Shown piece after piece: positions 1 through 64,000 of a stretch of DNA of 64,000 bases; the first letter of the stretch is position 1, and every line of letters begins with the position of its first letter. The stretch is from Flavobacterium johnsoniae UW101 (GTDB lineage Bacteria > Bacteroidota > Bacteroidia > Flavobacteriales > Flavobacteriaceae), in the NCBI RefSeq assembly GCF_000016645.1, contig NC_009441.1, positions 2,170,001-2,234,000 on the forward strand, written 5' to 3'. The notes under the pieces are model-generated. The model saw nothing but the letters and a program-made list of their open reading frames with translations, made no database searches and was not told the DNA's origin. A program made the position numbers and the translations under genes.

Positions 1-30
1 TCGTTTTCTGTTTCTTTTTATTCGAATGTA

Positions 31-579
31 TTATTTGTTAAATAATTCTTCTGCATTTACATTTTGGCGTTGCGCTTCTGCTGCCATTTGCCATTCATGC
101 TTTTTGAATCCAAATTTTGAACCAATTACATTCCCCGGAAAAGTACTAAGCCTATTATTATAATCAGTAATAGATGCACTTAAATAGCGACGGCCGGCGG
201 CTATTTGTTCTTCAGATTCAGTCCATGAATATTGCAAATTCAAAAATTGAGTATTTGCTCTTAAATCAGGATAATTTTCTACTTGCAGCATGATTTGTTT
301 CATCATTTGACTGGCTTCACTATCTGCTTTATATTCAGTTGTATCCGCTTTTAATTGACGTAATTGTGTAATTTTTTCTAATACGTCTTTTTCGTAATTT
401 GTATATTGTTTTACAATTGTTACAAGATTAGGTATAAGCTCAGTTCGTTTTATAAATAAAGCATCTAAAGACGAGAATGCATTTTGAATTTGATTACTTC
501 GTACATTTAGTGAGTTGTAAACAGAAATTATAAATATGATTATGGCAATTACAACGATGCCTAAAATTATTGCTGTCAT
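31..579 (-). CDS. LemA family protein
   Basis: A 182-residue LemA-family protein. One N-terminal membrane segment (about residues 3-22) is followed by the helical LemA domain, with the family-typical stretch around FIKRTELIPNLV and the later VENYPDLRAN segment. LemA proteins are inner-membrane proteins with the helical bundle outside the cytoplasm; their biochemical role is unknown. It lies 13 bases after the DUF3137 gene on the same strand, a pairing common in bacteria, so the two are probably co-transcribed. A second LemA gene sits at 10240-10824 with different partners. The family call is firm, the function is not known. Confidence 0.93.
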   Translation of the reverse strand: MTAIILGIVVIAIIIFIISVYNSLNVRSNQIQNAFSSLDALFIKRTELIPNLVTIVKQYTNYEKDVLEKITQLRQLKADTTEYKADSEASQMMKQIMLQVENYPDLRANTQFLNLQYSWTESEEQIAAGRRYLSASITDYNNRLSTFPGNVIGSKFGFKKHEWQMAAEAQRQNVNAEELFNK

Positions 580-592
580 AATGTAAATGTTT

Positions 593-2164
593 TTAATTAG
601 CTTGTTGTTTCCAAATATTGATATTCAGTTTTAGATCATCAATAATTGAAAATTGTTTGTATAAATCTTCATAAAAGGAAACAAGTAATTCTGGATTTAA
701 TTTGGTAGTTACTCCAGTTTCAAATTTGTTTATTCGATTATTGTTTGCCGCAATTATTTTATTGTTTATAAAAAAGAAGAAAAGACTTCCTTTTGCTTTA
801 TGTGCAATATCTTTAATGTTCTGCATAGTGGCTGGTGTTAAAATATAGCGTGCTTCTACCTGATCATTAGCATATACATCAAACATTTTTGCAAACTCTG
901 GATCTTCCAGCATTATCTTAGCAGAAGGCTTCACTATATTAGAAGAAAAAGAATTACCAATAATAAATTCTGAAATTCCGGCCTTTGGAGAAATTACAAT
1001 TTGTGTACTAAATGTTTTATTGAATTTGGCCATAAAAAATTGTCCGGAAAAAACTTCTTCAGGCGATTCGTTTTGTAAACGAAAAGTTGGTGTATGGCTC
1101 ATATACAAGTCACAATATTGAAATGGAACCCCATTATAGCTGCCAAGTATTTGATCATTTCCTGTAACATCATAATTTTTATCTCTAAATATATCTAGTT
1201 CGTGTAATTCTCTTGCTCCAATATAGCCATGCTCTACATATTGAAAAGACGGATTGATAAAAGCAATCATTTTCTTGAAAATCTGCTCTTTAAATGAAGT
1301 GTAATTTTCTCCTGAATCTCCAATCTGCTTATATCTTTTCTTCATAATTGGTATGTATACCAGATAAATTATGGCACAAAGTATTCCAAATACTATAAAA
1401 ATAGAACTTGTATAAGAAGAAGCATTTTCTGGATTGTTGGCAAGATCGGCTGCTTTTGTATAATTGAAGAACATGAATCCGCCAACTACCAAAACACAAA
1501 AAATTATTCCAATGATATAAAGGTTCAATCCTTTTTTTCGGCTTTTTTCAAGGTTTTCCAGTTCAGGAGCCAATTCAGCATCAGCATACTTCTTAAATTC
1601 AGGAATTGTTTTTAAGGGAACAGATTCGATAGTTTCAATAACCTTATCACTATTAAGATTTTCTTTTAGATTGTTTACATGATCAATATTTACACCGCTC
1701 AATAAAACCTTAAAGTCCGGTTCTATACCTGGAGGTACAGGTAAATTGTAGACTTCATTTTGTATTGAAAAACAAACGAAATTTATAGGATACAGCCTGA
1801 CTCTGATTTTGCCTAACGGTAATGTTATCTTGTAATCAACAAATTGTGTTATTGAAGCAGCTTTTTTTCCTGCGTTTAAATCATTAAAAAGCTTTTCTAT
1901 TAATAAATGACGATTATTAAGTGTTTTTATTTTTTTAAATATTGAAAATCCAAATGCAATAAGAATGATAGGTATGATCAATTTGTAATAAATAGGAGTA
2001 CTTGTTGTACTTTCATTTCCACTGAAGCGAGACAGGAAAACATTAGATAAAACACTTATAACCACAATGCCGATTACTGCATAAAGAGCGAAAGCATAAT
2101 AGGTTAATTTTTTATCACGATTATGTTCTCGTAAAAGGATTTCTTGTATGTTGTTATTGTTCAT
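593..2164 (-). CDS. DUF3137 domain membrane protein
   Basis: A 523-residue protein with an N-terminal pair of hydrophobic segments (about residues 24-45 and 60-77) and a second pair (about 213-235 and 252-275). A soluble region with DUF3137 character follows (about 300-480, including a G-Y-I-G-A-R-E-L motif and F-Q-Y-C-D-L-Y). DUF3137 proteins are often encoded next to LemA, as here (gap 13 bases). The function is unknown; the topology suggests a soluble domain held at the inner membrane. A terminator-like hairpin at 2231-2260 separates it from the upstream DUF1266-like gene, so DUF3137-LemA may form its own unit. Confidence 0.88.
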   Translation of the reverse strand: MNNNNIQEILLREHNRDKKLTYYAFALYAVIGIVVISVLSNVFLSRFSGNESTTSTPIYYKLIIPIILIAFGFSIFKKIKTLNNRHLLIEKLFNDLNAGKKAASITQFVDYKITLPLGKIRVRLYPINFVCFSIQNEVYNLPVPPGIEPDFKVLLSGVNIDHVNNLKENLNSDKVIETIESVPLKTIPEFKKYADAELAPELENLEKSRKKGLNLYIIGIIFCVLVVGGFMFFNYTKAADLANNPENASSYTSSIFIVFGILCAIIYLVYIPIMKKRYKQIGDSGENYTSFKEQIFKKMIAFINPSFQYVEHGYIGARELHELDIFRDKNYDVTGNDQILGSYNGVPFQYCDLYMSHTPTFRLQNESPEEVFSGQFFMAKFNKTFSTQIVISPKAGISEFIIGNSFSSNIVKPSAKIMLEDPEFAKMFDVYANDQVEARYILTPATMQNIKDIAHKAKGSLFFFFINNKIIAANNNRINKFETGVTTKLNPELLVSFYEDLYKQFSIIDDLKLNINIWKQQAN

Positions 2165-2230
2165 TGTATTTTTAAATTATGCAATTATTTATCTTTTAAT
2201 ACAGTAAAAAATCTAGTATATAGCTGTTGG

Positions 2231-2260
2231 AAAAAGAGGGACTATAAGCCCCTCTAAAAA
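2231..2260 (-). terminator. Rho-independent terminator after the DUF1266-like gene
   Basis: On the minus strand the stem AGAGGG/CCCTCT with a short loop is followed by TTTTT. It lies about 30 bases after the stop codon of the 2288-3208 gene and before the DUF3137 start, so it probably ends or attenuates transcription entering DUF3137-LemA. Confidence 0.6.
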
Positions 2261-2287
2261 ATAATCATGTAAAAAGAAATATAAGAA

Positions 2288-3208
2288 CTACTTTAATGGA
2301 TAAGTATTCCAAATGCTCTTTTTACTGCTTAGCATTTCTAATATCACGGTTGCAAAGTCTATAGGGCTGCCTCCGTACATAAATGCACGGCCAGTCATAA
2401 ATGAAGCAGCATACTCAGACCAGTTATTATATCTTTCTTTTGCCATTTTTCTGGCAGTTTCCAAATATTGTAAACAAGTTTGCTGGTCTATATATCCGGC
2501 AGCATAACAATATCTTGCTACAGAACCTATACGCTCAATATCCCATGAATCAATGTCAGTTGGATTTCCGTCTTCATCAATGTTTAATTTTAGAGCGGGA
2601 GCCAGTGCCTGTTCATATTCTTTGATGTCATCTTCAGTATCTTCGTCAATTTCTGCATCTTCTCCTCTGTGACCTTCATCTTTCAGCCATTCCAATATTT
2701 CAACTGCATCTTCATGATCTGTAATATTCCAGGCATTTTCAAGCATTTCTTTTAAATCACTTTTATAACCGTTGATTTCAAATGTAGCTGTAGGATGCTG
2801 GTGCAATATTATAGAACCAATAGAAAGAAGTTCTTTTTTGTCATCAGGTACAGGTTCAATGTTTTCGAAATCGTCATCGTCATCATCGTCATCACCACCG
2901 CCAAATAATCCTGAAAAATTATTCATTAGCTGAGTAAAGCTTGAATTAGCTTCAGCGTTGCTGTTTATTTGTTCATTACCAGCAAGATAATTGAATTTAG
3001 GACATAACGCCGGATTACTGTAATATTGCATATATGTGCCCATATCCTGCAAGGCAGCAAATTGATATTTAGTACATACTTCTGTCCACTGTTCAGAAGT
3101 GATATTTAGGGCTTTAAGTACAGCATCAGTATCAATTGACTGAGTTGTCAAAGCACCAATTGCGGCTGCATATTCTGGTAGGCTTACGCCATGAACTGTA
3201 TTGCTCAT
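2288..3208 (-). CDS. DUF1266-like protein with poly-Asp linker
   Basis: A 306-residue protein without signal peptide or membrane segment, presumably cytoplasmic. The N-terminal part (1-100) is of unknown type. A linker carries glycines and eight consecutive Asp residues (106-113), followed by further acidic stretches. The C-terminal part (about 222-285) has the pattern W-D-x-x-R-x-x-x-x-A-R-x-x-Y-x-A-G-Y-I, then W-S-E-Y-A-A-S-F-x-x-G-R, which resembles DUF1266. The downstream neighbour on the plus map (3235-4005, upstream in transcription) carries a clearer DUF1266 domain, so the two look like distant paralogues 26 bases apart. Function unknown. Confidence 0.75.
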   Translation of the reverse strand: MSNTVHGVSLPEYAAAIGALTTQSIDTDAVLKALNITSEQWTEVCTKYQFAALQDMGTYMQYYSNPALCPKFNYLAGNEQINSNAEANSSFTQLMNNFSGLFGGGDDDDDDDDFENIEPVPDDKKELLSIGSIILHQHPTATFEINGYKSDLKEMLENAWNITDHEDAVEILEWLKDEGHRGEDAEIDEDTEDDIKEYEQALAPALKLNIDEDGNPTDIDSWDIERIGSVARYCYAAGYIDQQTCLQYLETARKMAKERYNNWSEYAASFMTGRAFMYGGSPIDFATVILEMLSSKKSIWNTYPLK

Positions 3209-3234
3209 TTTATTTGTGTGTAAATATTAAAGGA

Positions 3235-4005
3235 TTATTTCCAGTCTTTTTCTAATTTCGTATCCCATTTTACCTGAAATGGACTTTTTGTATCTTTTTT
3301 TAATTCAGAAATAAATCCTTGACGTTCAGCGTATTTTGATGAGCTGTCTTTAGGATCTTCGTTACTCCAGTATAAATAGCCATACATGTAGCTTCTGTTG
3401 TATTCATCCCATGATTTAAAAGTTTTTTGAATACGTTTTGAAACTTCTAATGCTTTGTCTAAAGCTGTATTTTCATCATTAAAACCAGCTACATAAAAAC
3501 TAGTTAACAAGAAGTTAGCTCTGCCAAGATCCCATCCTAAAATAGCATTATAGCCAAGATCAGTATAAGCATCATATAATAATTGTAAATGAATTTTTTG
3601 CTCAGGATCTGTAATAGCAGCTAGTTTAGTTTCAAACTCTTGTTTACTCATCTTATCAATACCAAGTTCTTTTACTTGGTCAACAAATTCTTTGCTGTGC
3701 ATTCCATTTTTAGATGTAAGTTCCTGAACTTGTTTCATTCCTGAATTTAAATCAGATATTGACCAGTATTGCTGCAGCATTTGTTTTATAGGTTCTTTCA
3801 TGCTGCTGTCCTGACCGCCAACTAAATTGTAGTCTCCTTGATTCTGCATAGTCATAATAGCATAAGTACCATTTATAAAACGTGTAGTTTCACTTGCTGT
3901 ATCAGCAGTGTTTCCTTTTTTGCATCCGGTTAATAAAAAGCATGTTGTTAATACAAGAGTTGCACTTAGGTTAAAAAACTGTTTTACTTTGTTCATTTTG
4001 TTCAT
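3235..4005 (-). CDS. DUF1266-domain lipoprotein
   Basis: A 256-residue protein with a signal peptide ending in a lipobox (LLTGC, Cys at about 28), so a predicted lipoprotein. The C-terminal half (about 155-230) has the DUF1266 signature: G-W-D-L-G-R-A, then Y-V-A-G-F-N-D-E, then F-K-S-W-D-E-Y-N-R-S-Y-M-Y-G-Y-L-Y-W. DUF1266 has no assigned activity. A second start three residues downstream (MNKMNK) is equally possible. It is followed after 26 bases by the cytoplasmic DUF1266-like gene, which suggests a pair acting on the two sides of the membrane (inference). Confidence 0.8.
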   Translation of the reverse strand: MNKMNKVKQFFNLSATLVLTTCFLLTGCKKGNTADTASETTRFINGTYAIMTMQNQGDYNLVGGQDSSMKEPIKQMLQQYWSISDLNSGMKQVQELTSKNGMHSKEFVDQVKELGIDKMSKQEFETKLAAITDPEQKIHLQLLYDAYTDLGYNAILGWDLGRANFLLTSFYVAGFNDENTALDKALEVSKRIQKTFKSWDEYNRSYMYGYLYWSNEDPKDSSSKYAERQGFISELKKDTKSPFQVKWDTKLEKDWK

Positions 4006-4134
4006 TTTAATGTTTAATAATTGGTTTTAAAAAATTATCTTTTAAGTATTTTATCTTTTTCAATTTTAAATTCTATTTGTTCAAAAGAAAATATGCCTGT
4101 CTATGAAATTGCAAAATTTTCGTTATTGAATGAA

Positions 4135-4920
4135 TTATGCAGTAGGTATTTGTAAACCGTTTTTTAGAAGTTCTAAAAAAACATCAGGGCTTGTTATCTG
4201 CGAATAAAAAATCACAAACATTTCATCACCGCTTTTGTTGAATGCTACAATATTACCATCATGAGTAATAGAAGCAGTCTGCATATCAGTAAAGAAAAAG
4301 TCTTTATTATTGATCATTACTTTTGTCTTGGATACGAGTATATTTTTATTGTATTTGCTTAATCTTGAAAGTGGGTCATGAACCATTTGATTCATAGTTG
4401 GATTATTGTCTGATGATGTTTTAAAAATAATATCGTTTCCGTTGTCCTGCTGTTGAATTAAAATTGGCGTACGTTGTTTTTGATAAAGATTTTTAAAATT
4501 CTGTATTAATTCCATATAATTTTTCACCTGCGGATCAATAATGTGCCACTCATCATCATCATTTTTTTGAAAGCCAAGATGTAATAAAGACATTTTGCCG
4601 CTGTAAAAGCTTACTTCGTTTTTGATATCCCTAATAAGGATTTGTTTTCTTTCTTTGGTTTTTCGATTGATAACTGTAATATCTGTTTCTGAAAGTTCAA
4701 AACTTTCTTTTGGGAGTATTTTGCGTGATAGTACAAAAAAGAAAATACCGCCAATTAGGAAAAGAAAAAGGCTTTTTTTTGACTCATTTGCTAATTCTGG
4801 CATTTGTTCAGAATACTTAAATAAAATGAAAAAACAACCAGCACCAATTGTCAGGCATAATATAGCAGCAGCCATTAATAAATTGCTGTTTAATGAACTA
4901 GAGTTATATGTCTTTTTCAT
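4135..4920 (-). CDS. Two-TM protein of unknown function
   Basis: A 261-residue protein starting at the ATG at 4920. A longer reading frame to 5031 would run far into the neighbouring zinc-ribbon gene, and the residues it adds lack hydrophobic or conserved character, so the shorter start is preferred. Two membrane segments (about residues 14-32 and 46-64) are followed by a soluble region with alternating strands (ELSETDITVINRKTKERKQI is the most regular), as seen in PH-like membrane-anchored domains. No family recognised. It belongs to the leftward gene run with the zinc-ribbon protein and the DUF1266 genes. Confidence 0.7.
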   Translation of the reverse strand: MKKTYNSSSLNSNLLMAAAILCLTIGAGCFFILFKYSEQMPELANESKKSLFLFLIGGIFFFVLSRKILPKESFELSETDITVINRKTKERKQILIRDIKNEVSFYSGKMSLLHLGFQKNDDDEWHIIDPQVKNYMELIQNFKNLYQKQRTPILIQQQDNGNDIIFKTSSDNNPTMNQMVHDPLSRLSKYNKNILVSKTKVMINNKDFFFTDMQTASITHDGNIVAFNKSGDEMFVIFYSQITSPDVFLELLKNGLQIPTA

Positions 4921-4964
4921 GATGTTTATTTGTGGTAGAAGTTTAACAAGAAGTGTGAAATGAT

Positions 4965-5288
4965 TTAATGTTTTTTCCAGTAAACTATTATTGTGATTAT
5001 TATAGAAATAATAAGACCAGTGAAGAACCATATTTTAGGACTTGGAAGTTTTGTCTTATATTCCTCTATGTAAGAAGTTGGCATAGTATGATCATCACTA
5101 CTATATCCGCAGCTGTTGCATACCGTTACACCTGAGCGGGATAAAGGTATCATAGGAATAAACCAAATATGATAGTATTTTTGATAATACTGAATTTGAG
5201 TAGTATTGTTTTTCCCGCATCCTGTACAGGTTATATTGTTTGTCTGCTCTTTTTTTGTTTTTACTGTTCGTGTTCCGTAAACAATCAT
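4965..5288 (-). CDS. Small zinc-ribbon membrane protein
   Basis: A 107-residue protein with two CxxC pairs (Cys21/Cys24 and Cys57/Cys60) spaced as in a zinc ribbon. The segment between them (YYHIWFIPMIPLSR) is typical of the zinc-ribbon proteins whose N-terminal ribbon precedes a membrane anchor. The C-terminus is one membrane helix (about 86-104) ending in lysines and histidine. It is the first gene of the leftward run. Binding partner unknown. Confidence 0.8.
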   Translation of the reverse strand: MIVYGTRTVKTKKEQTNNITCTGCGKNNTTQIQYYQKYYHIWFIPMIPLSRSGVTVCNSCGYSSDDHTMPTSYIEEYKTKLPSPKIWFFTGLIISIIITIIVYWKKH

Positions 5289-5376
5289 GATGTTTTTTTA
5301 TAGTTATTAATCAAGAATTTATTTCTTTTTAAATAATTGATTTTTAGTGAATTGTGTAAATGCTGTAAAACGAGAG

Positions 5377-5384
5377 CAAATTTA
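5377..5384 (-). promoter_or_regulatory. Candidate -7 element for the leftward cluster
   Basis: The minus strand reads TAAATTTG, matching the Bacteroidota -7 consensus TAnnTTTG, 88 bases before the zinc-ribbon gene start. No clear -33 TTG is present at the usual spacing, so the call is tentative. Confidence 0.35.
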
Positions 5385-5490
5385 TTATGTAGAATTTTCC
5401 TAAAATGCCCCTAAAAGTTTAAAGTATAATAAAATAGGGTATTTTTTGGGAGGGGTGTAAGTATTGTTTAATGGGAGATTTTTATAATAA

Positions 5491-5529
5491 AAAAACCTAA
5501 ATCAAATGGAGAGTTTGATTTAGGTTTTT
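5491..5529. terminator. Bidirectional terminator hairpin
   Basis: A perfect 16-base stem (AAAAACCTAAATCAAA and its complement) around a 7-base loop, with T-rich ends on both strands. It is the second of two hairpins after the TonB receptor gene. Confidence 0.8.
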
Positions 5530-5540
5530 GGAGAACAAAA

Positions 5541-5571
5541 AAAACGGGATATGCTTTACACATATCCCGTT
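5541..5571 (-). terminator. Terminator of the TonB-dependent receptor gene
   Basis: The stem AACGGGATATG/CATATCCCGTT (11 bp, 7-base loop) is followed on the minus strand by a run of eight T. It lies about 30 bases after the receptor stop codon, in tandem with the hairpin at 5491-5529. The rest of 5289-5601 holds only the promoter candidate and these hairpins. Confidence 0.85.
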
Positions 5572-5601
5572 GATTTAGTTTTTAGCTTTTATTTTGTATG
5601 T

Positions 5602-8148
5602 TTATAAGCTGTATTTCAATGTAATTCCGTAAGTTCTTTGGTCTCCCAATACACCAGCATATTGTCCTGCGTTACCACCTGCAGGCAATAATTGTTCGTA
5701 GTAATCTTTGTTTAAAAGGTTACGACCCCAGAAGTGAACAGACAAACCTTGTGATGCGCGGAAACCTAAGCGGGCATTAAAAATTGCATAACCCTGAACG
5801 ACTAAATATTTTGAAGCCGAAGGGCTTGATGAAAATTCAGAACGTGCATAAGAATCAACAGCTAAGAAAACTTTTCCTGCGTTTCCAAAAAATCTTGCAT
5901 TATCAGAAAGCTCACCGCCTAATGATCCTGCCCATCTTGAAGCACCCGGAAGATTAGTTCCTGAAACATCTTTGAAAGATACTGGAGCTCCTGTTTCTTC
6001 TAATGGCAGCGGTGCATTTGTAAATTTCACATAAGTACCATCAGTATAAGTTACAGCACCGTTTATTGTTAAGTTTGGACTTATAACAAAACTTCCGTCT
6101 ACTTCTACACCTTGTACACGTACTTTATCAGCATTGGCGAGATAACCACGGTTTACACCCAATTCAGCTGCCTGAACGTTAGTTTGAAAATCTTTAATAT
6201 CGGTTTTAAATAATGCAATATTGAAAATTGAGTTTCTAAAAGGAGAAGTTTTTACTCCCACTTCATAATGGTATACTTTCTCAGGCTTAATTACAGCAAG
6301 ATCAAGTAACGGCTGACCAGCAGAGTTAGTTGGAAGTCCGGCAACATTTACACCAACTGGTTTGTAGCTTTTTGCAAAAGTTCCGTAAGCATTGATTTTG
6401 TCTGAAGCTTTAAAAGTAACTGTAATGTTTCCAGAAAAGTCAGTATTGTCAGTACTTGAATCAAAAGCCTGATCAGAATAAACCAGTTTTTTCAAAGCCA
6501 ATAACTGTGGATCTGTTGTTTGTAAACCTCCGTATGTTGTACGTGCGTAATGCGCATCTTTTTTATCAAAATTATATCTTAAACCAGGTAAAATGTGTAA
6601 ACGATCTGTAATTGCCCAGTCAATTTGTCCAAATACAGCAGCACTCGATGCTCTGATTCTTGCATCAGTTTTAATTCCATATCCTTCAAAAAGCCCCGGT
6701 GTTTTCCATAAGTTACTTGTTGTGCTTTGAGAAAATCTCCATTGTGCATTTCCAGATTCTTCAGTTCCATCAGTCTGTGATGTCTGGTCAATAAAAAATA
6801 CTCCGGCAACACCGCTTATTTTAGAAGTAATCTGTCCTGCGTAACGAACCTCTTGTGTAATTTGTGTTTGTCTTGTAGGGTTTTGAGATTTAGCCAAAAC
6901 TTGTAATCCTGTAAAATCTCGGTCATTTGACGGATCCCAGTTCCAAAAACGCCATGCTGTAGTAGAAGTAAGAGTTCCGCCTCCAATTTTTGTATCAACA
7001 TTTAAAGAGAAACCTCCCATGTCCTGATTAGAACGCCAAGGTGTATCCTGATCAATTTTACGGTCAAAAGCATTTAAACTTGGTAATTGATAATTTAAAT
7101 CGGCAATAATGGCGTCAAACTGGCGGTAAGCTGCTCTTTGTGTTGGAGCAACACCAGCTACAACCTGAGCATATCCGTCTGGGCGCTGCGTTGTAATATC
7201 AGCAGCAAAAATAACATTTGTATTTACAGTTGGAGTCCAAAGCAATTGTCCTCTAATTCCCTGATTATTTAAGGTGTTTGTAGATCTTCCAGTTGCAATA
7301 TTGTCAACTAAACCGTCACGTGAAGTCCCTGAAAACGATAATCTACCTGCCACTTTTTTACCTAGAGCACCTGTAACAGAAGCTTTAGCCTGTAAGAAAG
7401 AATAATTTCCATAGCTAACCTCAAAATCAGCACCAGAAGTAAAACTTGGTTTGCGGGTAGTAATATTGAAAGCTCCCGAAGTTGTATTTTTTCCAAATAA
7501 AGAACCTTGAGGGCCGCGTAAAACCTCGATTTGTTCTACATCAATAAAATCTAGAGTAGTGGCAGCCGGACGAGCATAGTAAACACCATCAACATAAAAA
7601 CCAACACCCGGATCGATTCCGTCGTTTGTTAACCCGAAAGGCGAACCTAAGCTTCGAATATTAATACCTGTATTTCTTGGGTTTGAAGAATAAAGCTGTA
7701 CAGAAGGAACTAATTCTTTAATACGGTTTACATTAAAAGCTCCGGTTTGTTCTGCTTGTTTTCCTGTAATTACAGAAATAGCGATTGGCACATCCTGAAC
7801 TTTTTCGATTCTTCTTCTTGAAGAAACGACAACTTCAATAAGTTCGTTTTCTTCTTTAAGTGCAACCTGAAGCGGATTTGCTGGAATTGCTGTAAGTTCG
7901 ATTTCAGCAGTTGTATATCCTACATACTGAATTAAAAGAGTTAATGGAAGTCTTCCTTTAGAATCGATTATAAATTTACCGCTGTTATCAGTAACAGCAC
8001 TATTTGTAGTTCCTTTAACTACTACGTTTACAGCTTCTAAAGGAACATTTTCACTTGTTGTAACTATACCTTCAATATTTTGAGCGAATGAGATAGAGAA
8101 GGTTAAAAAGAATAATATTGTAAAGATATTTTGTATTGATGTTTTCAT
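5602..8148 (-). CDS. TonB-dependent outer-membrane receptor
   Basis: An 848-residue outer-membrane receptor. A signal peptide (1-22, cut after FAQ) leads to a carboxypeptidase-regulatory-like domain (about 23-97), then the plug (about 105-235, with R-I-E-K-V-Q-D-V-P-I-A-I-S-V and V-L-R-G-P-Q-G-S-L-F-G-K-N) and a beta-barrel ending in the aromatic-rich YGITLKYSL strand. Such receptors import scarce ligands using TonB energy. It has no SusD partner, so it is not a SusC-type glycan importer. The ligand is unknown. The nearby Rrf2 regulator and the Cys-ending leader ORF at 8201-8308 suggest a link to sulfur or cysteine supply (inference). Confidence 0.92.
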   Translation of the reverse strand: MKTSIQNIFTILFFLTFSISFAQNIEGIVTTSENVPLEAVNVVVKGTTNSAVTDNSGKFIIDSKGRLPLTLLIQYVGYTTAEIELTAIPANPLQVALKEENELIEVVVSSRRRIEKVQDVPIAISVITGKQAEQTGAFNVNRIKELVPSVQLYSSNPRNTGINIRSLGSPFGLTNDGIDPGVGFYVDGVYYARPAATTLDFIDVEQIEVLRGPQGSLFGKNTTSGAFNITTRKPSFTSGADFEVSYGNYSFLQAKASVTGALGKKVAGRLSFSGTSRDGLVDNIATGRSTNTLNNQGIRGQLLWTPTVNTNVIFAADITTQRPDGYAQVVAGVAPTQRAAYRQFDAIIADLNYQLPSLNAFDRKIDQDTPWRSNQDMGGFSLNVDTKIGGGTLTSTTAWRFWNWDPSNDRDFTGLQVLAKSQNPTRQTQITQEVRYAGQITSKISGVAGVFFIDQTSQTDGTEESGNAQWRFSQSTTSNLWKTPGLFEGYGIKTDARIRASSAAVFGQIDWAITDRLHILPGLRYNFDKKDAHYARTTYGGLQTTDPQLLALKKLVYSDQAFDSSTDNTDFSGNITVTFKASDKINAYGTFAKSYKPVGVNVAGLPTNSAGQPLLDLAVIKPEKVYHYEVGVKTSPFRNSIFNIALFKTDIKDFQTNVQAAELGVNRGYLANADKVRVQGVEVDGSFVISPNLTINGAVTYTDGTYVKFTNAPLPLEETGAPVSFKDVSGTNLPGASRWAGSLGGELSDNARFFGNAGKVFLAVDSYARSEFSSSPSASKYLVVQGYAIFNARLGFRASQGLSVHFWGRNLLNKDYYEQLLPAGGNAGQYAGVLGDQRTYGITLKYSL

Positions 8149-8159
8149 TTTTATATTAA

Positions 8160-8211
8160 GTATATGTGATTAGTAGAATTTAAAATAAATTTTTTTTAAA
8201 TCAACATATAC
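8160..8211 (-). promoter_or_regulatory. Candidate translation-control stem before the receptor start
   Basis: GTATATGT at 8160-8167 and ACATATAC at 8204-8211 form a perfect 8-bp inverted repeat. In the RNA one arm lies in the final Cys-Ile-Cys codons of the leader ORF, and the other ends 12 bases before the receptor ATG. Pairing would crowd the initiation region; a ribosome stalled on the Cys codons would prevent it. The sequence is AT-rich, so a chance match is possible. Confidence 0.45.
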
Positions 8212-8308
8212 ACATCATAGATGAATTTCTTTTTACAGAAGCAGAAAGCTTTGTTTGGTTATTTTGCAAAAGTTTTGTGACACCTGATGAACTAAAATGT
8301 ACTTTCAT
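8201..8308 (-). CDS. Putative cysteine-responsive leader peptide
   Basis: A 35-residue ORF, too short for usual gene calling, between a TAnnTTTG promoter (8347-8354) and the TonB receptor gene (start 8148). The peptide is Ser/Lys-rich and ends RNSSMMCIC-stop, so two Met and two Cys codons sit immediately before the stop. Leader peptides with clustered codons of the regulating amino acid are established for attenuation in other bacteria. Its placement, the facing Rrf2 gene and the downstream inverted repeat fit a cysteine-sensing leader. Translation is not demonstrated. The alternative is an unconstrained ORF in an untranslated leader. Confidence 0.55.
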   Translation of the reverse strand: MKVHFSSSGVTKLLQNNQTKLSASVKRNSSMMCIC

Positions 8309-8346
8309 GTTAAAAATTTTGTAAATGGTTAGTTAAATATTTTATG

Positions 8347-8354
8347 CAAATATA
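8347..8354 (-). promoter_or_regulatory. -7 promoter element of the leader/TonB receptor transcript
   Basis: The minus strand reads TATATTTG, an exact TAnnTTTG match, 39 bases before the leader ORF start. No -33 TTG lies at normal spacing. The place where it should be is occupied by the imperfect inverted repeat at 8361-8384, which would fit a promoter needing an activator. Confidence 0.6.
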
Positions 8355-8360
8355 AATATT

Positions 8361-8384
8361 AATTCTATCGATTTACTAGGAATT
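8361..8384. promoter_or_regulatory. Candidate Rrf2 operator
   Basis: The imperfect inverted repeat AATTC-TA ... TAGGAATT lies directly upstream of the -7 element and between the Rrf2 gene and the leader ORF. AT-rich inverted repeats with AATTC/GAATT halves are plausible sites for Rrf2 proteins. The assignment rests on position and symmetry only. Confidence 0.3.
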
Positions 8385-8397
8385 AGAAAATATTTTT

Positions 8398-8811
8398 TTA
8401 TTTTTTTACTAATGAGGCGATTGTGATGCCTTCCATTGCCTTTAAAGTTTTGTCTCTAATAAGCATTAAACCGTGACGCAGACTGCATTCAGACTCGGTT
8501 TTGCAATCAGAACAAGGCTCGTAAAAATTTAAAGAAGCACATGGCAAAAGTGCAATTGCACCGTCAAATAATCGGTGAATTTCTGCCAGAGTGATGTCAT
8601 TTTTGGATTTTATCAAATAGTATCCGCCAAATTTTCCCTGCTTACTGCTTACAAAACGTCCTCGTTTTAGATCTAATAGAATCTGTTCTAAAAACTTTTT
8701 AGGAATATTAGCGCCATCAGCAATTTCCACAGTTCTGGAAATGTGATTTTCGTCTTGTTCTGCTAAATAAAGTAAGGCCTTAAGGGCGTATTTTGCTTTA
8801 TGTGATAACAT
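8398..8811 (-). CDS. Rrf2 family transcriptional regulator
   Basis: A 137-residue Rrf2-type regulator. The N-terminal winged helix starts MLSHKAKYALKALLYLA and includes the G-G-Y-Y-L wing (about 62-66). The C-terminal part has Cys91, Cys100, Cys103 and Cys109. In Rrf2 members such as IscR three clustered Cys bind an Fe-S cluster, while CymR-type members sense cysteine status through a partner. The extra cysteine makes cluster or thiol sensing plausible here. It is transcribed toward the TonB receptor gene, 89 bases before the leader ORF, and is the obvious candidate to control that promoter. Confidence 0.9.
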   Translation of the reverse strand: MLSHKAKYALKALLYLAEQDENHISRTVEIADGANIPKKFLEQILLDLKRGRFVSSKQGKFGGYYLIKSKNDITLAEIHRLFDGAIALLPCASLNFYEPCSDCKTESECSLRHGLMLIRDKTLKAMEGITIASLVKK

Positions 8812-8893
8812 CTATATTGAATTGTAATTTGTAAAAGTATGAAATTATTAATTATTGTTAACTGAAAACTGTGACTGAAAACTTTTTTCTTTT

Positions 8894-9712
8894 CTACCAG
8901 CTTCCTCCAGAACCTCCTCCAGAGAATCCGCCTCCGCCAAATCCACCGCCGAAGCCTCCGCCTCCGCCAGATGATCCGCCTCCAAAACCTCCAAATCCAC
9001 CGCCGCTGCTTCTGCCAAGACTGCTTAAAAGAATTACATCCATCAGGCTTGGGCCTCCGCCATTGCTGCCAGAATTTCCTCCACCGCCTCTTTTGCCTCT
9101 TGAAAGTAAAATTAAAACAATTACAACAATAACAATAAAGGGCAGTATTGGGAAATCGTTTCCTTTAGACTGTTTGCGTTCACCTTTATATTTTCCTTTA
9201 AAGACATCAAAAAGTGCATCCGCACCTTTATCAAGTCCGCGGTAATAACTTCCTGCTTTAAATTCAGGGATAATAATATTTCTGGTAATTTCGCCGCCAA
9301 TTCCTGCCGTCAAACGATCTTCTAAACCATAACCAGGAGAAATCCAGATTCTTCTTTCGGCTTTAGCCAATAAAATTAATACACCATTATCTTCTTTAGC
9401 CTGTCCAATTCCCCATTCCTGCGCCCATTTTGGTGTCAGGATTCCAATATCTTCGCCTTTAAGGCTTTCGATGGTAATAACAACAATTTGAGTTGAGGTT
9501 GAATCTGAGTAACGAATTAATTTTTCTTCTAATTGTGTTTTTTCAGAAGCACTTAAAACGTTGGCATAATCGTAAACAGAAGTTTGAAAATCAGGTTTTT
9601 TTGGAATATCAAATTGTGCAAAAATAGTATTGCAGATAAAAAACGCGATAAACAAAAAACTAAACTGAAAAATTCTATTGGAATTTGAGATTGTATTTTT
9701 GGAATTTTTCAT
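8894..9712 (-). CDS. TPM-domain (YgcG-like) protein with Gly-rich tail
   Basis: A 272-residue protein with an N-terminal hydrophobic signal (to about 33, FAQ), a TPM domain (about 38-165, with VYDYANVLSASEK near its start), one membrane segment (about 190-206) and a glycine/serine-rich tail. This is the architecture of YgcG-like proteins, in which the TPM domain faces the periplasm. The Gly-rich tail produces a long proline-rich antisense frame that is not a gene. Its start is 4 bases from the next TPM gene, and with LemA at 10240 it forms a LemA-TPM-TPM unit. Role unknown; membrane quality control has been suggested for the family. Confidence 0.9.
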   Translation of the reverse strand: MKNSKNTISNSNRIFQFSFLFIAFFICNTIFAQFDIPKKPDFQTSVYDYANVLSASEKTQLEEKLIRYSDSTSTQIVVITIESLKGEDIGILTPKWAQEWGIGQAKEDNGVLILLAKAERRIWISPGYGLEDRLTAGIGGEITRNIIIPEFKAGSYYRGLDKGADALFDVFKGKYKGERKQSKGNDFPILPFIVIVVIVLILLSRGKRGGGGNSGSNGGGPSLMDVILLSSLGRSSGGGFGGFGGGSSGGGGGFGGGFGGGGFSGGGSGGSW

Positions 9713-9715
9713 TAT

Positions 9716-10153
9716 TTATCCTTTAGAGATTTCGTTAGATAATTCGTTTATATCGTCTTCCTGAGATGGGAAATATTTTTTAAGCTGTTCACCGGCATTC
9801 AAAATACCGTCTACAATTCCTTGTTTAAAATTGCCGGCTTTAAAATGATTTGTCATAATGTCTTTTGTGCAATGCCAAAAGTCATCAGCAACAAGATCAT
9901 TAATTCCTTTATCGCCGCAAATCACGAAGTTTTTATCTTCAACTGCAAAATAGAGCAGTACGCCATTCTGCAATTTAGTTTCATTCATTCGTAATTCATG
10001 AAAAACTTCTAAAGCTCTGTCGAAATGGACTTTAGAAGTTGTTTTTTCTATATGTACTCTAATTTCGCCAGAAGTGTTATTTTCGGCCATGCGAATAGCT
10101 TCAACAATTTCGTGTTCTTCTTCTTTGGTTAAAAAATCTTCTACTTTTGACAT
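9716..10153 (-). CDS. TPM-domain protein, soluble
   Basis: A 145-residue single TPM domain without signal peptide or membrane helix. N-terminal MSKVEDFLTKEEEHEIVEAI is followed by the strand-rich core (SGEIRVHIE, NGVLLYFAVEDKNFVICGDKGI). It sits between LemA and the larger TPM protein; the 3-base gap to the latter indicates translational coupling. Probably cytoplasmic, unlike its partner. Confidence 0.88.
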   Translation of the reverse strand: MSKVEDFLTKEEEHEIVEAIRMAENNTSGEIRVHIEKTTSKVHFDRALEVFHELRMNETKLQNGVLLYFAVEDKNFVICGDKGINDLVADDFWHCTKDIMTNHFKAGNFKQGIVDGILNAGEQLKKYFPSQEDDINELSNEISKG

Positions 10154-10163
10154 GGAAATTATT

Positions 10164-10230
10164 TTAGAGTTTAGATTGTAGATTTTAGATTGCAGATTAA
10201 ATCTGAAATCTAAAATCGCTAATCAAAAAT
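10164..10230. repeat. Heptamer-period repeat, head to head
   Basis: Tandem 7-base units (TAGATTG, TAGATTT, TAGATTG, CAGATTA) turn at about 10198 into complementary units (ATCTGAA, ATCTAAA, ATCGCTA). The array fills the gap between LemA and the small TPM gene, making a large imperfect palindrome inside a probable operon. Confidence 0.7.
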
Positions 10231-10239
10231 ATTAAATCT

Positions 10240-10824
10240 TTAGAATTTTACTTCAACTGGCTTGTCTGCTCCTGTAGAAGCTTCGAAGTATGGTTTTTCT
10301 TTATACTCGCTCAAGAACCAGTTATTAGGAATTTTTAAAACATATCCGTTGTAAACTTGTACAGCTTCGTTAAAACGAGTTCTAGCTGTTAAAATCTGAT
10401 TTTCTGTACTTGCCAGTTCATCCTGTAATTTTAGGAAGTTTTCATTAGCTTTTAAAGTTGGGTATTGCTCAACAGAAACTAATAATCTAGATAATGAAGA
10501 ACTTACACCGCTTTGTGCCTGGTTAAATTGTGCTAATTGCTCTGGAGTTACATTGCTTGGATCAATTGTTACAGATGTAGCTTTTGCACGAGCTTCGATT
10601 ACCGCTGTTAAAGTTGATTTTTCAAAATCAGCAGCACCTTTTACTGTGTTTACTAAATTTCCAATAAGGTCATTACGTCTTTGGTAAGCCGTTTGTACGT
10701 TACCCCATTCTTTATTTACAGCCTGACTGTGTTGTAAAGCAGTATTTTTAATTCCAATCGACCAAAATGCGATGATAGCGATAAATGCTACAATAATTCC
10801 AACAGGGATTAACCACTTTTTCAT
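10240..10824 (-). CDS. LemA family protein
   Basis: A 194-residue LemA protein. One N-terminal membrane helix (about 5-24) precedes the LemA domain with the conserved QRRNDLIGNLVNTVKG and VEQYPTLKANENFL segments, close to the family's usual length. It is the first gene of a LemA-TPM-TPM unit read leftward and lies 33 bases after the MerR-type regulator. It is closer to the classical LemA than the copy at 31-579. Confidence 0.95.
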   Translation of the reverse strand: MKKWLIPVGIIVAFIAIIAFWSIGIKNTALQHSQAVNKEWGNVQTAYQRRNDLIGNLVNTVKGAADFEKSTLTAVIEARAKATSVTIDPSNVTPEQLAQFNQAQSGVSSSLSRLLVSVEQYPTLKANENFLKLQDELASTENQILTARTRFNEAVQVYNGYVLKIPNNWFLSEYKEKPYFEASTGADKPVEVKF

Positions 10825-10857
10825 ATTTGTTTAATTTAAGTTTATTTCTATTTTTAA

Positions 10858-11190
10858 TTACAATTCGTTTTTGATGTCGTTCAGTTGCGTTTTTATCGAC
10901 TCTAATTTACGTATTATTTCGAATTTATCTAACGTTTTCTTCTGACCTTCTTTTAAATGCGTTTTGGCTCCTTCAAGTGTAAAACCTCTTTCTTTTACCA
11001 AGTGATAAATCAATTGAAGATTGGTTATATCTTCCGGAGTAAACATTCTGTTGCCTTTGGCGTTCTTTTTAGGTTTCAGGATATCAAATTCGCTGTCCCA
11101 AAATCGTATCAAGGATGCATTGACATTAAAGGCTTTGGCTACTTCGCCAATGCTGTAATATCTTTTATCTTTTGAAAGCTCAATATGCAT
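10858..11190 (-). CDS. MerR family transcriptional regulator
   Basis: A 110-residue MerR-type regulator with the N-terminal helix-turn-helix (YYSIGEVAKAFNVNASLIRFWD, residues about 11-32), the wing, and a short C-terminal helix for dimerisation. It has no effector domain, as is usual for the Bacteroidota proteins of this size. It lies 46 bases after the M23 peptidase gene and just before LemA. Its target is unknown. Confidence 0.9.
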   Translation of the reverse strand: MHIELSKDKRYYSIGEVAKAFNVNASLIRFWDSEFDILKPKKNAKGNRMFTPEDITNLQLIYHLVKERGFTLEGAKTHLKEGQKKTLDKFEIIRKLESIKTQLNDIKNEL

Positions 11191-11236
11191 GTTTTTTTAT
11201 TTCTAATTTATTTCAAAAATAATACTTTTTGCAGTA

Positions 11237-12214
11237 TTAATCTAATGACTGATTTTCCTGATTTGCCATTTGCGAAATTGCGACGTATTCTGCTGCCGAA
11301 ATATTGCCGTAATAGAAGTTCAGCGGGTTTACGACTTTTCCATCTTTATGTACTTCGTAATGACAATGTGGCCCTTCAGATCTTCCTGTACTTCCTACAT
11401 AACCTATAACGTCGCCTCTTTTGACTTTTTGTCCGGGTCTGCAGTTGTATTTGCTTAAATGCGCATACAAACTTTCATATCCAAAACCGTGCCTGATCAC
11501 AACATGGTTTCCAAAGCCCGAAGCAGTGTCATCTGCTCTTGCCACAACGCCGTCACCAGTGGCATAAACCGGAGCTCCGGTGTTGGCAGTAAAATCCATT
11601 CCGTTGTGCATTTTTCTCACTTTTGTAAAAGGATCAATTCTGTATCCAAAACCAGAAGCAACACGTTTTAAATTTTCATTCTGAACAGGCTGAATTGCCG
11701 GAATCGCCAATAATAAACTTTCTTTTGCTCCGGCTAATTTCAATATTTCATCTAATGATTTAGATTGAATTGCTAATTCTTTTGAAAGTTTATCTACTCT
11801 TTTTGTGGTATTTAAAACCAGCTGAGAGTTGTTGTAACCTTCTAATGCTTTATATTTTTCAGGATTTCTAAAACCCGCTTTTCTAATAGAATCGGGAATT
11901 TCTGCTTTATTAAAATAAACCCGGTAAATATTATTATCTCGTTCTTCCAGGGCATCTGCTGCAGCGTCGATTTCGTCCAGTTTTTTATTCAAAATCGAAT
12001 ATTGAAGTTTTAAATTTTCAATTTCACGTGCCTGAAGCCGATCTTTTGGAGTTTCAAAGTAAGGTGTGTTAATTAAAAGTACAAAAACTAAAAAGCCAAA
12101 CAATGCCGAAGCTACTAAAAACAGTAATGCGTAACCAATTTTTATTCTTTTTCTGGTTTTTATTTTCGTATAAGCCAGATTTTCTGAGTCGTAATAATAT
12201 TTTACTTTCGCCAT
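11237..12214 (-). CDS. M23 family metallopeptidase
   Basis: A 325-residue membrane-anchored peptidoglycan endopeptidase. One transmembrane helix (about 27-50) is followed by a coiled-coil region (about 60-150) and a C-terminal M23 (LytM) domain (about 190-300). The zinc motifs are complete: H-N-G-M-D (HxxxD), the H-G-F-G-Y-E-S-L-Y-A-H-L segment and the H-C-H motif in GPHCHYEVH. Anchored M23 enzymes cut cross-links in the periplasm. The divergent neighbour is alaS; 12215-12496 holds the two promoters. Confidence 0.93.
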   Translation of the reverse strand: MAKVKYYYDSENLAYTKIKTRKRIKIGYALLFLVASALFGFLVFVLLINTPYFETPKDRLQAREIENLKLQYSILNKKLDEIDAAADALEERDNNIYRVYFNKAEIPDSIRKAGFRNPEKYKALEGYNNSQLVLNTTKRVDKLSKELAIQSKSLDEILKLAGAKESLLLAIPAIQPVQNENLKRVASGFGYRIDPFTKVRKMHNGMDFTANTGAPVYATGDGVVARADDTASGFGNHVVIRHGFGYESLYAHLSKYNCRPGQKVKRGDVIGYVGSTGRSEGPHCHYEVHKDGKVVNPLNFYYGNISAAEYVAISQMANQENQSLD

Positions 12215-12496
12215 ATTTTAAAATACGCTATTTTTGCAGCTTGTAAAATAACTTAGACGAACAAAATGGCTAAATGCTGCAGTTATTCGGGGACTTTTTT
12301 ACAAGAACAAAATAATTTGATAATTTGGGGGGAATTACATAAATTATATAATGCGCAAAATAGGCAATTTATTGTTGTAAAACATAAGTTTTTAATTTTC
12401 GATTTTAAAATTAACGAATTATTAATTTGATAGAATTTCTAATTGTCACATTATCAAATCAACACATTTTAAACAGACACATTTTCTAATTTAAAT

Positions 12497-15136
12497 ATGA
12501 AATCACAAGACGTACGTAAACAATTTTTAGATTTTTTTGAGAGTAAAGGTCATACTATTGTTCCTTCAGCTCCTATTGTACTTAAAGACGACCCAACCTT
12601 AATGTTCAATAACTCGGGAATGGCCCAGTTTAAAGAATTTTTCTTAGGAAACGGAACTCCAAAAAGTCCTAGAATAGCCGATACGCAAAAATGTCTTCGT
12701 GTTTCAGGAAAACATAACGATCTTGAAGAAGTAGGTATTGATACGTACCACCACACTATGTTTGAGATGTTAGGAAACTGGTCTTTTGGTGATTACTTCA
12801 AAAAAGAAGCAATTAACTGGGCTTGGGAACTATTGACAGAAGTATATAAAATTCCAAAAGAGAATCTTTATGTTTCTGTTTTTGAAGGAAGTAAAGAAGA
12901 TAACGTTCCGTTTGACCAGGAAGCTTGGGATATCTGGAAAACATTAATCGACGAGGACAGAATTATTCTTGGAAATAAAAAAGATAATTTCTGGGAAATG
13001 GGAGACCAAGGACCATGCGGACCTTGTTCTGAAATTCACGTTGATTTACGTTCTGCAGAAGAAAAAGCTTTAGTTTCTGGAAAAAGTCTGGTAAACAATG
13101 ATCACCCGCAAGTTGTTGAAATCTGGAATAACGTATTCATGGAATTCAACCGTAAAGCAGATGGTTCGTTAGAAAAACTTCCTGCACAGCACGTAGATAC
13201 CGGAATGGGATTTGAGCGTTTGTGTATGGCATTGCAAGGAAAAACATCAAACTATGATACTGATGTTTTCATGCCTTTAATTAGAGAAATCGAAACGATT
13301 ACAGGTGCAAAATATACAACTAATGATGTAACAGGCATTAGTGAAGAACAAAATAAAATGAATATTGCTATTCGTGTAGTGGCAGATCACGTTCGTGCGG
13401 TAGCATTTGCTATTGCAGATGGTCAGTTGCCATCTAACACAGGAGCTGGTTATGTAATTCGCAGAATTTTACGTCGTGCTATTCGTTACGGATTTACTTT
13501 CTTAGGGACAAAAGAGCCGTTTATCTATAAATTGGTTGAAACTTTAAGCGAGCAGATGGGAGATTCTTTCCCGGAAATCAGAACGCAGAAAGCACTTTGT
13601 TCGAATGTAATTCGTGAAGAAGAAAATTCATTCCTGAAAACATTAGATCAGGGATTAATTCTTTTAGATGCTGTAATTTTAAATAATACAGGAGATACAA
13701 TTGATGGTAAAAAAGCTTTCGAATTGTACGATACATACGGTTTCCCGATTGATTTAACCGCTTTGATTCTTTCTGAAAGAGGATTGAAATTGGACGAAGA
13801 AGGATTCCAGGAACAATTGCAATTACAAAAAGAAAGATCTCGTGCAGCATCAAAAGTGACTGCTGGAGACTGGAATGTAATTGTAGAAGATGATATTCAG
13901 GAATTTGTTGGATATGACAGATTATCACAACAAGTAAAAATCACAAAATACCGCAGAGTTGAAAGTGTTAAAGATGGTGAGATTTTCCAATTGGTTTTCA
14001 ATGCAACGCCATTTTATGGAGAAAGCGGAGGACAAACAGGAGATAAAGGATATCTGGAAGCTCAAAACGGTGATATCGTCTATATTATCGATACTAAAAA
14101 AGAGAATAACCAAACGATACATTTAACACAATCGTTACCGGAAAATATTACTGGGACTTTTAATGCAGTTGTTGATGCAAACCAGAGAGCTAAAACTTCG
14201 TCAAATCACTCGGCTACACACTTATTGCACCAAGGTTTACGTAAGATTTTAGGAACGCACATTGAGCAGAAAGGATCGATGGTAAGAAATGCTTCATTGC
14301 GTTTTGACTTTTCTCACTTCTCTAAAGTGACTGATGAAGAGTTGTTAGAAGTAGAAAACTTTGTAAATGCAAGGATTCGTGAGAGTTTGCCATTAATCGA
14401 AAAAAGAGCTATTCCAAAAGAACAAGCTCTTGAAGATGGAGCAATTGCTTTGTTTGGAGAGAAATACGGTGATCTAGTTCGTACTATTAAATTTGGAGAT
14501 TCTGTCGAATTATGCGGAGGAACTCACGTTGCCAATACATCTGATATCTGGCATTTTAAAATTGTTTCAGAAGGAGCTGTTGCAGCTGGAATTAGAAGGA
14601 TAGAGGCAATTACTAGTGAAGCAGCAAAAGAATATTTTGAGTCTCAGGCTGTTTCTTTAGCAGAAATTAAAGAAGCACTTAAAAATGCTCAGGATCCGGT
14701 AAAATCGATCTTGGCATTACAAGACGAAAATGCACAGTTGAAAAAACAATTAGAAGCTTTATTAAAAGATAAAGCTAAAAATATGAAAGCTGATTTAGCT
14801 AAAGAATTACAAGAAATCAATGGCGTTCAGTTTTTAGCAAAACAAGTTGATTTAAACCCAGAAGGAGCAAAAGATTTAGCTTACGAATTAGGTGGTTCTT
14901 ATAACAACTTATTTGTAGTTTTCGCAACGGCTCATGAAGGAAAACCAATGTTAACTTGTTACATCTCTAAAGAAATTGTAGCATCCAAAAATCTAAACGC
15001 AGGACAAGTTGTTCGCGAATTAGGTAAATACATCCAAGGCGGCGGCGGCGGACAGCCTTTCTTCGCTACAGCTGGAGGTAAAAATGTTGATGGAATTGGG
15101 GAAGCTTTAGCTAAAGCGGTGGATTTTGTTAAATAG
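12497..15136 (+). CDS. alaS: Alanyl-tRNA synthetase
   Basis: An 879-residue alanine-tRNA ligase, full family length. The class II catalytic domain occupies about 1-250 ([19 protein letters not shown], then [11 protein letters not shown] and GNWSFGDYF). The editing domain carries the zinc-binding HxxxH (HSATH, from residue 571) and CGGTH (from 673). The C-terminal DHHA1/C-Ala part ends with the [14 protein letters not shown] motif. It attaches alanine to tRNA-Ala in the cytoplasm and clears mischarged Ser and Gly. The 282-base upstream gap is shared with the divergent M23 gene. Confidence 0.99.
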
Positions 15137-15146
15137 TTAAAGAGGC

Positions 15147-15178
15147 GAAGGTTCTAAGATACTAAGGGACTAAGTTTT
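15147..15178. repeat. Heptamer-period repeat
   Basis: Units of the form CTAAGAT / ACTAAGG / GACTAAG follow the alaS stop codon. A reverse-complement relative occurs at 15376-15416, so the two flank the palindromes of this gap. Confidence 0.6.
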
Positions 15179-15192
15179 TTATAATTCATAAC

Positions 15193-15225
15193 AAACCCGA
15201 CAGGTTTTTAAAACCTGTCGGGTTT
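15193..15225. terminator. 33-bp hairpin repeat, likely alaS terminator
   Basis: AAACCCGACAGGTTTT and its perfect complement are separated by one T. The same 33 bases recur exactly at 47589-47621 between two other converging genes. It is probably a repeated bidirectional terminator. Confidence 0.75.
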
Positions 15226-15243
15226 TGCATTTAATATGGATTC

Positions 15244-15372
15244 AATAGCGTCCAGCTTTAGCTGGATGACGAAATGGGGAATAATTAAAAAGGCTTTAGC
15301 CAAAACATAATGTTTGGCTAAAGCCTTTCAATTTTAATTTTATCATTCATCCAGCTAAAGCGGGACGCTATT
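15244..15372. repeat. Nested palindromic element
   Basis: Outer arms at 15244-15269 and 15347-15372 (26 bp each, one mismatch, containing GCTTTAGCTGGATGA) enclose an inner hairpin at 15289-15328 (AAAGGCTTTAGCCAAAACAT and its near complement). Both stems share the core GCTTTAGC. No ORF is inside. It resembles a non-autonomous palindromic repeat element. Confidence 0.7.
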
Positions 15373-15375
15373 CAA

Positions 15376-15416
15376 AAAACTTAGTCTCTTAGCTGCTTAG
15401 CACCTCAGAACCTTTA
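15376..15416. repeat. Heptamer-period repeat (complement)
   Basis: Units CTTAGTC, TCTTAGC, TGCTTAG and CACCTCAG are related to the complement of the array at 15147-15178, completing a long imperfect palindrome across the gap between alaS and the ABC transporter gene. Confidence 0.55.
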
Positions 15417-15422
15417 GAAAAT

Positions 15423-17168
15423 CTATTTACGCTCCCCAATTTGCTGGCGCCACATTGCATAATACAATCCTTTTTCAACAATTAAATCTTCGTGTTTACC
15501 TTGCTCGATGATTTTACCTTGTTCCAGAACAAAAATTCTGTCAGCGTGCATAACGGTTGATAAACGGTGAGCGATTAAAACCGTGATTCGGTTTTTGTCT
15601 GAGATATTTCGAATCGTATCGTTGATTTCTTCTTCGGTAATTGAATCCAAAGCAGAAGTTGCTTCATCAAAAATCAATAAATTCGGATTTCTAAGAATAG
15701 CTCTGGCGATAGATAAACGCTGTTTTTCTCCACCCGAAACTTTAATTCCGCCTTCACCAATTGTAGTATTTAAACCATCTTCGGCACGTCTTAAAAGTTT
15801 GTCGCAGCTTGCTCGTTTTAAAGCGTCGTATAAATCCTCGTCGGTTGCATTTGGTTTAACAAACAATAAGTTTTCGCGAATAGTTCCTGAAAACAATTGC
15901 GCATCCTGAGTTACAAATCCAAGTTGTTTTCTCAGATCAAGCAAATCAATATCTGTTGAATCAATATCATTGTAAAGAACCTGACCTTCCGCTGGAGTGT
16001 ATAAACCAACTAATAGTTTTACTAAAGTTGTTTTTCCGGAACCAGACGGACCAACAAACGCAACAGTCTGTCCTTGTTTAATTTCGAAATTGATATTTTC
16101 TACAGCTTTAAATTTGGCTGTTTTATGCTGAAAACTCACATTTGAGAATAACAATGACTGAATTGCTCCAACGTGTTTTGGATTCTGCGGACGAAATTCT
16201 TTTGGAGCACTTAATAAAGTTTTGAAATTCTCCATAGATACTTTGGTTTCATTCAATGCAATAATGAAATTTCCAAGTTCCTGAAGCGGACCAAAAATGA
16301 AAAATGTAAAGAAAACCATTGTAAGCAAATCACCCACAATAATTTTTCCTCCAAATAAGAAATAGTACAAAGTAAAAACCACACAAGTTCTTAAAAAGTG
16401 AACTGTTGTTCCCTGAATAAAACTTAAGCTTCGAATAAATCTGATTTTTTCTAATTCTAACTGCAGGATTTTAAAAGTGTTTAGATTTAAACGCTTCTCT
16501 TCCTGATAAGTCAAACCAAGACTTTTTACCAATTCGATGTTTCGTAAACTTTCGGTTGTAGAACCCGCCAAAGCATTAGTTTGGTTTACGATTTTTTTCG
16601 AAACAATTTTAATCTTTTTCCCCAGATAAGAGCTTACCAAAGCAATAATTGGTGCCGTAATTAAAAAGATAATCGAGATTCTGTAATCAATGCGGGCAAC
16701 ATAAAGAATTACAAATATAAATCCGATAATGGTTTGAAAAATAAGCGAAATAGAAAGTGTAATCAGTTTTTCTGAATCAGAACGTACTTTGGTTAATTTA
16801 CTCAAAGTTTCACCGCTTCGCTGATCTTCAAATTCAGCATAAGGAAGATCTAAAGATTTTTTAATTCCGTCAGTATACATTTGAGCGCCGGTTCTTTGAA
16901 TCACGACATTGGTAAAGTAATCCTGAAAGTTTTTGGTAATTCTAGAAATCATGGCCGCACCAAGTGAAAGCCCAAGCCAGAAAGATAAAGATTTAATAAA
17001 GCCGGCAGCATTTCCGTCGTATTTATGCAGACCAACCCCGCAGTCCTGCATTAATTTACCAGTAATAATAGAATCTGATAAACTGAAACAAATGTTTATC
17101 GAGGCCATAATCAAAGCAAAAAACAATAAAAGTTTATGTTTGATTATGTAAGAATATAATAATTTCAT
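15423..17168 (-). CDS. ABC transporter, fused permease and ATPase
   Basis: A 581-residue half-transporter of the MsbA/exporter type. Six membrane helices span about residues 1-310. The nucleotide-binding domain follows, with Walker A GPSGSGKTT (about 374), signature VSGGEKQR (about 478), Walker B LLIFDEAT and H-loop IAHRLSTV. It would act as a homodimer pumping lipids or small hydrophobic compounds outward. Substrate cannot be told from sequence. It converges on alaS. A candidate -7 element (TACTTTTG on the minus strand, 17194-17201) lies upstream. Confidence 0.93.
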   Translation of the reverse strand: MKLLYSYIIKHKLLLFFALIMASINICFSLSDSIITGKLMQDCGVGLHKYDGNAAGFIKSLSFWLGLSLGAAMISRITKNFQDYFTNVVIQRTGAQMYTDGIKKSLDLPYAEFEDQRSGETLSKLTKVRSDSEKLITLSISLIFQTIIGFIFVILYVARIDYRISIIFLITAPIIALVSSYLGKKIKIVSKKIVNQTNALAGSTTESLRNIELVKSLGLTYQEEKRLNLNTFKILQLELEKIRFIRSLSFIQGTTVHFLRTCVVFTLYYFLFGGKIIVGDLLTMVFFTFFIFGPLQELGNFIIALNETKVSMENFKTLLSAPKEFRPQNPKHVGAIQSLLFSNVSFQHKTAKFKAVENINFEIKQGQTVAFVGPSGSGKTTLVKLLVGLYTPAEGQVLYNDIDSTDIDLLDLRKQLGFVTQDAQLFSGTIRENLLFVKPNATDEDLYDALKRASCDKLLRRAEDGLNTTIGEGGIKVSGGEKQRLSIARAILRNPNLLIFDEATSALDSITEEEINDTIRNISDKNRITVLIAHRLSTVMHADRIFVLEQGKIIEQGKHEDLIVEKGLYYAMWRQQIGERK

Positions 17169-17193
17169 AGAGTATTTAAAAAAATGGAAGATG

Positions 17194-17201
17194 CAAAAGT
17201 A
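17194..17201 (-). promoter_or_regulatory. Candidate -7 element for the ABC transporter
   Basis: The minus strand reads TACTTTTG (TAnnTTTG), 26 bases before the start codon. No clear -33 TTG is seen. Confidence 0.4.
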
Positions 17202-17445
17202 AGCAATTGTTTTAGTTTCTGAAGTTCATTTTTGTTATTAAAAATCTAATTTTTTTACAGATGCAGTTATCAACGCTTTTTTGAGGTTTGGTTTCTTACC
17301 AAATAGAATTATGCATATATTTTGATAAGTATTAGTGTGTTAAGAAATGTTAGAGTAGTGTTGTTTATCTTAATGTGGAATCCCGTAAGGTTTTGATTTT
17401 TGGTTGTGTTATGTTTGCTGCAGTAATAAATTTAACAAAGTCAAA

Positions 17446-18249
17446 ATGAAAAAAAATTTATGCCTTTTTAGTGCTTTAGCATTAGTTTTAACGTCTTGTT
17501 CAAGCGATGATAATCAGGATAGTAATGTTGTTTTACCAAGAACGATTAAATATTCTAATATACAATATCCTTCAGATAACTCTTCATATGTAAGTACTTA
17601 CGATGGTAATAAGGTTGTAAGTGTAAAAGATGAGGCTGGAAGAACTGATTATACTTATGAAGGCAGTCAAATTGTTAAAGAGATTAACTATGATACTGAA
17701 AGCGGTAAAGATATTATCAGCGATATTGTAGGTTATAAATATACAAACGGAAAATTAACTGAGTCTACGTTTGCAGAAGGATTTTCGGCAGAATTTCCTA
17801 ATGGAGAATATCAAAGCAGATATGTATACATACATAATGCAGATGGAACAATAAAAAAAGAGCATTACAGGATAAATACTAAAACAGGAGTTGAAACAAA
17901 AAACAGTACTGTTGAGGTATTGACTTTTGCAAACGGAAATTTAGTAAAAAGTGTTGAAACAGATTCAGAAACGGGCAGTGTATTTACAGCTGTATATGAA
18001 TATGACAATAAAAATAATCCATTTAAAAATATCTTAGGATTTAATTTATTAATAGGTCATAGTGAAGGCGAAGGATCAGTTAGTTCTGTAAATAATGTTA
18101 TAAAATATACTGCATCTTATAAAGATGGAGGCGCAGCAAATGTATACAAAAGAGAAATTGTATATGACGCAAATGATTACCCATCAAAAATTACCAACTA
18201 TAAAAATGATGGAACAACAATTAATGAAATAAACGAGTATACTTATTAA
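17446..18249 (+). CDS. Lipoprotein with YD-like repeats
   Basis: A 267-residue predicted lipoprotein. The ATG at 17446 is chosen because it directly opens a signal peptide with a lipobox (LTSC, Cys about 18); an upstream TTG at 17404 would bury it. The mature protein has repeating strand motifs (V-S-T-Y-D-G-N-K-V-V-S, Y-T-Y-E-G-S-Q-I-V, V-Y-E-Y-D-N-K-N-N-P) like the RHS/YD-type lipoproteins common in Flavobacteriia. Surface-exposed, unknown function. Confidence 0.8.
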   Translation: MKKNLCLFSALALVLTSCSSDDNQDSNVVLPRTIKYSNIQYPSDNSSYVSTYDGNKVVSVKDEAGRTDYTYEGSQIVKEINYDTESGKDIISDIVGYKYTNGKLTESTFAEGFSAEFPNGEYQSRYVYIHNADGTIKKEHYRINTKTGVETKNSTVEVLTFANGNLVKSVETDSETGSVFTAVYEYDNKNNPFKNILGFNLLIGHSEGEGSVSSVNNVIKYTASYKDGGAANVYKREIVYDANDYPSKITNYKNDGTTINEINEYTY

Positions 18250-18272
18250 TTAAAGACTATACACTTTATTAT

Positions 18273-18305
18273 AAAAACCAAATACTTTTCGTATTTGGTT
18301 TTTTT
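18273..18305 (+). terminator. Terminator of the YD-like lipoprotein gene
   Basis: The stem AAAAACCAAATAC/GTATTTGGTTTTT (13 bp, 5-base loop) runs into further T, 24 bases after the stop codon. Confidence 0.85.
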
Positions 18306-18347
18306 ATTGGCAAAAATTGGTGAAATTCGTGTTTAAATTTAGAAATC

Positions 18348-19307
18348 ATGCAGTTCAGAACCCAAATCCCAATTTCAAAAAGTAATAATCCGATTGATTA
18401 TAATTCGAAAATACTTTCTGTTGGTTCTTGTTTTGCAGAAAATATGGCTGGGAAATTTGATTATTTTAAATTTCAAAATGAAACCAATCCGTTTGGGATT
18501 ATTTTTAATCCTGTTTCAATTGAAAAGCTGTTTGAAAGAGTTTGTAACAAACAGTGGTTTACAGAAAAAGACGTTTTCTTTTACAACGAGCGCTGGCATA
18601 GCTTTGAGGTTCATTCTGATTTAAGTAATGCTGACAGGCAGGAATTACTGGAAACGCTCAACAAAGCTATTACAGAAACCAATAAACAATTAAAAGAAGC
18701 TTCAGATATCATCATTACATTTGGTACTTCCTGGGTTTACAGAAACCTTGTAAGTGAGCAAATAGCCGCCAATTGTCATAAAGTCCCGCAAAAACAATTC
18801 TCAAAAGAATTATTATCTGTTGATGTAATTCAGAGAAGCATTCAAAAAACAATAGATTTAATTCAGGTTTTAAATCCTGATATTAATTTCATTTTTACGA
18901 TTTCGCCAGTGCGCCACATAAAAGATGGATTTGTAGAAAACCAGTTAAGTAAATCTCATTTGTTTTCAGCGTTGCACCAAGTTTTAAAAATTCACAATTC
19001 ACAATTCATAACTCATAATTATTTCCCTTCTTACGAAATTGTGATGGACGAACTTCGCGATTATCGTTTTTATAATGAAGATATGCTTCACCCCAACCAA
19101 ATTGCGATTGATTACATTTGGAAACTGTTCAGCGAAAATTACATTTCGCAAGAAAGTGTTTTAATAATGCAGGAAGTAGACGAAATTCAAAAAAGCCTTC
19201 GCCACAGAAGCTTCAATCCAGAATCTGAACAGCACCAAAAATTCTTAGCTAAACTTCAGCAGAAAATAAACCTTTTAGGAGAAAAATCACCACACATTAA
19301 ATTCTAA
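18348..19307 (+). CDS. GSCFA domain protein
   Basis: A 319-residue protein with the family motif G-S-C-F-A at about residues 27-31 and the rest of the GSCFA domain, including F-G-T-S-W and the late D-M-L-H-P-N motif. The pattern (G-S near the N-terminus, D-x-x-H near the C-terminus) resembles SGNH-type hydrolases, so an esterase-like role is possible but unproven. In the region coding K-I-H-N-S-Q-F-I-T-H-N the DNA consists of heptamer-like repeats (18989-19022), which looks like an expansion or insertion inside the gene. Confidence 0.92.
   Translation: MQFRTQIPISKSNNPIDYNSKILSVGSCFAENMAGKFDYFKFQNETNPFGIIFNPVSIEKLFERVCNKQWFTEKDVFFYNERWHSFEVHSDLSNADRQELLETLNKAITETNKQLKEASDIIITFGTSWVYRNLVSEQIAANCHKVPQKQFSKELLSVDVIQRSIQKTIDLIQVLNPDINFIFTISPVRHIKDGFVENQLSKSHLFSALHQVLKIHNSQFITHNYFPSYEIVMDELRDYRFYNEDMLHPNQIAIDYIWKLFSENYISQESVLIMQEVDEIQKSLRHRSFNPESEQHQKFLAKLQQKINLLGEKSPHIKF
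18989..19022. repeat. Heptamer-period repeat inside the GSCFA gene
   Basis: Units ATTCACA, ATTCACA, ATTCATA, ACTCATA, ATT form a 7-base-period array of the type otherwise seen between genes here. It is read as coding sequence and the frame stays open. Confidence 0.65.
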
Positions 19308-19363
19308 ATCGGGGGATCAAATAGTATTCTAATCTCAAAAATAGGTAATATCTTACTTTTTGG

Positions 19364-19371
19364 TATCTTTG
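19364..19371 (+). promoter_or_regulatory. -7 element for the glycosyltransferase gene
   Basis: TATCTTTG matches TAnnTTTG exactly, 52 bases before the ATG at 19424. The -33 TTG is not evident. Confidence 0.5.
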
Positions 19372-19423
19372 CGTTTGTTAATCAAAGTAAATTTTTGTTT
19401 TAACTCTAAATTTAAGTTGACGA

Positions 19424-20656
19424 ATGAAAGCATTAGAATCCAAAAGAGGACTGCCCCGTATTATTTATATAGGAAATGATGAGCCAGATCTTAAATCTGT
19501 AAAATTAGCCAGTTATGAGTCTAATGATTTAGAGGTAATGTATTTAAAGGATGATAAGGATATTAATAAATCTATCATTTCATTTAATCCAGACTGTATT
19601 GTAACTACTGTTAGTTCTCCTGAGCATTGTCTCAATCTGATGAACCTGCCAATAGACATAAGAAGAAGATGGATAAATTTACCAGATTCAAAAAAAGATG
19701 AAATTGGTGAAATCGCATACAATTGTGCGATGAATTATATTCTGTCCTATCAGACTCATGATTTGATTTCTTTTTTTACACCGATTTATAATACAGGTGA
19801 AAAACTTTTAAGGACTTATGAATCAATAAAAAATCAAACCTATATTAATTGGGAATGGGTAATAGTAAATGACTCAAATGATGACGGAAAAACTCTAAAG
19901 ATTGCTGAAGATATAGCTGCAAAAGATCTGCGTGTTAAAGTGTATGATTTTAAAGAAAAATCAGGAGGAGTAATTGGTGAAGTTAAATATCGTGCTGCGT
20001 GTATGTGTAATGGAGATTACCTGGCAGAACTGGATCATGACGATTATCTTATACCAGATTGTGCTTTTAATATAGTAGAAGCATTTAGAAAGTATCCGGA
20101 AGCTGGGTTTGTTTATTCAGACTGCGCAGAAATTGATGAGAACTGGAATTCCTTAACTTATCCAGACGAGTTTGCTTTTGGTTACGGGAAATACGAAAAC
20201 CAGTTTGTGATGGGGAAATTGATGCAGGTCTATATTTCTATGAATATCAACCCCAAAACAATTCGTCATATAGTTGGAATACCCAATCATATTCGGGTAT
20301 GGAGAAAATCAGTATATCATCAAATTGGAGGACATAGAAGAAGATTATCTATTGCAGATGATTACGAATTAATGGTGCGGACTTTTCTTGCGACCAAATT
20401 AATAAGAATACCTAAAATAGGTTATTTGCAATTTATTTATTCTAACGAAAACGCTGCAAATACTCACGATACAGCCAGAGGAGATATTCAACGCAGGGTT
20501 AGAACCATTGCTGCCTTTTATAATCAAAAAATAAAAGAGCGATTTGAAGAACTTGGCGTAAAAGATTGGGCGTACGAAGAAAATCCAACAAATCCATTAT
20601 TAACCCAAAGCAAATTTGGGGCAGAAGAAGGAGCTGTAAACCTGATTTTAGATTAA
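19424..20656 (+). CDS. Glycosyltransferase family 2 protein with N-terminal extension
   Basis: A 410-residue protein. The GT2 domain starts at about 108 (LISFFTPIYNTGEKLLRTYESIKNQTY) and carries the nucleotide-sugar site V-N-D-S-N-D-D and the metal-binding ELDHDDY (about 203-209); W-R-K-S-V-Y and the later D-D-Y-E-L follow as usual. The first 105 residues (starting I-I-Y-I-G-N-D-E-P-D) form an alpha/beta region of unknown type. There is no membrane helix. It probably adds a sugar to a surface glycan, but stands alone without a polysaccharide cluster. Confidence 0.88.
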   Translation: MKALESKRGLPRIIYIGNDEPDLKSVKLASYESNDLEVMYLKDDKDINKSIISFNPDCIVTTVSSPEHCLNLMNLPIDIRRRWINLPDSKKDEIGEIAYNCAMNYILSYQTHDLISFFTPIYNTGEKLLRTYESIKNQTYINWEWVIVNDSNDDGKTLKIAEDIAAKDLRVKVYDFKEKSGGVIGEVKYRAACMCNGDYLAELDHDDYLIPDCAFNIVEAFRKYPEAGFVYSDCAEIDENWNSLTYPDEFAFGYGKYENQFVMGKLMQVYISMNINPKTIRHIVGIPNHIRVWRKSVYHQIGGHRRRLSIADDYELMVRTFLATKLIRIPKIGYLQFIYSNENAANTHDTARGDIQRRVRTIAAFYNQKIKERFEELGVKDWAYEENPTNPLLTQSKFGAEEGAVNLILD

Positions 20657-20744
20657 CATAGAATTTAGGGATATAACAAGTCTGGATTTTCAACTTTTAA
20701 TAGACCTTTAATGTAAAGAATTAACTTTTTATAATATAAGACAA

Positions 20745-20784
20745 AAAGGAACAGTGCTGATATTCTCAGCGCTGTTTCTTTTTT
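20745..20784 (+). terminator. Terminator of the glycosyltransferase gene
   Basis: The stem AACAGTGCTGA/TCAGCGCTGTT (one G-T pair, 5-base loop) is followed by CTTTTTT, about 90 bases after the stop. The rest of 20657-20953 shows nothing else certain. Confidence 0.8.
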
Positions 20785-20953
20785 ATTTGTATTTAGGACA
20801 TTTGTAAATGTGAGAAATTAACTATTTAACAGTGAAATTTTAGAATAATTGCCAATAATTATGTAAATTGTTAAAGGTTTAAAATTTACATTTTTGTAAG
20901 ATGTATAACCCTGCTTTTTTCAGAAGTAATTAAATCCTGTATTTTATTGACCT

Positions 20954-23900
20954 ATGAATAAGAAACCCATTCATTATTTAAAAAAAACACTTCGTGTACT
21001 GGTATGGTGCGTGGTTTCTGTAGTGGCACTTTTATTGCTTCTTATTATATTAATTCAGGTTCCATCGGTTCAAAATTTCGTTAAAAATAAAGCGGTTACT
21101 TATCTTCAGGATAAAATAAAAACCAAAGTTTCCTTAGACTATATTTCGATAAAATTTCCAAAAGATGTAGTTCTGGAAGGTTTCTGTTTTGAAGACCAAA
21201 AGAAAGATACTTTATTGGCTGGTAAACGTTTAGAGGTCGATGTTGACCTTTTTAAACTTGTAAGCAGTGAACTCGAAATCAATTCTGTTTCACTTAAAAA
21301 CGTAAAAGCAAATATTTCCAGAAACAAGAATGGTGTTTTCAATTTTGATTACATCATAAAAGCATTTGAATCTAAAGAGCCAAAAGTTGAAGATCCTAAT
21401 GCAAAACCATTCAAGATATCAGTTGTAAAAGTAAATCTGGATGACATTAAATTTAATTTTAAAGACGATTATGCTAAAAATGATATTCGGGTAAACCTGA
21501 CACATTTTGATACTAAGTTCAAGGAATTCGATTTGGATAACATGAAATTTAATATTCCGAATATCAATCTTGATGGATTAAAACTGGTTTTAGATCAGGA
21601 TGTTGTCGAAAAAATAGCCGAAGTTTCGGTTGAAACTGTTGATACTATTTCAAAACGTCCGGATTTCAATTTAAATCTTAGAAAAATCAGTCTTTCAAAA
21701 ATTGATATCCTTTACGATAACAAAGATTCAAAATTAGATTCGGGAATAAAACTTGGAAACCTGAATTTATCCGTTAATGAAATTGATTTAAACAAACAAT
21801 TTTTAGATTTCGATACTTTCGAATTAAAAAATCTTAGCGGTAACTTACGATTAGGCGCAAAAGACAAACAAATCAACGCACCAAACTTAGACACAACTGC
21901 AATTAAACAAGCAGGCTGGAAAGCCAGGCTTAACAAAATTAATATACAAAACGTAGCTTTTAAATTTGATGATATGCAGTCGAAACCCACAACGAAAGGA
22001 ATCGATTACAGCCATTTAGATTTGAGTAAATTTAATTTTGAAGCCGAGAAATTATATTACGGAAATGACACAATTTCGGGAAATATAAAAAAGCTGACCG
22101 TTAATGAAAAACGCGGTTTACAGATTCAGGCTCTAAAAACTGATTTCTTTTACGGACCTAAAAATGCGTCTTTGGATAACTTGTATCTAAAAACACCGCA
22201 GACATTAGTACAAGACAAAATAAAAGCCGAATATAAATCGCTTGCATCACTGCAAAAAGAGTTAGGAAATCTTGCTATTGACGCCAATTTGAAACAGTCT
22301 AAAATTGGTTTCAGAGACATTTTATTGTTTGTGCCCGATCTTCAAAAAACAAATCCGTTTAAAAGCAATCCTAATGCTGTTTTATATGTAGACAGCCGTG
22401 TAAGCGGAAAAGTTAAAGATTTGAATATTGCAAAATTCGAAATGAGCGGTATTGGTACTACAAAAGTTTCCCTTTCGGGGAAAATAACCGGACTGCCTGA
22501 TGCCGAAAAAGCGTATTATGATTTGAATATCAAAAAAATTTCGAGCACATCAAAAGATATCAATATGTTTGTGCCGGCTGGAACTATTCCTAAAAACATT
22601 CAATTGCCTTCACAATTAAGTCTACAGGGAAAATTTAAAGGTTCTGTTCAAAACTTTAAAACCAATTTAGCTTTAAACAGCAGTTTTGGAAACGCAAAAA
22701 TCGATGCACTATTCGACCAGAGAATCAAGAAAAAAGAGAAATACGATGCCGAAGTATATTTGCTGGATTTTGATTTGGGACGATTAATCAAAAATGATTC
22801 AATTGGAAAAATTACACTTAAAGCAAAAGTCAAAGGAAATGGTTTAGATCCTAAAACTGCCAATGCTGTAATAGACGGTTTGGTTAAAAAAGCAGCTTTT
22901 AACGGCTATACCTATAGAGATTTAGCGTTAAAAGGAAACATTGCAAACGGTTCATTTGCTGTAAAATCCGGAATGAAAGATCCAAACCTCAATTTTGATT
23001 TAACAGCCAGCGGCGATACAAAAGACAAGTACCCAACTGTAAAATTAAAACTGAATTTAGATATTGCCGATTTAGAAAAGCTGAATCTGCATGCGGGACC
23101 AATGAAACTTCGTGGAAATATAGATGCAGACATTGCTAACAGTAACCCCGATTTTTTAAACGGAAAAGTATTTTTGTCTAATGTTCAGATTTTACAAGAT
23201 GCTGAGCCAATTGTTCTGGATTCTGTTCGTGTAATTGCATTTTCAGATAATACCCGAAATAATATTAAAATCTCGTCTCAGTTTTTAAAAGCCGAAGTCG
23301 ACGGAAAATATAAATTAACCACGCTTGCCGATGCAGTTAAAAAATCACTATCGAAATATATTGATTTAAAAACGCCAAAAGCAAAAGCAGAATCTGATAA
23401 ACAAAGACTTGCCTTTACATTAACAGTAGACAACGATCCGATTCTTTTTAAATTGATTCCGAAACTAACAGGTTTAGAGCCAATTAAAATTACCGGAAAG
23501 TACAATAATGCAACAGATTCTTTAGAAGTAAGAGGAACTATACCAAGAATTACTTATGGAGACAACACAATCTCTGATGGGAAAATAAATATAGAAGCCA
23601 AAGAAAATGCTTTAGAATATTCTGTTTCTATTGCCACAATAGAAGGTGGTTCATTGAAAATACCGTTTACCACTTTAAAAGGCGATGTACAAAATAATAC
23701 TTTGACTTATGCTCTCGAAGTTCAGGATGCCAAACAAAAACAGCAATATTACATAGCAGGAGAATTTAAAACAGAAGATTCTAAAAACATTGTAAAACTT
23801 GATGCCGAGAACTTTGTTTTAAATTATGATAAATGGAATCTTGATCCGGAAAACGCCATTGAATTTGGAGAAAAAAGATTGTATGTAAACAAATTCAACC

Positions 23901-26053
23901 TGAACAATAACGGAAATGAATTAAAAGTCCAGTCGCAGGGAACGCAGGATAATGCGCCTTTGCAGGTTGATTTTGTAAACTTCAAAATAGAGACTATTAT
24001 GAATATGGTCAAAAAAGACGAAGTTTTAATGCAGGGTTTAATTAACGGAAATGCTCTGGTCGAAAATGTAATGACAAACCCGACTTTTACATCAGATTTA
24101 AAAATTGATGATTTTGCGTTTAAAGGAGAAAAAGTAGGCGATTTAGAAATTAAAGTAGACAACAAAACTGCTAATACTCTTGCCGCAAATGTAACTTTAA
24201 GCGACGAAGGAAATGATCTTAAACTAACAGGAGATTATAAGCTTGATGCCGGAAATTTTGATTTTGATATCGATATCAATAAACTAAATATAAAAAGCAT
24301 TCAAGGCTTTACAATGGGCAATGTTACCGAAGGAACGGGATATTTATCAGGAAATTTTAAAGTTACCGGAAACACTTCGCAGCCAAAAATTAATGGAGAA
24401 TTAAATTTTAACGATACTGGTTTTAGAGTAACACAGCTCAACTCGTATTTTAAAACTAAAAACGAAAAAATCACTTTTAGTAATGAGACAATTACATTTG
24501 ATAAATTCTCTCTTTTTGATGAAAACGACAATGAATTATATGTAAACGGAAATATAAAATCGCCTGATTTTAGAAAATACAATTTCGATTTAGTTGTCGA
24601 AGCCGATGATTTTAGAGCCATAAATTCGAAAGCAAAAGACAATGATTTGTTTTATGGCGATTTGTTTTTGGATACAAAACTGAATATCAAAGGAAATCTG
24701 GACAGTCCTGTTGTCGACGGAACGCTTAAAATCAATAAAGAAACCAAATTTACGGTTGTCCTGCCGCAGTCAGATCCTTCAATCGCTGATCGTGAAGGAA
24801 TTGTTGAGTTTGTGAATGAAGATAATATGTATTTGAAACAAACGGTCGACTTGCAGAATAAACTCGATCAGTCTGAATTAAAAGGAATGGACGTGAATGT
24901 TGCTATTTCGATTGATAAAGAAGCAGAATTGACCTTACTGATTGACAAGGCAAATGGTGATTATTTGAATTTAAAAGGTGAAGCAGAATTGGTGGGCGGA
25001 ATTGACCAATCAGGAAAAACGACTCTGACCGGAAAATATGAGTTTTCAGACGGTGCTTATGAAATGAATTTTAACGGAATCAAAAGAAAATTCGATATTC
25101 AAAAAGGAAGTTATATTACCTGGAACGGCGAACCAACAATGGCTAATTTAAATATTACAGCTATTTACAAGGTAAATGCTGCTCCAATTGATTTACTTGG
25201 AAATCAGTTGGCAGGAATGGAACAAGCAGTTCAGAATACCTACAAACAAAAGCTTCCGTTTCAGACTTTATTGAAAATGAATGGAGAATTGATGAAGCCT
25301 GAAATTTCATTTGGAATTGTATTACCGGAAGGGAATTATAATGTTTCGACCGATGTGGTTACAACAACACAGAATAAATTAAAACAGCTGGAACAAGACC
25401 CTGCAGAATTAAATAAACAAGTTTTTGCACTTTTATTATTAAACCGTTTTGTTGGTGAAAATCCGTTCGCGAGTCAAAGTGGCGGCATAAGTGCTGAAAC
25501 AATGGCGAGACAAAGTGTAAGCAAAATACTTTCTCAGCAATTAAATAACCTGGCAGGAGAATTAATTACAGGATTTGAAGTCAATTTTGATTTAGAATCA
25601 TCTGAAGATTACACTTCGGGAACCATGCAAAACAGAACCGATCTGAATGTGGAGGTTTCTAAAAAACTGTTGGACGATAGATTAAAAGTAACAGTTGGAA
25701 GCAGTTTTGGAGTAGAAGGAGCAGAGCGTGCCAATGAAGAAAGCACCAATATTGCGGGTGATGTTGCTTTAGATTATCAATTGACAAAAGACGGACGTTA
25801 TATGGTTCGTGCTTATAGAAAAAATCAATATCAGGTTGCAGTAGAAGGGCAGGTTGTAGAAACAGGTGTTGCTTTTATTATCACGATGAGTTACAATAAA
25901 TTCAGAGAACTTTTCCATCGCAGTGAAAAAGAAAAAGAATTGATTCGAGAAGAAAAGCTTCGAAAAGAAAAGGAAAAACAGAAAAAAAAGGAAGACAAAG
26001 AGAAGGAGAAATTGCAGGAAAATCAAATTGAAGGAAATGAACAAAAAACATAA
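20954..26053 (+). CDS. tamB: Translocation and assembly module protein TamB
   Basis: A 1699-residue envelope-spanning protein. One N-terminal membrane anchor (about 14-37) is followed by a very long region of repeating beta strands and the C-terminal TamB/DUF490 domain (about 1250-1640, including G-K-Y-E-F-S-D-G-A-Y and N-L-N-I-T-A-I-Y). The extreme C-terminus (about 1655-1699) is a highly charged Lys/Glu tail. TamB-type proteins bridge inner and outer membranes, and are now thought to move lipids or help assemble outer-membrane proteins. It overlaps the next gene, a BamA-family lipoprotein, by 17 bases, giving the Bacteroidota TamB-TamL pair. Confidence 0.93.
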   Translation: MNKKPIHYLKKTLRVLVWCVVSVVALLLLLIILIQVPSVQNFVKNKAVTYLQDKIKTKVSLDYISIKFPKDVVLEGFCFEDQKKDTLLAGKRLEVDVDLFKLVSSELEINSVSLKNVKANISRNKNGVFNFDYIIKAFESKEPKVEDPNAKPFKISVVKVNLDDIKFNFKDDYAKNDIRVNLTHFDTKFKEFDLDNMKFNIPNINLDGLKLVLDQDVVEKIAEVSVETVDTISKRPDFNLNLRKISLSKIDILYDNKDSKLDSGIKLGNLNLSVNEIDLNKQFLDFDTFELKNLSGNLRLGAKDKQINAPNLDTTAIKQAGWKARLNKINIQNVAFKFDDMQSKPTTKGIDYSHLDLSKFNFEAEKLYYGNDTISGNIKKLTVNEKRGLQIQALKTDFFYGPKNASLDNLYLKTPQTLVQDKIKAEYKSLASLQKELGNLAIDANLKQSKIGFRDILLFVPDLQKTNPFKSNPNAVLYVDSRVSGKVKDLNIAKFEMSGIGTTKVSLSGKITGLPDAEKAYYDLNIKKISSTSKDINMFVPAGTIPKNIQLPSQLSLQGKFKGSVQNFKTNLALNSSFGNAKIDALFDQRIKKKEKYDAEVYLLDFDLGRLIKNDSIGKITLKAKVKGNGLDPKTANAVIDGLVKKAAFNGYTYRDLALKGNIANGSFAVKSGMKDPNLNFDLTASGDTKDKYPTVKLKLNLDIADLEKLNLHAGPMKLRGNIDADIANSNPDFLNGKVFLSNVQILQDAEPIVLDSVRVIAFSDNTRNNIKISSQFLKAEVDGKYKLTTLADAVKKSLSKYIDLKTPKAKAESDKQRLAFTLTVDNDPILFKLIPKLTGLEPIKITGKYNNATDSLEVRGTIPRITYGDNTISDGKINIEAKENALEYSVSIATIEGGSLKIPFTTLKGDVQNNTLTYALEVQDAKQKQQYYIAGEFKTEDSKNIVKLDAENFVLNYDKWNLDPENAIEFGEKRLYVNKFNLNNNGNELKVQSQGTQDNAPLQVDFVNFKIETIMNMVKKDEVLMQGLINGNALVENVMTNPTFTSDLKIDDFAFKGEKVGDLEIKVDNKTANTLAANVTLSDEGNDLKLTGDYKLDAGNFDFDIDINKLNIKSIQGFTMGNVTEGTGYLSGNFKVTGNTSQPKINGELNFNDTGFRVTQLNSYFKTKNEKITFSNETITFDKFSLFDENDNELYVNGNIKSPDFRKYNFDLVVEADDFRAINSKAKDNDLFYGDLFLDTKLNIKGNLDSPVVDGTLKINKETKFTVVLPQSDPSIADREGIVEFVNEDNMYLKQTVDLQNKLDQSELKGMDVNVAISIDKEAELTLLIDKANGDYLNLKGEAELVGGIDQSGKTTLTGKYEFSDGAYEMNFNGIKRKFDIQKGSYITWNGEPTMANLNITAIYKVNAAPIDLLGNQLAGMEQAVQNTYKQKLPFQTLLKMNGELMKPEISFGIVLPEGNYNVSTDVVTTTQNKLKQLEQDPAELNKQVFALLLLNRFVGENPFASQSGGISAETMARQSVSKILSQQLNNLAGELITGFEVNFDLESSEDYTSGTMQNRTDLNVEVSKKLLDDRLKVTVGSSFGVEGAERANEESTNIAGDVALDYQLTKDGRYMVRAYRKNQYQVAVEGQVVETGVAFIITMSYNKFRELFHRSEKEKELIREEKLRKEKEKQKKKEDKEKEKLQENQIEGNEQKT

Positions 26054-28355
26054 TCATATAAATAATCATTTTGCAAAGTATTTTGTACTGCTATCCCTGT
26101 TTTTTGTTTTTGGATGCAGCAATACAAAATATCTTCCAGAAGGCGATTTGCTTTATACCGGCGGTTCTGTAAAAGTGAAAGATTCTATTATGAAAAAGAA
26201 AGATAGAAAAGCACTGCAAACCGAGCTGGAAGGTCTTCTTCGTCCAAAACCAAACAAAACATTTTTAGGATTACGTCCAAAATTATGGTTCTATAATATT
26301 GCAGGCGAACCAAAAAAACAAAAAGGATTTAGATACTGGCTTCGCACTAAGGTTGGAGAAGAGCCCGTGCTTTTTAGTAAAGTAGATTTAGATTATAATG
26401 CATCGGTTTTAAGAAATTTTACTGAAAACCGTGGTTTTTTTAAAACACGTGTAAGTGCTGATTCTACTGTTCGAAACAAAAGAGTTACAGCCGAATATAC
26501 CGTTACGCCCAGAAAACAATACAAAATTAAAAGCGTTATTTTTCCCGATGATTCACTCGCAATGTCCAGAATTATAGGAAGATCAAGCCGAAGAAGCCTG
26601 CTTAAAGTTGGAAATCCGTATGATCTGGATGTAATTAAATCCGAAAGAGAACGAATCGACGCCAGATTAAAAGAAAAAGGTTATTACTATTTTAACCCAG
26701 ATTATATTTTGGCAAAAGTAGACAGCAGTAAAGGCGATCACGAAGTCAATATTAGACTGGTAATAAAAGACGATACACCTGTAAAAGCACTTACAGCTTA
26801 TAAAATTGATAAAATCTATGTATATCCCAATTATTCGCTGAACAATGACAGCATGGTTTACAGGAAAAAAAATATTCAGCAGTATAAAGATTTTACAATT
26901 ATAGATACTGCAGAGACTTTTAAGCCCAGAATTTATGACCGTACAATCTATTTTAAAAAAGGGGATTTGTATAATAGAAAAGATCACAATCTAACCTTAA
27001 ACCGATTTGTAAATTTGGGAACTTTCAGTTTTGTAAAAAATGAATTTAAACCGTCAGATAGTATTAAAAATGCTTTGGATTCCTATTATTACCTCACACT
27101 TCTTCCTAAGAAATTTATTCGGGTTGAGGTTTTAGGAAAAACCAATTCAGCAAGTTATACAGGAACAGAAGTAAATGTAAACTGGAATAATCGTAATTTC
27201 TTTCGCGGCGCAGAATTGTTCACTTTCTCAATTTTTGGAGGTGCCGATTTTCAGTTGGGCGGTGTAAACAAAGGAAAAAACATCTATAAACTTGGAGCTG
27301 AAACCAGTTTAACCTGGCCAAGATTTATTACGCCTTTTAATATTGAAGGAAACAGCGAATATGTGCCAAGAACTAAAGCAACATTACGTTATGAATATCA
27401 AAAACGTACACAATTGTATGCTTTAAATTCCTTTAATACCTCATTTGGATATTTATGGAAAGAAAACATTCGCAAAGAACATCAATTGAATGTAATAGAT
27501 GTAACTTATGTGAGTCCAAATCATGTTACGCCAGAATATTTAGAAGATATTCAGGAAGATCCTGCTTTAGGAAAAGTAATTGAAAAACAATTGATTTTTG
27601 GTCCAACTTACAATTACACGTACACCAATACAATGCAAAAACGCCGAAAAAATACCATTTATTTTAATGGTGAATTAGATCTGGCAGGAAACATAACAGG
27701 ATTAGTAACCGGTGCAGATTATCCAAATAATGTAAAAACGATATTTGATGTTCCGTTTAGCCAGTATGTCAAAATCAAATCAGATTTCAGACATTATTTA
27801 AAGTTAGGAAAAGAAAGTGAACTCGCCAGCCGATTAATCGTAGGAGCCGGATTTGCATCCGGAAATTCGAATACACTTCCTGCTTCAAAACAATTTGTGG
27901 TGGGGGGAACCAACAGTATTCGAGCTTTCAGAGCAAGAACTTTAGGGCCGGGAAGTTATGTGATTCCGGAAACGACTACAAATATTAATTACACACCAGA
28001 TCAATCAGCCGATTTAAAATTGGAATTCAATACAGAATATCGTGCAAAATTGTTTAGTATTGTGAGAGGCGCTGTATTTTTAGATGCAGGTAATATTTGG
28101 CTTTTACATGCCGATCCGGACAAACCCGGTGCCGAAATTTCAAAAGATTTCATGAAAGAACTTGCCGTTGGAGCAGGAGTAGGTCTGCGTTTTGATTTAT
28201 CATTCCTGATATTAAGAACTGATTTAGCCATGCCGCTTCGAAATCCTGCTTTGCCAGACGGACAAAGATGGGTAATTGATGATATTAATTTTGGAAGCAG
28301 TTCCTGGAGAAAAGACAATCTGATTTTGAATATCGCTATTGGATATCCGTTTTAA
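26037..28355 (+). CDS. BamA/TamA-family outer-membrane lipoprotein (TamL)
   Basis: A 772-residue outer-membrane protein. The ATG at 26037 is preferred over the in-frame TTG at 26028. A signal peptide with lipobox (VFGC, Cys about 27) makes it a lipoprotein, the hallmark of TamL in Bacteroidota. POTRA-like domains precede the C-terminal 16-strand barrel (from about 360), which contains the V-G-G-T-N-S-I-R-A-F-R motif of the BamA superfamily and ends in I-A-I-G-Y-P-F. With TamB it forms the outer-membrane half of the complex. Confidence 0.9.
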   Translation: MNKKHNHINNHFAKYFVLLSLFFVFGCSNTKYLPEGDLLYTGGSVKVKDSIMKKKDRKALQTELEGLLRPKPNKTFLGLRPKLWFYNIAGEPKKQKGFRYWLRTKVGEEPVLFSKVDLDYNASVLRNFTENRGFFKTRVSADSTVRNKRVTAEYTVTPRKQYKIKSVIFPDDSLAMSRIIGRSSRRSLLKVGNPYDLDVIKSERERIDARLKEKGYYYFNPDYILAKVDSSKGDHEVNIRLVIKDDTPVKALTAYKIDKIYVYPNYSLNNDSMVYRKKNIQQYKDFTIIDTAETFKPRIYDRTIYFKKGDLYNRKDHNLTLNRFVNLGTFSFVKNEFKPSDSIKNALDSYYYLTLLPKKFIRVEVLGKTNSASYTGTEVNVNWNNRNFFRGAELFTFSIFGGADFQLGGVNKGKNIYKLGAETSLTWPRFITPFNIEGNSEYVPRTKATLRYEYQKRTQLYALNSFNTSFGYLWKENIRKEHQLNVIDVTYVSPNHVTPEYLEDIQEDPALGKVIEKQLIFGPTYNYTYTNTMQKRRKNTIYFNGELDLAGNITGLVTGADYPNNVKTIFDVPFSQYVKIKSDFRHYLKLGKESELASRLIVGAGFASGNSNTLPASKQFVVGGTNSIRAFRARTLGPGSYVIPETTTNINYTPDQSADLKLEFNTEYRAKLFSIVRGAVFLDAGNIWLLHADPDKPGAEISKDFMKELAVGAGVGLRFDLSFLILRTDLAMPLRNPALPDGQRWVIDDINFGSSSWRKDNLILNIAIGYPF

Positions 28356-28359
28356 GTTT

Positions 28360-28513
28360 TTCGCCACGACTCGAGCGATAGCGAACAGGTGAAGCTATTC
28401 ACGAATTCACACAATTTGCAGTTCGTTGAATTTTAATTAATCGAATTTTTATATTTGAGATATAGTAATTTAATCAAGAATAGATTAGCGAAAATTCGTG
28501 AATTCGTGGCGGA
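28360..28513. repeat. Inverted repeat, CGCCACGAATTC type
   Basis: The right arm (28491-28513) reads AAAATTCGTGAATTCGTGGCGGA. Its complement appears on the left as TTCGCCACGA (28360-28369) and ACGAATTCAC (28401-28410), split by 31 bases that include CTCGAGCGATAGCGAAC. It is related to the repeat at 36063-36140. Confidence 0.6.
28426..28457 (+). promoter_or_regulatory. Promoter of the DUF4230 gene
   Basis: TTG (28426-28428), 21 bases, then TATATTTG (28450-28457) fit the Bacteroidota -33/-7 arrangement. It lies 98 bases before the DUF4230 start, between arms of an inverted repeat. Confidence 0.6.
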
Positions 28514-28555
28514 AAAAAAGAAAAAATGAAGTAAATTGGTCTAAAATATTTTAGA

Positions 28556-29185
28556 ATGCAAAACTTGATCAAAAGAATTATAGGTATTGGAGTTATTGTT
28601 TTATTAATTGTTCTGGCTTTTAAATATTGCCAGTTTAAGAAAGAAGACGATTCTGATATTCAGTACAATACTAATTTGATTCAGCAGCAGATTCTTAACG
28701 TTGGGAAATTGGTAGTTACCGAAGGGCATTTCTCAGAAGTGATTACCTATAAAAATCAGCAGAAATATTTGATGAACATGATTTCTTTTGAGAAAAAAGC
28801 ACTTATTGTAGTTAATGCCAATGTAACCGTTGCCTACGATTTGCATAAAATGAAATACGATATCGACGAAAAAAACAAAACAATCACGATTCTAAATATT
28901 CCAAAAGAAGAAATCACAATCAATCCTGATATTCAGTTTTATGATGTAGAACAAAGCAAACTGAATCCGTTTACAGGAGATGACTACAATAAAATCAACA
29001 AATCAGTAAAAGCCAATCTGGCGAAAAAAATCGACCAGTCAACGCTAAAAACAAACGCCCAAAATAGATTGATAAGCGAATTGTCTAAAATTTTAATCCT
29101 GACCAATTCAATGGGCTGGAAACTGCAATACAACGGAAAGACTATTGAATCAGAAACTGAGCTCAATCAGGATTTGAAATTGTAA
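28556..29185 (+). CDS. DUF4230 domain protein
   Basis: A 209-residue protein with one N-terminal membrane helix (about 7-25) and a DUF4230 domain (about 45-190) that includes the strands K-L-V-V-T-E-G-H-F-S-E-V and A-N-V-T-V-A-Y-D-L. It is exported or anchored facing the periplasm. Function unknown. It follows tamL with its own promoter candidate. Confidence 0.88.
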   Translation: MQNLIKRIIGIGVIVLLIVLAFKYCQFKKEDDSDIQYNTNLIQQQILNVGKLVVTEGHFSEVITYKNQQKYLMNMISFEKKALIVVNANVTVAYDLHKMKYDIDEKNKTITILNIPKEEITINPDIQFYDVEQSKLNPFTGDDYNKINKSVKANLAKKIDQSTLKTNAQNRLISELSKILILTNSMGWKLQYNGKTIESETELNQDLKL

Positions 29186-29354
29186 TTTTTAATATTTTAA
29201 GGTTTTTTGCCCACGAGTTTAACCGATGAAACGGGTTTGCACTGGGATTTGTTTAAGTTTTAATAGGCATTTAATAAAATATGCTTTGCAGCTTGTAAGG
29301 TTTAAAAAAATCTGTGTTTATTAGTTTAAATCAGTACAATCAGTGTGCAATATT

Positions 29355-31112
29355 TTATACAGTTTCTTTATCAAAAATCAAATCCAATCCGCCAGAAATT
29401 AAATGTGCAATTTCTGGACGTTTTTCTTTCAGCTGGTCTAAATGAACCAAAACTTCCTGTAAAAGTTGTTTTTCATCAGAATCCTTTAGAAGTTCTGCAA
29501 TTTCAACAGACAAAAGCCAATCGTTAGAATGATTATTTTTTAAATTTTCAAAAACAGATTTAAGTTCCGTTTTAGAACCTTTATTCTTTCTGATATCTCT
29601 TACTGTTGCGTACAAATTCTCTAATTCGTCGCGTTCTTCAGTATGCTTGGCTTTAATAGTTTTTGTAGACGGAACAATATTAATTAAGTCAAAACTATTT
29701 ACATCAGCAGGACCGGAAAAAGCAGAAATCACTTTTTTGCCAATTGCCATATCATAATTTCCCCATTCAGGCTGAAACAAAATGGTTTCGCCATGCGTTA
29801 CAGTACAATTTCTAAAACTGATTAAAATAATTTCACCGTGTAAGTTTCGCGATCCGGTGATAATTTCACCTTCTACAATAATATTCCCTTCAAACTCCAG
29901 TTTTACGGTTTCGTTTTCAACAATACTGTAAGCCTGTAAATCCTTTGGACTCATATCTTCAATAGCCAGATTAAAACCTTTCAGTTTTCCAATCGGACTT
30001 CCAAATCCGTGCGGATGCGTTAAAGTTCCGTGACCTACTAATTCTTTTTCTCGATACGACAAAGCAGTTTTTCCAGTTGTTTGAATGTAAACCGGTTTTC
30101 CTTCTTCTTCAATAACATTTGTAAAAACTCCTGAAATTTGTAAACCTGTACTCAATTCAATTGTGCCCAGAGCATTGGATTGAATGAGTTTTTTTATTCC
30201 CGAAAGCCCTCCGGTACGAAGTGCCATTTTATTAGCAAACTCTTCCAATACTAAACTTAAATAAGAAAAAGTAGGAGTTACATAAAGTTGCGGCTGTAAC
30301 TGCGTAATATCAAAATTCTGATTTGCTGCCGAAATATCATAAGGGATTTTCTTTACATTATCAGTCATGCACCAAGCACTTTCGCCAATTGAAGAAAGTA
30401 ATCCGGCGCCGTATATTTTAGGGTTTTCAATCGTTCCAATCAAACCATATTCAACCGTCCACCAGTGAAGGTTTCTAATTTGAGCCATTTCAGACAATTC
30501 GCCCATATCATTTTGCAAATCAGCCACTGCTTTTTCAGCTTCGTCGATTTTTTCCTGCGGCGTATCTTCAGCTTCTTTTAAAATCGAAAGCAGTCGGATT
30601 GCCTCATACATCTGATAATCTTTATGAGATGAAATTGCTTTGCACCCAATTTCACCAAAACGTCTTAAATATTCAGCATATTCAGGATTTGCAATAATAG
30701 GAGCGTGGCCGGCACCTTCGTGAATGATGTCTGGAGCAGGCGTATATTCAATATGTTCTAATTGTCGAATGTCTGATGCAATAACCAAAACATTATAAGC
30801 CTGAAACTCCATAAAAGCATTTGGCGGAATAAAACCGTCAACAGCAACAGCAGCCCAGCCAATTTCGGTTAAAATACGATTCATTCCGTACATACTCGGA
30901 ATAGAATCAATTTCGATTCCCGTTTTGCGTAAACCATCTAAATAAGAGTGATGTGCAACTTTTGAGAGATAATCTACATTTTTGCGCATAACATATCGCC
31001 AAACCGCCTGATTAATTGGTGTATAATCACTATAATCCTGAGGTTTAATAAATTGCTTTAAATGTTTTGGCAATCGTTCTAATAACGGATTGGTTTCTAT
31101 AGATGCATTCAT
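29355..31112 (-). CDS. Aromatic amino acid hydroxylase (phenylalanine 4-monooxygenase-like)
   Basis: A 585-residue biopterin-dependent hydroxylase. The catalytic domain is in the N-terminal half. The iron ligands are visible: the two histidines of P-D-I-I-H-E-G-A-G-H (about 129 and 134) and the glutamate in W-W-T-V-E-Y-G-L (about 219); I-Y-G-A-G-L-L-S-S-I-G-E follows. It would convert phenylalanine to tyrosine with oxygen and a pterin. Usual bacterial enzymes are about 260-300 residues; here some 260 additional C-terminal residues form an extra region without a recognised domain, apparently typical of the Bacteroidota type. It has no pterin-recycling neighbour. Confidence 0.9.
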   Translation of the reverse strand: MNASIETNPLLERLPKHLKQFIKPQDYSDYTPINQAVWRYVMRKNVDYLSKVAHHSYLDGLRKTGIEIDSIPSMYGMNRILTEIGWAAVAVDGFIPPNAFMEFQAYNVLVIASDIRQLEHIEYTPAPDIIHEGAGHAPIIANPEYAEYLRRFGEIGCKAISSHKDYQMYEAIRLLSILKEAEDTPQEKIDEAEKAVADLQNDMGELSEMAQIRNLHWWTVEYGLIGTIENPKIYGAGLLSSIGESAWCMTDNVKKIPYDISAANQNFDITQLQPQLYVTPTFSYLSLVLEEFANKMALRTGGLSGIKKLIQSNALGTIELSTGLQISGVFTNVIEEEGKPVYIQTTGKTALSYREKELVGHGTLTHPHGFGSPIGKLKGFNLAIEDMSPKDLQAYSIVENETVKLEFEGNIIVEGEIITGSRNLHGEIILISFRNCTVTHGETILFQPEWGNYDMAIGKKVISAFSGPADVNSFDLINIVPSTKTIKAKHTEERDELENLYATVRDIRKNKGSKTELKSVFENLKNNHSNDWLLSVEIAELLKDSDEKQLLQEVLVHLDQLKEKRPEIAHLISGGLDLIFDKETV

Positions 31113-31251
31113 TTCGAAAACGTTGTAGATTAGAATGTAAAATTACGAATTTAGACTCCTAATTTTTGCATTTCATCACAAAATTTTTATTCGAAACTGA
31201 TTTTTATTGCGTTTTTGTAGATTTTAGATCGTTAACAGAAAAATAGAAATT

Positions 31252-31695
31252 TTAGCAGTCGTTATTTTCGAAACTTACTCTTTCCAGAGTTTGTTCGTAG
31301 TTTTCGATTTCTTTTTTAGTCATTGAAACTTCTTTTAAATCTATTTTTAACTGCTTTTTAGTATCGGGACTAATCCATAAACCAGAGAAAGTATTTCCAG
31401 TTTTCTTTAAAATCAAAACACCGCTGAAACCATGTTCAACCATAATAAATTCATTTTCAGCTTTTCTGTTCTGTGTAATATCCAGATGAAGCCATTTGTT
31501 TGATTTATAACGGTATATTGCTACATAACTTAAATCAGCCGTACATTGGTTTTCTGTTGCTTTAATATAAAAAGTAACTGGCGTTTTTCCATCAACCGTT
31601 CCTTTATATAAATTAGAAAAGGGCGCTTGTGATTGTGCAGTTAATTGGTTTATAAATGTAAAACAGATAATAACAAATGAGATTGCTTTTTTCAT
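31252..31695 (-). CDS. Secreted protein of unknown function
   Basis: A 147-residue protein with a signal peptide (1-20, cut near LTAQ). The mature part is strand-rich (L-Y-K-G-T-V-D-G-K-T-P-V-T-F-Y-I and F-S-G-V-L-I-L-K-K), with one cysteine at about 52 and another as the last residue. No family recognised. It lies between the hydroxylase and the hemoglobin gene on the same strand; a TATATTTG -7 element (31734-31741, minus) suggests its own promoter. Confidence 0.7.
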   Translation of the reverse strand: MKKAISFVIICFTFINQLTAQSQAPFSNLYKGTVDGKTPVTFYIKATENQCTADLSYVAIYRYKSNKWLHLDITQNRKAENEFIMVEHGFSGVLILKKTGNTFSGLWISPDTKKQLKIDLKEVSMTKKEIENYEQTLERVSFENNDC

Positions 31696-31733
31696 AACTA
31701 AGAAATATAGATTTTGGTTTAATTCATTTTAGC

Positions 31734-31741
31734 CAAATATA
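31734..31741 (-). promoter_or_regulatory. -7 element for the secreted-protein gene
   Basis: The minus strand reads TATATTTG, an exact consensus match 39 bases before the start at 31695, in the short gap after the hemoglobin gene. Confidence 0.5.
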
Positions 31742-31771
31742 AAATTCTGTTTGTTATTTGAAAGAAATTTT

Positions 31772-32182
31772 CTAAGATTTTTTTGCGGCATTTCTCAATT
31801 CATTTTCAGCATTCCTGAAATATTCAATTTTATGACTGAACATAAATGCCATGTTTGTGGCACGCATTTTTGCTTCTTCGGTAATCACGCCTGCAAACTG
31901 AGCATCGATTGTAATATTAAAAATGGCAATCCAGCGGTCAAAATGTGTTTTATCAACCGGCAGTTGTTTGTGCGGCGGAAAAGGAGTTCCCGAATAAGCA
32001 CGAACATCAAATAAAATAGTCTGCCAGAATCCGTACATTTTTTGCAGATGAGGTTCCCAGCGGTCTTGTAGTTTGTCATTAAAAATTGGGCCTATTAGAT
32101 CATCTTTTCTAACATTGGCATAAAAGCTGTCAACCATTTGTTTGATGTCTTCTAAGGTTGAAATATCTTTAAGTTCTGACAT
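31772..32182 (-). CDS. Group III truncated hemoglobin
   Basis: A 136-residue group III truncated hemoglobin. The ATG at 32182 (MSELKDIS) is chosen because the upstream extension to 32251 adds 23 residues absent from the fold and overlaps a likely promoter. The heme pocket signature F-P-P-H-K-Q-L-P-V-D-K-T-H-F-D-R-W carries the proximal His in THFDRW; W-E-P-H-L-Q-K-M-Y-G-F-W lies before it. Members bind oxygen or NO and may act in NO or peroxide handling. Confidence 0.9.
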   Translation of the reverse strand: MSELKDISTLEDIKQMVDSFYANVRKDDLIGPIFNDKLQDRWEPHLQKMYGFWQTILFDVRAYSGTPFPPHKQLPVDKTHFDRWIAIFNITIDAQFAGVITEEAKMRATNMAFMFSHKIEYFRNAENELRNAAKKS

Positions 32183-32206
32183 GATTCTCTGTGTAAAATT
32201 GAAATG

Positions 32207-32214
32207 CAAAAATA
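32207..32214 (-). promoter_or_regulatory. -7 element for the truncated hemoglobin gene
   Basis: The minus strand reads TATTTTTG (TAnnTTTG), 25 bases before the chosen start at 32182. It would place transcription start inside the rejected longer reading frame, supporting the shorter protein. Confidence 0.45.
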
Positions 32215-32426
32215 CGCCATAACTCCAAGTTTGTTCTATGATATTTGTCATTTGTGAAAATTTTATAACATCATAAAATAGGCTGCATATTGATTAAAGA
32301 ATTGATTTTTAGAATATTCTAATCAATGTAAAAAATAAGATTAGTTATTTTATGATTTTTAAAATATTAAATAATTGATTTTCAGGTATTTATGAAAAAT
32401 GAAGATGAGTTTTTGTTAAGTTAATT

Positions 32427-32451
32427 TTTACAAATGATGTGTATTTGTAAA
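32427..32451. promoter_or_regulatory. Candidate operator upstream of the GH30 gene
   Basis: A perfect 9-bp inverted repeat, TTTACAAAT and ATTTGTAAA, with a 7-base spacer lies 117 bases before the GH30 start. In the 385-base gene-free stretch 32183-32567 this and the hemoglobin promoter are the only structures I can point to; the rest is AT-rich. Confidence 0.35.
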
Positions 32452-32567
32452 GTTCAAATTATATCGATTTCGTGAAAATTGAATTAATTTCGATGCGTTT
32501 TAATAAAATTAATCATAATAAAATGAGAAAAATTTAACTATCTACAAACCTCAAAAACCACAAAAAA

Positions 32568-34715
32568 ATGCACAAAACTACTCAAAAACCTACAAATCGA
32601 GTGAGAAGCATAATGCAGGTCATTATCATGCTTTTATGTATTAATGTAAGCGCTCAGACTGTTACACCTTTTATAACATCTGGCGATCAGACAAGACTCC
32701 TGCAGCAGCAAGGTACAGTAAATTTCGGAACCAATTCCGGGACCAATCCCTCAACAGTTACGGTTAACGCAGGAACGACTTACCAGACAATGGACGGTTT
32801 TGGTTACACACTTACCGAAGGAAGTGCCGAAGTAATCAGCGGAATGGCCGCAACACAGCAAAATCAATTATTAAATGATTTGTATAATCCAAATACAGGA
32901 TTAAATGCAAGCGTAGTTCGTATTAGTATTGCAGCTTCAGATTTAAGCAGTTCTTCTTATAGTTATAATGAAACTTCCGGCGATACCAATATGAACAATT
33001 TTAGTTTGAACGGACCGGATCTAACGTATTTAATTCCAATTATTAAAAAGATCCAGCAGATCAATCCAAACATTAAAATATTGGCAACACCGTGGTCAGC
33101 GCCCCGCTGGATGAAGACTAACAATTCATGGATAGGAGGAAGTCTGCAGACACAATATTATGCTGCTTATGCAAGATATTTTGTAAAATATCTTCAAGCT
33201 ATGCAGGCACAGGGAATTCCAATTTGGGCAATCACACCTCAAAATGAACCTGAAAATCCGCATAACGAACCAAGTATGCTGATGAATTCTACAGAACAAA
33301 AGAATTTTATTAACCAGCAGCTTGGGCCTCAAATGGCATCAGCGGGTTTTGGAAATGTCAAAATCATAGCTTTTGATCATAACTGCGACAATACTGCTTA
33401 TCCAATAGATGTATTAAACAACAGCAGTTATGTTGACGGTGCTGCGTTTCATTTGTATTTAGGAAATATTTCTGCAATGTCAACTGTAAAGACTCAAACA
33501 AACAAAAACGTTTATTTTACAGAACAATATACAGGTTCGGGAGGGAGTTTTAGCGGCGATTTTGGCTGGCACATGCAAAATGTAGTTATTGGAAGCACCA
33601 ACAACTGGTCCAAAACAGTTTTAGAATGGAATGCTGCCAATAATTCTAGTTTAGGACCACGCACACCAGGCGGATGCAACACATGTTTAGGTGCTATTAC
33701 GGTTAATAACAGTACGAGTTATACCAGAAATGTGGCGTATTATATTATTGGTCAAATTTCTAAATATGTAAAACCGGGTGCAGTAAGAATTGGTTCTTCC
33801 AGCACAAGCGGCAGTATTTTATCAGTTGGATTTAAAAATCCTGACGGATCTATCGCTCTTGTAGTATATAACACTTCCGGATCATCAAATACAATAAAAG
33901 TGGTTTCGGGTTCATCAGCGTTTAATTATGCAGTTCCGGGTTCATCAGCAGTTACTTTTACCTGGGGAGCAGGAACACCGCCTCCAACTGGTTTTCCGGG
34001 ATATTATAATATCATTTCAAGAAACAGTAATAAAGGACTTGACGTAGCAGATAATTCAACAACGAGCGGCGGAAGAATTCAGCAATATGATATAACTAAC
34101 GGCGGCGGAAATAACCAGCGTTGGAGATTTGTTTCTGACGGAGCCGGCAATTATTACATTATAGTAAAATCAACCGGAATGTATCTGGCAGTTGAAAATA
34201 ATGGAACAGCAAATGGACTAAAAGTACAGCAGAGAACTTTCTCTAATTCTAATGAATTTAAATGGACGGTTGAAAGTCTTGGTGGAGGATATTATAAAAT
34301 TACGAATGTAAATACAGGTAAGTCTCTTGATGTTGAAAGTGTATCTACAGCAAATGGAGCTAATATTCAGGTTTGGGATTATACAGGAGGATTAAATCAG
34401 CAATGGCAGTTTGTTCAGGTTGAGTCTACGGCAAAAAAAGCGTTATCTGTAAACCCTAAAGAAAATGAAAATACAGCTGATATGGCTGTTTATATTGATG
34501 AAGTAAGCGATCATTTAAAAATTGAAACAAATCATGAAGGCACTGCCGATGTAGAAATATTCAATATCAACGGACAAAGCGTGTTGAAACGAAATGTAAA
34601 TTTTGTAAAAGGAAATCTTTCTGAAATTGAAGTTTCGAGACTTCCAAAAGGAGTTTATATTGTGAGAGTAAACGATGGAGCAGGGTCTTATTCTAAAAAA
34701 GTATTAAAACAATAA
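32568..34715 (+). CDS. Secreted GH30 glycoside hydrolase with ricin-type lectin and T9SS sorting domains
   Basis: A 715-residue secreted enzyme. After a signal peptide (to about 30, NVSAQ) comes a GH30 catalytic domain (about 60-460) with Q-T-M-D-G-F-G-Y near its start. The acid/base Glu is in P-Q-N-E-P-E-N-P (about 227), the nucleophile Glu in F-T-E-Q-Y (about 321). A ricin B-type beta-trefoil domain (about 475-620) has three Q-W or R-W motifs such as NQRWRF and NQQWQF. The final 75 residues are a type A T9SS sorting domain (I-F-N-I-N-G-Q, P-K-G-V-Y-I-V-R-V). GH30 enzymes cut beta-linked glucans, xylans or glucosylceramide; the exact substrate is not decidable here. Confidence 0.93.
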   Translation: MHKTTQKPTNRVRSIMQVIIMLLCINVSAQTVTPFITSGDQTRLLQQQGTVNFGTNSGTNPSTVTVNAGTTYQTMDGFGYTLTEGSAEVISGMAATQQNQLLNDLYNPNTGLNASVVRISIAASDLSSSSYSYNETSGDTNMNNFSLNGPDLTYLIPIIKKIQQINPNIKILATPWSAPRWMKTNNSWIGGSLQTQYYAAYARYFVKYLQAMQAQGIPIWAITPQNEPENPHNEPSMLMNSTEQKNFINQQLGPQMASAGFGNVKIIAFDHNCDNTAYPIDVLNNSSYVDGAAFHLYLGNISAMSTVKTQTNKNVYFTEQYTGSGGSFSGDFGWHMQNVVIGSTNNWSKTVLEWNAANNSSLGPRTPGGCNTCLGAITVNNSTSYTRNVAYYIIGQISKYVKPGAVRIGSSSTSGSILSVGFKNPDGSIALVVYNTSGSSNTIKVVSGSSAFNYAVPGSSAVTFTWGAGTPPPTGFPGYYNIISRNSNKGLDVADNSTTSGGRIQQYDITNGGGNNQRWRFVSDGAGNYYIIVKSTGMYLAVENNGTANGLKVQQRTFSNSNEFKWTVESLGGGYYKITNVNTGKSLDVESVSTANGANIQVWDYTGGLNQQWQFVQVESTAKKALSVNPKENENTADMAVYIDEVSDHLKIETNHEGTADVEIFNINGQSVLKRNVNFVKGNLSEIEVSRLPKGVYIVRVNDGAGSYSKKVLKQ

Positions 34716-34756
34716 TTATCAATTAAGGGTTCAATTAGTAATTTTATATTGATGCT

Positions 34757-34790
34757 TAAAAGGCTGTCTAATTTTTTTAGGCAGCCTTTT
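34757..34790. terminator. Bidirectional terminator between GH30 and ilvA
   Basis: AAAGGCTG ... CAGCCTTT stem with T-rich flanks lies between two converging genes, 42 bases after the GH30 stop. Confidence 0.8.
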
Positions 34791-34801
34791 ATTTTATCAA
34801 T

Positions 34802-36046
34802 TTATCCAATTAATTGCGTAAACAAATCCTGATTATCGTTTAAGTATTGAAATTCAAAACCGTATTGTGTCATTTTCATTTTGATAGGCAGAATATCTTT
34901 TTTCTTTTTTAATTCTAAACCAACTACAACAGAACCAACTTCGCGGCTGTTTTTCTTGGCAAACTGAAAATAAGTAATGTCATCATCCGGACCTAAAATA
35001 TTATTTACAAATTCTTTTAAAGCTCCCGGACGCTGTGGAAACTGAATCATGAAATAATGCATTAAACCTTCATAAAGCAGAGAACGTTCTTTTATTTCAG
35101 CAGTTCTTTCAATATCGTTGTTACTGCCGCTTACAACGCAGACTACGTTTTTACCTTTAATTTTATCCTTGTAAAAATCCAAAGCAGCAATAGTTAAAGC
35201 ACCTGCAGGTTCTACAACCATCGCTTCTTCATTATACAATCTTAAAATGGTCGTGCAGACTTTTCCCTCTGGAACGAGAATAATGTCTTCTAGATTATAA
35301 CGGCAGATTTCAAAAGTTTTATCACCAACTTGTTTCACTGCTGCACCATCAACAAATTTGTCGATTGTTTTTAGTGCCGTATTTTTATTTTCTTCCATGG
35401 AAGTTTTCATCGAAGGAGCACCTTTTGGCTCAACGCCAATAATTTTAGTATTCGGACTTAAATGCCTGAAAACTTCCGACAATCCAGAAGCCAGTCCGCC
35501 GCCACCAATAGGTACAAAAACATAATCGATAGGTTCTTTATATGTCTCCAATATTTCTAATCCAACAGTTCCCTGTCCGGCAATTACTTTTTCGTCATCA
35601 AAAGGATGAATAAAAGTTTTGTGGTTTTTGATAGCATCTGCAGTTGCCGAAGCATAGGCATCATCAAAAGTATCTCCGGTTAAAACAATTTCAACAAACT
35701 TTTTCCCAAACAATTGTACTTGCTTTACTTTTTGTTTTGGAGTGGTTTTTGGCATATAGATTTTGCCGTTTATTTTAAGAAGATTACAAGAATAAGCAAC
35801 ACCCTGCGCATGATTACCAGCACTGGCACAGACAATTCCGTTTGCTTTTTCTTTTTCGTTTAACGAAGAAATCTTATTGTAAGCACCCCGAATTTTGTAT
35901 GAACGAACAATTTGCAAATCTTCTCGTTTTAATAAAATAGTAGATTTGAATTCGTCTGAAAGATTCAAATTTTGGGTTAAAGGCGTAGCAGAAATTACAT
36001 TTTCGAGCTGCTTTTTGGCGTTAAGTACTTCGTTAAATAAACTCAT
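34802..36046 (-). CDS. ilvA: Threonine dehydratase (threonine ammonia-lyase)
   Basis: A 414-residue PLP enzyme turning threonine into 2-oxobutanoate, the first step to isoleucine. The start at 36046 (MSLFNEVLNAKK) is preferred; the frame upstream comes from a repeat element. The PLP lysine is Lys51 in S-Y-K-I-R-G-A; S-A-G-N-H-A-Q-G-V-A and the phosphate loop G-G-G-G-L-A-S-G follow. The C-terminal 85 residues are an ACT-like regulatory domain (F-P-Q-R-P-G-A-L-K-E-F). The upstream Ile-rich leader (36228-36287) and terminator (36166-36187) indicate that isoleucine supply controls it by attenuation. No other ilv gene is nearby. Confidence 0.96.
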   Translation of the reverse strand: MSLFNEVLNAKKQLENVISATPLTQNLNLSDEFKSTILLKREDLQIVRSYKIRGAYNKISSLNEKEKANGIVCASAGNHAQGVAYSCNLLKINGKIYMPKTTPKQKVKQVQLFGKKFVEIVLTGDTFDDAYASATADAIKNHKTFIHPFDDEKVIAGQGTVGLEILETYKEPIDYVFVPIGGGGLASGLSEVFRHLSPNTKIIGVEPKGAPSMKTSMEENKNTALKTIDKFVDGAAVKQVGDKTFEICRYNLEDIILVPEGKVCTTILRLYNEEAMVVEPAGALTIAALDFYKDKIKGKNVVCVVSGSNNDIERTAEIKERSLLYEGLMHYFMIQFPQRPGALKEFVNNILGPDDDITYFQFAKKNSREVGSVVVGLELKKKKDILPIKMKMTQYGFEFQYLNDNQDLFTQLIG

Positions 36047-36062
36047 GATGTTTTTTGTTTTT

Positions 36063-36140
36063 GCCACGAATTACACGAATTGACACTAATTTTATTGTCT
36101 TTAAAAAAAATAATTCGCGCTAATTTGTGTAATTCGTGGC
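36063..36140. repeat. Inverted repeat, GCCACGAATTACAC type
   Basis: Left arm from 36063 (GCCACGAATTACACGAATT) and right arm ending at 36140 (its complement with few changes) surround an AT-rich centre. It lies in the ilvA leader between the attenuator and the start codon; relatives of the arm occur at 28360-28513. Confidence 0.75.
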
Positions 36141-36165
36141 TATTTAAAATCTCTATTAAAATAAA

Positions 36166-36187
36166 AAACCTCCCAATTGGGAGGTTT
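36166..36187 (-). terminator. ilvA attenuator terminator
   Basis: A perfect 22-base palindrome with half-site AAACCTCCCAA. On the minus strand it is followed by TTTTTTAT. It stands 40 bases after the stop of the Ile-rich leader peptide and 120 bases before ilvA. GGCGAGGT directly after the leader stop (36219-36226, minus) can pair with ACCTCCC of the first arm (36179-36185) with one bulged C, giving the competing antiterminator. Confidence 0.85.
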
Positions 36188-36227
36188 CTATAAATTATAT
36201 TTTACAAACTTATATAACACCTCGCCA

Positions 36228-36287
36228 TCATTGCAGAATTGCAATAATGCTGATAATAGCGATAATAATGTTGTTAAAGTTCTTCAT
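36228..36287 (-). CDS. ilvA leader peptide (isoleucine attenuator)
   Basis: A 19-residue ORF, MKNFNNIIIAIISIIAILQ, with eight Ile and one Leu codons. It starts 21 bases after a TAnnTTTG element and is followed by a terminator hairpin and then ilvA. This is the textbook arrangement of an amino-acid attenuator: with charged tRNA-Ile the ribosome reaches the stop and covers GGCGAGGT, so the terminator forms; stalling on Ile codons frees it to pair with the terminator arm. Function is inferred from sequence, but all parts are present and in order. Confidence 0.88.
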   Translation of the reverse strand: MKNFNNIIIAIISIIAILQ

Positions 36288-36307
36288 TTTTTTAGCCGAT
36301 TGAACAG

Positions 36308-36339
36308 CAAATGTATTAATTATTTTGGAAAGTTCACAA
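36308..36339 (-). promoter_or_regulatory. Promoter of the leader-ilvA transcript
   Basis: On the minus strand TTG (36337-36339), 21 bases, then TACATTTG (36308-36315) match the -33/-7 pattern. Start of transcription near 36300 would leave a very short 5' end before the leader ATG at 36287. Confidence 0.7.
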
Positions 36340-36387
36340 CTATTTAAAGTTTTATAAAAGCTGAAAACTACCAGCTGCGACTGAAAA

Positions 36388-36924
36388 CTATTTCTTAACC
36401 GGCGGATATTGAGCTAAAATTTTAGCAACAAATTCGGCAATTCTTTCATCTTTTTTATCGATGTTTCTTGTCAAAGTACCAATTCCTTCACCCTGCCAGA
36501 TCATTTCTTTCTTTTTAGCATCGATTAAATCAATGTACAAAGTTCCTTCGGTAGAAGTAGAAACGGTAGTTTGGTTTCCGTACATCATCCACGGATTCCA
36601 TCCCCATCCCCAGCCATAACCCCAGCCGGCACTGAATTGGTTTACATCAACCTGCTCTCTTGATTTTGTAAAAATATTTACCAATAAATCAGGATTGTCG
36701 CTTTTTGTAAAACCTTTAGCAGCCATTTGGTCATCAATTGCGCGAAGAATTCTTCTTTTATCTAAATCTGATATTTCGACTTTGTCAATTCCGGGCTTAA
36801 AGTAAGCGTATGTTTTATAAGGCGCAAAATCGACAGTTTTGTCATAATCAGAATAAACGGTCACAGTACTGCAAGAGCTAAGTATCAGCAGTAACAAAAG
36901 TGGAATTAACTTAAGTGTTTTCAT
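36388..36924 (-). CDS. DUF4136 lipoprotein
   Basis: A 178-residue predicted lipoprotein. The ATG at 36924 is used; the longer frame begins at TTG (36948). The lipobox is LSSC (Cys about 18). The mature part is a DUF4136 domain: S-D-Y-D-K-T-V-D-F-A-P-Y-K-T-Y-A, the helix K-R-R-I-L-R-A-I-D-D-Q-M-A-A-K-G-F, a Gly/Trp-rich loop and the final strand G-T-L-Y-I-D-L-I-D. Function unknown, envelope-located. It follows hutU by 30 bases. Confidence 0.9.
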   Translation of the reverse strand: MKTLKLIPLLLLLILSSCSTVTVYSDYDKTVDFAPYKTYAYFKPGIDKVEISDLDKRRILRAIDDQMAAKGFTKSDNPDLLVNIFTKSREQVDVNQFSAGWGYGWGWGWNPWMMYGNQTTVSTSTEGTLYIDLIDAKKKEMIWQGEGIGTLTRNIDKKDERIAEFVAKILAQYPPVKK

Positions 36925-36954
36925 ATTTCTAAGAATTAATGTTCTCAATTTTAA

Positions 36955-38931
36955 TTAAAGCAAACTTTCATCGACTAGATTAGGTAAAGTTACTTTTAAT
37001 AAAGGCTCAACTTCCATTGCTCTTTTTATAGCAAAAACAGCACCATCGTTTCTTGCCCAGCTTCGTCTTGAAATTCCGTTGTTAACATCCCAGAAAAGCA
37101 TTGACGCTAAACGCTTTGAAGCCTCTGTAGAACCATCAAGAACCATACCAAATCCGCCATTTATAACCTCTCCCCAGCCAACGCCGCCACCATTGTGAAT
37201 AGAAACCCAGGTTGCTCCTCTAAAGCTGTCGCCAATCACGTTATGAATCGCCATATCAGCAGTAAAACGAGATCCGTCATAAATGTTTGAAGTCTCTCTG
37301 TAAGGTGAGTCAGTTCCGGAAACGTCATGGTGATCGCGTCCTAAAACAACTGCGCCAATTTCGCCTTTTGCAATTGCCTGATTAAAGGCTTCGGCGATTT
37401 TAATTCTTCCCTCAGCATCAGCATATAAAATACGAGCTTGAGAGCCTACAACCAATTTATTTTCCTGCGCGCCTTTAATCCACTTAATGTTATCCTGCAT
37501 TTGCTGCTGGATTTCATTGGGAGCAGTTTCGGCCATTTTTTCTAAAACTTCACAAGCGATTGCATCTGTTTTAAGCAAATCTTCTGGTTTTCCTGAGGTG
37601 CAAACCCATCGGAAAGGACCAAATCCGTAATCGAAACACATTGGTCCCATAATATCCTGAACGTAGCTAGGATATTTAAAATCGATATTATTTTCGGCCA
37701 TTACATCGGCGCCTGCGCGAGAAGCTTCTAGTAAAAAGGCGTTTCCGTAATCAAAAAAGTAAGTTCCTTTTGCAGTGTGTTTGTTAATAGCATCCGCATG
37801 ACGACGTAAGGTTTCCTGAACTTTTTCTTTGAATAATTCCGGATTATTAGCCATCAAATCATTAGCTTCTTCAAACGAAATTCCAACCGGATAATAACCT
37901 CCAGCCCACGGATTATGAAGTGAAGTCTGATCTGAACCTAAATCAATTTTGATGTTTTCCTGATCGAAACGTTCCCAAACGTCAACGACATTTCCTAAAT
38001 AAGCAATAGAAACCGTTTCTTTATTGGCTTTCGCCAAAGCTACTCTGGCAACCAATTCGTCTGTCGAAGTTACAACTTCATTAATCCATCCTTGTTCGTG
38101 ACGGATTTTAGTAATCTTCGGATTTACTTCGGCGCAGACCGTAATACATCCTGCAATATTTCCGGCTTTTGGCTGTGCGCCTGACATTCCGCCAAGACCC
38201 GAAGTTACAAATAAACTTCCTTCCGGATTCTGTTTTATTTTTCTGAAACCGTTTAAAACTGTAATGGTTGTTCCGTGTACAATTCCCTGCGGGCCAATAT
38301 ACATATAACTTCCCGCTGTCATTTGCCCGTATTGCGAAACTCCTAAAGCATTCATTTTCTCCCAATCGTCAGGTTTAGAATAATTCGGGATTACCATTCC
38401 GTTTGTTACCACAACTCTTGGCGCTTCTTTATGAGAAGGAAATAATCCCATTGGGTGACCTGAATACATGGTTAAAGTCTGCTCATCTGTCATTTCAGAC
38501 AAATACTGCATCGTCAATAAATATTGTGCCCAGTTTTGGAAAACAGCTCCATTTCCGCCATAGGTAATCAATTCATGCGGGTGCTGCGCCACAGCATAAT
38601 CCAGATTATTCTGAATCATGTGCATAATCGCTTTTGCTTGCAATGATTTCCCTGGATATTCGTCAATTGGTCTTGCATACATTCTGTAATCAGGACGAAG
38701 ACGGTACATATAAATACGGCCGTATGTCTCTAATTCTTCTGAAAATTCAGGAATTAATTCGGCGTGATGTTTTGGATCAAAATAACGCAAAGCATTTTTC
38801 AGCGCCAGCTTTTTTTCTTCTGCCGAAAGAATTTCTTTTCTTTTCGGAGCATGATTAATAGCTGGATCGTATACCTGCTTTGGTGGTAATATAGAAGGTA
38901 TTCCTTGTTGAATTTGTTCTTTGAAAGTCAT
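36955..38931 (-). CDS. hutU: Urocanate hydratase
   Basis: A 658-residue urocanase, converting urocanate to imidazolone propionate in histidine breakdown. Family motifs are clear: Y-G-G-N-G-A-V-F-Q-N-W-A-Q-Y, G-P-Q-G-I-V-H-G-T, S-G-L-G-G-M-S-G-A-Q-P-K-A (NAD-binding), and C-F-D-Y-G-F-G-P-F-R-W-V-C-T-S-G with the catalytic-region cysteine. It is about 100 residues longer than the proteobacterial enzyme, as is usual in Bacteroidota. No other hut gene lies next to it. Confidence 0.95.
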   Translation of the reverse strand: MTFKEQIQQGIPSILPPKQVYDPAINHAPKRKEILSAEEKKLALKNALRYFDPKHHAELIPEFSEELETYGRIYMYRLRPDYRMYARPIDEYPGKSLQAKAIMHMIQNNLDYAVAQHPHELITYGGNGAVFQNWAQYLLTMQYLSEMTDEQTLTMYSGHPMGLFPSHKEAPRVVVTNGMVIPNYSKPDDWEKMNALGVSQYGQMTAGSYMYIGPQGIVHGTTITVLNGFRKIKQNPEGSLFVTSGLGGMSGAQPKAGNIAGCITVCAEVNPKITKIRHEQGWINEVVTSTDELVARVALAKANKETVSIAYLGNVVDVWERFDQENIKIDLGSDQTSLHNPWAGGYYPVGISFEEANDLMANNPELFKEKVQETLRRHADAINKHTAKGTYFFDYGNAFLLEASRAGADVMAENNIDFKYPSYVQDIMGPMCFDYGFGPFRWVCTSGKPEDLLKTDAIACEVLEKMAETAPNEIQQQMQDNIKWIKGAQENKLVVGSQARILYADAEGRIKIAEAFNQAIAKGEIGAVVLGRDHHDVSGTDSPYRETSNIYDGSRFTADMAIHNVIGDSFRGATWVSIHNGGGVGWGEVINGGFGMVLDGSTEASKRLASMLFWDVNNGISRRSWARNDGAVFAIKRAMEVEPLLKVTLPNLVDESLL

Positions 38932-38937
38932 TTTTTT

Positions 38938-38976
38938 AAGATTCTAAGGTGCTGAGGATCTAAGATGCTAAGGTAT
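38938..38976. repeat. Heptamer-period repeat upstream of hutU
   Basis: Units related to CTAAGGT, GCTGAGGA, TCTAAGAT and GCTAAGG follow each other with a period of 7-8 bases, just before the hutU start. Confidence 0.55.
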
Positions 38977-39019
38977 TACAGTTAGATTAACAGCAGATTA
39001 ATTTTTTGTTTTTTTTGAT

Positions 39020-39272
39020 TATGCCGCCCCGCTGGGGCTCAAATGTGACTGACGGTTATTGTTTCTATAAATATATCGCTCCTCAGGGAGCTTTTAAGTT
39101 TAGAAAAATCTATTTAAAATATGCTGCCCCGTTGCTCAAAAATGATGGACTGTTAATTGGTTCTACAAATATTTTGCTCCTCTGGAGCTGATAAAATGAA
39201 GCCTTGGAAAGGCGAAATATTTATAGGAAAACAATAACCCTAATATAAAAGCTCCAGCGGAGCGAAATATTA
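39020..39272. repeat. GCTCC/GGAGC palindromic repeat cluster
   Basis: Two direct units of about 75 bases (from 39021 and from 39121), each starting ATGCYGCCCCG and ending in a GCTCCTCnGGAGCT-type palindrome, are followed by an inverted relative ending AAAGCTCCAGCGGAGCGAAA (39248-39267). They fill most of the 583-base gene-free stretch 38932-39514. A short ORF across the first unit is judged not to be a gene. Confidence 0.65.
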
Positions 39273-39453
39273 CCCAGCCAAATTGCAATTTAAAATCTGA
39301 AATTTATTTAAATTATCTCATTTTTAAATTGACTCATTGGCAAATTGTCACATTTTCTAATATAAAAAACTAGGGATAACGGATATCCGACCTATGATAG
39401 GATTTGTGGATCGTAATCCTAAAATTTCTTGAACGAATATCCATCTCTGATAT

Positions 39454-39478
39454 TTTAGATTGTTGATTTTAGATTGGG
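39454..39478. repeat. Heptamer-period repeat
   Basis: TTTAGATTG, TTGATTT and TAGATTG units with 7-base period lie downstream of the 2-hydroxyacid dehydrogenase gene. Confidence 0.5.
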
Positions 39479-39514
39479 AAATTATCTTAATTATCAAATT
39501 GCCACATTATCTCA

Positions 39515-40492
39515 TTAAGAATAAACTTCCTCATTAACACAAAACGGCATTTTTTTGCCTTCAATAACCGCAATTACATTTTGCGCTGCACAAACTGCCA
39601 TTCCGTTTCGGGCTTCGTATGTTGCTGAGCCAATGTGCGGTAAAACGCAGCAATTTGCAAGCGACAATAACGGATTATCTTGTTTCATTGGTTCTGGATT
39701 GGTAACGTCTAATCCAGCGCCCCAGATTATATTATTAGTCAGTGCCTCAAACAAATCATTTTCATTATGAAATTTCCCTCTTGCGGTATTGATGAAAATC
39801 GAATTCGATTTCATTTTAGCAAAAGCATTTTTATTGAAAATTTCATTGTTTTCTGCACTGTAATTAGCATGAATGCTTAAAACATCGCTTTCTGCAAGTA
39901 AGGTTTCAAAATCTACATACTTAGCATCCAATTCTTTTTCTGCATCTTCTTTACGGGAACGATTATGGTAAATAATGTTCATTCCAAATGCGGCTTTGCA
40001 TTTTTGAGCCATTTTAAAACCAATTCGTCCCAATCCAAATATTCCTAATGTTTTGCCATATAGTTCCTGCCCTAAATTGGCTAACGGATCAAAACTTCCC
40101 CAATCGTTGTTTAAAATTCTTTTATGATTGAAAAATGATTTTCTCGCAACGCTTTGCATCAATAAAAAGGAAACATCAGATGTCGCTCTGCTTAAAACAT
40201 CGGGTGTATTCCCAATAGGAATTTTTCTGCTGTTTGCCGATGGAATATTGACAGAATCAAATCCCACAGAAAACAAAGCAATGCCTTTTAAATTGGGACA
40301 TTGCTGAAAAAAATCTTCATCAAAAAAGTTTTGGGTTCCAACATTTAAAAGAACATCGTTTTTCTGGCAGATTTTAATAAAATCTTCTCTGGATAATACA
40401 TTTTCTGTTGGGTTTATAGTCAGATTTATGCCTTTTTCCTGAAGTAATCTAAGACCAGCTTCTGGTATATTTTTATTGATAAAAACGTTCAT
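39515..40492 (-). CDS. D-isomer-specific 2-hydroxyacid dehydrogenase
   Basis: A 325-residue NAD(P)-dependent dehydrogenase of the glyoxylate/hydroxypyruvate reductase type. The Rossmann motif is G-I-F-G-L-G-R-I-G (about 150). Catalytic residues appear as Arg in I-N-T-A-R-G-K, Glu in D-V-T-N-P-E-P and His in L-P-H-I-G-S-A-T. Substrate not certain; glyoxylate, hydroxypyruvate or a 2-keto acid are likely. It is 16 bases after the DUF5522 gene on the same strand. Confidence 0.9.
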   Translation of the reverse strand: MNVFINKNIPEAGLRLLQEKGINLTINPTENVLSREDFIKICQKNDVLLNVGTQNFFDEDFFQQCPNLKGIALFSVGFDSVNIPSANSRKIPIGNTPDVLSRATSDVSFLLMQSVARKSFFNHKRILNNDWGSFDPLANLGQELYGKTLGIFGLGRIGFKMAQKCKAAFGMNIIYHNRSRKEDAEKELDAKYVDFETLLAESDVLSIHANYSAENNEIFNKNAFAKMKSNSIFINTARGKFHNENDLFEALTNNIIWGAGLDVTNPEPMKQDNPLLSLANCCVLPHIGSATYEARNGMAVCAAQNVIAVIEGKKMPFCVNEEVYS

Positions 40493-40508
40493 TTTGTGTT
40501 ATATAATT

Positions 40509-40691
40509 TTATGAAGGTTTATTTATTCTTCCTGTTTTTTTATCATATCCGTACGGACAATGACGACAGCCGCTTTTGCAGCAATAGCCTCTTTTTAAAT
40601 GATGTTTTTCAGTAAAGCATTTATAACCTTCGGGCGTATAGTAAAAATCTTCGCCTTCGATTAATTTATTTTCATTACTTTGCTCTTTCAT
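40509..40691 (-). CDS. DUF5522 small Cys-rich protein
   Basis: A 60-residue protein with Cys25, Cys37, Cys38, Cys42 and Cys45; the core R-G-Y-C-C-K-S-G-C-R-H-C-P-Y-G-Y is typical of DUF5522. The spacing suggests a metal or Fe-S site. It is followed by the 2-hydroxyacid dehydrogenase gene after 16 bases. A TATTTTTG -7 candidate (minus, 40729-40736) lies upstream. Confidence 0.85.
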   Translation of the reverse strand: MKEQSNENKLIEGEDFYYTPEGYKCFTEKHHLKRGYCCKSGCRHCPYGYDKKTGRINKPS

Positions 40692-40806
40692 AAATCTGCT
40701 TCGTGTTCTTTTTAGAATAAACTAAAATCAAAAATATAAATATTTGATTGTGATTTTATTGAAATCGAACAATTTTATAGCTACAAATTTATAAATTTTA
40801 CAGCCA

Positions 40807-41148
40807 ATGTTTCTGATTGTTGCCAAATATTTAATTCCGAAAGGTTATCGAGGAATGGCTGTATTTCCGTTTGTAATTGCAAAATATGATTATGACAAGA
40901 CGAATAAAGTTTTTGTTAATCATGAAAAAATACATTTAAGACAACAATTAGAGCTTTTAGTGATTCCGTTTTTTATCTGGTATTTTTTAGAATATCTAAT
41001 TCGTCTCATTCAATATAAAAACGGGACTTTGGCATATCGAAATATTAGTTTTGAAAGAGAAGCTTACGCAAAAGAAACCGACGTTAATTATCTAAAAAAC
41101 CGATCTTTTTTTCAGTTTTTACATTACATGAAGAGCTATAAGCAATAG
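40807..41148 (+). CDS. Small membrane protein with HExxH metalloprotease-like motif
   Basis: A 113-residue protein with H39-E-K-I-H43 followed by R-Q-Q-L-E, a membrane segment (about 50-69) and then S-F-E-R-E-A-Y, where Glu83 or Glu85 could be the third zinc ligand as in gluzincins. A short hydrophobic stretch near the N-terminus (17-26) is also present. This is far smaller than M48 or M56 peptidases, but keeps the catalytic signature. Activity is inferred only; it could also be a non-catalytic relative. Confidence 0.65.
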   Translation: MFLIVAKYLIPKGYRGMAVFPFVIAKYDYDKTNKVFVNHEKIHLRQQLELLVIPFFIWYFLEYLIRLIQYKNGTLAYRNISFEREAYAKETDVNYLKNRSFFQFLHYMKSYKQ

Positions 41149-41186
41149 GCTTTAAGCAATAAGCTTGATGCTAAGACAAGAATTAT

Positions 41187-41212
41187 AACTTTTGACTTTT
41201 GACTTTCCAACT
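41187..41212. repeat. Heptamer-period repeat
   Basis: ACTTTTG, ACTTTTG, ACTTTCC, AACTT units lie directly before the start of the desulfhydrase gene. Confidence 0.55.
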
Positions 41213-41220
41213 TAAAAAAA

Positions 41221-42129
41221 ATGAATCCAGTTTTCAATCAAAATATAAATATTCAGTTTCCAAATCATATTTCGCTGACTATAAAGCGTGAAGATTTAAT
41301 TCATCCGTTTGTTTCGGGAAATAAATTCAGAAAACTAAAATACAATTTACTTCAGGCAAAAGCCGAAAACAAAGATACTTTATTGACTTTTGGAGGAGCT
41401 TTTTCGAACCATATTGCGGCTGTGGCTTATGCAGGAAAAGAACAGGGGTTTAAAACGATTGGAATTATTCGAGGAGATGAACTTTTGGATAAAATACAGG
41501 AAAACCCAACCTTGAAATTTGCTCAGGAAAACGGAATGCAGTTTGAGTTTGTTTCGCGAGAGGAGTACCGTTTAAAAAATGAAAAGTCATTTATAGAAAA
41601 GCTGAAAGAGAAGTTTGGTGATTTTTATTTGGTTCCGGAAGGAGGAACAAATGAACTTGCTGTAAAAGGCTGCGAGGAGATTTTGACAGAAGAAGATTCG
41701 GTTTTTAATTACGTTTGCTGTGCGGTTGGAACAGGCGGCACAATTTCGGGATTAATCAATAATGCATTGCCAAATCAGAAAATTTTGGGCTTTCCAGCGT
41801 TAAAAGGTGACTTTTTAAACGATGAAATTCGTATTTTTGCAAAAAAAGATAACTGGAATTTAATTTCTGACTATCATTGTGGAGGTTATGGCAAGATAAA
41901 TTTAGAATTAATTGAATTTATTAATTCTTTTTTTGAAGAAACAAAAGTGCCCTTAGATCCAATTTATACAGGAAAGATGGTTTTTGGCGTTATAGATTTA
42001 ATAAACAAAAATTATTTTCCTGCGCATTCAAAAATTTTACTCATTCACACAGGCGGATTGCAGGGAATTGACGGAATGAATATAAAGTTGAAGCAGAAGA
42101 AATTACCAATACTCAAAACCAATGATTAA
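41221..42129 (+). CDS. PLP-dependent ACC deaminase/D-cysteine desulfhydrase family protein
   Basis: A 302-residue fold-type II PLP enzyme. The PLP lysine lies in S-G-N-K-F-R-K-L-K-Y, the substrate loop is F-G-G-A-F-S-N-H, and the phosphate loop is G-T-G-G-T-I-S-G. Members split D-cysteine to pyruvate, sulfide and ammonia, or deaminate 1-aminocyclopropane-1-carboxylate; the former is more usual in this phylum. It overlaps the next gene (glucosaminidase) by 8 bases. Confidence 0.88.
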   Translation: MNPVFNQNINIQFPNHISLTIKREDLIHPFVSGNKFRKLKYNLLQAKAENKDTLLTFGGAFSNHIAAVAYAGKEQGFKTIGIIRGDELLDKIQENPTLKFAQENGMQFEFVSREEYRLKNEKSFIEKLKEKFGDFYLVPEGGTNELAVKGCEEILTEEDSVFNYVCCAVGTGGTISGLINNALPNQKILGFPALKGDFLNDEIRIFAKKDNWNLISDYHCGGYGKINLELIEFINSFFEETKVPLDPIYTGKMVFGVIDLINKNYFPAHSKILLIHTGGLQGIDGMNIKLKQKKLPILKTND

Positions 42130-43018
42130 AAAAATTGTATTACTTCTCGTAATATTAGCTTTAGCAAGCTGCTCTTCTAGTAAGCCTGCCATCGCGACGA
42201 CTAAAAAAGCGGCAGATGTTCAAACTAGGACCGCATCTGCAAAAAGAACCGCTCCTGCTAAGCCTACAGCTAAATATCCTTCTACAAATAATACAACTGA
42301 GGTTATTCAATCGACTTCAAAAACAGTTGTTACCAGCGATTTAATTAATAATTATGTTTTGCAATACAAAGACATTGCAATGGGAAACATGAAAACTTAC
42401 GGAATTCCGGCAAGTATTATTTTAGCACAGGGAATTTTAGAATCGGGTGCGGGCAGAGGAGATTTAGCTGTAGATGCTAATAATCATTTTGGAATTAAAT
42501 GTCATAATGATTGGCTGGGAGAAAGTGTTCGCCACGACGATGACTCAGCTCAGGAATGTTTTAGAAAATATCCGCAGGCATCAGAATCATATAGAGATCA
42601 TGCCTTATTTTTGGTTGGGAAAAAGCGATATGCGACCTTATTTACTTACGAAAAAGACGATTATAAATCTTGGGCAAAAGGATTGAGAGCTGCTGGTTAT
42701 GCAACAGATCCGAAATATCCAGACAAGCTGATTAGTTATATTGAACGTTATAATCTGCATCAATATGATTGTCAGGTTACAGGAAGAAACTATGTGCCAA
42801 TTAATACTTCGGTTCCGCCAAAAAAATCATCTTATGATGTCGCGTCTGACCCTAAGATCAATATGAATTCAAACGATCCTAATTTATACGAAGTTCAAAA
42901 AGGAGATACGTTATACTCAATTTCGAAAAAATTCAATTTATTAGTTGATGATTTAAAACAAAAGAATAATCTAACTGATAATGCAATTTCGATTGGGCAG
43001 AGGTTGAAAGTGAAATAA
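42122..43018 (+). CDS. Glucosaminidase (GH73) lipoprotein with LysM domain
   Basis: A 298-residue peptidoglycan hydrolase. The signal peptide has a lipobox (LASC, Cys about 17). A Thr/Ala/Lys-rich linker leads to a mannosyl-glycoprotein endo-beta-N-acetylglucosaminidase domain (about 85-220) with catalytic Glu in A-Q-G-I-L-E-S-G-A-G and the N-N-H-F-G-I-K-C motif. A C-terminal LysM (about 256-298, Y-E-V-Q-K-G-D-T-L-Y-S-I-S) binds the glycan. It probably acts in cell wall turnover. Confidence 0.93.
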   Translation: MIKKIVLLLVILALASCSSSKPAIATTKKAADVQTRTASAKRTAPAKPTAKYPSTNNTTEVIQSTSKTVVTSDLINNYVLQYKDIAMGNMKTYGIPASIILAQGILESGAGRGDLAVDANNHFGIKCHNDWLGESVRHDDDSAQECFRKYPQASESYRDHALFLVGKKRYATLFTYEKDDYKSWAKGLRAAGYATDPKYPDKLISYIERYNLHQYDCQVTGRNYVPINTSVPPKKSSYDVASDPKINMNSNDPNLYEVQKGDTLYSISKKFNLLVDDLKQKNNLTDNAISIGQRLKVK

Positions 43019-43053
43019 TTATCAATTGATAATTGACAATTAACAATTATCAA
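43019..43053. repeat. Heptamer-period repeat before hemL
   Basis: ATTGATA, ATTGACA, ATTAACA, ATTATC units with 7-base period fill the gap between the glucosaminidase gene and hemL. Confidence 0.6.
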
Positions 43054-43070
43054 GAAATCTAAAATAAAAA

Positions 43071-44357
43071 ATGTTATATAAAAGAAGTAGTCAGCTTTTT
43101 GCTGAAGCAGAAAAAGTAATTCCGGGAGGAGTAAATTCACCAGTAAGAGCCTTTAAAGCAGTTGGCGGAACTCCGATTTTTGTAAAAAGTGCTAAAGGCG
43201 CTTATTTATATGATGAAGACGGAAACAAATTAATAGATTACATCAACTCTTGGGGACCAATGGTTTTAGGCCACGCTTATCAGCCGGTTGTTGATGCTGT
43301 AATCGAAAAAGCAAAACTGGGTACTTCATTTGGAATGCCGACAGAATTGGAAACAGAAATCGCTGCTTTAGCCGTTTCTATGGTTCCAAATATTGACAAA
43401 ATACGTTTTGTAAATTCGGGTACAGAAGCTTGTATGAGCGCAATTCGTCTGGCTCGCGGATTTACAAAAAGAGATAAAATCATCAAATTTGCAGGTTGCT
43501 ATCACGGACATTCTGATTCATTCCTGATTCAGGCAGGAAGCGGTGCGGTAACTTTTGGATCTCCAAATAGTCCAGGGGTTACAGAAGGAACTGCAAAAGA
43601 TACTTTATTAGCGAAATACAATGATTTAGAGAATGTAAAAACTTTAATCGAAGCTAACAAAGGGGAAATTGCCGCTATCATTATTGAAGCTGTTGCTGGA
43701 AATATGGGTTGTATTCCACCAGCAGAAGGTTTCTTGCAAGGTTTAAGAGACTTATGTACAGCAAACGGAATTTTATTGATTTTTGATGAGGTAATGACTG
43801 GTTTCCGTTTAGCACGCGGCGGAGTTCAGGAATTATATGGAATTGATGCTGATATTGTGACTTTCGGAAAAGTTATTGGCGGCGGACTTCCTGTTGGAGC
43901 TTTTGCAGCACGCGAAGAAATCATGAATTATTTAGCTCCTCTTGGACCAGTTTATCAGGCAGGAACATTATCTGGAAATCCGTTAGCAATGGCTGCAGGA
44001 TATGCGATGTTAAAAGCTCTTGATAATGACAGAGAAATTTTTACTCGTTTAGAAGAAAAAACAGCATATTTAGAAGCAGGAATTGACAGAGTTTTAAAAG
44101 CAAACAATGTTGTGTTTACAATCAATAGAGTCGGTTCTATGATTTCAGTTCACTTTGATGCAGGTCCGGTGACAGATTTTAAAACTGCTGCAAAAGGAGA
44201 TAACGAAACGTTTAAGAAATTCTTCCACGGATTGCTGCAGGAAGGTGTATACATTGCGCCATCTGCATATGAAACATGGTTTATTACAGATGCTTTAACG
44301 TATGAAGATTTAGATTTTACAATTAATGCGATCGACAAGGTTTCGAAAACATTTTAA
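43071..44357 (+). CDS. hemL: Glutamate-1-semialdehyde 2,1-aminomutase
   Basis: A 428-residue class III aminotransferase-fold enzyme making 5-aminolevulinate for heme synthesis. Characteristic features: [24 protein letters not shown] at the N-terminus (given here residue by residue), [21 protein letters not shown] and the PLP lysine in [10 protein letters not shown] (about 267). Length is normal. It ends at a terminator at 44362-44392. Confidence 0.97.
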
Positions 44358-44361
44358 TAAC

Positions 44362-44392
44362 AAAAAAAGAGGCTTTTAAAGCCTCTTTTTTT
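44362..44392. terminator. Bidirectional terminator after hemL
   Basis: AAAAAGAGGCTTTT and its complement with T runs on both sides, between two converging genes. Confidence 0.88.
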
Positions 44393-44397
44393 ATGGA

Positions 44398-45135
44398 TTA
44401 TTTTTTGTCTTTTCTGTGTTCTTTCATTTTGTCTTTATGCTCTTTTTGAATTGTGGTCCATTTTTTATATTGATCTGTATTCAAAATAGATTTCATTTTA
44501 GCATCATACGCTTTGTGATCTTCTTCCATTTGTTTTTTCATGGCTTTCTTGTCAGCATCTGTTGGCTGAATACCAGAATCTCTTCTGCTTTTTTTAAGCA
44601 TCGCCATTTTTGTACTTCTGTCAGATAAAAGTTCGCTGATTTGTTTTTGCTGATCTGCATTTAAATTTAAATCAGTTGTCAGTTTTTGTAAATGAGCCTG
44701 ATCGCGTTCCTGTGGTGATTTAAAATGACCTTTGTGATCTCCTTTATGATCTCTATAGTCTTTTTTCAAAGCCGTCCATTTTGTGTATTGATCAGCATTT
44801 AAAATGGCTTTCATTTTAGCATCAGCAGCGTCTTTATCAGCTTTCATTTGTTTTTTAAAAGCTTCTTTTTCTTCAGCAGTAGGTTTTGTTTTGTTGTTTT
44901 TTCTATCTTCTCTAAACTTTTCTGCTTTTGCACTTCTTTCAGCTAAAAGCTGTTTTACCTGTTCCTGTTGATTTTTATCTAAGTTCAAATCAGAAGTTAA
45001 TTTTTGCAAATGCTTCTCACTGCGTTGTTCCGGGGTTAATTTTTCGCGTTGATCTTTCGCCGGTTTCTGATTGATGTCTTGTGCAAAACTTACTATTCCA
45101 ACGAATAATAAAGCAGCAATAAATAATTTTTTCAT
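44398..45135 (-). CDS. Spy-like periplasmic protein with two repeats
   Basis: A 245-residue secreted protein. Signal peptide 1-18 (FAQ). Two copies of a roughly 95-residue helical unit (about 35-128 and 138-235) share H-L-Q-K-L-T-x-D-L-N-L-x-x-x-Q-Q, then L-L-x-x-R-S-x-K and D-Q-Y-x-K-W. The unit resembles Spy/CpxP-type or DUF4890-type helical proteins that bind unfolded proteins or metals. The neighbouring gene at 45301-45741 encodes one copy of the same unit, so the longer gene probably arose by internal duplication. Confidence 0.85.
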   Translation of the reverse strand: MKKLFIAALLFVGIVSFAQDINQKPAKDQREKLTPEQRSEKHLQKLTSDLNLDKNQQEQVKQLLAERSAKAEKFREDRKNNKTKPTAEEKEAFKKQMKADKDAADAKMKAILNADQYTKWTALKKDYRDHKGDHKGHFKSPQERDQAHLQKLTTDLNLNADQQKQISELLSDRSTKMAMLKKSRRDSGIQPTDADKKAMKKQMEEDHKAYDAKMKSILNTDQYKKWTTIQKEHKDKMKEHRKDKK

Positions 45136-45263
45136 TTTTCGTCTTTTTTTAAAGGTTTATAGCAATTAGACTTCTACAGGTTTATTAAGTTTAATGGCAT
45201 TTTCAGGTTTATCTTTTATTTAACAGAAAGTATTAAGAAAAATATAATGTCATTTAAAAAAAC

Positions 45264-45289
45264 AAAAAAGAGGCTTGCGGCCTCTTTTT
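45264..45289 (-). terminator. Terminator between the two Spy-like genes
   Basis: AAAAGAGGC ... GCCTCTTTTT stem with T-rich ends, 12 bases after the stop of the 45301-45741 gene; it suggests that the two Spy-like genes have separate promoters. Confidence 0.8.
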
Positions 45290-45300
45290 GTAAAAACTAA

Positions 45301-45741
45301 TTAGTTGTTTTCTTTTCTATATTCTCTCATTTTTTCTCTGGCTTTATCTTTATTTTTTTCTTGTAAAGTATGCCATTTTGTGTATTGATCTGCTGTTAAG
45401 ATTGTTTTCATTTTAGCATCGTTAGCATCTTTTTCTGCTTTTAGTTCATTTTTAAGAGCTTCTCTTTCGGCTGCAGTTGGTTTGGTGCCGCTGTCTCTTT
45501 TATCTTTTCTTTCTGCTCTTAGTTTTTCTGCTTTCGCACTTCTTTCTGCTAATAATTGTTTTACCTGAGCCTGCTGATTAGCATCTAAACTCAATTCAGA
45601 AGTCAGTTTTTGTAATTGCTTTTCATTACGTTGTTCCGGAGTCATTCTTTCTCTCTGTTCACGTTCCGGTTTTTGATCTGTGTCTTGTGCAAAGCCTGCT
45701 ATTCCAACAAATAACATTGCTGCGATAAATAATTTTTTCAT
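45301..45741 (-). CDS. Spy-like periplasmic protein, single repeat
   Basis: A 146-residue secreted protein, close to the N-terminal half of the 44398-45135 product (same signal peptide style, T-P-E-Q-R-N-E-K-Q-L-Q-K-L-T-S-E-L, L-L-A-E-R-S-A-K-A-E-K). Rich in Lys, Glu and Arg, all-helical. Role is inferred as periplasmic stress or metal response from family resemblance only. Confidence 0.85.
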   Translation of the reverse strand: MKKLFIAAMLFVGIAGFAQDTDQKPEREQRERMTPEQRNEKQLQKLTSELSLDANQQAQVKQLLAERSAKAEKLRAERKDKRDSGTKPTAAEREALKNELKAEKDANDAKMKTILTADQYTKWHTLQEKNKDKAREKMREYRKENN

Positions 45742-45911
45742 GATTTGTCTTTTTTAAGGTTATAGCGTTTAGACTATAATAAACTGAATTGGTTTAATTT
45801 ATATTGTTCAAATTGTTTATTTAACTTTTGAAAGAAGTAGTTTATGAAAGTTAACATTGAAAATATTTTCTTATTTTTAAGGTATCAACAAATTAAAATC
45901 CAGAAAACATT

Positions 45912-46913
45912 ATGAGCAAAATCGCCTTTTTCTCAACGCAGCCTTACGACAAAGCTTTCTTTAACAAATACAATGCTGACTTTGGTTTTGAATTAGATTT
46001 TTTCGAAACACAATTGAATCCGCAGACTGTAATTTTAATTGAAAATGCTGAAATTGTCTGTGTTTTCGTAAATGATATTGTAAACGAAACAGTAATAAAA
46101 CAATTGGCAGAAAAAAATGTAAAAATTATTGCATTGCGATGTGCGGGTTTTAATAATGTTGATCTGGATGCTGCAAAAAAGTACTGCCTTAAAGTCTGCC
46201 GTGTTCCTGCATATTCTCCACAAGCCGTTGCAGAACATGCAATGGCCATGATTTTGACTTTAAACAGAAAAACACATAAAGCTTATAACAGAGTTCGCGA
46301 ACAGAATTTTTCTCTAAACGGATTATTGGGGTTTGATTTGTTTGGAAAGACAATTGGAATTATTGGAACAGGAAATATAGGAAAAGCATTTTCTAAAATT
46401 GCTCTTGGTTTTGGCTGTAAAGTTTTGGCTTATGATATTGTTGAAAATGAAGAAATGAAAAAGGAAGGCGTATCTTTTGTTGGTTTAGAGGAGATTTTTA
46501 AATCAAGTGATATTATTTCGCTTCACTGCCCATTAAACGATCAGACGAAGCATGTGATTAATAAGACTTCGATTTCTTTTATGAAAGATAATGTAATGAT
46601 TATCAATACAAGCCGCGGCGGATTAATAGAAACTTCGAGTGTAATTGAAGGTTTAAAAGAAGGTAAAATAGGTTATTTAGGGATTGATGTTTACGAACAG
46701 GAAGAAAAACTGTTCTTTAGAGATTTATCAGCAGATATTATTCAGGATGATGCAATTCAGCGTTTAATGAGTTTTCCAAATGTTTTGGTAACGGCGCATC
46801 AGGCATTTTTTACTAATGAAGCTTTAACCCAGATCGCTTTGGTGACTTTTAATAATATAAAATCATTGCTGGAGAAAAACGATATTGAAAATAAAACAGC
46901 TCTGCTGGTTTAA
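45912..46913 (+). CDS. ldhA: D-lactate dehydrogenase-like 2-hydroxyacid dehydrogenase
   Basis: A 333-residue enzyme of the fermentative D-lactate dehydrogenase type. The Rossmann motif is G-I-I-G-T-G-N-I-G (about 150). Catalytic residues: Arg in N-T-S-R-G-G, Glu in D-V-Y-E-Q-E-E and His in T-A-H-Q-A-F-F-T-N-E-A-L, a stretch typical of LdhA. It reduces pyruvate to D-lactate with NADH. Not close to the other dehydrogenase at 39515. Confidence 0.88.
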   Translation: MSKIAFFSTQPYDKAFFNKYNADFGFELDFFETQLNPQTVILIENAEIVCVFVNDIVNETVIKQLAEKNVKIIALRCAGFNNVDLDAAKKYCLKVCRVPAYSPQAVAEHAMAMILTLNRKTHKAYNRVREQNFSLNGLLGFDLFGKTIGIIGTGNIGKAFSKIALGFGCKVLAYDIVENEEMKKEGVSFVGLEEIFKSSDIISLHCPLNDQTKHVINKTSISFMKDNVMIINTSRGGLIETSSVIEGLKEGKIGYLGIDVYEQEEKLFFRDLSADIIQDDAIQRLMSFPNVLVTAHQAFFTNEALTQIALVTFNNIKSLLEKNDIENKTALLV

Positions 46914-46986
46914 ATTATGTAGGCGTAAACTCGGTTTCAAAAAACTGCTAAGTTTGGAAGGAATTTATAATTTAAAAAATCAGATT

Positions 46987-47583
46987 ATGAGAAATAAAAT
47001 CCTAATTCTAGTTACAATTCTGGCATTATATTCATGTCAGAATAAAAATGATTCAAAAAATATTGTCAAAACAATTGTTCAGGATACTTTATCTAAAACA
47101 ATAGGGGGAACAGCAAATTTAAGCGATGCTCCGCCAAGAGATGATAAAGCAGTAGAGCTGATACGAAAACAATTGAATGTTTTATTAAAAAAAGATATTC
47201 CTGCAATGACAAAAGAAGATCGTTATTTTTATTACGAAGAATTTGATTTGAATAACGATAAGAAAAACGAGTATTTTGTTGGGTTTTCTAATTCTTATTT
47301 CTGCGGAAGCGGAGGCTGTTCCGGATATATTTTAAATAACGATGGAAGTGTAATTAATCATTTTACCGTGACCGATTTTCCAATTTATGTTACGACTTCT
47401 TCTACTGAAAAGTTTTATGATCTTTTGATGAAAAGCGGCGGTTTATTTCATCATATAAAAATGAAAAACGGAAAATATCCTTCGATTCCATCTATAGAAG
47501 AAAAATGGAAAGGAGATGTTCCTAAAGAAACTACCAAGGTTTTGGATATCAATGATAAAAAGTATGAAAAATATTCGTTCTAA
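46987..47583 (+). CDS. Lipoprotein of unknown function
   Basis: A 198-residue predicted lipoprotein; the ATG at 46987 opens a signal peptide with lipobox (LYSC, Cys about 17), whereas the longer frame would run back into the dehydrogenase gene. The mature region contains a D-L-N-N-D-K-K-N-E-Y stretch like an EF-hand/VCBS-type loop and a C-G-S-G-G-C motif, which is seen in small secreted proteins that read aspartate-rich calcium loops. No specific function. Confidence 0.75.
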   Translation: MRNKILILVTILALYSCQNKNDSKNIVKTIVQDTLSKTIGGTANLSDAPPRDDKAVELIRKQLNVLLKKDIPAMTKEDRYFYYEEFDLNNDKKNEYFVGFSNSYFCGSGGCSGYILNNDGSVINHFTVTDFPIYVTTSSTEKFYDLLMKSGGLFHHIKMKNGKYPSIPSIEEKWKGDVPKETTKVLDINDKKYEKYSF

Positions 47584-47588
47584 AAAGA

Positions 47589-47621
47589 AAACCCGACAGG
47601 TTTTTAAAACCTGTCGGGTTT
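47589..47621. terminator. 33-bp hairpin repeat, second copy
   Basis: Identical to 15193-15225 (AAACCCGACAGGTTTT, T, complement). It separates the converging lipoprotein gene and lysS. Confidence 0.75.
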
Positions 47622-47647
47622 GAATATTATAAGATCCAATTTGGAAT

Positions 47648-49351
47648 TTAACCAACTAGTTCCACAAATTTAAACTCTCCGTCAACAACAACTTTAGTTA
47701 AACCGTGTTTAGATAAGTTTTTCATAGACGCATCCCATTTTTTACCGCTTAAGTTAGCTGTAATTTTTAGCTGCGTTAAATCCATTCTATTTTCATTTTT
47801 CGTAAGCAGGTCAATGATAAATTTTTCTTCATCAGAAAGTTCAATCTGAGCTTGTTTTTTCTCAGGACGCATTTGAGGGAACAATAAAACTTCCTGAATA
47901 GAAGCATTGTTTGTTAAATACATAATTAAACGATCCATTCCAATTCCCATTCCAGATGTTGGAGGCATACCGTACTCAAGTGCTCTTAAGAAATCTTCGT
48001 CGATAATTCCGTTTGCTTCGTCATCACCTTTTTCAGAAAGACGCATTTGGTCTTCAAAACGCTCTCTTTGATCGATTGGGTCATTTAATTCAGAATATGC
48101 ATTTGCAATTTCTTTACCGCAAACCATTAATTCAAAACGCTCAGTCAAATCTGGATTATCTCTGTGTTCTTTACAAAGCGGAGACATTTCTTTTGGATAA
48201 TCTGTAATGAAAGTTGGCTGAATATAATTTCCTTCACATTTAGCTCCAAAAATCTCATCAATTAATTTTCCTTTACCCATTGTTTCGTCAACCTCGATTC
48301 CCATTCCTCTAGCCGCTTCAAACAATTCTTGTTCTGTTTTTCCAGAAATGTCGAAACCAGTAAAATGCTTGATAGAGTCTGTCATTGTAACACGTGCATA
48401 AGGCGCTTTAAAGTTGATTTTGTGCTCGCCAAAAGTAACTTCGCTAGTTCCGTTAACAGCAATTGCACAATGCTCTAGTAAACCTTCAGCAAATTCCATC
48501 ATCCAGTTGTAGTCTTTATAAGCTACATATATTTCCATTGCAGTAAACTCAGGATTATGCGTTCTGTCCATACCTTCGTTACGGAAGTTTCTAGAGAACT
48601 CATAAACACCTTCGAATCCACCAACAATTAATCTTTTTAAATACAACTCATTCGCAATACGCATGTAAAGCGGAATATCAAGTGAGTTATGGTGCGTAAT
48701 AAATGGTCTTGCCGAAGCTCCACCAGGAATTGACTGTAAAACCGGAGTATCAACTTCAAGATATCCAGCATCGTTAAAATAACCACGCATTGCAGTAAAT
48801 AACTTTGTACGTTTAATAAACGTTTCTTTTACCTGCGGATTTACAGTTAAATCTACATAACGCATTCTATAACGCAATTCAGCATCGTTGAAAGCATCGT
48901 GTACATTTCCGTCTTCGTCAACTTTTGGTAAAGGTAACGGACGTAATGTTTTGCTTAAGAAAGTAAAGCCGGTTACACGAATACATTTTGCTCCAACTTG
49001 TGTAGTAAACAATTCACCTTCAATACCAATAAAATCTCCTAAATCGGTTAATTTTTTGAATACTTGGTTGTATAAAGTTTTATCATCGCCTTCGCATAAA
49101 ACATCACGGTTTACGTACAATTGAATACGTCCTTCGCTGTCTTGTAATTCAGCAAAACAAGCTTTACCCTGATCACGAACACTCATCAAACGTCCCGCAA
49201 CGATAACCTTCTTACCTTCCTCAAAAGTTTCCTTTATCTGCTTCGAAGTATGATTTACAGGAAAAAGATTAGCTGGATAAGGATTGATTCCCAGATTGCG
49301 TAAGTTTTGAAGTTTTTCTCTTCTGATGATTTCTTGTTCTGATAATGCCAT
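47648..49351 (-). CDS. lysS: Lysyl-tRNA synthetase, class II
   Basis: A 567-residue lysine-tRNA ligase. The OB-fold anticodon domain (about 55-150, V-A-G-R-L-M-S-V-R-D-Q-G-K) is followed by the class II catalytic domain with motif 2 F-R-N-E-G-M-D-R-T-H-N-P-E-F and motif 3 G-M-G-I-G-M-D-R-L. A roughly 65-residue C-terminal extension beyond the usual end (after about 500) is a feature of the Bacteroidota enzyme. A TATCTTTG -7 element (49376-49383, minus) lies 25 bases upstream. Confidence 0.97.
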   Translation of the reverse strand: MALSEQEIIRREKLQNLRNLGINPYPANLFPVNHTSKQIKETFEEGKKVIVAGRLMSVRDQGKACFAELQDSEGRIQLYVNRDVLCEGDDKTLYNQVFKKLTDLGDFIGIEGELFTTQVGAKCIRVTGFTFLSKTLRPLPLPKVDEDGNVHDAFNDAELRYRMRYVDLTVNPQVKETFIKRTKLFTAMRGYFNDAGYLEVDTPVLQSIPGGASARPFITHHNSLDIPLYMRIANELYLKRLIVGGFEGVYEFSRNFRNEGMDRTHNPEFTAMEIYVAYKDYNWMMEFAEGLLEHCAIAVNGTSEVTFGEHKINFKAPYARVTMTDSIKHFTGFDISGKTEQELFEAARGMGIEVDETMGKGKLIDEIFGAKCEGNYIQPTFITDYPKEMSPLCKEHRDNPDLTERFELMVCGKEIANAYSELNDPIDQRERFEDQMRLSEKGDDEANGIIDEDFLRALEYGMPPTSGMGIGMDRLIMYLTNNASIQEVLLFPQMRPEKKQAQIELSDEEKFIIDLLTKNENRMDLTQLKITANLSGKKWDASMKNLSKHGLTKVVVDGEFKFVELVG

Positions 49352-49375
49352 TTTGTGCTCTATTTTTTAAGTGTG

Positions 49376-49383
49376 CAAAGATA
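49376..49383 (-). promoter_or_regulatory. -7 element of lysS
   Basis: The minus strand reads TATCTTTG, an exact match to TAnnTTTG, 25 bases before the start codon. Confidence 0.5.
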
Positions 49384-49390
49384 AAGAAAA

Positions 49391-49425
49391 GAATGCAGAA
49401 TTTAGAATGCAGATTTTAGATTTTT
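49391..49425. repeat. Heptamer-period repeat upstream of lysS
   Basis: GAATGCA, GAATTTA, GAATGCA, GATTTTA, GATTTTT units with a regular 7-base period. Confidence 0.6.
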
Positions 49426-49450
49426 TGCAGCATCAATTTATTGGGGTTCA

Positions 49451-49537
49451 ACCACCTTTAGTCCCGCTATCCGCTTGTATCTTTTCTTCCCTAAAGAAGG
49501 GAAAAAAAGGATACCGCTTCTATCGGGGCTGGACTAG
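49451..49537. repeat. Imperfect palindromic element
   Basis: TAGTCCCGC...GCTTGTATC on the left and GGATACCGCTTC...GGACTA on the right face each other around a small TTCCC/GGGAA stem (49487-49503). No ORF of note. It looks like another dispersed palindromic repeat. Confidence 0.5.
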
Positions 49538-49602
49538 ATGTTTTGTTTTTGGGATGTGTTTTATTGTTGGGTAAAATATTTCTGTAAGAAATAAACGTAG
49601 AA

Positions 49603-49646
49603 AAACTTACTATCTTAGCTTCTTAAAACCTTAGCCACTTAAAAAT
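49603..49646. repeat. Heptamer-period repeat
   Basis: Units CTTACTA, TCTTAGC, TTCTTAA, CCTTAGC and CACTTAA lie immediately before the lipoprotein gene at 49649; they resemble the array at 15376-15416. Confidence 0.55.
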
Positions 49647-49648
49647 AA

Positions 49649-50374
49649 ATGAAATATTTATCGATTTTTCTACTACTGGTTTCTTTTATCAGTTGTCAAG
49701 TTACTGAAACTATTACAATCAATCCAGACGGAAGCGGTGTTGTAGAAATGAAACAAGATCGAGAAGAAAACAGCTATATGCGGCTTGCAGGCGAAGAATA
49801 TACTAAGGAGAATGTTTTTAAGGATACAACTTATATTTTTAAGGATTACATTAATAAATACAATGAAAACTTTTTGAAATATCTGCCGGAAGAACAGCAG
49901 TTATTTCAAAAATATGCCAATGTAAAAGTGCATACCAAAAGAAGTTCTTTTGAAAAAGAATATAAAAATGAGTTTGTCCTTCATTTCAATACAGTTTCGG
50001 AAATTCCGGATTTGTATAAAACGGAAGATTATGCATCAGATATTGAGCATAATTATGCCTTAAGTGCAGAAAATCATTATTTCAGAATTGGTTATAATTT
50101 TGACGGAAAAACGTTCAGCCGTTTGGTTACGATTATAAATGAAACAGAGCTGGAAAAAGCAAAAAAACAATCTAAGGAATTCAACGCTAAATATGGAGCT
50201 TTAAAACTGGTACAATCATACGTTTTAAATTATCATTTCCCCAGAAATATAAAATCAGTTTCTAATTCAAAAGCTTTTATTAGTGCAGACAAAAGATCTT
50301 TAACCTTAGAATTTCTGCTTTCAGATTGTTTGCAAGATCCTGAAATGACAAATTTAAAAGTGGTTTTAGAATAA
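49649..50374 (+). CDS. Lipoprotein, paralogue of the next gene
   Basis: A 241-residue predicted lipoprotein (lipobox FISC, Cys about 16). The mature start Q-V-T-E-T-I-T-I-N-P-D-G-S-G-V-V-E-M-K parallels T-F-T-E-N-I-T-I-N-D-N-G-T-G-K-F of the product at 50501, and both end with a K-x-V-S-N-x-x-A-x-x-S-x-D-x-R-S-x-T pattern. They are paralogues of one unknown family. Confidence 0.8.
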   Translation: MKYLSIFLLLVSFISCQVTETITINPDGSGVVEMKQDREENSYMRLAGEEYTKENVFKDTTYIFKDYINKYNENFLKYLPEEQQLFQKYANVKVHTKRSSFEKEYKNEFVLHFNTVSEIPDLYKTEDYASDIEHNYALSAENHYFRIGYNFDGKTFSRLVTIINETELEKAKKQSKEFNAKYGALKLVQSYVLNYHFPRNIKSVSNSKAFISADKRSLTLEFLLSDCLQDPEMTNLKVVLE

Positions 50375-50475
50375 ATTCATCTGCACGTTATCATTACATC
50401 TGGAAAATCCATGAGCTATTTTTTCGCCTAAACGATTAAACAAATCAACAATTAAACAATTCAAAATAGACTTCG

Positions 50476-50483
50476 TATCTTTG
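50476..50483 (+). promoter_or_regulatory. -7 element for the second lipoprotein gene
   Basis: TATCTTTG, exact consensus, 17 bases before the ATG at 50501. Confidence 0.5.
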
Positions 50484-50500
50484 ATAAAAATTGTACTACG

Positions 50501-51253
50501 ATGAAATTATACAAATTATTTGCTTTTTGTTTTTTATTAGCAACTCTAACGAGCTGCACTTTTACTGAAAATATTACAATTAACGATAACGGAACCGGAA
50601 AATTCTCTGTAGATATGGACGGTTCGGCTTTAATGGAAATGGCAGGCGACCAGATAGGAAATCAAATGGGAGCTGATGCAAAAAAAGAGATCGATTCTAG
50701 TTTTACTTTCAAACAATTATTTGACGAGAAAAAAGACAGTATTGCAAAACTATCACCCGAGGCTCAAAAAGAAATTAAAAAACTCGAAAATTTTGTAGTT
50801 AATACTAAAATGAGTTCTGAGAAAAAGCAATTTTTAATGACGTTGTCGACTGACTTTAAAAATGTAAACGAAATGCAGGATATTCTGCAAACACTCAGCA
50901 CACTTCAAAAACTAGAAGGCGGTGCAGCGGCATCTCCTTTTGGAAGTGGTTTTGGAGACAATAACAGTAAATTAAGTTATAGTTACGACGGGAAAAAATT
51001 CACCAGAAAAGCAGTTATTGATGCGCAAAAAAAGGCACAAAAACCGAAAGATTCTGCCGGAGATATGTCTAAAATGATGTTTGCTTCTTCAACTTATGTG
51101 GTAAAATATAATTTCCCAAAAAAGATAAAAAAAGTATCCAATCCAAACGCTTTATTCAGCGACGACCGAAAATCAATTACAATTCAATACCCTTTCACGG
51201 ATTATATGGAGAATCCTGACAAACTTAACTTTGATGTTGAGTTTGAAAAATAA
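50501..51253 (+). CDS. Lipoprotein, paralogue of 49649-50374
   Basis: A 250-residue predicted lipoprotein (lipobox LTSC, Cys about 19). The beta-rich core T-E-N-I-T-I-N-D-N-G-T-G and the C-terminal Y-N-F-P-K-K-I-K-K-V-S-N-P-N-A match its paralogue. It is followed after 5 bases by lipB, so the two are probably read together. Function unknown. Confidence 0.82.
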   Translation: MKLYKLFAFCFLLATLTSCTFTENITINDNGTGKFSVDMDGSALMEMAGDQIGNQMGADAKKEIDSSFTFKQLFDEKKDSIAKLSPEAQKEIKKLENFVVNTKMSSEKKQFLMTLSTDFKNVNEMQDILQTLSTLQKLEGGAAASPFGSGFGDNNSKLSYSYDGKKFTRKAVIDAQKKAQKPKDSAGDMSKMMFASSTYVVKYNFPKKIKKVSNPNALFSDDRKSITIQYPFTDYMENPDKLNFDVEFEK

Positions 51254-51258
51254 TTAAA

Positions 51259-51957
51259 ATGAATAAAAAAATTCAACTTCAGGATCTGGGAAACAGAGAC
51301 TATAAATCGACTTGGGAATATCAGGAAGAACTTTTTCAGGATATTGTCGATTTAAAAATCAAGAACAGAAGAGAAGAACTGGACTTGCCAACATCCAATT
51401 ATTTATTGTTTGTTGAGCATCCGCATGTTTATACTTTAGGTAAAAGCGGCGATTTAGAAAACTTATTATTAAACGAAAAACAGCTAGAAGCAAAAGGAGC
51501 AGCTTTTTATAAAATTAATCGCGGCGGTGATATCACATATCACGGACCGGGACAAATTGTTGGATATCCAATTCTGGACTTAGAAAATTTCTTTACGGAT
51601 ATTCATAAATACCTGCGTTTACTTGAAGAATCTATGATTCTGACTCTGGCAGAATACGGATTAGAATCTGGCAGAAGCGAGGGCGAAACAGGAGTCTGGC
51701 TGGGAGTTGGAACTCCGTTTGCACGTAAAATATGCGCAATGGGCGTTCGTGCTTCGCGCTGGGTAACAATGCACGGATTTGCTTTAAATGTAAATGTAGA
51801 TTTAGGTTATTTTGATAATATTATTCCGTGCGGCATTCGTGGAAAAGGTGTTACGTCTTTAAACGTTGAACTTGGCGTAGAAAAAGTAGATGAAGACGAA
51901 GTAAAGTCTAAAATCATAAAACATTTAACCCATTTGTTTGAAGCTGAAATAGTTTAA
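51259..51957 (+). CDS. lipB: Octanoyltransferase (lipoate biosynthesis)
   Basis: A 232-residue LipB. It moves octanoyl from acyl carrier protein to lipoyl-dependent enzymes. The signature R-G-G-D-I-T-Y-H-G-P-G-Q is at about 92-103; the catalytic Cys and Lys are in I-I-P-C-G-I-R-G-K-G-V-T-S-L and the neighbouring C-A-M-G-V-R-A-S-R-W region fits the fold. It ends at a terminator at 51962-51992. Confidence 0.95.
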   Translation: MNKKIQLQDLGNRDYKSTWEYQEELFQDIVDLKIKNRREELDLPTSNYLLFVEHPHVYTLGKSGDLENLLLNEKQLEAKGAAFYKINRGGDITYHGPGQIVGYPILDLENFFTDIHKYLRLLEESMILTLAEYGLESGRSEGETGVWLGVGTPFARKICAMGVRASRWVTMHGFALNVNVDLGYFDNIIPCGIRGKGVTSLNVELGVEKVDEDEVKSKIIKHLTHLFEAEIV

Positions 51958-51961
51958 AATA

Positions 51962-51992
51962 AAAAAGACTTATCATTTTGATAAGTCTTTTT
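51962..51992. terminator. Bidirectional terminator between lipB and rnhB
   Basis: AAAAAGACTTATCA and its complement with T runs, between converging genes. Confidence 0.88.
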
Positions 51993-52658
51993 TTATTCGA
52001 AAAAATCAAGCTCTAATTGATCCGGCAGAAGTCTAAAACTCATTCGGTGATATTTTGTAGTGCCATATTTTTTAATGGCTTCGCGATGTTCTTTGGTTGG
52101 ATATCCTTTGTTTTGTTTCCAATTGTACATTGGGAATTCTTCATGAATTTGGTCCATATATTCGTCGCGGTATGTTTTTGCTAATATAGAAGCAGCGGCA
52201 ATACTTAGAAATTTAGCATCACCTTTAATTATACTTTGATTAGGAATTGATTTTAAGAGTTCAATTTCTTCTTTAGAAAATTGCTTCCCAAAAGTATTTT
52301 TCAATCCCAATTTTGCATTTAGAGAACGATTTCCATCAACAATAATATATTCAGGTATATGTTTTAATTTCAAAATACACTCCTGCATTCCTTTCATAGA
52401 AGCATTTAAGATGTTTATTTCGTCAATTTCATCAGGAAATAAATGCGTAACCGAAAAACAAAGCGCCTGCTCTTCTATAATAGGTTTTAAAAGTGCTCTT
52501 GCTTTTTCAGACAATTGCTTACTGTCGTTTAATATGTTATTCTCAAAAACACTGGGTAAAATTACCGCGGCTGCGGTAACCGGCCCCGCTAAACATCCAC
52601 GTCCAGCCTCATCAGTTCCAGTCTCTAAAGTAAATCCTGAATAATTAAGTTGCAGCAT
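51993..52658 (-). CDS. rnhB: Ribonuclease HII
   Basis: A 221-residue RNase HII. It removes RNA from RNA-DNA hybrids and single ribonucleotides. Motifs: G-T-D-E-A-G-R-G (Asp16, Glu17), the second Asp in I-I-V-D-G-N, and [12 protein letters not shown]. Normal length. Divergent from the susC-like gene. Confidence 0.95.
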
Positions 52659-52722
52659 TTTTATTTTTTTTGAACCACAAATATTATATTTTTTTTTCTA
52701 AAAATCATTAAAAAGCAATATT

Positions 52723-52753
52723 CAAAATAAAGGAGGTAAAGTCCTTTATTTTG
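52723..52753. other. Stable hairpin upstream of the SusC-like gene
   Basis: CAAAATAAAGGA and its perfect complement enclose the 7-base loop GGTAAAG. It has no T run, so it is not a typical terminator. It lies in the 336-base gap between divergent rnhB and the SusC-like gene; the rest of that gap is AT-rich with no other sure feature. Confidence 0.5.
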
Positions 52754-52994
52754 ATAAATTAAATACAAGTTTGTTAATTTTTAACAATCACTTTAATGGA
52801 ATTATGTTTGATTTTAGAAAAAAATGAGTTTTTAGAAAAAATGATTTATGTAATGCTTTTATTTAAAAGTAAGTTATTTCTGTTTTTGTTGTATTTTTAA
52901 AGTAAGAAAAGTATTTATTTTTAACATTTTAAAATTTGTTTTGTAAGAAAATAAATTGATTTTTGTCAGGTTATTAACTTAAAATAATTTTAAA

Positions 52995-55900
52995 ATGAGA
53001 TTAAAATTTACGTTTATTTTAACATTGTTGATGTTGATCTGCACGCAGTTTTCTTTTGCACAGGAAAGAACAATATCAGGAGTTGTTACAGATGGAGGTG
53101 GAGCGGTTCCGGGAGTCAATGTGATTGTAAAAGGAACCAAAAATGGCACACAAACCGATTTTGATGGAAAATATTCGGTAAAAGCCAAAACAGGAGATGT
53201 TTTAATTTTCTCTTACATGGGAATGCAGGATTTTACAGCAACAGTAGGAACCAGTTCTGTTGTAAATGCTAAACTGCAGGAAGCAGGTAAAGAACTGCAA
53301 GAAGTTGTTGTTGTGGGTTATGGCGTACAAAAAAAGAAAGAAGTTACAGGTTCAATTTCTAAAATTTCTGGTAATGAAATTGCAAATATAGTTACACCTA
53401 GTTTTGAAGGAGCATTAGCAGGAAGAGCTACAGGAGTTCAAATCGTTACTAATAGTGGTATAATAGGTGTTGCTCCAAAAATTAGAATACGAGGGATTGC
53501 TTCAATATCTGGAGGTACTGAACCTTTAATTGTTGTAGATGGTATGCCTATAGTTTCTGGAGATATTGGAGGAGTTGCAAATACAAATGGTTTAGCAGAT
53601 ATAAATCCTGCTGATATAGAATCTTATGAAGTTTTAAAAGATGGAGCTTCTACGGCAATCTATGGTTCGCGTGCTGCAAATGGAGTGATTTTAATTACGA
53701 CAAAAAGCGGTAAAAAAGGAACTATGAAAGTTAACTTTTCAAGTACTTTAGGTATTGCCAGTGCAGCAAAAAAATATGATTTGCTGCAAACTCCTGATTT
53801 CTTAGTTATTTCTAATGAGAAAAGAACTAATGCTGGTCAAAGCCCTTGGGCAATAGGTGATACCTATAATACTGACTGGCAAAGTGCTATTTTAAGAAAT
53901 GCACCACAACTTACCCATAATGTTTCTTTTAGCGGAGGTTCTGACAAAACAAAATATTACTTATCTCTTGGGTTAACTGACCAAGATGGTATTAATAAAG
54001 GAAATAACATGAAAAGATATTCGATTAGAGCAAATATTGATCAGGATATTAATAGATGGTTGAGTATTGGAACAAATTTAAGTGTTACTAGAACAGAGTA
54101 TAATGGTTTAAACACAAATGCAAGCGGTCTTTCTGGTAATATTTTTAATGCTATAAGACAGCAGCCAAATGTTCCTATTTATGATCCAAACAATCCAACA
54201 GGTTACAATCTTTCTGAAGATAATACTACTGTTGGTAAATGGGATAATACCGATCCGGTTGGAGATAATATTACAAATATTGTTTATGTTTTAGATCATA
54301 ATAGATATTATTCAAAAGTAAATAGAACATTGGCGAATATTTTTGCAAATGCAAAAATTACATCTGATTTGACTTATAGATTACAAATAAGTGCAGATAA
54401 CGCAATTACTGATGGTTTTCAGTATTGGAATCCAATTCATGGAGATGGACGTACTAGTAATGGAATTCTTTATAATGATAATACTGAGTACTTAAGATGG
54501 AACTGGCAGAATATTTTGAACTATAAAAAAACATTTGCAGAGAATCATAATATTGGAGTTACGCTTGTCTCTGAATATCAAAAGCAGACTTATAAGAATT
54601 TTTGGGGAGAAGGTACAGACCTGATGAGCGATTTCTACAATAAAAATCTTGTAGATAATTCTTATTCAACAAAAGATTCAGGAGGATCGGTTACAGAAAA
54701 TGGTATTATCTCGTATTTAGGACGTTTTACATATAACTTCAAAGAAAAATACTTTATTCAGGCTTCTATTAGAAGAGATGGTATTTCAAAATTAGACCCT
54801 GATACCAGATGGACAAATTTTCCGGGTGTTTCTGCAGGCTGGACAATTTCTAAAGAAGAATTTATGCAGCCTCTAAGCAGTGTAATTACAGATTTGAAAC
54901 TTAGAGGGTCTTATTCTAAGGTTGGAAATACTGATATTTTGAATGGAGCAAATTATCCGTATTTAGGATTAACAATCAGTTCTCCTTATGCTAAGTTAAA
55001 TGGTTTAGGTTATTACCAATTTGGTAATGATAAACTTCAATGGGAATCTAGCGCAAAAAGCGATTTTGGAGTTGATTTAGGATTACTGAATAATCGTTTA
55101 ACAATTGCTTTTGATTATTATAGAAATAATATTGATAAATTAATTTTAGCAGCACCAACAGCACCTTCACTTGGAGTTCCTAACAATACCATTAACAAAA
55201 ATATTGGAAAGCTTTATAATCAAGGTTACGAGTTTGCGGTTAGTTTTAAGGCATTTAAAAATGAAAAATTCACATGGGATTTATCTTCTAATTTAACATT
55301 GTCTAAAAATGTTGTAACGAATGTTTACAATGGTCAAGATATTATTGGAGGATCATCTACAGACACAAATATTGCTCCTAATATTATTATTAGAGAAGGT
55401 GAATCATTAAATTCTTTATATGGATTTAGATATTGGGGAGTAAATAAGGCAAATGGTAATCCGGTTTATTATAAAGCAGATGGTTCATTAGTGCAAGGAT
55501 TAATCGGACAGTCTACTTATGCTGTTTTTGATCCGGCAGATCCAACTAATACCAGTACTCCATCATCTTTAAATTCAGCTACTGATAAAGTTATATTAGG
55601 AAAAACACTGCCTACTTATTACGGTTCATTTACTTCTAGCATGAAATATAAAAATCTTGATTTAGGTTTTATGTTCAGATTTAGCGGAGGAAATAAGATT
55701 TTTAATGGTACCAGAAGAGAACTAATGAATCAGAATTTTAATAATAACAGTACTGAAATTTTAGGAAGATGGCAGAGCGTTGAAAATCCTGGAGATGGAT
55801 GGACGCCGAGATTATATGCAAGTTCTAATACATTTACGAATCTTTCAGGAAGTGCAAGTTCGCGATTTGTTGAAAGCGGAAATTTTATTTCTCTTGATAA

Positions 55901-56102
55901 TATAACGTTTGGATATACTCTTCCTAAAGAATTAATGGATAGAATTAAGGTTGATAATTTTAGATTTTTTGTTCAGGCCCAGAATATCTGGTTAATTACT
56001 AAATATAAAGGACTGAATCCAGAAATGGAAACATCAGGAGTAGATATTAATGGAACTCCTAGAACAAAAGTGATGTCAATGGGAATTAATGTAAGTTTAT
56101 AA
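52995..56102 (+). CDS. SusC/RagA-family TonB-linked outer-membrane protein
   Basis: A 1035-residue SusC-type transporter. Signal peptide (to about 22, FAQ), carboxypeptidase-regulatory-like domain (about 24-97, I-S-G-V-V-T-D-G-G-G), the SusC-specific plug start (L-Q-E-V-V-V-V-G-Y-G-V-Q-K-K-K-E-V-T-G-S-I) and a long barrel. With the SusD-like lipoprotein that follows after 7 bases it would import a glycan or peptide. No glycoside hydrolase, sensor or anti-sigma factor is next to it, so the substrate is open. Confidence 0.95.
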   Translation: MRLKFTFILTLLMLICTQFSFAQERTISGVVTDGGGAVPGVNVIVKGTKNGTQTDFDGKYSVKAKTGDVLIFSYMGMQDFTATVGTSSVVNAKLQEAGKELQEVVVVGYGVQKKKEVTGSISKISGNEIANIVTPSFEGALAGRATGVQIVTNSGIIGVAPKIRIRGIASISGGTEPLIVVDGMPIVSGDIGGVANTNGLADINPADIESYEVLKDGASTAIYGSRAANGVILITTKSGKKGTMKVNFSSTLGIASAAKKYDLLQTPDFLVISNEKRTNAGQSPWAIGDTYNTDWQSAILRNAPQLTHNVSFSGGSDKTKYYLSLGLTDQDGINKGNNMKRYSIRANIDQDINRWLSIGTNLSVTRTEYNGLNTNASGLSGNIFNAIRQQPNVPIYDPNNPTGYNLSEDNTTVGKWDNTDPVGDNITNIVYVLDHNRYYSKVNRTLANIFANAKITSDLTYRLQISADNAITDGFQYWNPIHGDGRTSNGILYNDNTEYLRWNWQNILNYKKTFAENHNIGVTLVSEYQKQTYKNFWGEGTDLMSDFYNKNLVDNSYSTKDSGGSVTENGIISYLGRFTYNFKEKYFIQASIRRDGISKLDPDTRWTNFPGVSAGWTISKEEFMQPLSSVITDLKLRGSYSKVGNTDILNGANYPYLGLTISSPYAKLNGLGYYQFGNDKLQWESSAKSDFGVDLGLLNNRLTIAFDYYRNNIDKLILAAPTAPSLGVPNNTINKNIGKLYNQGYEFAVSFKAFKNEKFTWDLSSNLTLSKNVVTNVYNGQDIIGGSSTDTNIAPNIIIREGESLNSLYGFRYWGVNKANGNPVYYKADGSLVQGLIGQSTYAVFDPADPTNTSTPSSLNSATDKVILGKTLPTYYGSFTSSMKYKNLDLGFMFRFSGGNKIFNGTRRELMNQNFNNNSTEILGRWQSVENPGDGWTPRLYASSNTFTNLSGSASSRFVESGNFISLDNITFGYTLPKELMDRIKVDNFRFFVQAQNIWLITKYKGLNPEMETSGVDINGTPRTKVMSMGINVSL

Positions 56103-56109
56103 TAGACCT

Positions 56110-57657
56110 ATGAAAAATTTAATAAAATCGATTATAGTTTCTGCACTAGTTTTTGGAATGAATTCCTGTACAGAAGAAAAAATATTGGATTTAAGTCCAA
56201 TTAATAATATTTCAGAAAAAGATGCTTTTTCAACACCATCATTAATAGAATCTTCAATGAATGGCGTTTACAATGCAGCGGCAATTGGACAATATAATGC
56301 TGTTCCTACTTTACCAAATGGAGGTAGAGGTTATATTTGGGGAGCTGCTTTTATTGAGCAGGGAGAATGCCGAGGCGAAGATGCTGTGAACACTGCAACA
56401 TTCTATCAATTAACTTATACAGCAACTTACGATCCAACTACAGCTAATAATGTTTATTATTGGGTTGATGGTTACAGACTTATTAACAGATGTAACTTAA
56501 TGATTGAAGGAACAACAGATGCTGTGGCTAAAGGTATTATATCGAAAGAGGTAGGAGATGATTATATAGGTCAGTCCAAATTTTTACGTGCAATCACTCA
56601 TTTTGAATTGTTAACTTACTTTGCGCGACCTTATAATTATACGCCAAATGCAGATCATTTAGGAATACCTTACAGAGAAATTGGTGTTAATACACAAGGA
56701 GAAATTGATTCCGAAACGTTAAAACCTAGAAATACTGTAGCAGAATGTTATGCAAAAATCTTAGCAGACTTAACAGATGCTGAGAATTTAATAACTACTA
56801 ATTCAATTGCTAAGGCTTCTAAAAATGCGGCAATTGCATTCAAAACAAGAGTTTATCTTCATAAAAGAGATTGGCAGAACGTAATTACTGAAGGAAATAA
56901 ATTAAATGGTCAATATACTTTAACTGCTAATCCAGGAGAACCTTTTGTTTTAGCTAATAACTTTACGAATTCTGAATCTATTTTTTCAATTCAACATTCT
57001 GCCACATCTAATCCTCAAACTAATGGAGCATTAGCAAGTATTTTGAAAAACAGGGGATTGGTAACAATTAGTCCTATAATTTGGCGTGACCCAAGCTGGC
57101 TTTCTACTGATAAGAGAAGAGAAGAAGGGAAAATGATTGTAACAGTTGCTGGAAGAAAATATACTAATAAGTATACTGATGTAACAAACTTGTCTGATGC
57201 AGCTCCTGTGATTCGATATGCAGAGGTTTTATTAAACATGGCAGAAGCATATGCCCGTATGGGGTCAGATTTGACAGAGTCTTTAAATTTATTAAACAAA
57301 GTTAGAAATAGATCTTTGGCAAACCCAGCAGATGAATCATATACGTCAGCAGATTTAAATTCAACACCAGCTTTAGTGAATGCAATATTAAAAGAAAGAA
57401 GGATTGAATTTTTAATGGAAGGACGCAGATGGTCTGATATTCATAGATTACAAGGTGATGATATTGCGCCAATTGATGGTATCCCTGCTAAACTTGCTAA
57501 TGCAGCACCGGCACCGGAACTATTTACATTAGGTACACCATATACAGGTCCTTATGGAGTGCCTGCTATACCAGCCTCAGATTATAAGTTTTTGTGGCCT
57601 ATACCGCAAATAGAAATGAATACTAATCCGGCATTAGTTCAAAATCCAAATTGGTAG
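56110..57657 (+). CDS. SusD/RagB-family nutrient-binding lipoprotein
   Basis: A 515-residue surface lipoprotein (lipobox MNSC, Cys about 20) that caps the SusC transporter. The helical TPR-like fold and typical motifs are present: R-C-N-L-M-I-E, F-L-R-A-I-T-H-F-E-L, V-R-N-R-S and the C-terminal E-R-R-I-E-F-L-M-E-G-R-R-W-S-D-I-H-R. The spacing to the susC-like gene shows an operon. Terminator at 57676-57708. Confidence 0.95.
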   Translation: MKNLIKSIIVSALVFGMNSCTEEKILDLSPINNISEKDAFSTPSLIESSMNGVYNAAAIGQYNAVPTLPNGGRGYIWGAAFIEQGECRGEDAVNTATFYQLTYTATYDPTTANNVYYWVDGYRLINRCNLMIEGTTDAVAKGIISKEVGDDYIGQSKFLRAITHFELLTYFARPYNYTPNADHLGIPYREIGVNTQGEIDSETLKPRNTVAECYAKILADLTDAENLITTNSIAKASKNAAIAFKTRVYLHKRDWQNVITEGNKLNGQYTLTANPGEPFVLANNFTNSESIFSIQHSATSNPQTNGALASILKNRGLVTISPIIWRDPSWLSTDKRREEGKMIVTVAGRKYTNKYTDVTNLSDAAPVIRYAEVLLNMAEAYARMGSDLTESLNLLNKVRNRSLANPADESYTSADLNSTPALVNAILKERRIEFLMEGRRWSDIHRLQGDDIAPIDGIPAKLANAAPAPELFTLGTPYTGPYGVPAIPASDYKFLWPIPQIEMNTNPALVQNPNW

Positions 57658-57675
57658 AACTCAAAAATCAACTGT

Positions 57676-57708
57676 AACCCCTTCAATTATCTTTTAATTG
57701 AGGGGGTT
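57676..57708 (+). terminator. Terminator of the SusC/SusD operon
   Basis: AACCCC-TTCAATTA paired with TTAATTGA-GGGGTT, just after the susD-like stop codon. The following T run is weak, so some read-through is possible. Confidence 0.7.
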
Positions 57709-57792
57709 ATTAATTAATTATGCTTTGTAATTAAAACAAAAACTTCTCAATACTAACAATTTGTTTTTTTTCGTTTATACGTTTTTATCTTT

Positions 57793-57800
57793 TACCTTTG
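57793..57800 (+). promoter_or_regulatory. -7 element for the porin gene
   Basis: TACCTTTG matches TAnnTTTG 42 bases before the ATG at 57843; the nearest TTG upstream is farther than the usual spacing. Confidence 0.5.
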
Positions 57801-57842
57801 CTCAACAAATTTTGCCGAAATAATTTTATATAACGCTATCAA

Positions 57843-59816
57843 ATGAGAATATTCATTTTTTTATATCTATTAATTATACCAACATTATTGTTTTCTCAAG
57901 AAAAAACTACTTCAAAAGGTAGTTTAGATATGAATACAAAATATTCAAGTATAACAGACACTGTTAAAAAGAAAAAGGCAAAAATTGCTAAAATAGAGCA
58001 ATATCAAATTATTTCTCTGGAACATGATACTATTAATGCAGATACTTCGCTGACTATAAAAAGTGCCTATAAACAAAACCATCTTAGAAAAGATCTTTTT
58101 GGGCTTTTAGAGTTTCCAAATATAGGACAGCCGTTAAATATCCTGCAATATAGTTTAACCAGTTATTCTCCATATCCGGAAATTGGTTTTACTGCCAAGC
58201 ATTACAATTATATACAAGCTGATGAGATAAGATATTATTCTGTTCCAACACCTTTAACGGAGTTGTTTTTTAATACCACAATAAATAAAGGTCAGAATGT
58301 AGATTCGTTTATTACATTAAATACATCTAAGAACCTTAATTTCTCAATTGCTTATAGAGGTCTGCGTTCAGAAGGAGATTACATTAATCAGTTAGTAAGT
58401 GCAGGAAATTTTAGATTTACGACAAGTTATGCGACTACAAACCGAAGATATGCCTTGAATGTACATTACACGTATCAGGATAATTTAAACGAAGAGAATG
58501 GTGGTATTACAACAGCTGAAGATTTTGAAAGTGGTAGTGCCGATTTTAAAAACCGTCAGCGTCTGCAGGTTTATCTAACAGATGCGAAATCCTTTTTAAA
58601 AGGAAGACGTTTGTTTTTTGACCATGCTTTTAGAATAAATCCTAAAGATGGAAATAACAACTTATACATAAACCATCAGTTTAATTACGAAAATAAATTT
58701 TTTGAATACAATCAGGCAACTGTTCTTTCTGCTGTTGATGGATTTACAGAGCCGGTAAAACGTTTTGGAGAGTCTTATGTAACAAGCGGTATAAACGATC
58801 AGACACATTTTGAAAGACTGTATAATAGAGTTGGAGCTGCTTATGAAAATTCTCTTTTAGGTAAATTCAATTTCTTTGTTGACGATTACCGATCAAACTA
58901 CAAGTACAACAGAATTTTAATTGATGCTTCTGGAAATGTTATTCCTGATAATTTGTTTTTGCAGATTAATAATTTCGGCGGGCAATATGAATATCAAAAA
59001 AATAAATGGAATGGACGTTTTCTATATACAAGATCGATTACAAACCAATCATTATCAGATCTTGACGCTAAATTGCGTTATGATTTAAATGATAAGATAC
59101 AATTTGATTTTAGATATAGAAATATCAACAAACTGCCTAATAATAATTACAACTTGTACCAAAGCAGTTATGTAGAATACAATTGGTCGAATAACTTTAA
59201 AAATGAAAAAATAAATTCATTAGGTGCAAGCATTTCTACACCTTGGGTAAATGCTGAAGCTCAATATACAGTCCTAAAAGATCACTTGTATTTTGTTGAT
59301 ATGGCAACTCCTGCACAAGCAGCACTTAGAACACAAATTGTAAAACCGGCTCAGTACGGAAATGTGATTAATTATTTAGAAATTAAAGCCAGTAGAGAAT
59401 TTAAATTTGGAAAATTTGCTTTAGACAACACATTATTGTATCAAAAAGTAGATCAGTCAGAGTTGATTTTAAACGTGCCTGATTTTGTAACAAGAAACAC
59501 ATTCTATTACACAAACTACTTTTTCAAAAAAGCGTTATACGCACAAGGAGGAGTTGTATTTAACTATTTTACCAAATATTATGGAAATAGCTACAATCCT
59601 GTTATTGGAGAATTTTTTGTGCAGAACACTAAAGAAATTGGTAATTATGCCACTTTTGATGTTTTCATAAATGCACGAATTCGCCAGACACGTTTTTACT
59701 TAAAAGCAGAACATTTAAATGCTTTGTTCTCAAGTAGTAATTATTACTCTGCGCCTGATAATCCGTATCGTGATTTTGTTATCAGATTTGGTTTAGTTTG
59801 GAATTTCTTCCAATAA
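57843..59816 (+). CDS. Putative porin (Porin_10 type)
   Basis: A 657-residue outer-membrane barrel protein with a signal peptide (to about 18, FSQ). After a Lys-rich linker the N-terminal region leads to many amphipathic strands with aromatic girdles (N-F-S-I-A-Y-R-G-L-R-S-E-G-D-Y, R-F-G-L-V-W-N-F-F at the end). It fits the Bacteroidota 'putative porin' family. The cystathionine beta-synthase gene follows 42 bases later, likely in the same transcript. Confidence 0.85.
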   Translation: MRIFIFLYLLIIPTLLFSQEKTTSKGSLDMNTKYSSITDTVKKKKAKIAKIEQYQIISLEHDTINADTSLTIKSAYKQNHLRKDLFGLLEFPNIGQPLNILQYSLTSYSPYPEIGFTAKHYNYIQADEIRYYSVPTPLTELFFNTTINKGQNVDSFITLNTSKNLNFSIAYRGLRSEGDYINQLVSAGNFRFTTSYATTNRRYALNVHYTYQDNLNEENGGITTAEDFESGSADFKNRQRLQVYLTDAKSFLKGRRLFFDHAFRINPKDGNNNLYINHQFNYENKFFEYNQATVLSAVDGFTEPVKRFGESYVTSGINDQTHFERLYNRVGAAYENSLLGKFNFFVDDYRSNYKYNRILIDASGNVIPDNLFLQINNFGGQYEYQKNKWNGRFLYTRSITNQSLSDLDAKLRYDLNDKIQFDFRYRNINKLPNNNYNLYQSSYVEYNWSNNFKNEKINSLGASISTPWVNAEAQYTVLKDHLYFVDMATPAQAALRTQIVKPAQYGNVINYLEIKASREFKFGKFALDNTLLYQKVDQSELILNVPDFVTRNTFYYTNYFFKKALYAQGGVVFNYFTKYYGNSYNPVIGEFFVQNTKEIGNYATFDVFINARIRQTRFYLKAEHLNALFSSSNYYSAPDNPYRDFVIRFGLVWNFFQ

Positions 59817-59858
59817 AAATCATACAATTATTTAAATACCACATTAAACTTAAATAAA

Positions 59859-61220
59859 ATGGACTTTTCAAATAATATTTTAGAAACAATTGGTAACACA
59901 CCATTGGTAAAGCTCAACAAAATTGTTGCTGAAATTGATGCGTTAGTATTGGCAAAAGTCGAAACATTTAATCCGGGAAACTCTGTAAAAGACAGAATGG
60001 CCGTAAAAATGATTGAAGATGCTGAGGCTGACGGAAGACTTAAACCAGGAGGAACTATAATTGAAGGTACTTCTGGAAATACTGGAATGGGACTGGCACT
60101 TGTAGCAATCGTAAAAGGGTACAAATTAATCTGTGTAATCTCAGATAAACAGTCAAAAGAAAAAATGGATATACTTCGTGCTGTTGGAGCAAAAGTTGTA
60201 GTTTGCCCTACAGATGTTGAGCCTACAGATCCACGTTCGTATTATTCAGTTTCAAAACGTTTGGCCGAAGAAACGCCAAATTCATGGTATGTAAACCAGT
60301 ATGATAATATGTCAAATTCGTTGGCACATTATGAGCAGACCGGCCCGGAAATCTGGAAACAGACAGACGGAAAAATTACACATTTTGTTGTAGGGGTTGG
60401 AACTGGAGGAACAATTTCTGGAGTTGGAAAATACTTAAAAGAAAAAAATCCAAATATTAAAATCTGGGGAATAGATACTTATGGTTCTGTTTTTAAGAAA
60501 TACCATGAAACGGGAATTTTTGACGAAAACGAAATTTACTCATACATAACAGAAGGAATTGGAGAAGATATTTTACCTAAAAATGTTGATTTCTCCTTAA
60601 TTGATGGTTTTACAAAAGTAACCGATAAAGATGCCGCAGTTTATACAAGAAAAATTGCTCTTGAAGAAGCTATTTTTGTTGGTAATTCTGCAGGAGCCTG
60701 CATAAAAGGATTACTTCAGTTAAAAGAACACTTTAAACCAGATGATGTTGTTGTTGTTTTATTTCATGATTCAGGAAGCCGTTATGTAGGTAAAATGTTT
60801 AATGATGACTGGATGCGTGAACGCGGATTCTTAGAAGAAAATGTCACGAAAGCAGAAGATGTTATTAAAGATCACATCGACAAAGAATTAATTGTTGTTC
60901 GTACAGAAGAATTAGTTTCTCATGCCATTGAGCGTATGCGTAAATATAAAATTTCGCAGATTCCGGTTGTTGATATAAACGGTTTTGTTGGTTCTGTAGA
61001 TGAAACAGATTTGTTTAGAAGTTATGTTGCTGATAAAAACGTAGCCGAAAAACCAATTAAAGAAGTAATGGGAAAACCTTTTCCAATTGTAAAATTAGGA
61101 ACACCAATCGAAGAAGTATCAAAACTATTTACCAAAGAAAATGATGCAGTTCTTGTTGATTTAGGAAACGGAAACCATCACATTATTACAAAATATGATA
61201 TTATTGGCTCTATAAAATAG
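59859..61220 (+). CDS. Cystathionine beta-synthase (PLP enzyme with CBS domains)
   Basis: A 453-residue enzyme. The N-terminal PLP domain has the lysine Lys44 in P-G-N-S-V-K-D-R, the substrate loop E-G-T-S-G-N-T-G-M-G and the phosphate loop G-T-G-G-T-I-S-G. Two CBS motifs form the C-terminal part (about 340-453). It joins serine (or acetylserine) and homocysteine to cystathionine; cysteine synthase activity is the alternative. The CBS domains imply allosteric control by a nucleotide or SAM-like ligand. Confidence 0.92.
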   Translation: MDFSNNILETIGNTPLVKLNKIVAEIDALVLAKVETFNPGNSVKDRMAVKMIEDAEADGRLKPGGTIIEGTSGNTGMGLALVAIVKGYKLICVISDKQSKEKMDILRAVGAKVVVCPTDVEPTDPRSYYSVSKRLAEETPNSWYVNQYDNMSNSLAHYEQTGPEIWKQTDGKITHFVVGVGTGGTISGVGKYLKEKNPNIKIWGIDTYGSVFKKYHETGIFDENEIYSYITEGIGEDILPKNVDFSLIDGFTKVTDKDAAVYTRKIALEEAIFVGNSAGACIKGLLQLKEHFKPDDVVVVLFHDSGSRYVGKMFNDDWMRERGFLEENVTKAEDVIKDHIDKELIVVRTEELVSHAIERMRKYKISQIPVVDINGFVGSVDETDLFRSYVADKNVAEKPIKEVMGKPFPIVKLGTPIEEVSKLFTKENDAVLVDLGNGNHHIITKYDIIGSIK

Positions 61221-61238
61221 GCTTATAAATAAAACTTT

Positions 61239-61278
61239 AATCCACAAATCAGATTGAATCGGGTTTGTGGATTTTTTT
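61239..61278 (+). terminator. Terminator after the cystathionine beta-synthase gene
   Basis: AATCCACAAA pairs with TTTGTGGATT around a 15-base loop, followed by TTTTT. Confidence 0.8.
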
Positions 61279-61351
61279 ATTCCTTAAAATAAATTTGTAA
61301 GAATAATATTAAATTTATTATTTTTAAATTGTAATTACAATAGTAAAAAAA

Positions 61352-62623
61352 ATGAAAGAAGATTTTCTTCATTATTTATGGAAATTCAGGAAGTTTGATA
61401 ACCTGAATTTAAAAACAGCACAAAATGAATTAATCACAATTATTAAGCCGGGTGATTATTTAGAACTTTCTGGACCAGATTTTTTTAACGCACACATAAA
61501 AATTGGAGATCAAAAGTGGGCAGGAAATGTAGAAATACATTTAAAATCTTCAGATTGGTATCTGCACAATCACGAAAAAGATCCTGCTTATGAAAATGTT
61601 ATTCTCCATGTGGTTTGGGAGAATGATACAGCAATTTTTAGGGAAAACAACACAGAAATCCCGGTTTTGGTTCTTAAGGATTATGTTTCTCAGGAAATAA
61701 TAGAAAATTATTATGCACTTGTTTCGCCAAAAACATGGATTTCCTGTGAACGACAATTAAACGAGATTGACGAATTTATATTTAAAAACTGGCAGGAGAG
61801 ATTGTTTTTTGAACGGTTAGAACGCAAGTCGGCATTTGTTTATGAATTGCTTGAAGAAACAAACCAGGATTGGGAAGCCGTTTTGTTTTGTATGCTGGCA
61901 AAAAACTTTGGTTTAAATACAAACGGAAATTCATTTTTACAGATTGCTAAATCAATACCTTTTTCGATTATTAGAAAGGAAAGTTTTGAAGCAGGCAGTC
62001 TTGAAGCTTTATTTTTGGGAACTGCAGGTTTGTTAGACGGAGAAAAGGAGGACGTTTATTTTAAAGATCTGAAGTTTAAATATTTTTTTCTTCTTCATAA
62101 ATACCAACTAGTAAAAACACATGTTGATCCGGTTTTGTTTTTTAAGCTCCGCCCGGATAATTTTCCAACAATAAGACTTTCTCAGCTTGCGGAGATATAT
62201 CATAAACATCAAAATTTGTTTTCTAAAATAATAGCTTTAAAATCTGCGAAAGAAGTTTATAATCTGCTGAATGTTTCTTCAAGCGAATATTGGAAAAATC
62301 ATTATCAGTTCGATAAAGAAAGTTCAAAGAAAGCGAAGCCATTATCAAAATCATTTCTGGACTTGATAATTATAAATACTATAATACCAATTCAGTTTGC
62401 TTACTCAAATACGATAGGGGAGTCTGTAACAGAAGATTTAATTGATTTTATGGTCGAAGTTGATTCAGAAAAAAATGCCGTTATAGATAAGTTTAATTCA
62501 TTTGGCATAAAATCAGCAAACGCATTTGAGAGTCAGTCTCTGTTAGAACTTAAAAATGAATACTGTAATAATAAAGCCTGTTTAAAATGCGCTGTTGGAA
62601 TTGAATTGCTTAAAAACAATTAG
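61352..62623 (+). CDS. DUF2851 family protein
   Basis: A 423-residue protein of the DUF2851 family, common in Bacteroidota. Typical motifs: D-F-L-H-Y-L-W-K-F-R-K-F near the start, then the nuclease-like segment G-D-Q-K-W-A-G-N-V-E-I-H-L-K-S-S-D-W and H-N-H-E-K-D-P-A-Y-E-N-V-I-L-H-V-V-W; C-N-N-K-A-C-L-K-C-A-V-G lies at the end. The acidic-Gln/Glu-His strand pattern is like restriction-endonuclease folds, an inference. Function unknown. Confidence 0.9.
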   Translation: MKEDFLHYLWKFRKFDNLNLKTAQNELITIIKPGDYLELSGPDFFNAHIKIGDQKWAGNVEIHLKSSDWYLHNHEKDPAYENVILHVVWENDTAIFRENNTEIPVLVLKDYVSQEIIENYYALVSPKTWISCERQLNEIDEFIFKNWQERLFFERLERKSAFVYELLEETNQDWEAVLFCMLAKNFGLNTNGNSFLQIAKSIPFSIIRKESFEAGSLEALFLGTAGLLDGEKEDVYFKDLKFKYFFLLHKYQLVKTHVDPVLFFKLRPDNFPTIRLSQLAEIYHKHQNLFSKIIALKSAKEVYNLLNVSSSEYWKNHYQFDKESSKKAKPLSKSFLDLIIINTIIPIQFAYSNTIGESVTEDLIDFMVEVDSEKNAVIDKFNSFGIKSANAFESQSLLELKNEYCNNKACLKCAVGIELLKNN

Positions 62624-62639
62624 ATAATTTGTACTTTTG
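62606..62639 (+). promoter_or_regulatory. Promoter of the PspC-like gene
   Basis: TTG (62606-62608), 23 bases, then TACTTTTG (62632-62639), just 36 bases before the next ATG and overlapping the end of the DUF2851 gene. Confidence 0.5.
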
Positions 62640-62675
62640 TAATCAGGAATATAAAATCTAAAGCCTAAAATAAAG

Positions 62676-62903
62676 ATGTCAGCAATTTTAAAACTTAAAT
62701 TCTTTTTCGAAAAATATGGTTTCCATGTTTCATCGAGATTAGCAGATAAATTGGGAATGCGTGTAACAAGTGTTCGATTGTTTTTTATCTACATATCGTT
62801 TGTTACCGCCGGGTTAGGATTTGGAGTTTATTTAACTCTGGCCTTTTGGATTAGATTGAAAGATTTAATTCGTTCTAAAAGAACTTCGGTATTTGATTTA
62901 TAG
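62676..62903 (+). CDS. Small PspC-like membrane protein
   Basis: A 75-residue protein like the PspC family: amphipathic N-terminal part with V-S-S-R-L-A-D-K-L-G-M-R-V-T-S-V-R-L-F-F, then a membrane segment (about 40-57) and a basic tail. PspC proteins report on inner-membrane stress. It is followed by the permease gene in opposite orientation, with a terminator between. Confidence 0.75.
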   Translation: MSAILKLKFFFEKYGFHVSSRLADKLGMRVTSVRLFFIYISFVTAGLGFGVYLTLAFWIRLKDLIRSKRTSVFDL

Positions 62904-62913
62904 ATTTATATAT

Positions 62914-62950
62914 AAAAAAAACTCCAAATCTTAGATTTGGAGTTTTTTTT
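62914..62950. terminator. Bidirectional terminator
   Basis: AAACTCCAAATCT pairs with AGATTTGGAGTTT around one or two bases, with A and T runs on both sides; it separates two converging genes. Confidence 0.9.
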
Positions 62951-62967
62951 TATAAATAAATAGTATT

Positions 62968-64000
62968 TTATTCTTCAGTTGTAGTATCGTTAAGTCTTGA
63001 TCTTTTCTTACTGTATCCGAAGTAAACCAGAATACCAATTATAAGCCATCCAAATGATAATAATTGAGCATCTAAACTTAAATTGAAAATTAAGTAAGAA
63101 TTGATTGCGATTCCAAGAACAGCAATAACTGGTAAAGCAGGAACTTTAAAAGTTCTGTTTAATCCCGGTTGTTTAACTCTTAAAATCCAAACAGCGATAC
63201 AAACCATTGTAAAGGCAAACAAAGTACCAAAACTTGTCATATCAGCTAATTTGTTGATTGGTGTAAATGCAGCAACAGTTGCGATAATACCTCCTAAAAT
63301 CATTAAGTTTGTTTTTGGAGTTCCGGAAATAGGATTTACTTTAGAGAAAACTGAAGGAATTAATCCATCTTTAGACATACCTAGGAAGATTCTTGATTGT
63401 CCCATGATCATTACCATTAATACAGATATCAAACCTATAGTTGCAGCAACAGTAATAATAGAACCAGCCCAGCCTTGCCCTGCAATATCAAACGCATAAG
63501 CTACTGGAGCTTTAATAGCATCAGGGTATTTTCCTAGTGGATTAAAATCTTGGTAATTCATCATTCCTGTTAATACTAATGAAACAAGAATATATAATGT
63601 AGTACAAATTAATAAAGAAGCAATGATCGCAAACGGAACATCTTTTTTAGGATTAATAGCTTCTCCGGCTTGTGTAGAAACAGCATCAAAACCAACATAA
63701 GCAAAGAAAATTGCAGCAGCTCCTGAAACAATTCCTCCAATACCGTAAGCATTATGAGTCGTTTCTTTTTCTATGATCTGAGTTGCTTCAGGAATAAACG
63801 GGCTCCAGTTTGCTGTATTAATAAAGAAAAGACCAGCTATAATTACAAAGATTACTGCAGATACTTTAAGGATTACAATAGCATTATTTGCTTTAGCTGC
63901 GCTTTTTGTACCTTTAATTAGTAATGAAATAACTAAAATTACAATCAAGAAAGCAGGAAGATTCATTGAAAATCCTTCACCAGTGTAACTTGCAGGGTCT
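62968..64000 (-). CDS. APC-family amino acid permease, partial
   Basis: The C-terminal 344 codons of an amino-acid permease; the frame stays open to the window edge, so the start lies outside. At least nine membrane segments are visible. The loop F-F-A-Y-V-G-F-D-A-V-S-T-Q-A-G-E-A-I-N-P-K-K-D-V-P (given residue by residue) is the classic APC motif, and G-I-N-P-S (minus strand K-D-G-L-I-P-S-V-F) follows. It resembles YfnA/CAT-type basic or neutral amino acid transporters. Substrate unknown. Confidence 0.93.
   Translation of the reverse strand, partial: DPASYTGEGFSMNLPAFLIVILVISLLIKGTKSAAKANNAIVILKVSAVIFVIIAGLFFINTANWSPFIPEATQIIEKETTHNAYGIGGIVSGAAAIFFAYVGFDAVSTQAGEAINPKKDVPFAIIASLLICTTLYILVSLVLTGMMNYQDFNPLGKYPDAIKAPVAYAFDIAGQGWAGSIITVAATIGLISVLMVMIMGQSRIFLGMSKDGLIPSVFSKVNPISGTPKTNLMILGGIIATVAAFTPINKLADMTSFGTLFAFTMVCIAVWILRVKQPGLNRTFKVPALPVIAVLGIAINSYLIFNLSLDAQLLSFGWLIIGILVYFGYSKKRSRLNDTTTEE

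Follow-up and report, generated by a model that had tools for sequence, protein, structure and literature searches.

Cysteine-responsive translational attenuation of a sulfur-linked TonB-dependent receptor, combined with Rrf2-type transcriptional control, is the reading we favor for the region upstream of the receptor gene at 5602..8148 of the window, with a probability of roughly 0.7. The window is the whole 64-kb stretch of Flavobacterium johnsoniae UW101 DNA that was analyzed. A short leader ORF with Cys codons at its very end precedes the receptor gene throughout the Flavobacterium loci read, the RNA of those codons is complementary to a conserved block just upstream of the receptor ATG, and the leader promoter carries the window's best match to a palindrome found at sulfate-assimilation promoters.

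Organization of the locus

All elements of the locus lie on the minus strand, in the order Rrf2 gene (8811-8398), promoter box (8354-8347), leader ORF (8308-8201) and receptor gene (from 8148):

8398..8811, minus strand: Rrf2-family regulator of 137 aa (TIGR00738, PF02082), encoded immediately before the leader and carrying four Cys in the C-terminal half
8361..8383, minus strand: predicted operator of Rrf2 type, ATTCCTAGTAAATCGATAGAATT, close to the -7 box on its upstream side (sulfate-assimilation promoter matrix)
8347..8354, minus strand: predicted Bacteroidota-type -7 promoter box TATATTTG of the leader transcript (sequence)
8201..8308, minus strand: leader ORF MKVHFSSSGVTKLLQNNQTKLSASVKRNSSMMCIC, 35 codons, ending Met-Met-Cys-Ile-Cys-stop (ORF translation and conservation)
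8204..8212, minus strand: putative regulatory codons Cys (8212-8210), Ile (8209-8207) and Cys (8206-8204) (Cys counts, codon changes)
8199..8211, minus strand: predicted 5' pairing arm GTATATGTTGATT, made of the Cys codons minus their first base, the stop codon and two further bases
8160..8171, minus strand: predicted 3' pairing arm AATCACATATAC
8149..8181, minus strand: strongly conserved block AAATTCTACTAATCACATATACTTAATATAAAA before the receptor ATG, its left half resembling an operator half-site
5602..8148, minus strand: TonB-dependent receptor of 848 aa with carboxypeptidase-like domain, plug and barrel (PF13715, PF07715, PF00593), predicted to import a sulfur compound

The first-pass annotation had described the box, the 35-codon ORF and an 8-bp perfect inverted repeat, and these recur exactly as it gave them, the repeat joining GTATATGT (8204-8211) to ACATATAC (8160-8167). 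The repeat does stand before the receptor ATG (8148-8146), but at a distance of 11 bases (8149-8159) rather than the 12 originally counted. It extends to 12 pairs plus one bulged base when the full arms are taken. Of 101 loci compared, 98 have the -7 box at a distance of 120-330 nt before the receptor ATG.

No terminator-like site is found within 8050-8420. The leader ORF of the window matches no NCBIfam or Pfam model, and none of ten leaders tried matches an NCBIfam model. Curated Rfam models at gathering score likewise give no match in the leader region; their sole match in the window is a Flavo-1 RNA (RF01705, 68.3 bits) at 49456-49534 on the minus strand. Further Flavo-1 copies occur no more than a few hundred bases from SAM riboswitches (L171, L173, L174, L179) or near MetH, although the SAM riboswitch listed for L173 is at the opposite end of the stretch.

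Conservation of the leader across Flavobacterium

A receptor scan of genome contigs gave 478 matches, of which the best 80 are 80 Flavobacterium loci, and each of these best 80 has, ahead of the receptor, a short ORF with Cys close to the end. At one of them, L088, 133 nt separate the Cys-ending ORF from the ATG assigned as the receptor start; the ATG that follows the conserved block there is not in frame with the receptor ORF, whose matched start is further downstream. Together with 18 further loci (eight of which share a start region with one of the 80), three more and the window, the genus set amounts to 102 loci, and a Cys-ending leader ORF precedes the orthologous receptor in all 102 loci read. 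The last eight leader residues include C-x-C in 95 of them, and the remaining seven (L026, L057, L080, L125, L130, L175 and L176) each retain at least one Cys.

Scripted measurement covered 101 of 103 loci, L088 and the other-family locus L141 having dropped out. Leaders are 28-38 codons long, with one outlier of 54, and are separated from the receptor by 45-59 nt. The last eight codons hold two or more Cys in 97 of these 101 leaders and a single Cys in 4, while Cys elsewhere amounts to three in total. Of the 102 loci that could be checked (the contig of L024 is too short), 100 encode an Rrf2 C-terminal signature upstream in the same orientation; the exceptions are L138 and L141, the latter from another family. 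The first-pass annotation had named lack of conservation of the Cys codons or of the pairing in orthologs as an outcome that would count against it; in the comparison as run, each proposed element is conserved.

A covariance model of the element finds one match in each of 46 of 150 genus genomes. At family level it matches 2 of 299 genomes, both Flavobacterium. The filters used were stricter ones that may miss weak copies; the Flavobacterium form of the element looks limited to the genus. Within the F. johnsoniae genome, a search for ORF ends of the form Cys-Met/Ile-Cys plus a TRR codon returns 31 matches, and among the 30 read a leader of this kind near a gene start is found at the window alone. 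The start-region block has one exact site in that genome, its other matches being no more frequent than in the control. At L097 in the same genome (near C1:1360668), a longer ORF is preceded at 213 nt by a 23-codon ORF whose last residues are CSYCIC and which may be a further Cys-rich leader.

Coding signature and selection on the Cys codons

The leader looks like a protein-coding sequence. The receptor tree implies about 1029 substitutions in the body of the leader, a count that misalignment of diverged bodies may inflate, and 5.3% of possible single changes create stops, so that about 54 stops would be expected; none is observed among 101 ORFs, which were chosen as open, yet every genus locus had one. 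The leader reads as coding because it stays free of stops despite this expectation. Its body is only weakly constrained, with a pN/pS of 0.67 in close pairs.

The end of the leader behaves differently from the body, whose codons change at all positions. On the receptor tree, the second Cys codon accumulates 1, 0 and 16 changes at its three positions and the first Cys codon 2, 1 and 4; the second codon keeps its amino acid, and at the first the paired silent base is kept as well. A separate count of codon states on the tree misread loci with extra Cys codons, and its change counts are rough. Among the properties of a cysteine-type attenuator, a co-directional short upstream ORF is present, as are selected, clustered Cys codons, and translation of the ORF is predicted.

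Pairing between the leader end and the receptor start region

The block before the receptor ATG, AAATTCTACTAATYACATATACTTAATATAAAA, is strongly conserved, with slight variants in 102 of 102 loci. RNAalifold, run without a structure constraint, predicts pairing between this block and the end of the leader in which the second Cys codon's silent base stays unpaired. The resulting 11-pair register was scored on an alignment of 46 sequences (48 diverse ones picked from 84 distinct sequences, minus L026 and L176, whose ends differ), where 94.5% of 506 cells are paired, against 18-63% for control partners slid along by 1 to 3 columns. For the full set of 84 distinct sequences the figures are 95.8% of 924 cells and 16-64%; in this count L026 forms 10 of 11 pairs and L176 and L138 form 8 each.

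Compensatory change is modest evidence beside an arm complementarity that is strong and conserved in these alignments. Among the 46 sequences there are 12 double-change cells, a count reached by 0 of 500 shuffles, which ignore relatedness. Eleven of the 12 fall at one pair that alternates between G-C and A-U and that shows A-C mismatches in L036, L076 and L175. Two pairs show a double change, a number matched by 38 of 500 shuffles that likewise ignore relatedness. The covariation of the two arms that the first-pass annotation had asked for is thin in the strict sense; conservation of the pairing itself supports the proposal. A longer, 14-pair register, which in many species joins as many as 15 bases and in many loci is favored by energy, lacks any double change and performs no better than shuffled sequences; the 11-pair register is preferred.

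Taken alone, the window is not a striking case. Its pairing, at -11.1 kcal/mol, is among the weaker ones (relatives reach about -17), 14 of 200 shuffled partners pair equally well with its leader end, and the fold of its 236-nt leader is unremarkable in stability (z -0.07 against shuffles). More than 10 of 200 shuffled partners pair equally well in 33 of 92 loci. The early caution that an 8-bp match might be chance is therefore fair for the window by itself, which proves little, and loses its force once orthologs are compared: because the ORF, the block and the pair cells are conserved across loci, the pairing is very probably more than chance.

Folding models agree with a closing role for the leader end. 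The block (-26 to -13) has a mean unpaired probability of 0.196 with the leader end free and 0.818 with it covered, and it is less open with the end free in 101 of 101 loci modeled. Replacing the end with a piece of the leader body gives 0.707, the real end being lower in 100 of 100 comparisons, and a shuffled end gives 0.607.

The Rrf2 regulator, its predicted operator and the sulfur link

The window's Rrf2 protein scores 102.1 bits against TIGR00738 (cut-off 73.3) and 112.6 bits against PF02082. A paralog 50% identical to it is encoded inside the genome's own sulfate-assimilation cluster, with a Cys/Met-type PLP enzyme, two TauE-type permeases, CysH, CysD, CysN, sulfite reductase, uroporphyrin methyltransferase, a CysG-like protein and MetH; these were named by eye from sequence, except CysH and CysD, which match PF01507.

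A matrix for a 23-bp palindrome was built from 20 distinct sites at cysH and TauE promoters in 15 of 23 genus loci; the other 8 cysH loci had no pattern match, and 7 further off-promoter matches were removed by eye. Its top score in the window, 14.8 bits, falls at 8361-8383 on the leader promoter, and the next best site scores 9.0. Scores of at least 12 bits occur at 92 of 103 receptor loci, compared with 2 of 638706 other positions.

Two-layer sulfur control had already been proposed from the window alone, and the prediction gains new support from the shared palindrome, from the Rrf2 paralog in the genome's own cluster and from the receptor's place in such a cluster in another family (below). 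By inference, these features tie the receptor to sulfur uptake. The evidence that concerns its cargo is one of association, namely the operator match and the sulfate-assimilation clusters of another family. Relatives of the receptor with solved structures are mostly siderophore, heme and metallophore receptors, each of low similarity, and they give no certain indication of cargo. Directly behind the receptor in another genome (L176:4728-8274) are genes for a PstS-type binding protein, two permeases and an ATPase (by eye), possibly an inner-membrane partner in that genome.

Receptor orthologs beyond Flavobacterium

In genus g82, which belongs to another family, a receptor ortholog 56% identical to that of the window lies in a co-directional sulfate-assimilation cluster, read by eye in L230 as CysH-CysD-CysN-CysK-CobA-CysJ-CysI-Rrf2-leader-receptor-CysG/TauE; L180, of the same genus, has the same order from CobA onward. 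The leaders there end SSCRKLF (L230, one Cys) and SSCCQLF (L180).

Of 392 phylum genomes, 27 have the receptor family, and ten of these belong to other orders. Four of those ten loci have cysteine-run leaders, CCCCCCC in L265, CCCC in L266 and L268 and CCMC in L267, and L265 and L267 lie in sulfate-assimilation clusters. Reading of the same ten loci found no Cys leader in L260, L261, L263, L264 and L269, and L262 is ambiguous.

Family f18 has the receptor in 71 of 344 genomes, and 67 loci were analyzed (two fragments and L262 and L263 were set apart). A short upstream ORF with CC or CxC is found in 40 of the 67, against 10 of 67 on the opposite strand, and is absent from 27. CC within the last 14 codons is more discriminating, occurring in 32 of 67 loci compared with 2 on the opposite strand, a shuffled mean of 0.7 and 4 of 30 far-upstream regions. 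Operator scores of at least 10 bits occur in 57 of 67 loci against 0 of 30 far upstream. Two separate operator-like palindromes lie upstream of the receptor in 21 of the 67 (L270-L336), some flanking the leader. The f18 motif (L271-L329) is often Arg-Cys-Cys (24 of 40 by eye), which may point to an influence of the peptide or of codon context in addition to cysteine supply.

No Cys leader was seen in g90, in ten g59 loci read, in one of two g104 loci or in L207. The g104 receptors (L231, L232) lie near sufA, sufB, sufC, sufD and a TonB protein (by eye), one of them with a short ORF ending RMRMHC; in g59, the ortholog at L217 (G066) has an internal TAA stop. For seven leaders outside Flavobacterium, covering the leader makes little difference to how open the start region (-30 to +12) is predicted to be, with a change of no more than 0.14, and the output step may therefore differ there.

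A wider claim, slightly favored over its negation, is that the Bacteroidota own a cysteine-sensing leader class on one sulfur-regulon TonB receptor family. Some families would carry bare Cys runs (CC to CCCCCCC), and in Flavobacterium the Cys codons would double as an antisense arm that closes the receptor start, atop an Rrf2-type sulfur operator.

Proposed mechanism

When cysteine is ample, the ribosome would complete the leader and depart, and pairing of the freed Cys-codon arm with the block 12-23 bases before the ATG would close the receptor start region in a form of translational attenuation. When cysteinyl-tRNA is scarce, the ribosome would stall on the Cys codons and cover the arm; the start region would stay open and receptor synthesis would probably rise. 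The Rrf2-type regulator would set transcription at the leader promoter and the leader would set translation, both according to sulfur status. Bacteroidota ribosomes largely work without Shine-Dalgarno pairing, and for that reason start-site control in this phylum should lean on structure.

If this mechanism holds, nutrient control of outer-membrane import would gain a direct sensor in the charging of cysteine tRNA, and a receptor family whose cargo is unreadable from sequence would gain a testable sulfur assignment. An operator and a regulon would also be predicted for the Rrf2 proteins of this phylum.

Alternative explanations

The most serious competitor to this reading takes the block before the receptor ATG for a second, worn Rrf2 operator that acts on DNA rather than as an RNA arm, with the leader acting otherwise or being a remnant. 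We regard this as improbable. In its favor, the block's left half, TTCTACTAAT, is identical to the operator half-site of some loci (L137, for example), the block scores 5.9 bits in the window and 10 bits or more at 20 of the 103 loci, and leader and receptor may in other families be separated by an additional operator-like palindrome. Yet the TAG that the right half-site needs occurs in 0 of 102 blocks, and no block among 103 reaches 12 bits, whereas 92 upstream operators do. The spacers differ too, since that of the block is nearly invariant except at two C/T positions and is complementary to the Cys codons, whereas that of the upstream operator varies. Lower still stands the prospect that leader ribosomes govern mRNA decay or Rho-dependent termination instead of receptor initiation, with cysteine still the signal. 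Gaps in other families, where they are often longer and closing of the start region is not predicted, would suit such an output; in the Flavobacterium models, by contrast, the leader end closes the start region at every one of the 101 loci, and the spacer from leader to receptor is short and AU-rich.

It is quite unlikely that the leader is a metal-sensing nascent peptide whose Met/Cys motif binds copper, in the manner of CruR and BfrG of Bordetella. MMCMC is rich in potential copper ligands, and CruR sets a precedent for leader control of a TonB receptor (PMC9426467). Against this, the motif is at the extreme C-terminus and would still be within the ribosome, the leader matches neither DUF2946 nor another family, the operator and gene neighborhood indicate sulfur, and the motif of other orders frequently consists of Cys alone, from CC to CCCCCCC. 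A chance arrangement in AT-rich DNA that regulates nothing would suit the unremarkable window sequence and is very hard to reconcile with conservation at 102 of 102 loci, avoidance of stops, selection on the Cys codons and the slid-partner controls. Cysteine-responsive attenuation of the receptor remains the preferred reading.

Relation to known systems

CymR is the Rrf2-family cysteine regulator of Firmicutes. The window protein resembles it in family and in its predicted sulfur regulon, but scores 50.8 bits against the CymR equivalog model NF047409, below the cut-off of 195. Closer in phylogeny, Flavobacterium psychrophilum has leader-peptide attenuation upstream of amino-acid biosynthesis operons, acting on transcriptional elongation (PMC9723704). 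That case shares the bacterial family and the leader-peptide logic, and the available portion of the source names no Cys leader of a TonB receptor (PMC9723704).

The first-pass annotation knew of no described example in a TonB receptor gene, which is too broad: in Bordetella, the upstream ORF of bfrG encodes CruR (DUF2946), which controls a TonB-dependent receptor and in which cysteines matter (PMC9426467). CruR has 145 residues with CXXC and RAPP motifs, senses copper and acts through Rho (PMC9426467). The leader described here differs in having 35 codons, no CXXC or RAPP motif, a predicted cysteine signal and a predicted translational output. Mycobacterial polycysteine attenuators are cited in PMC9094748. 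What stands of the novelty claim is narrower, in that a search of open-license literature found no description of a Bacteroidota sulfur leader of this kind.

Cysteine attenuation is already known from mycobacteria, and leader control of a TonB receptor is already known for copper. The mycobacterial systems are reportedly leaderless short-ORF attenuators with polycysteine tracts, in which ribosomes stalled in the Cys tract block a structure that closes the ribosome-binding site. The element described here resembles them in placing a short ORF with Cys codons upstream, there of cysteine-metabolism genes. It differs from them in belonging to another phylum, in a predicted promoter that suggests it is not leaderless, and in Cys codons that themselves form one arm of the predicted structure. 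Its target also differs, being an outer-membrane TonB receptor whose leader is combined with a predicted Rrf2-type operator.
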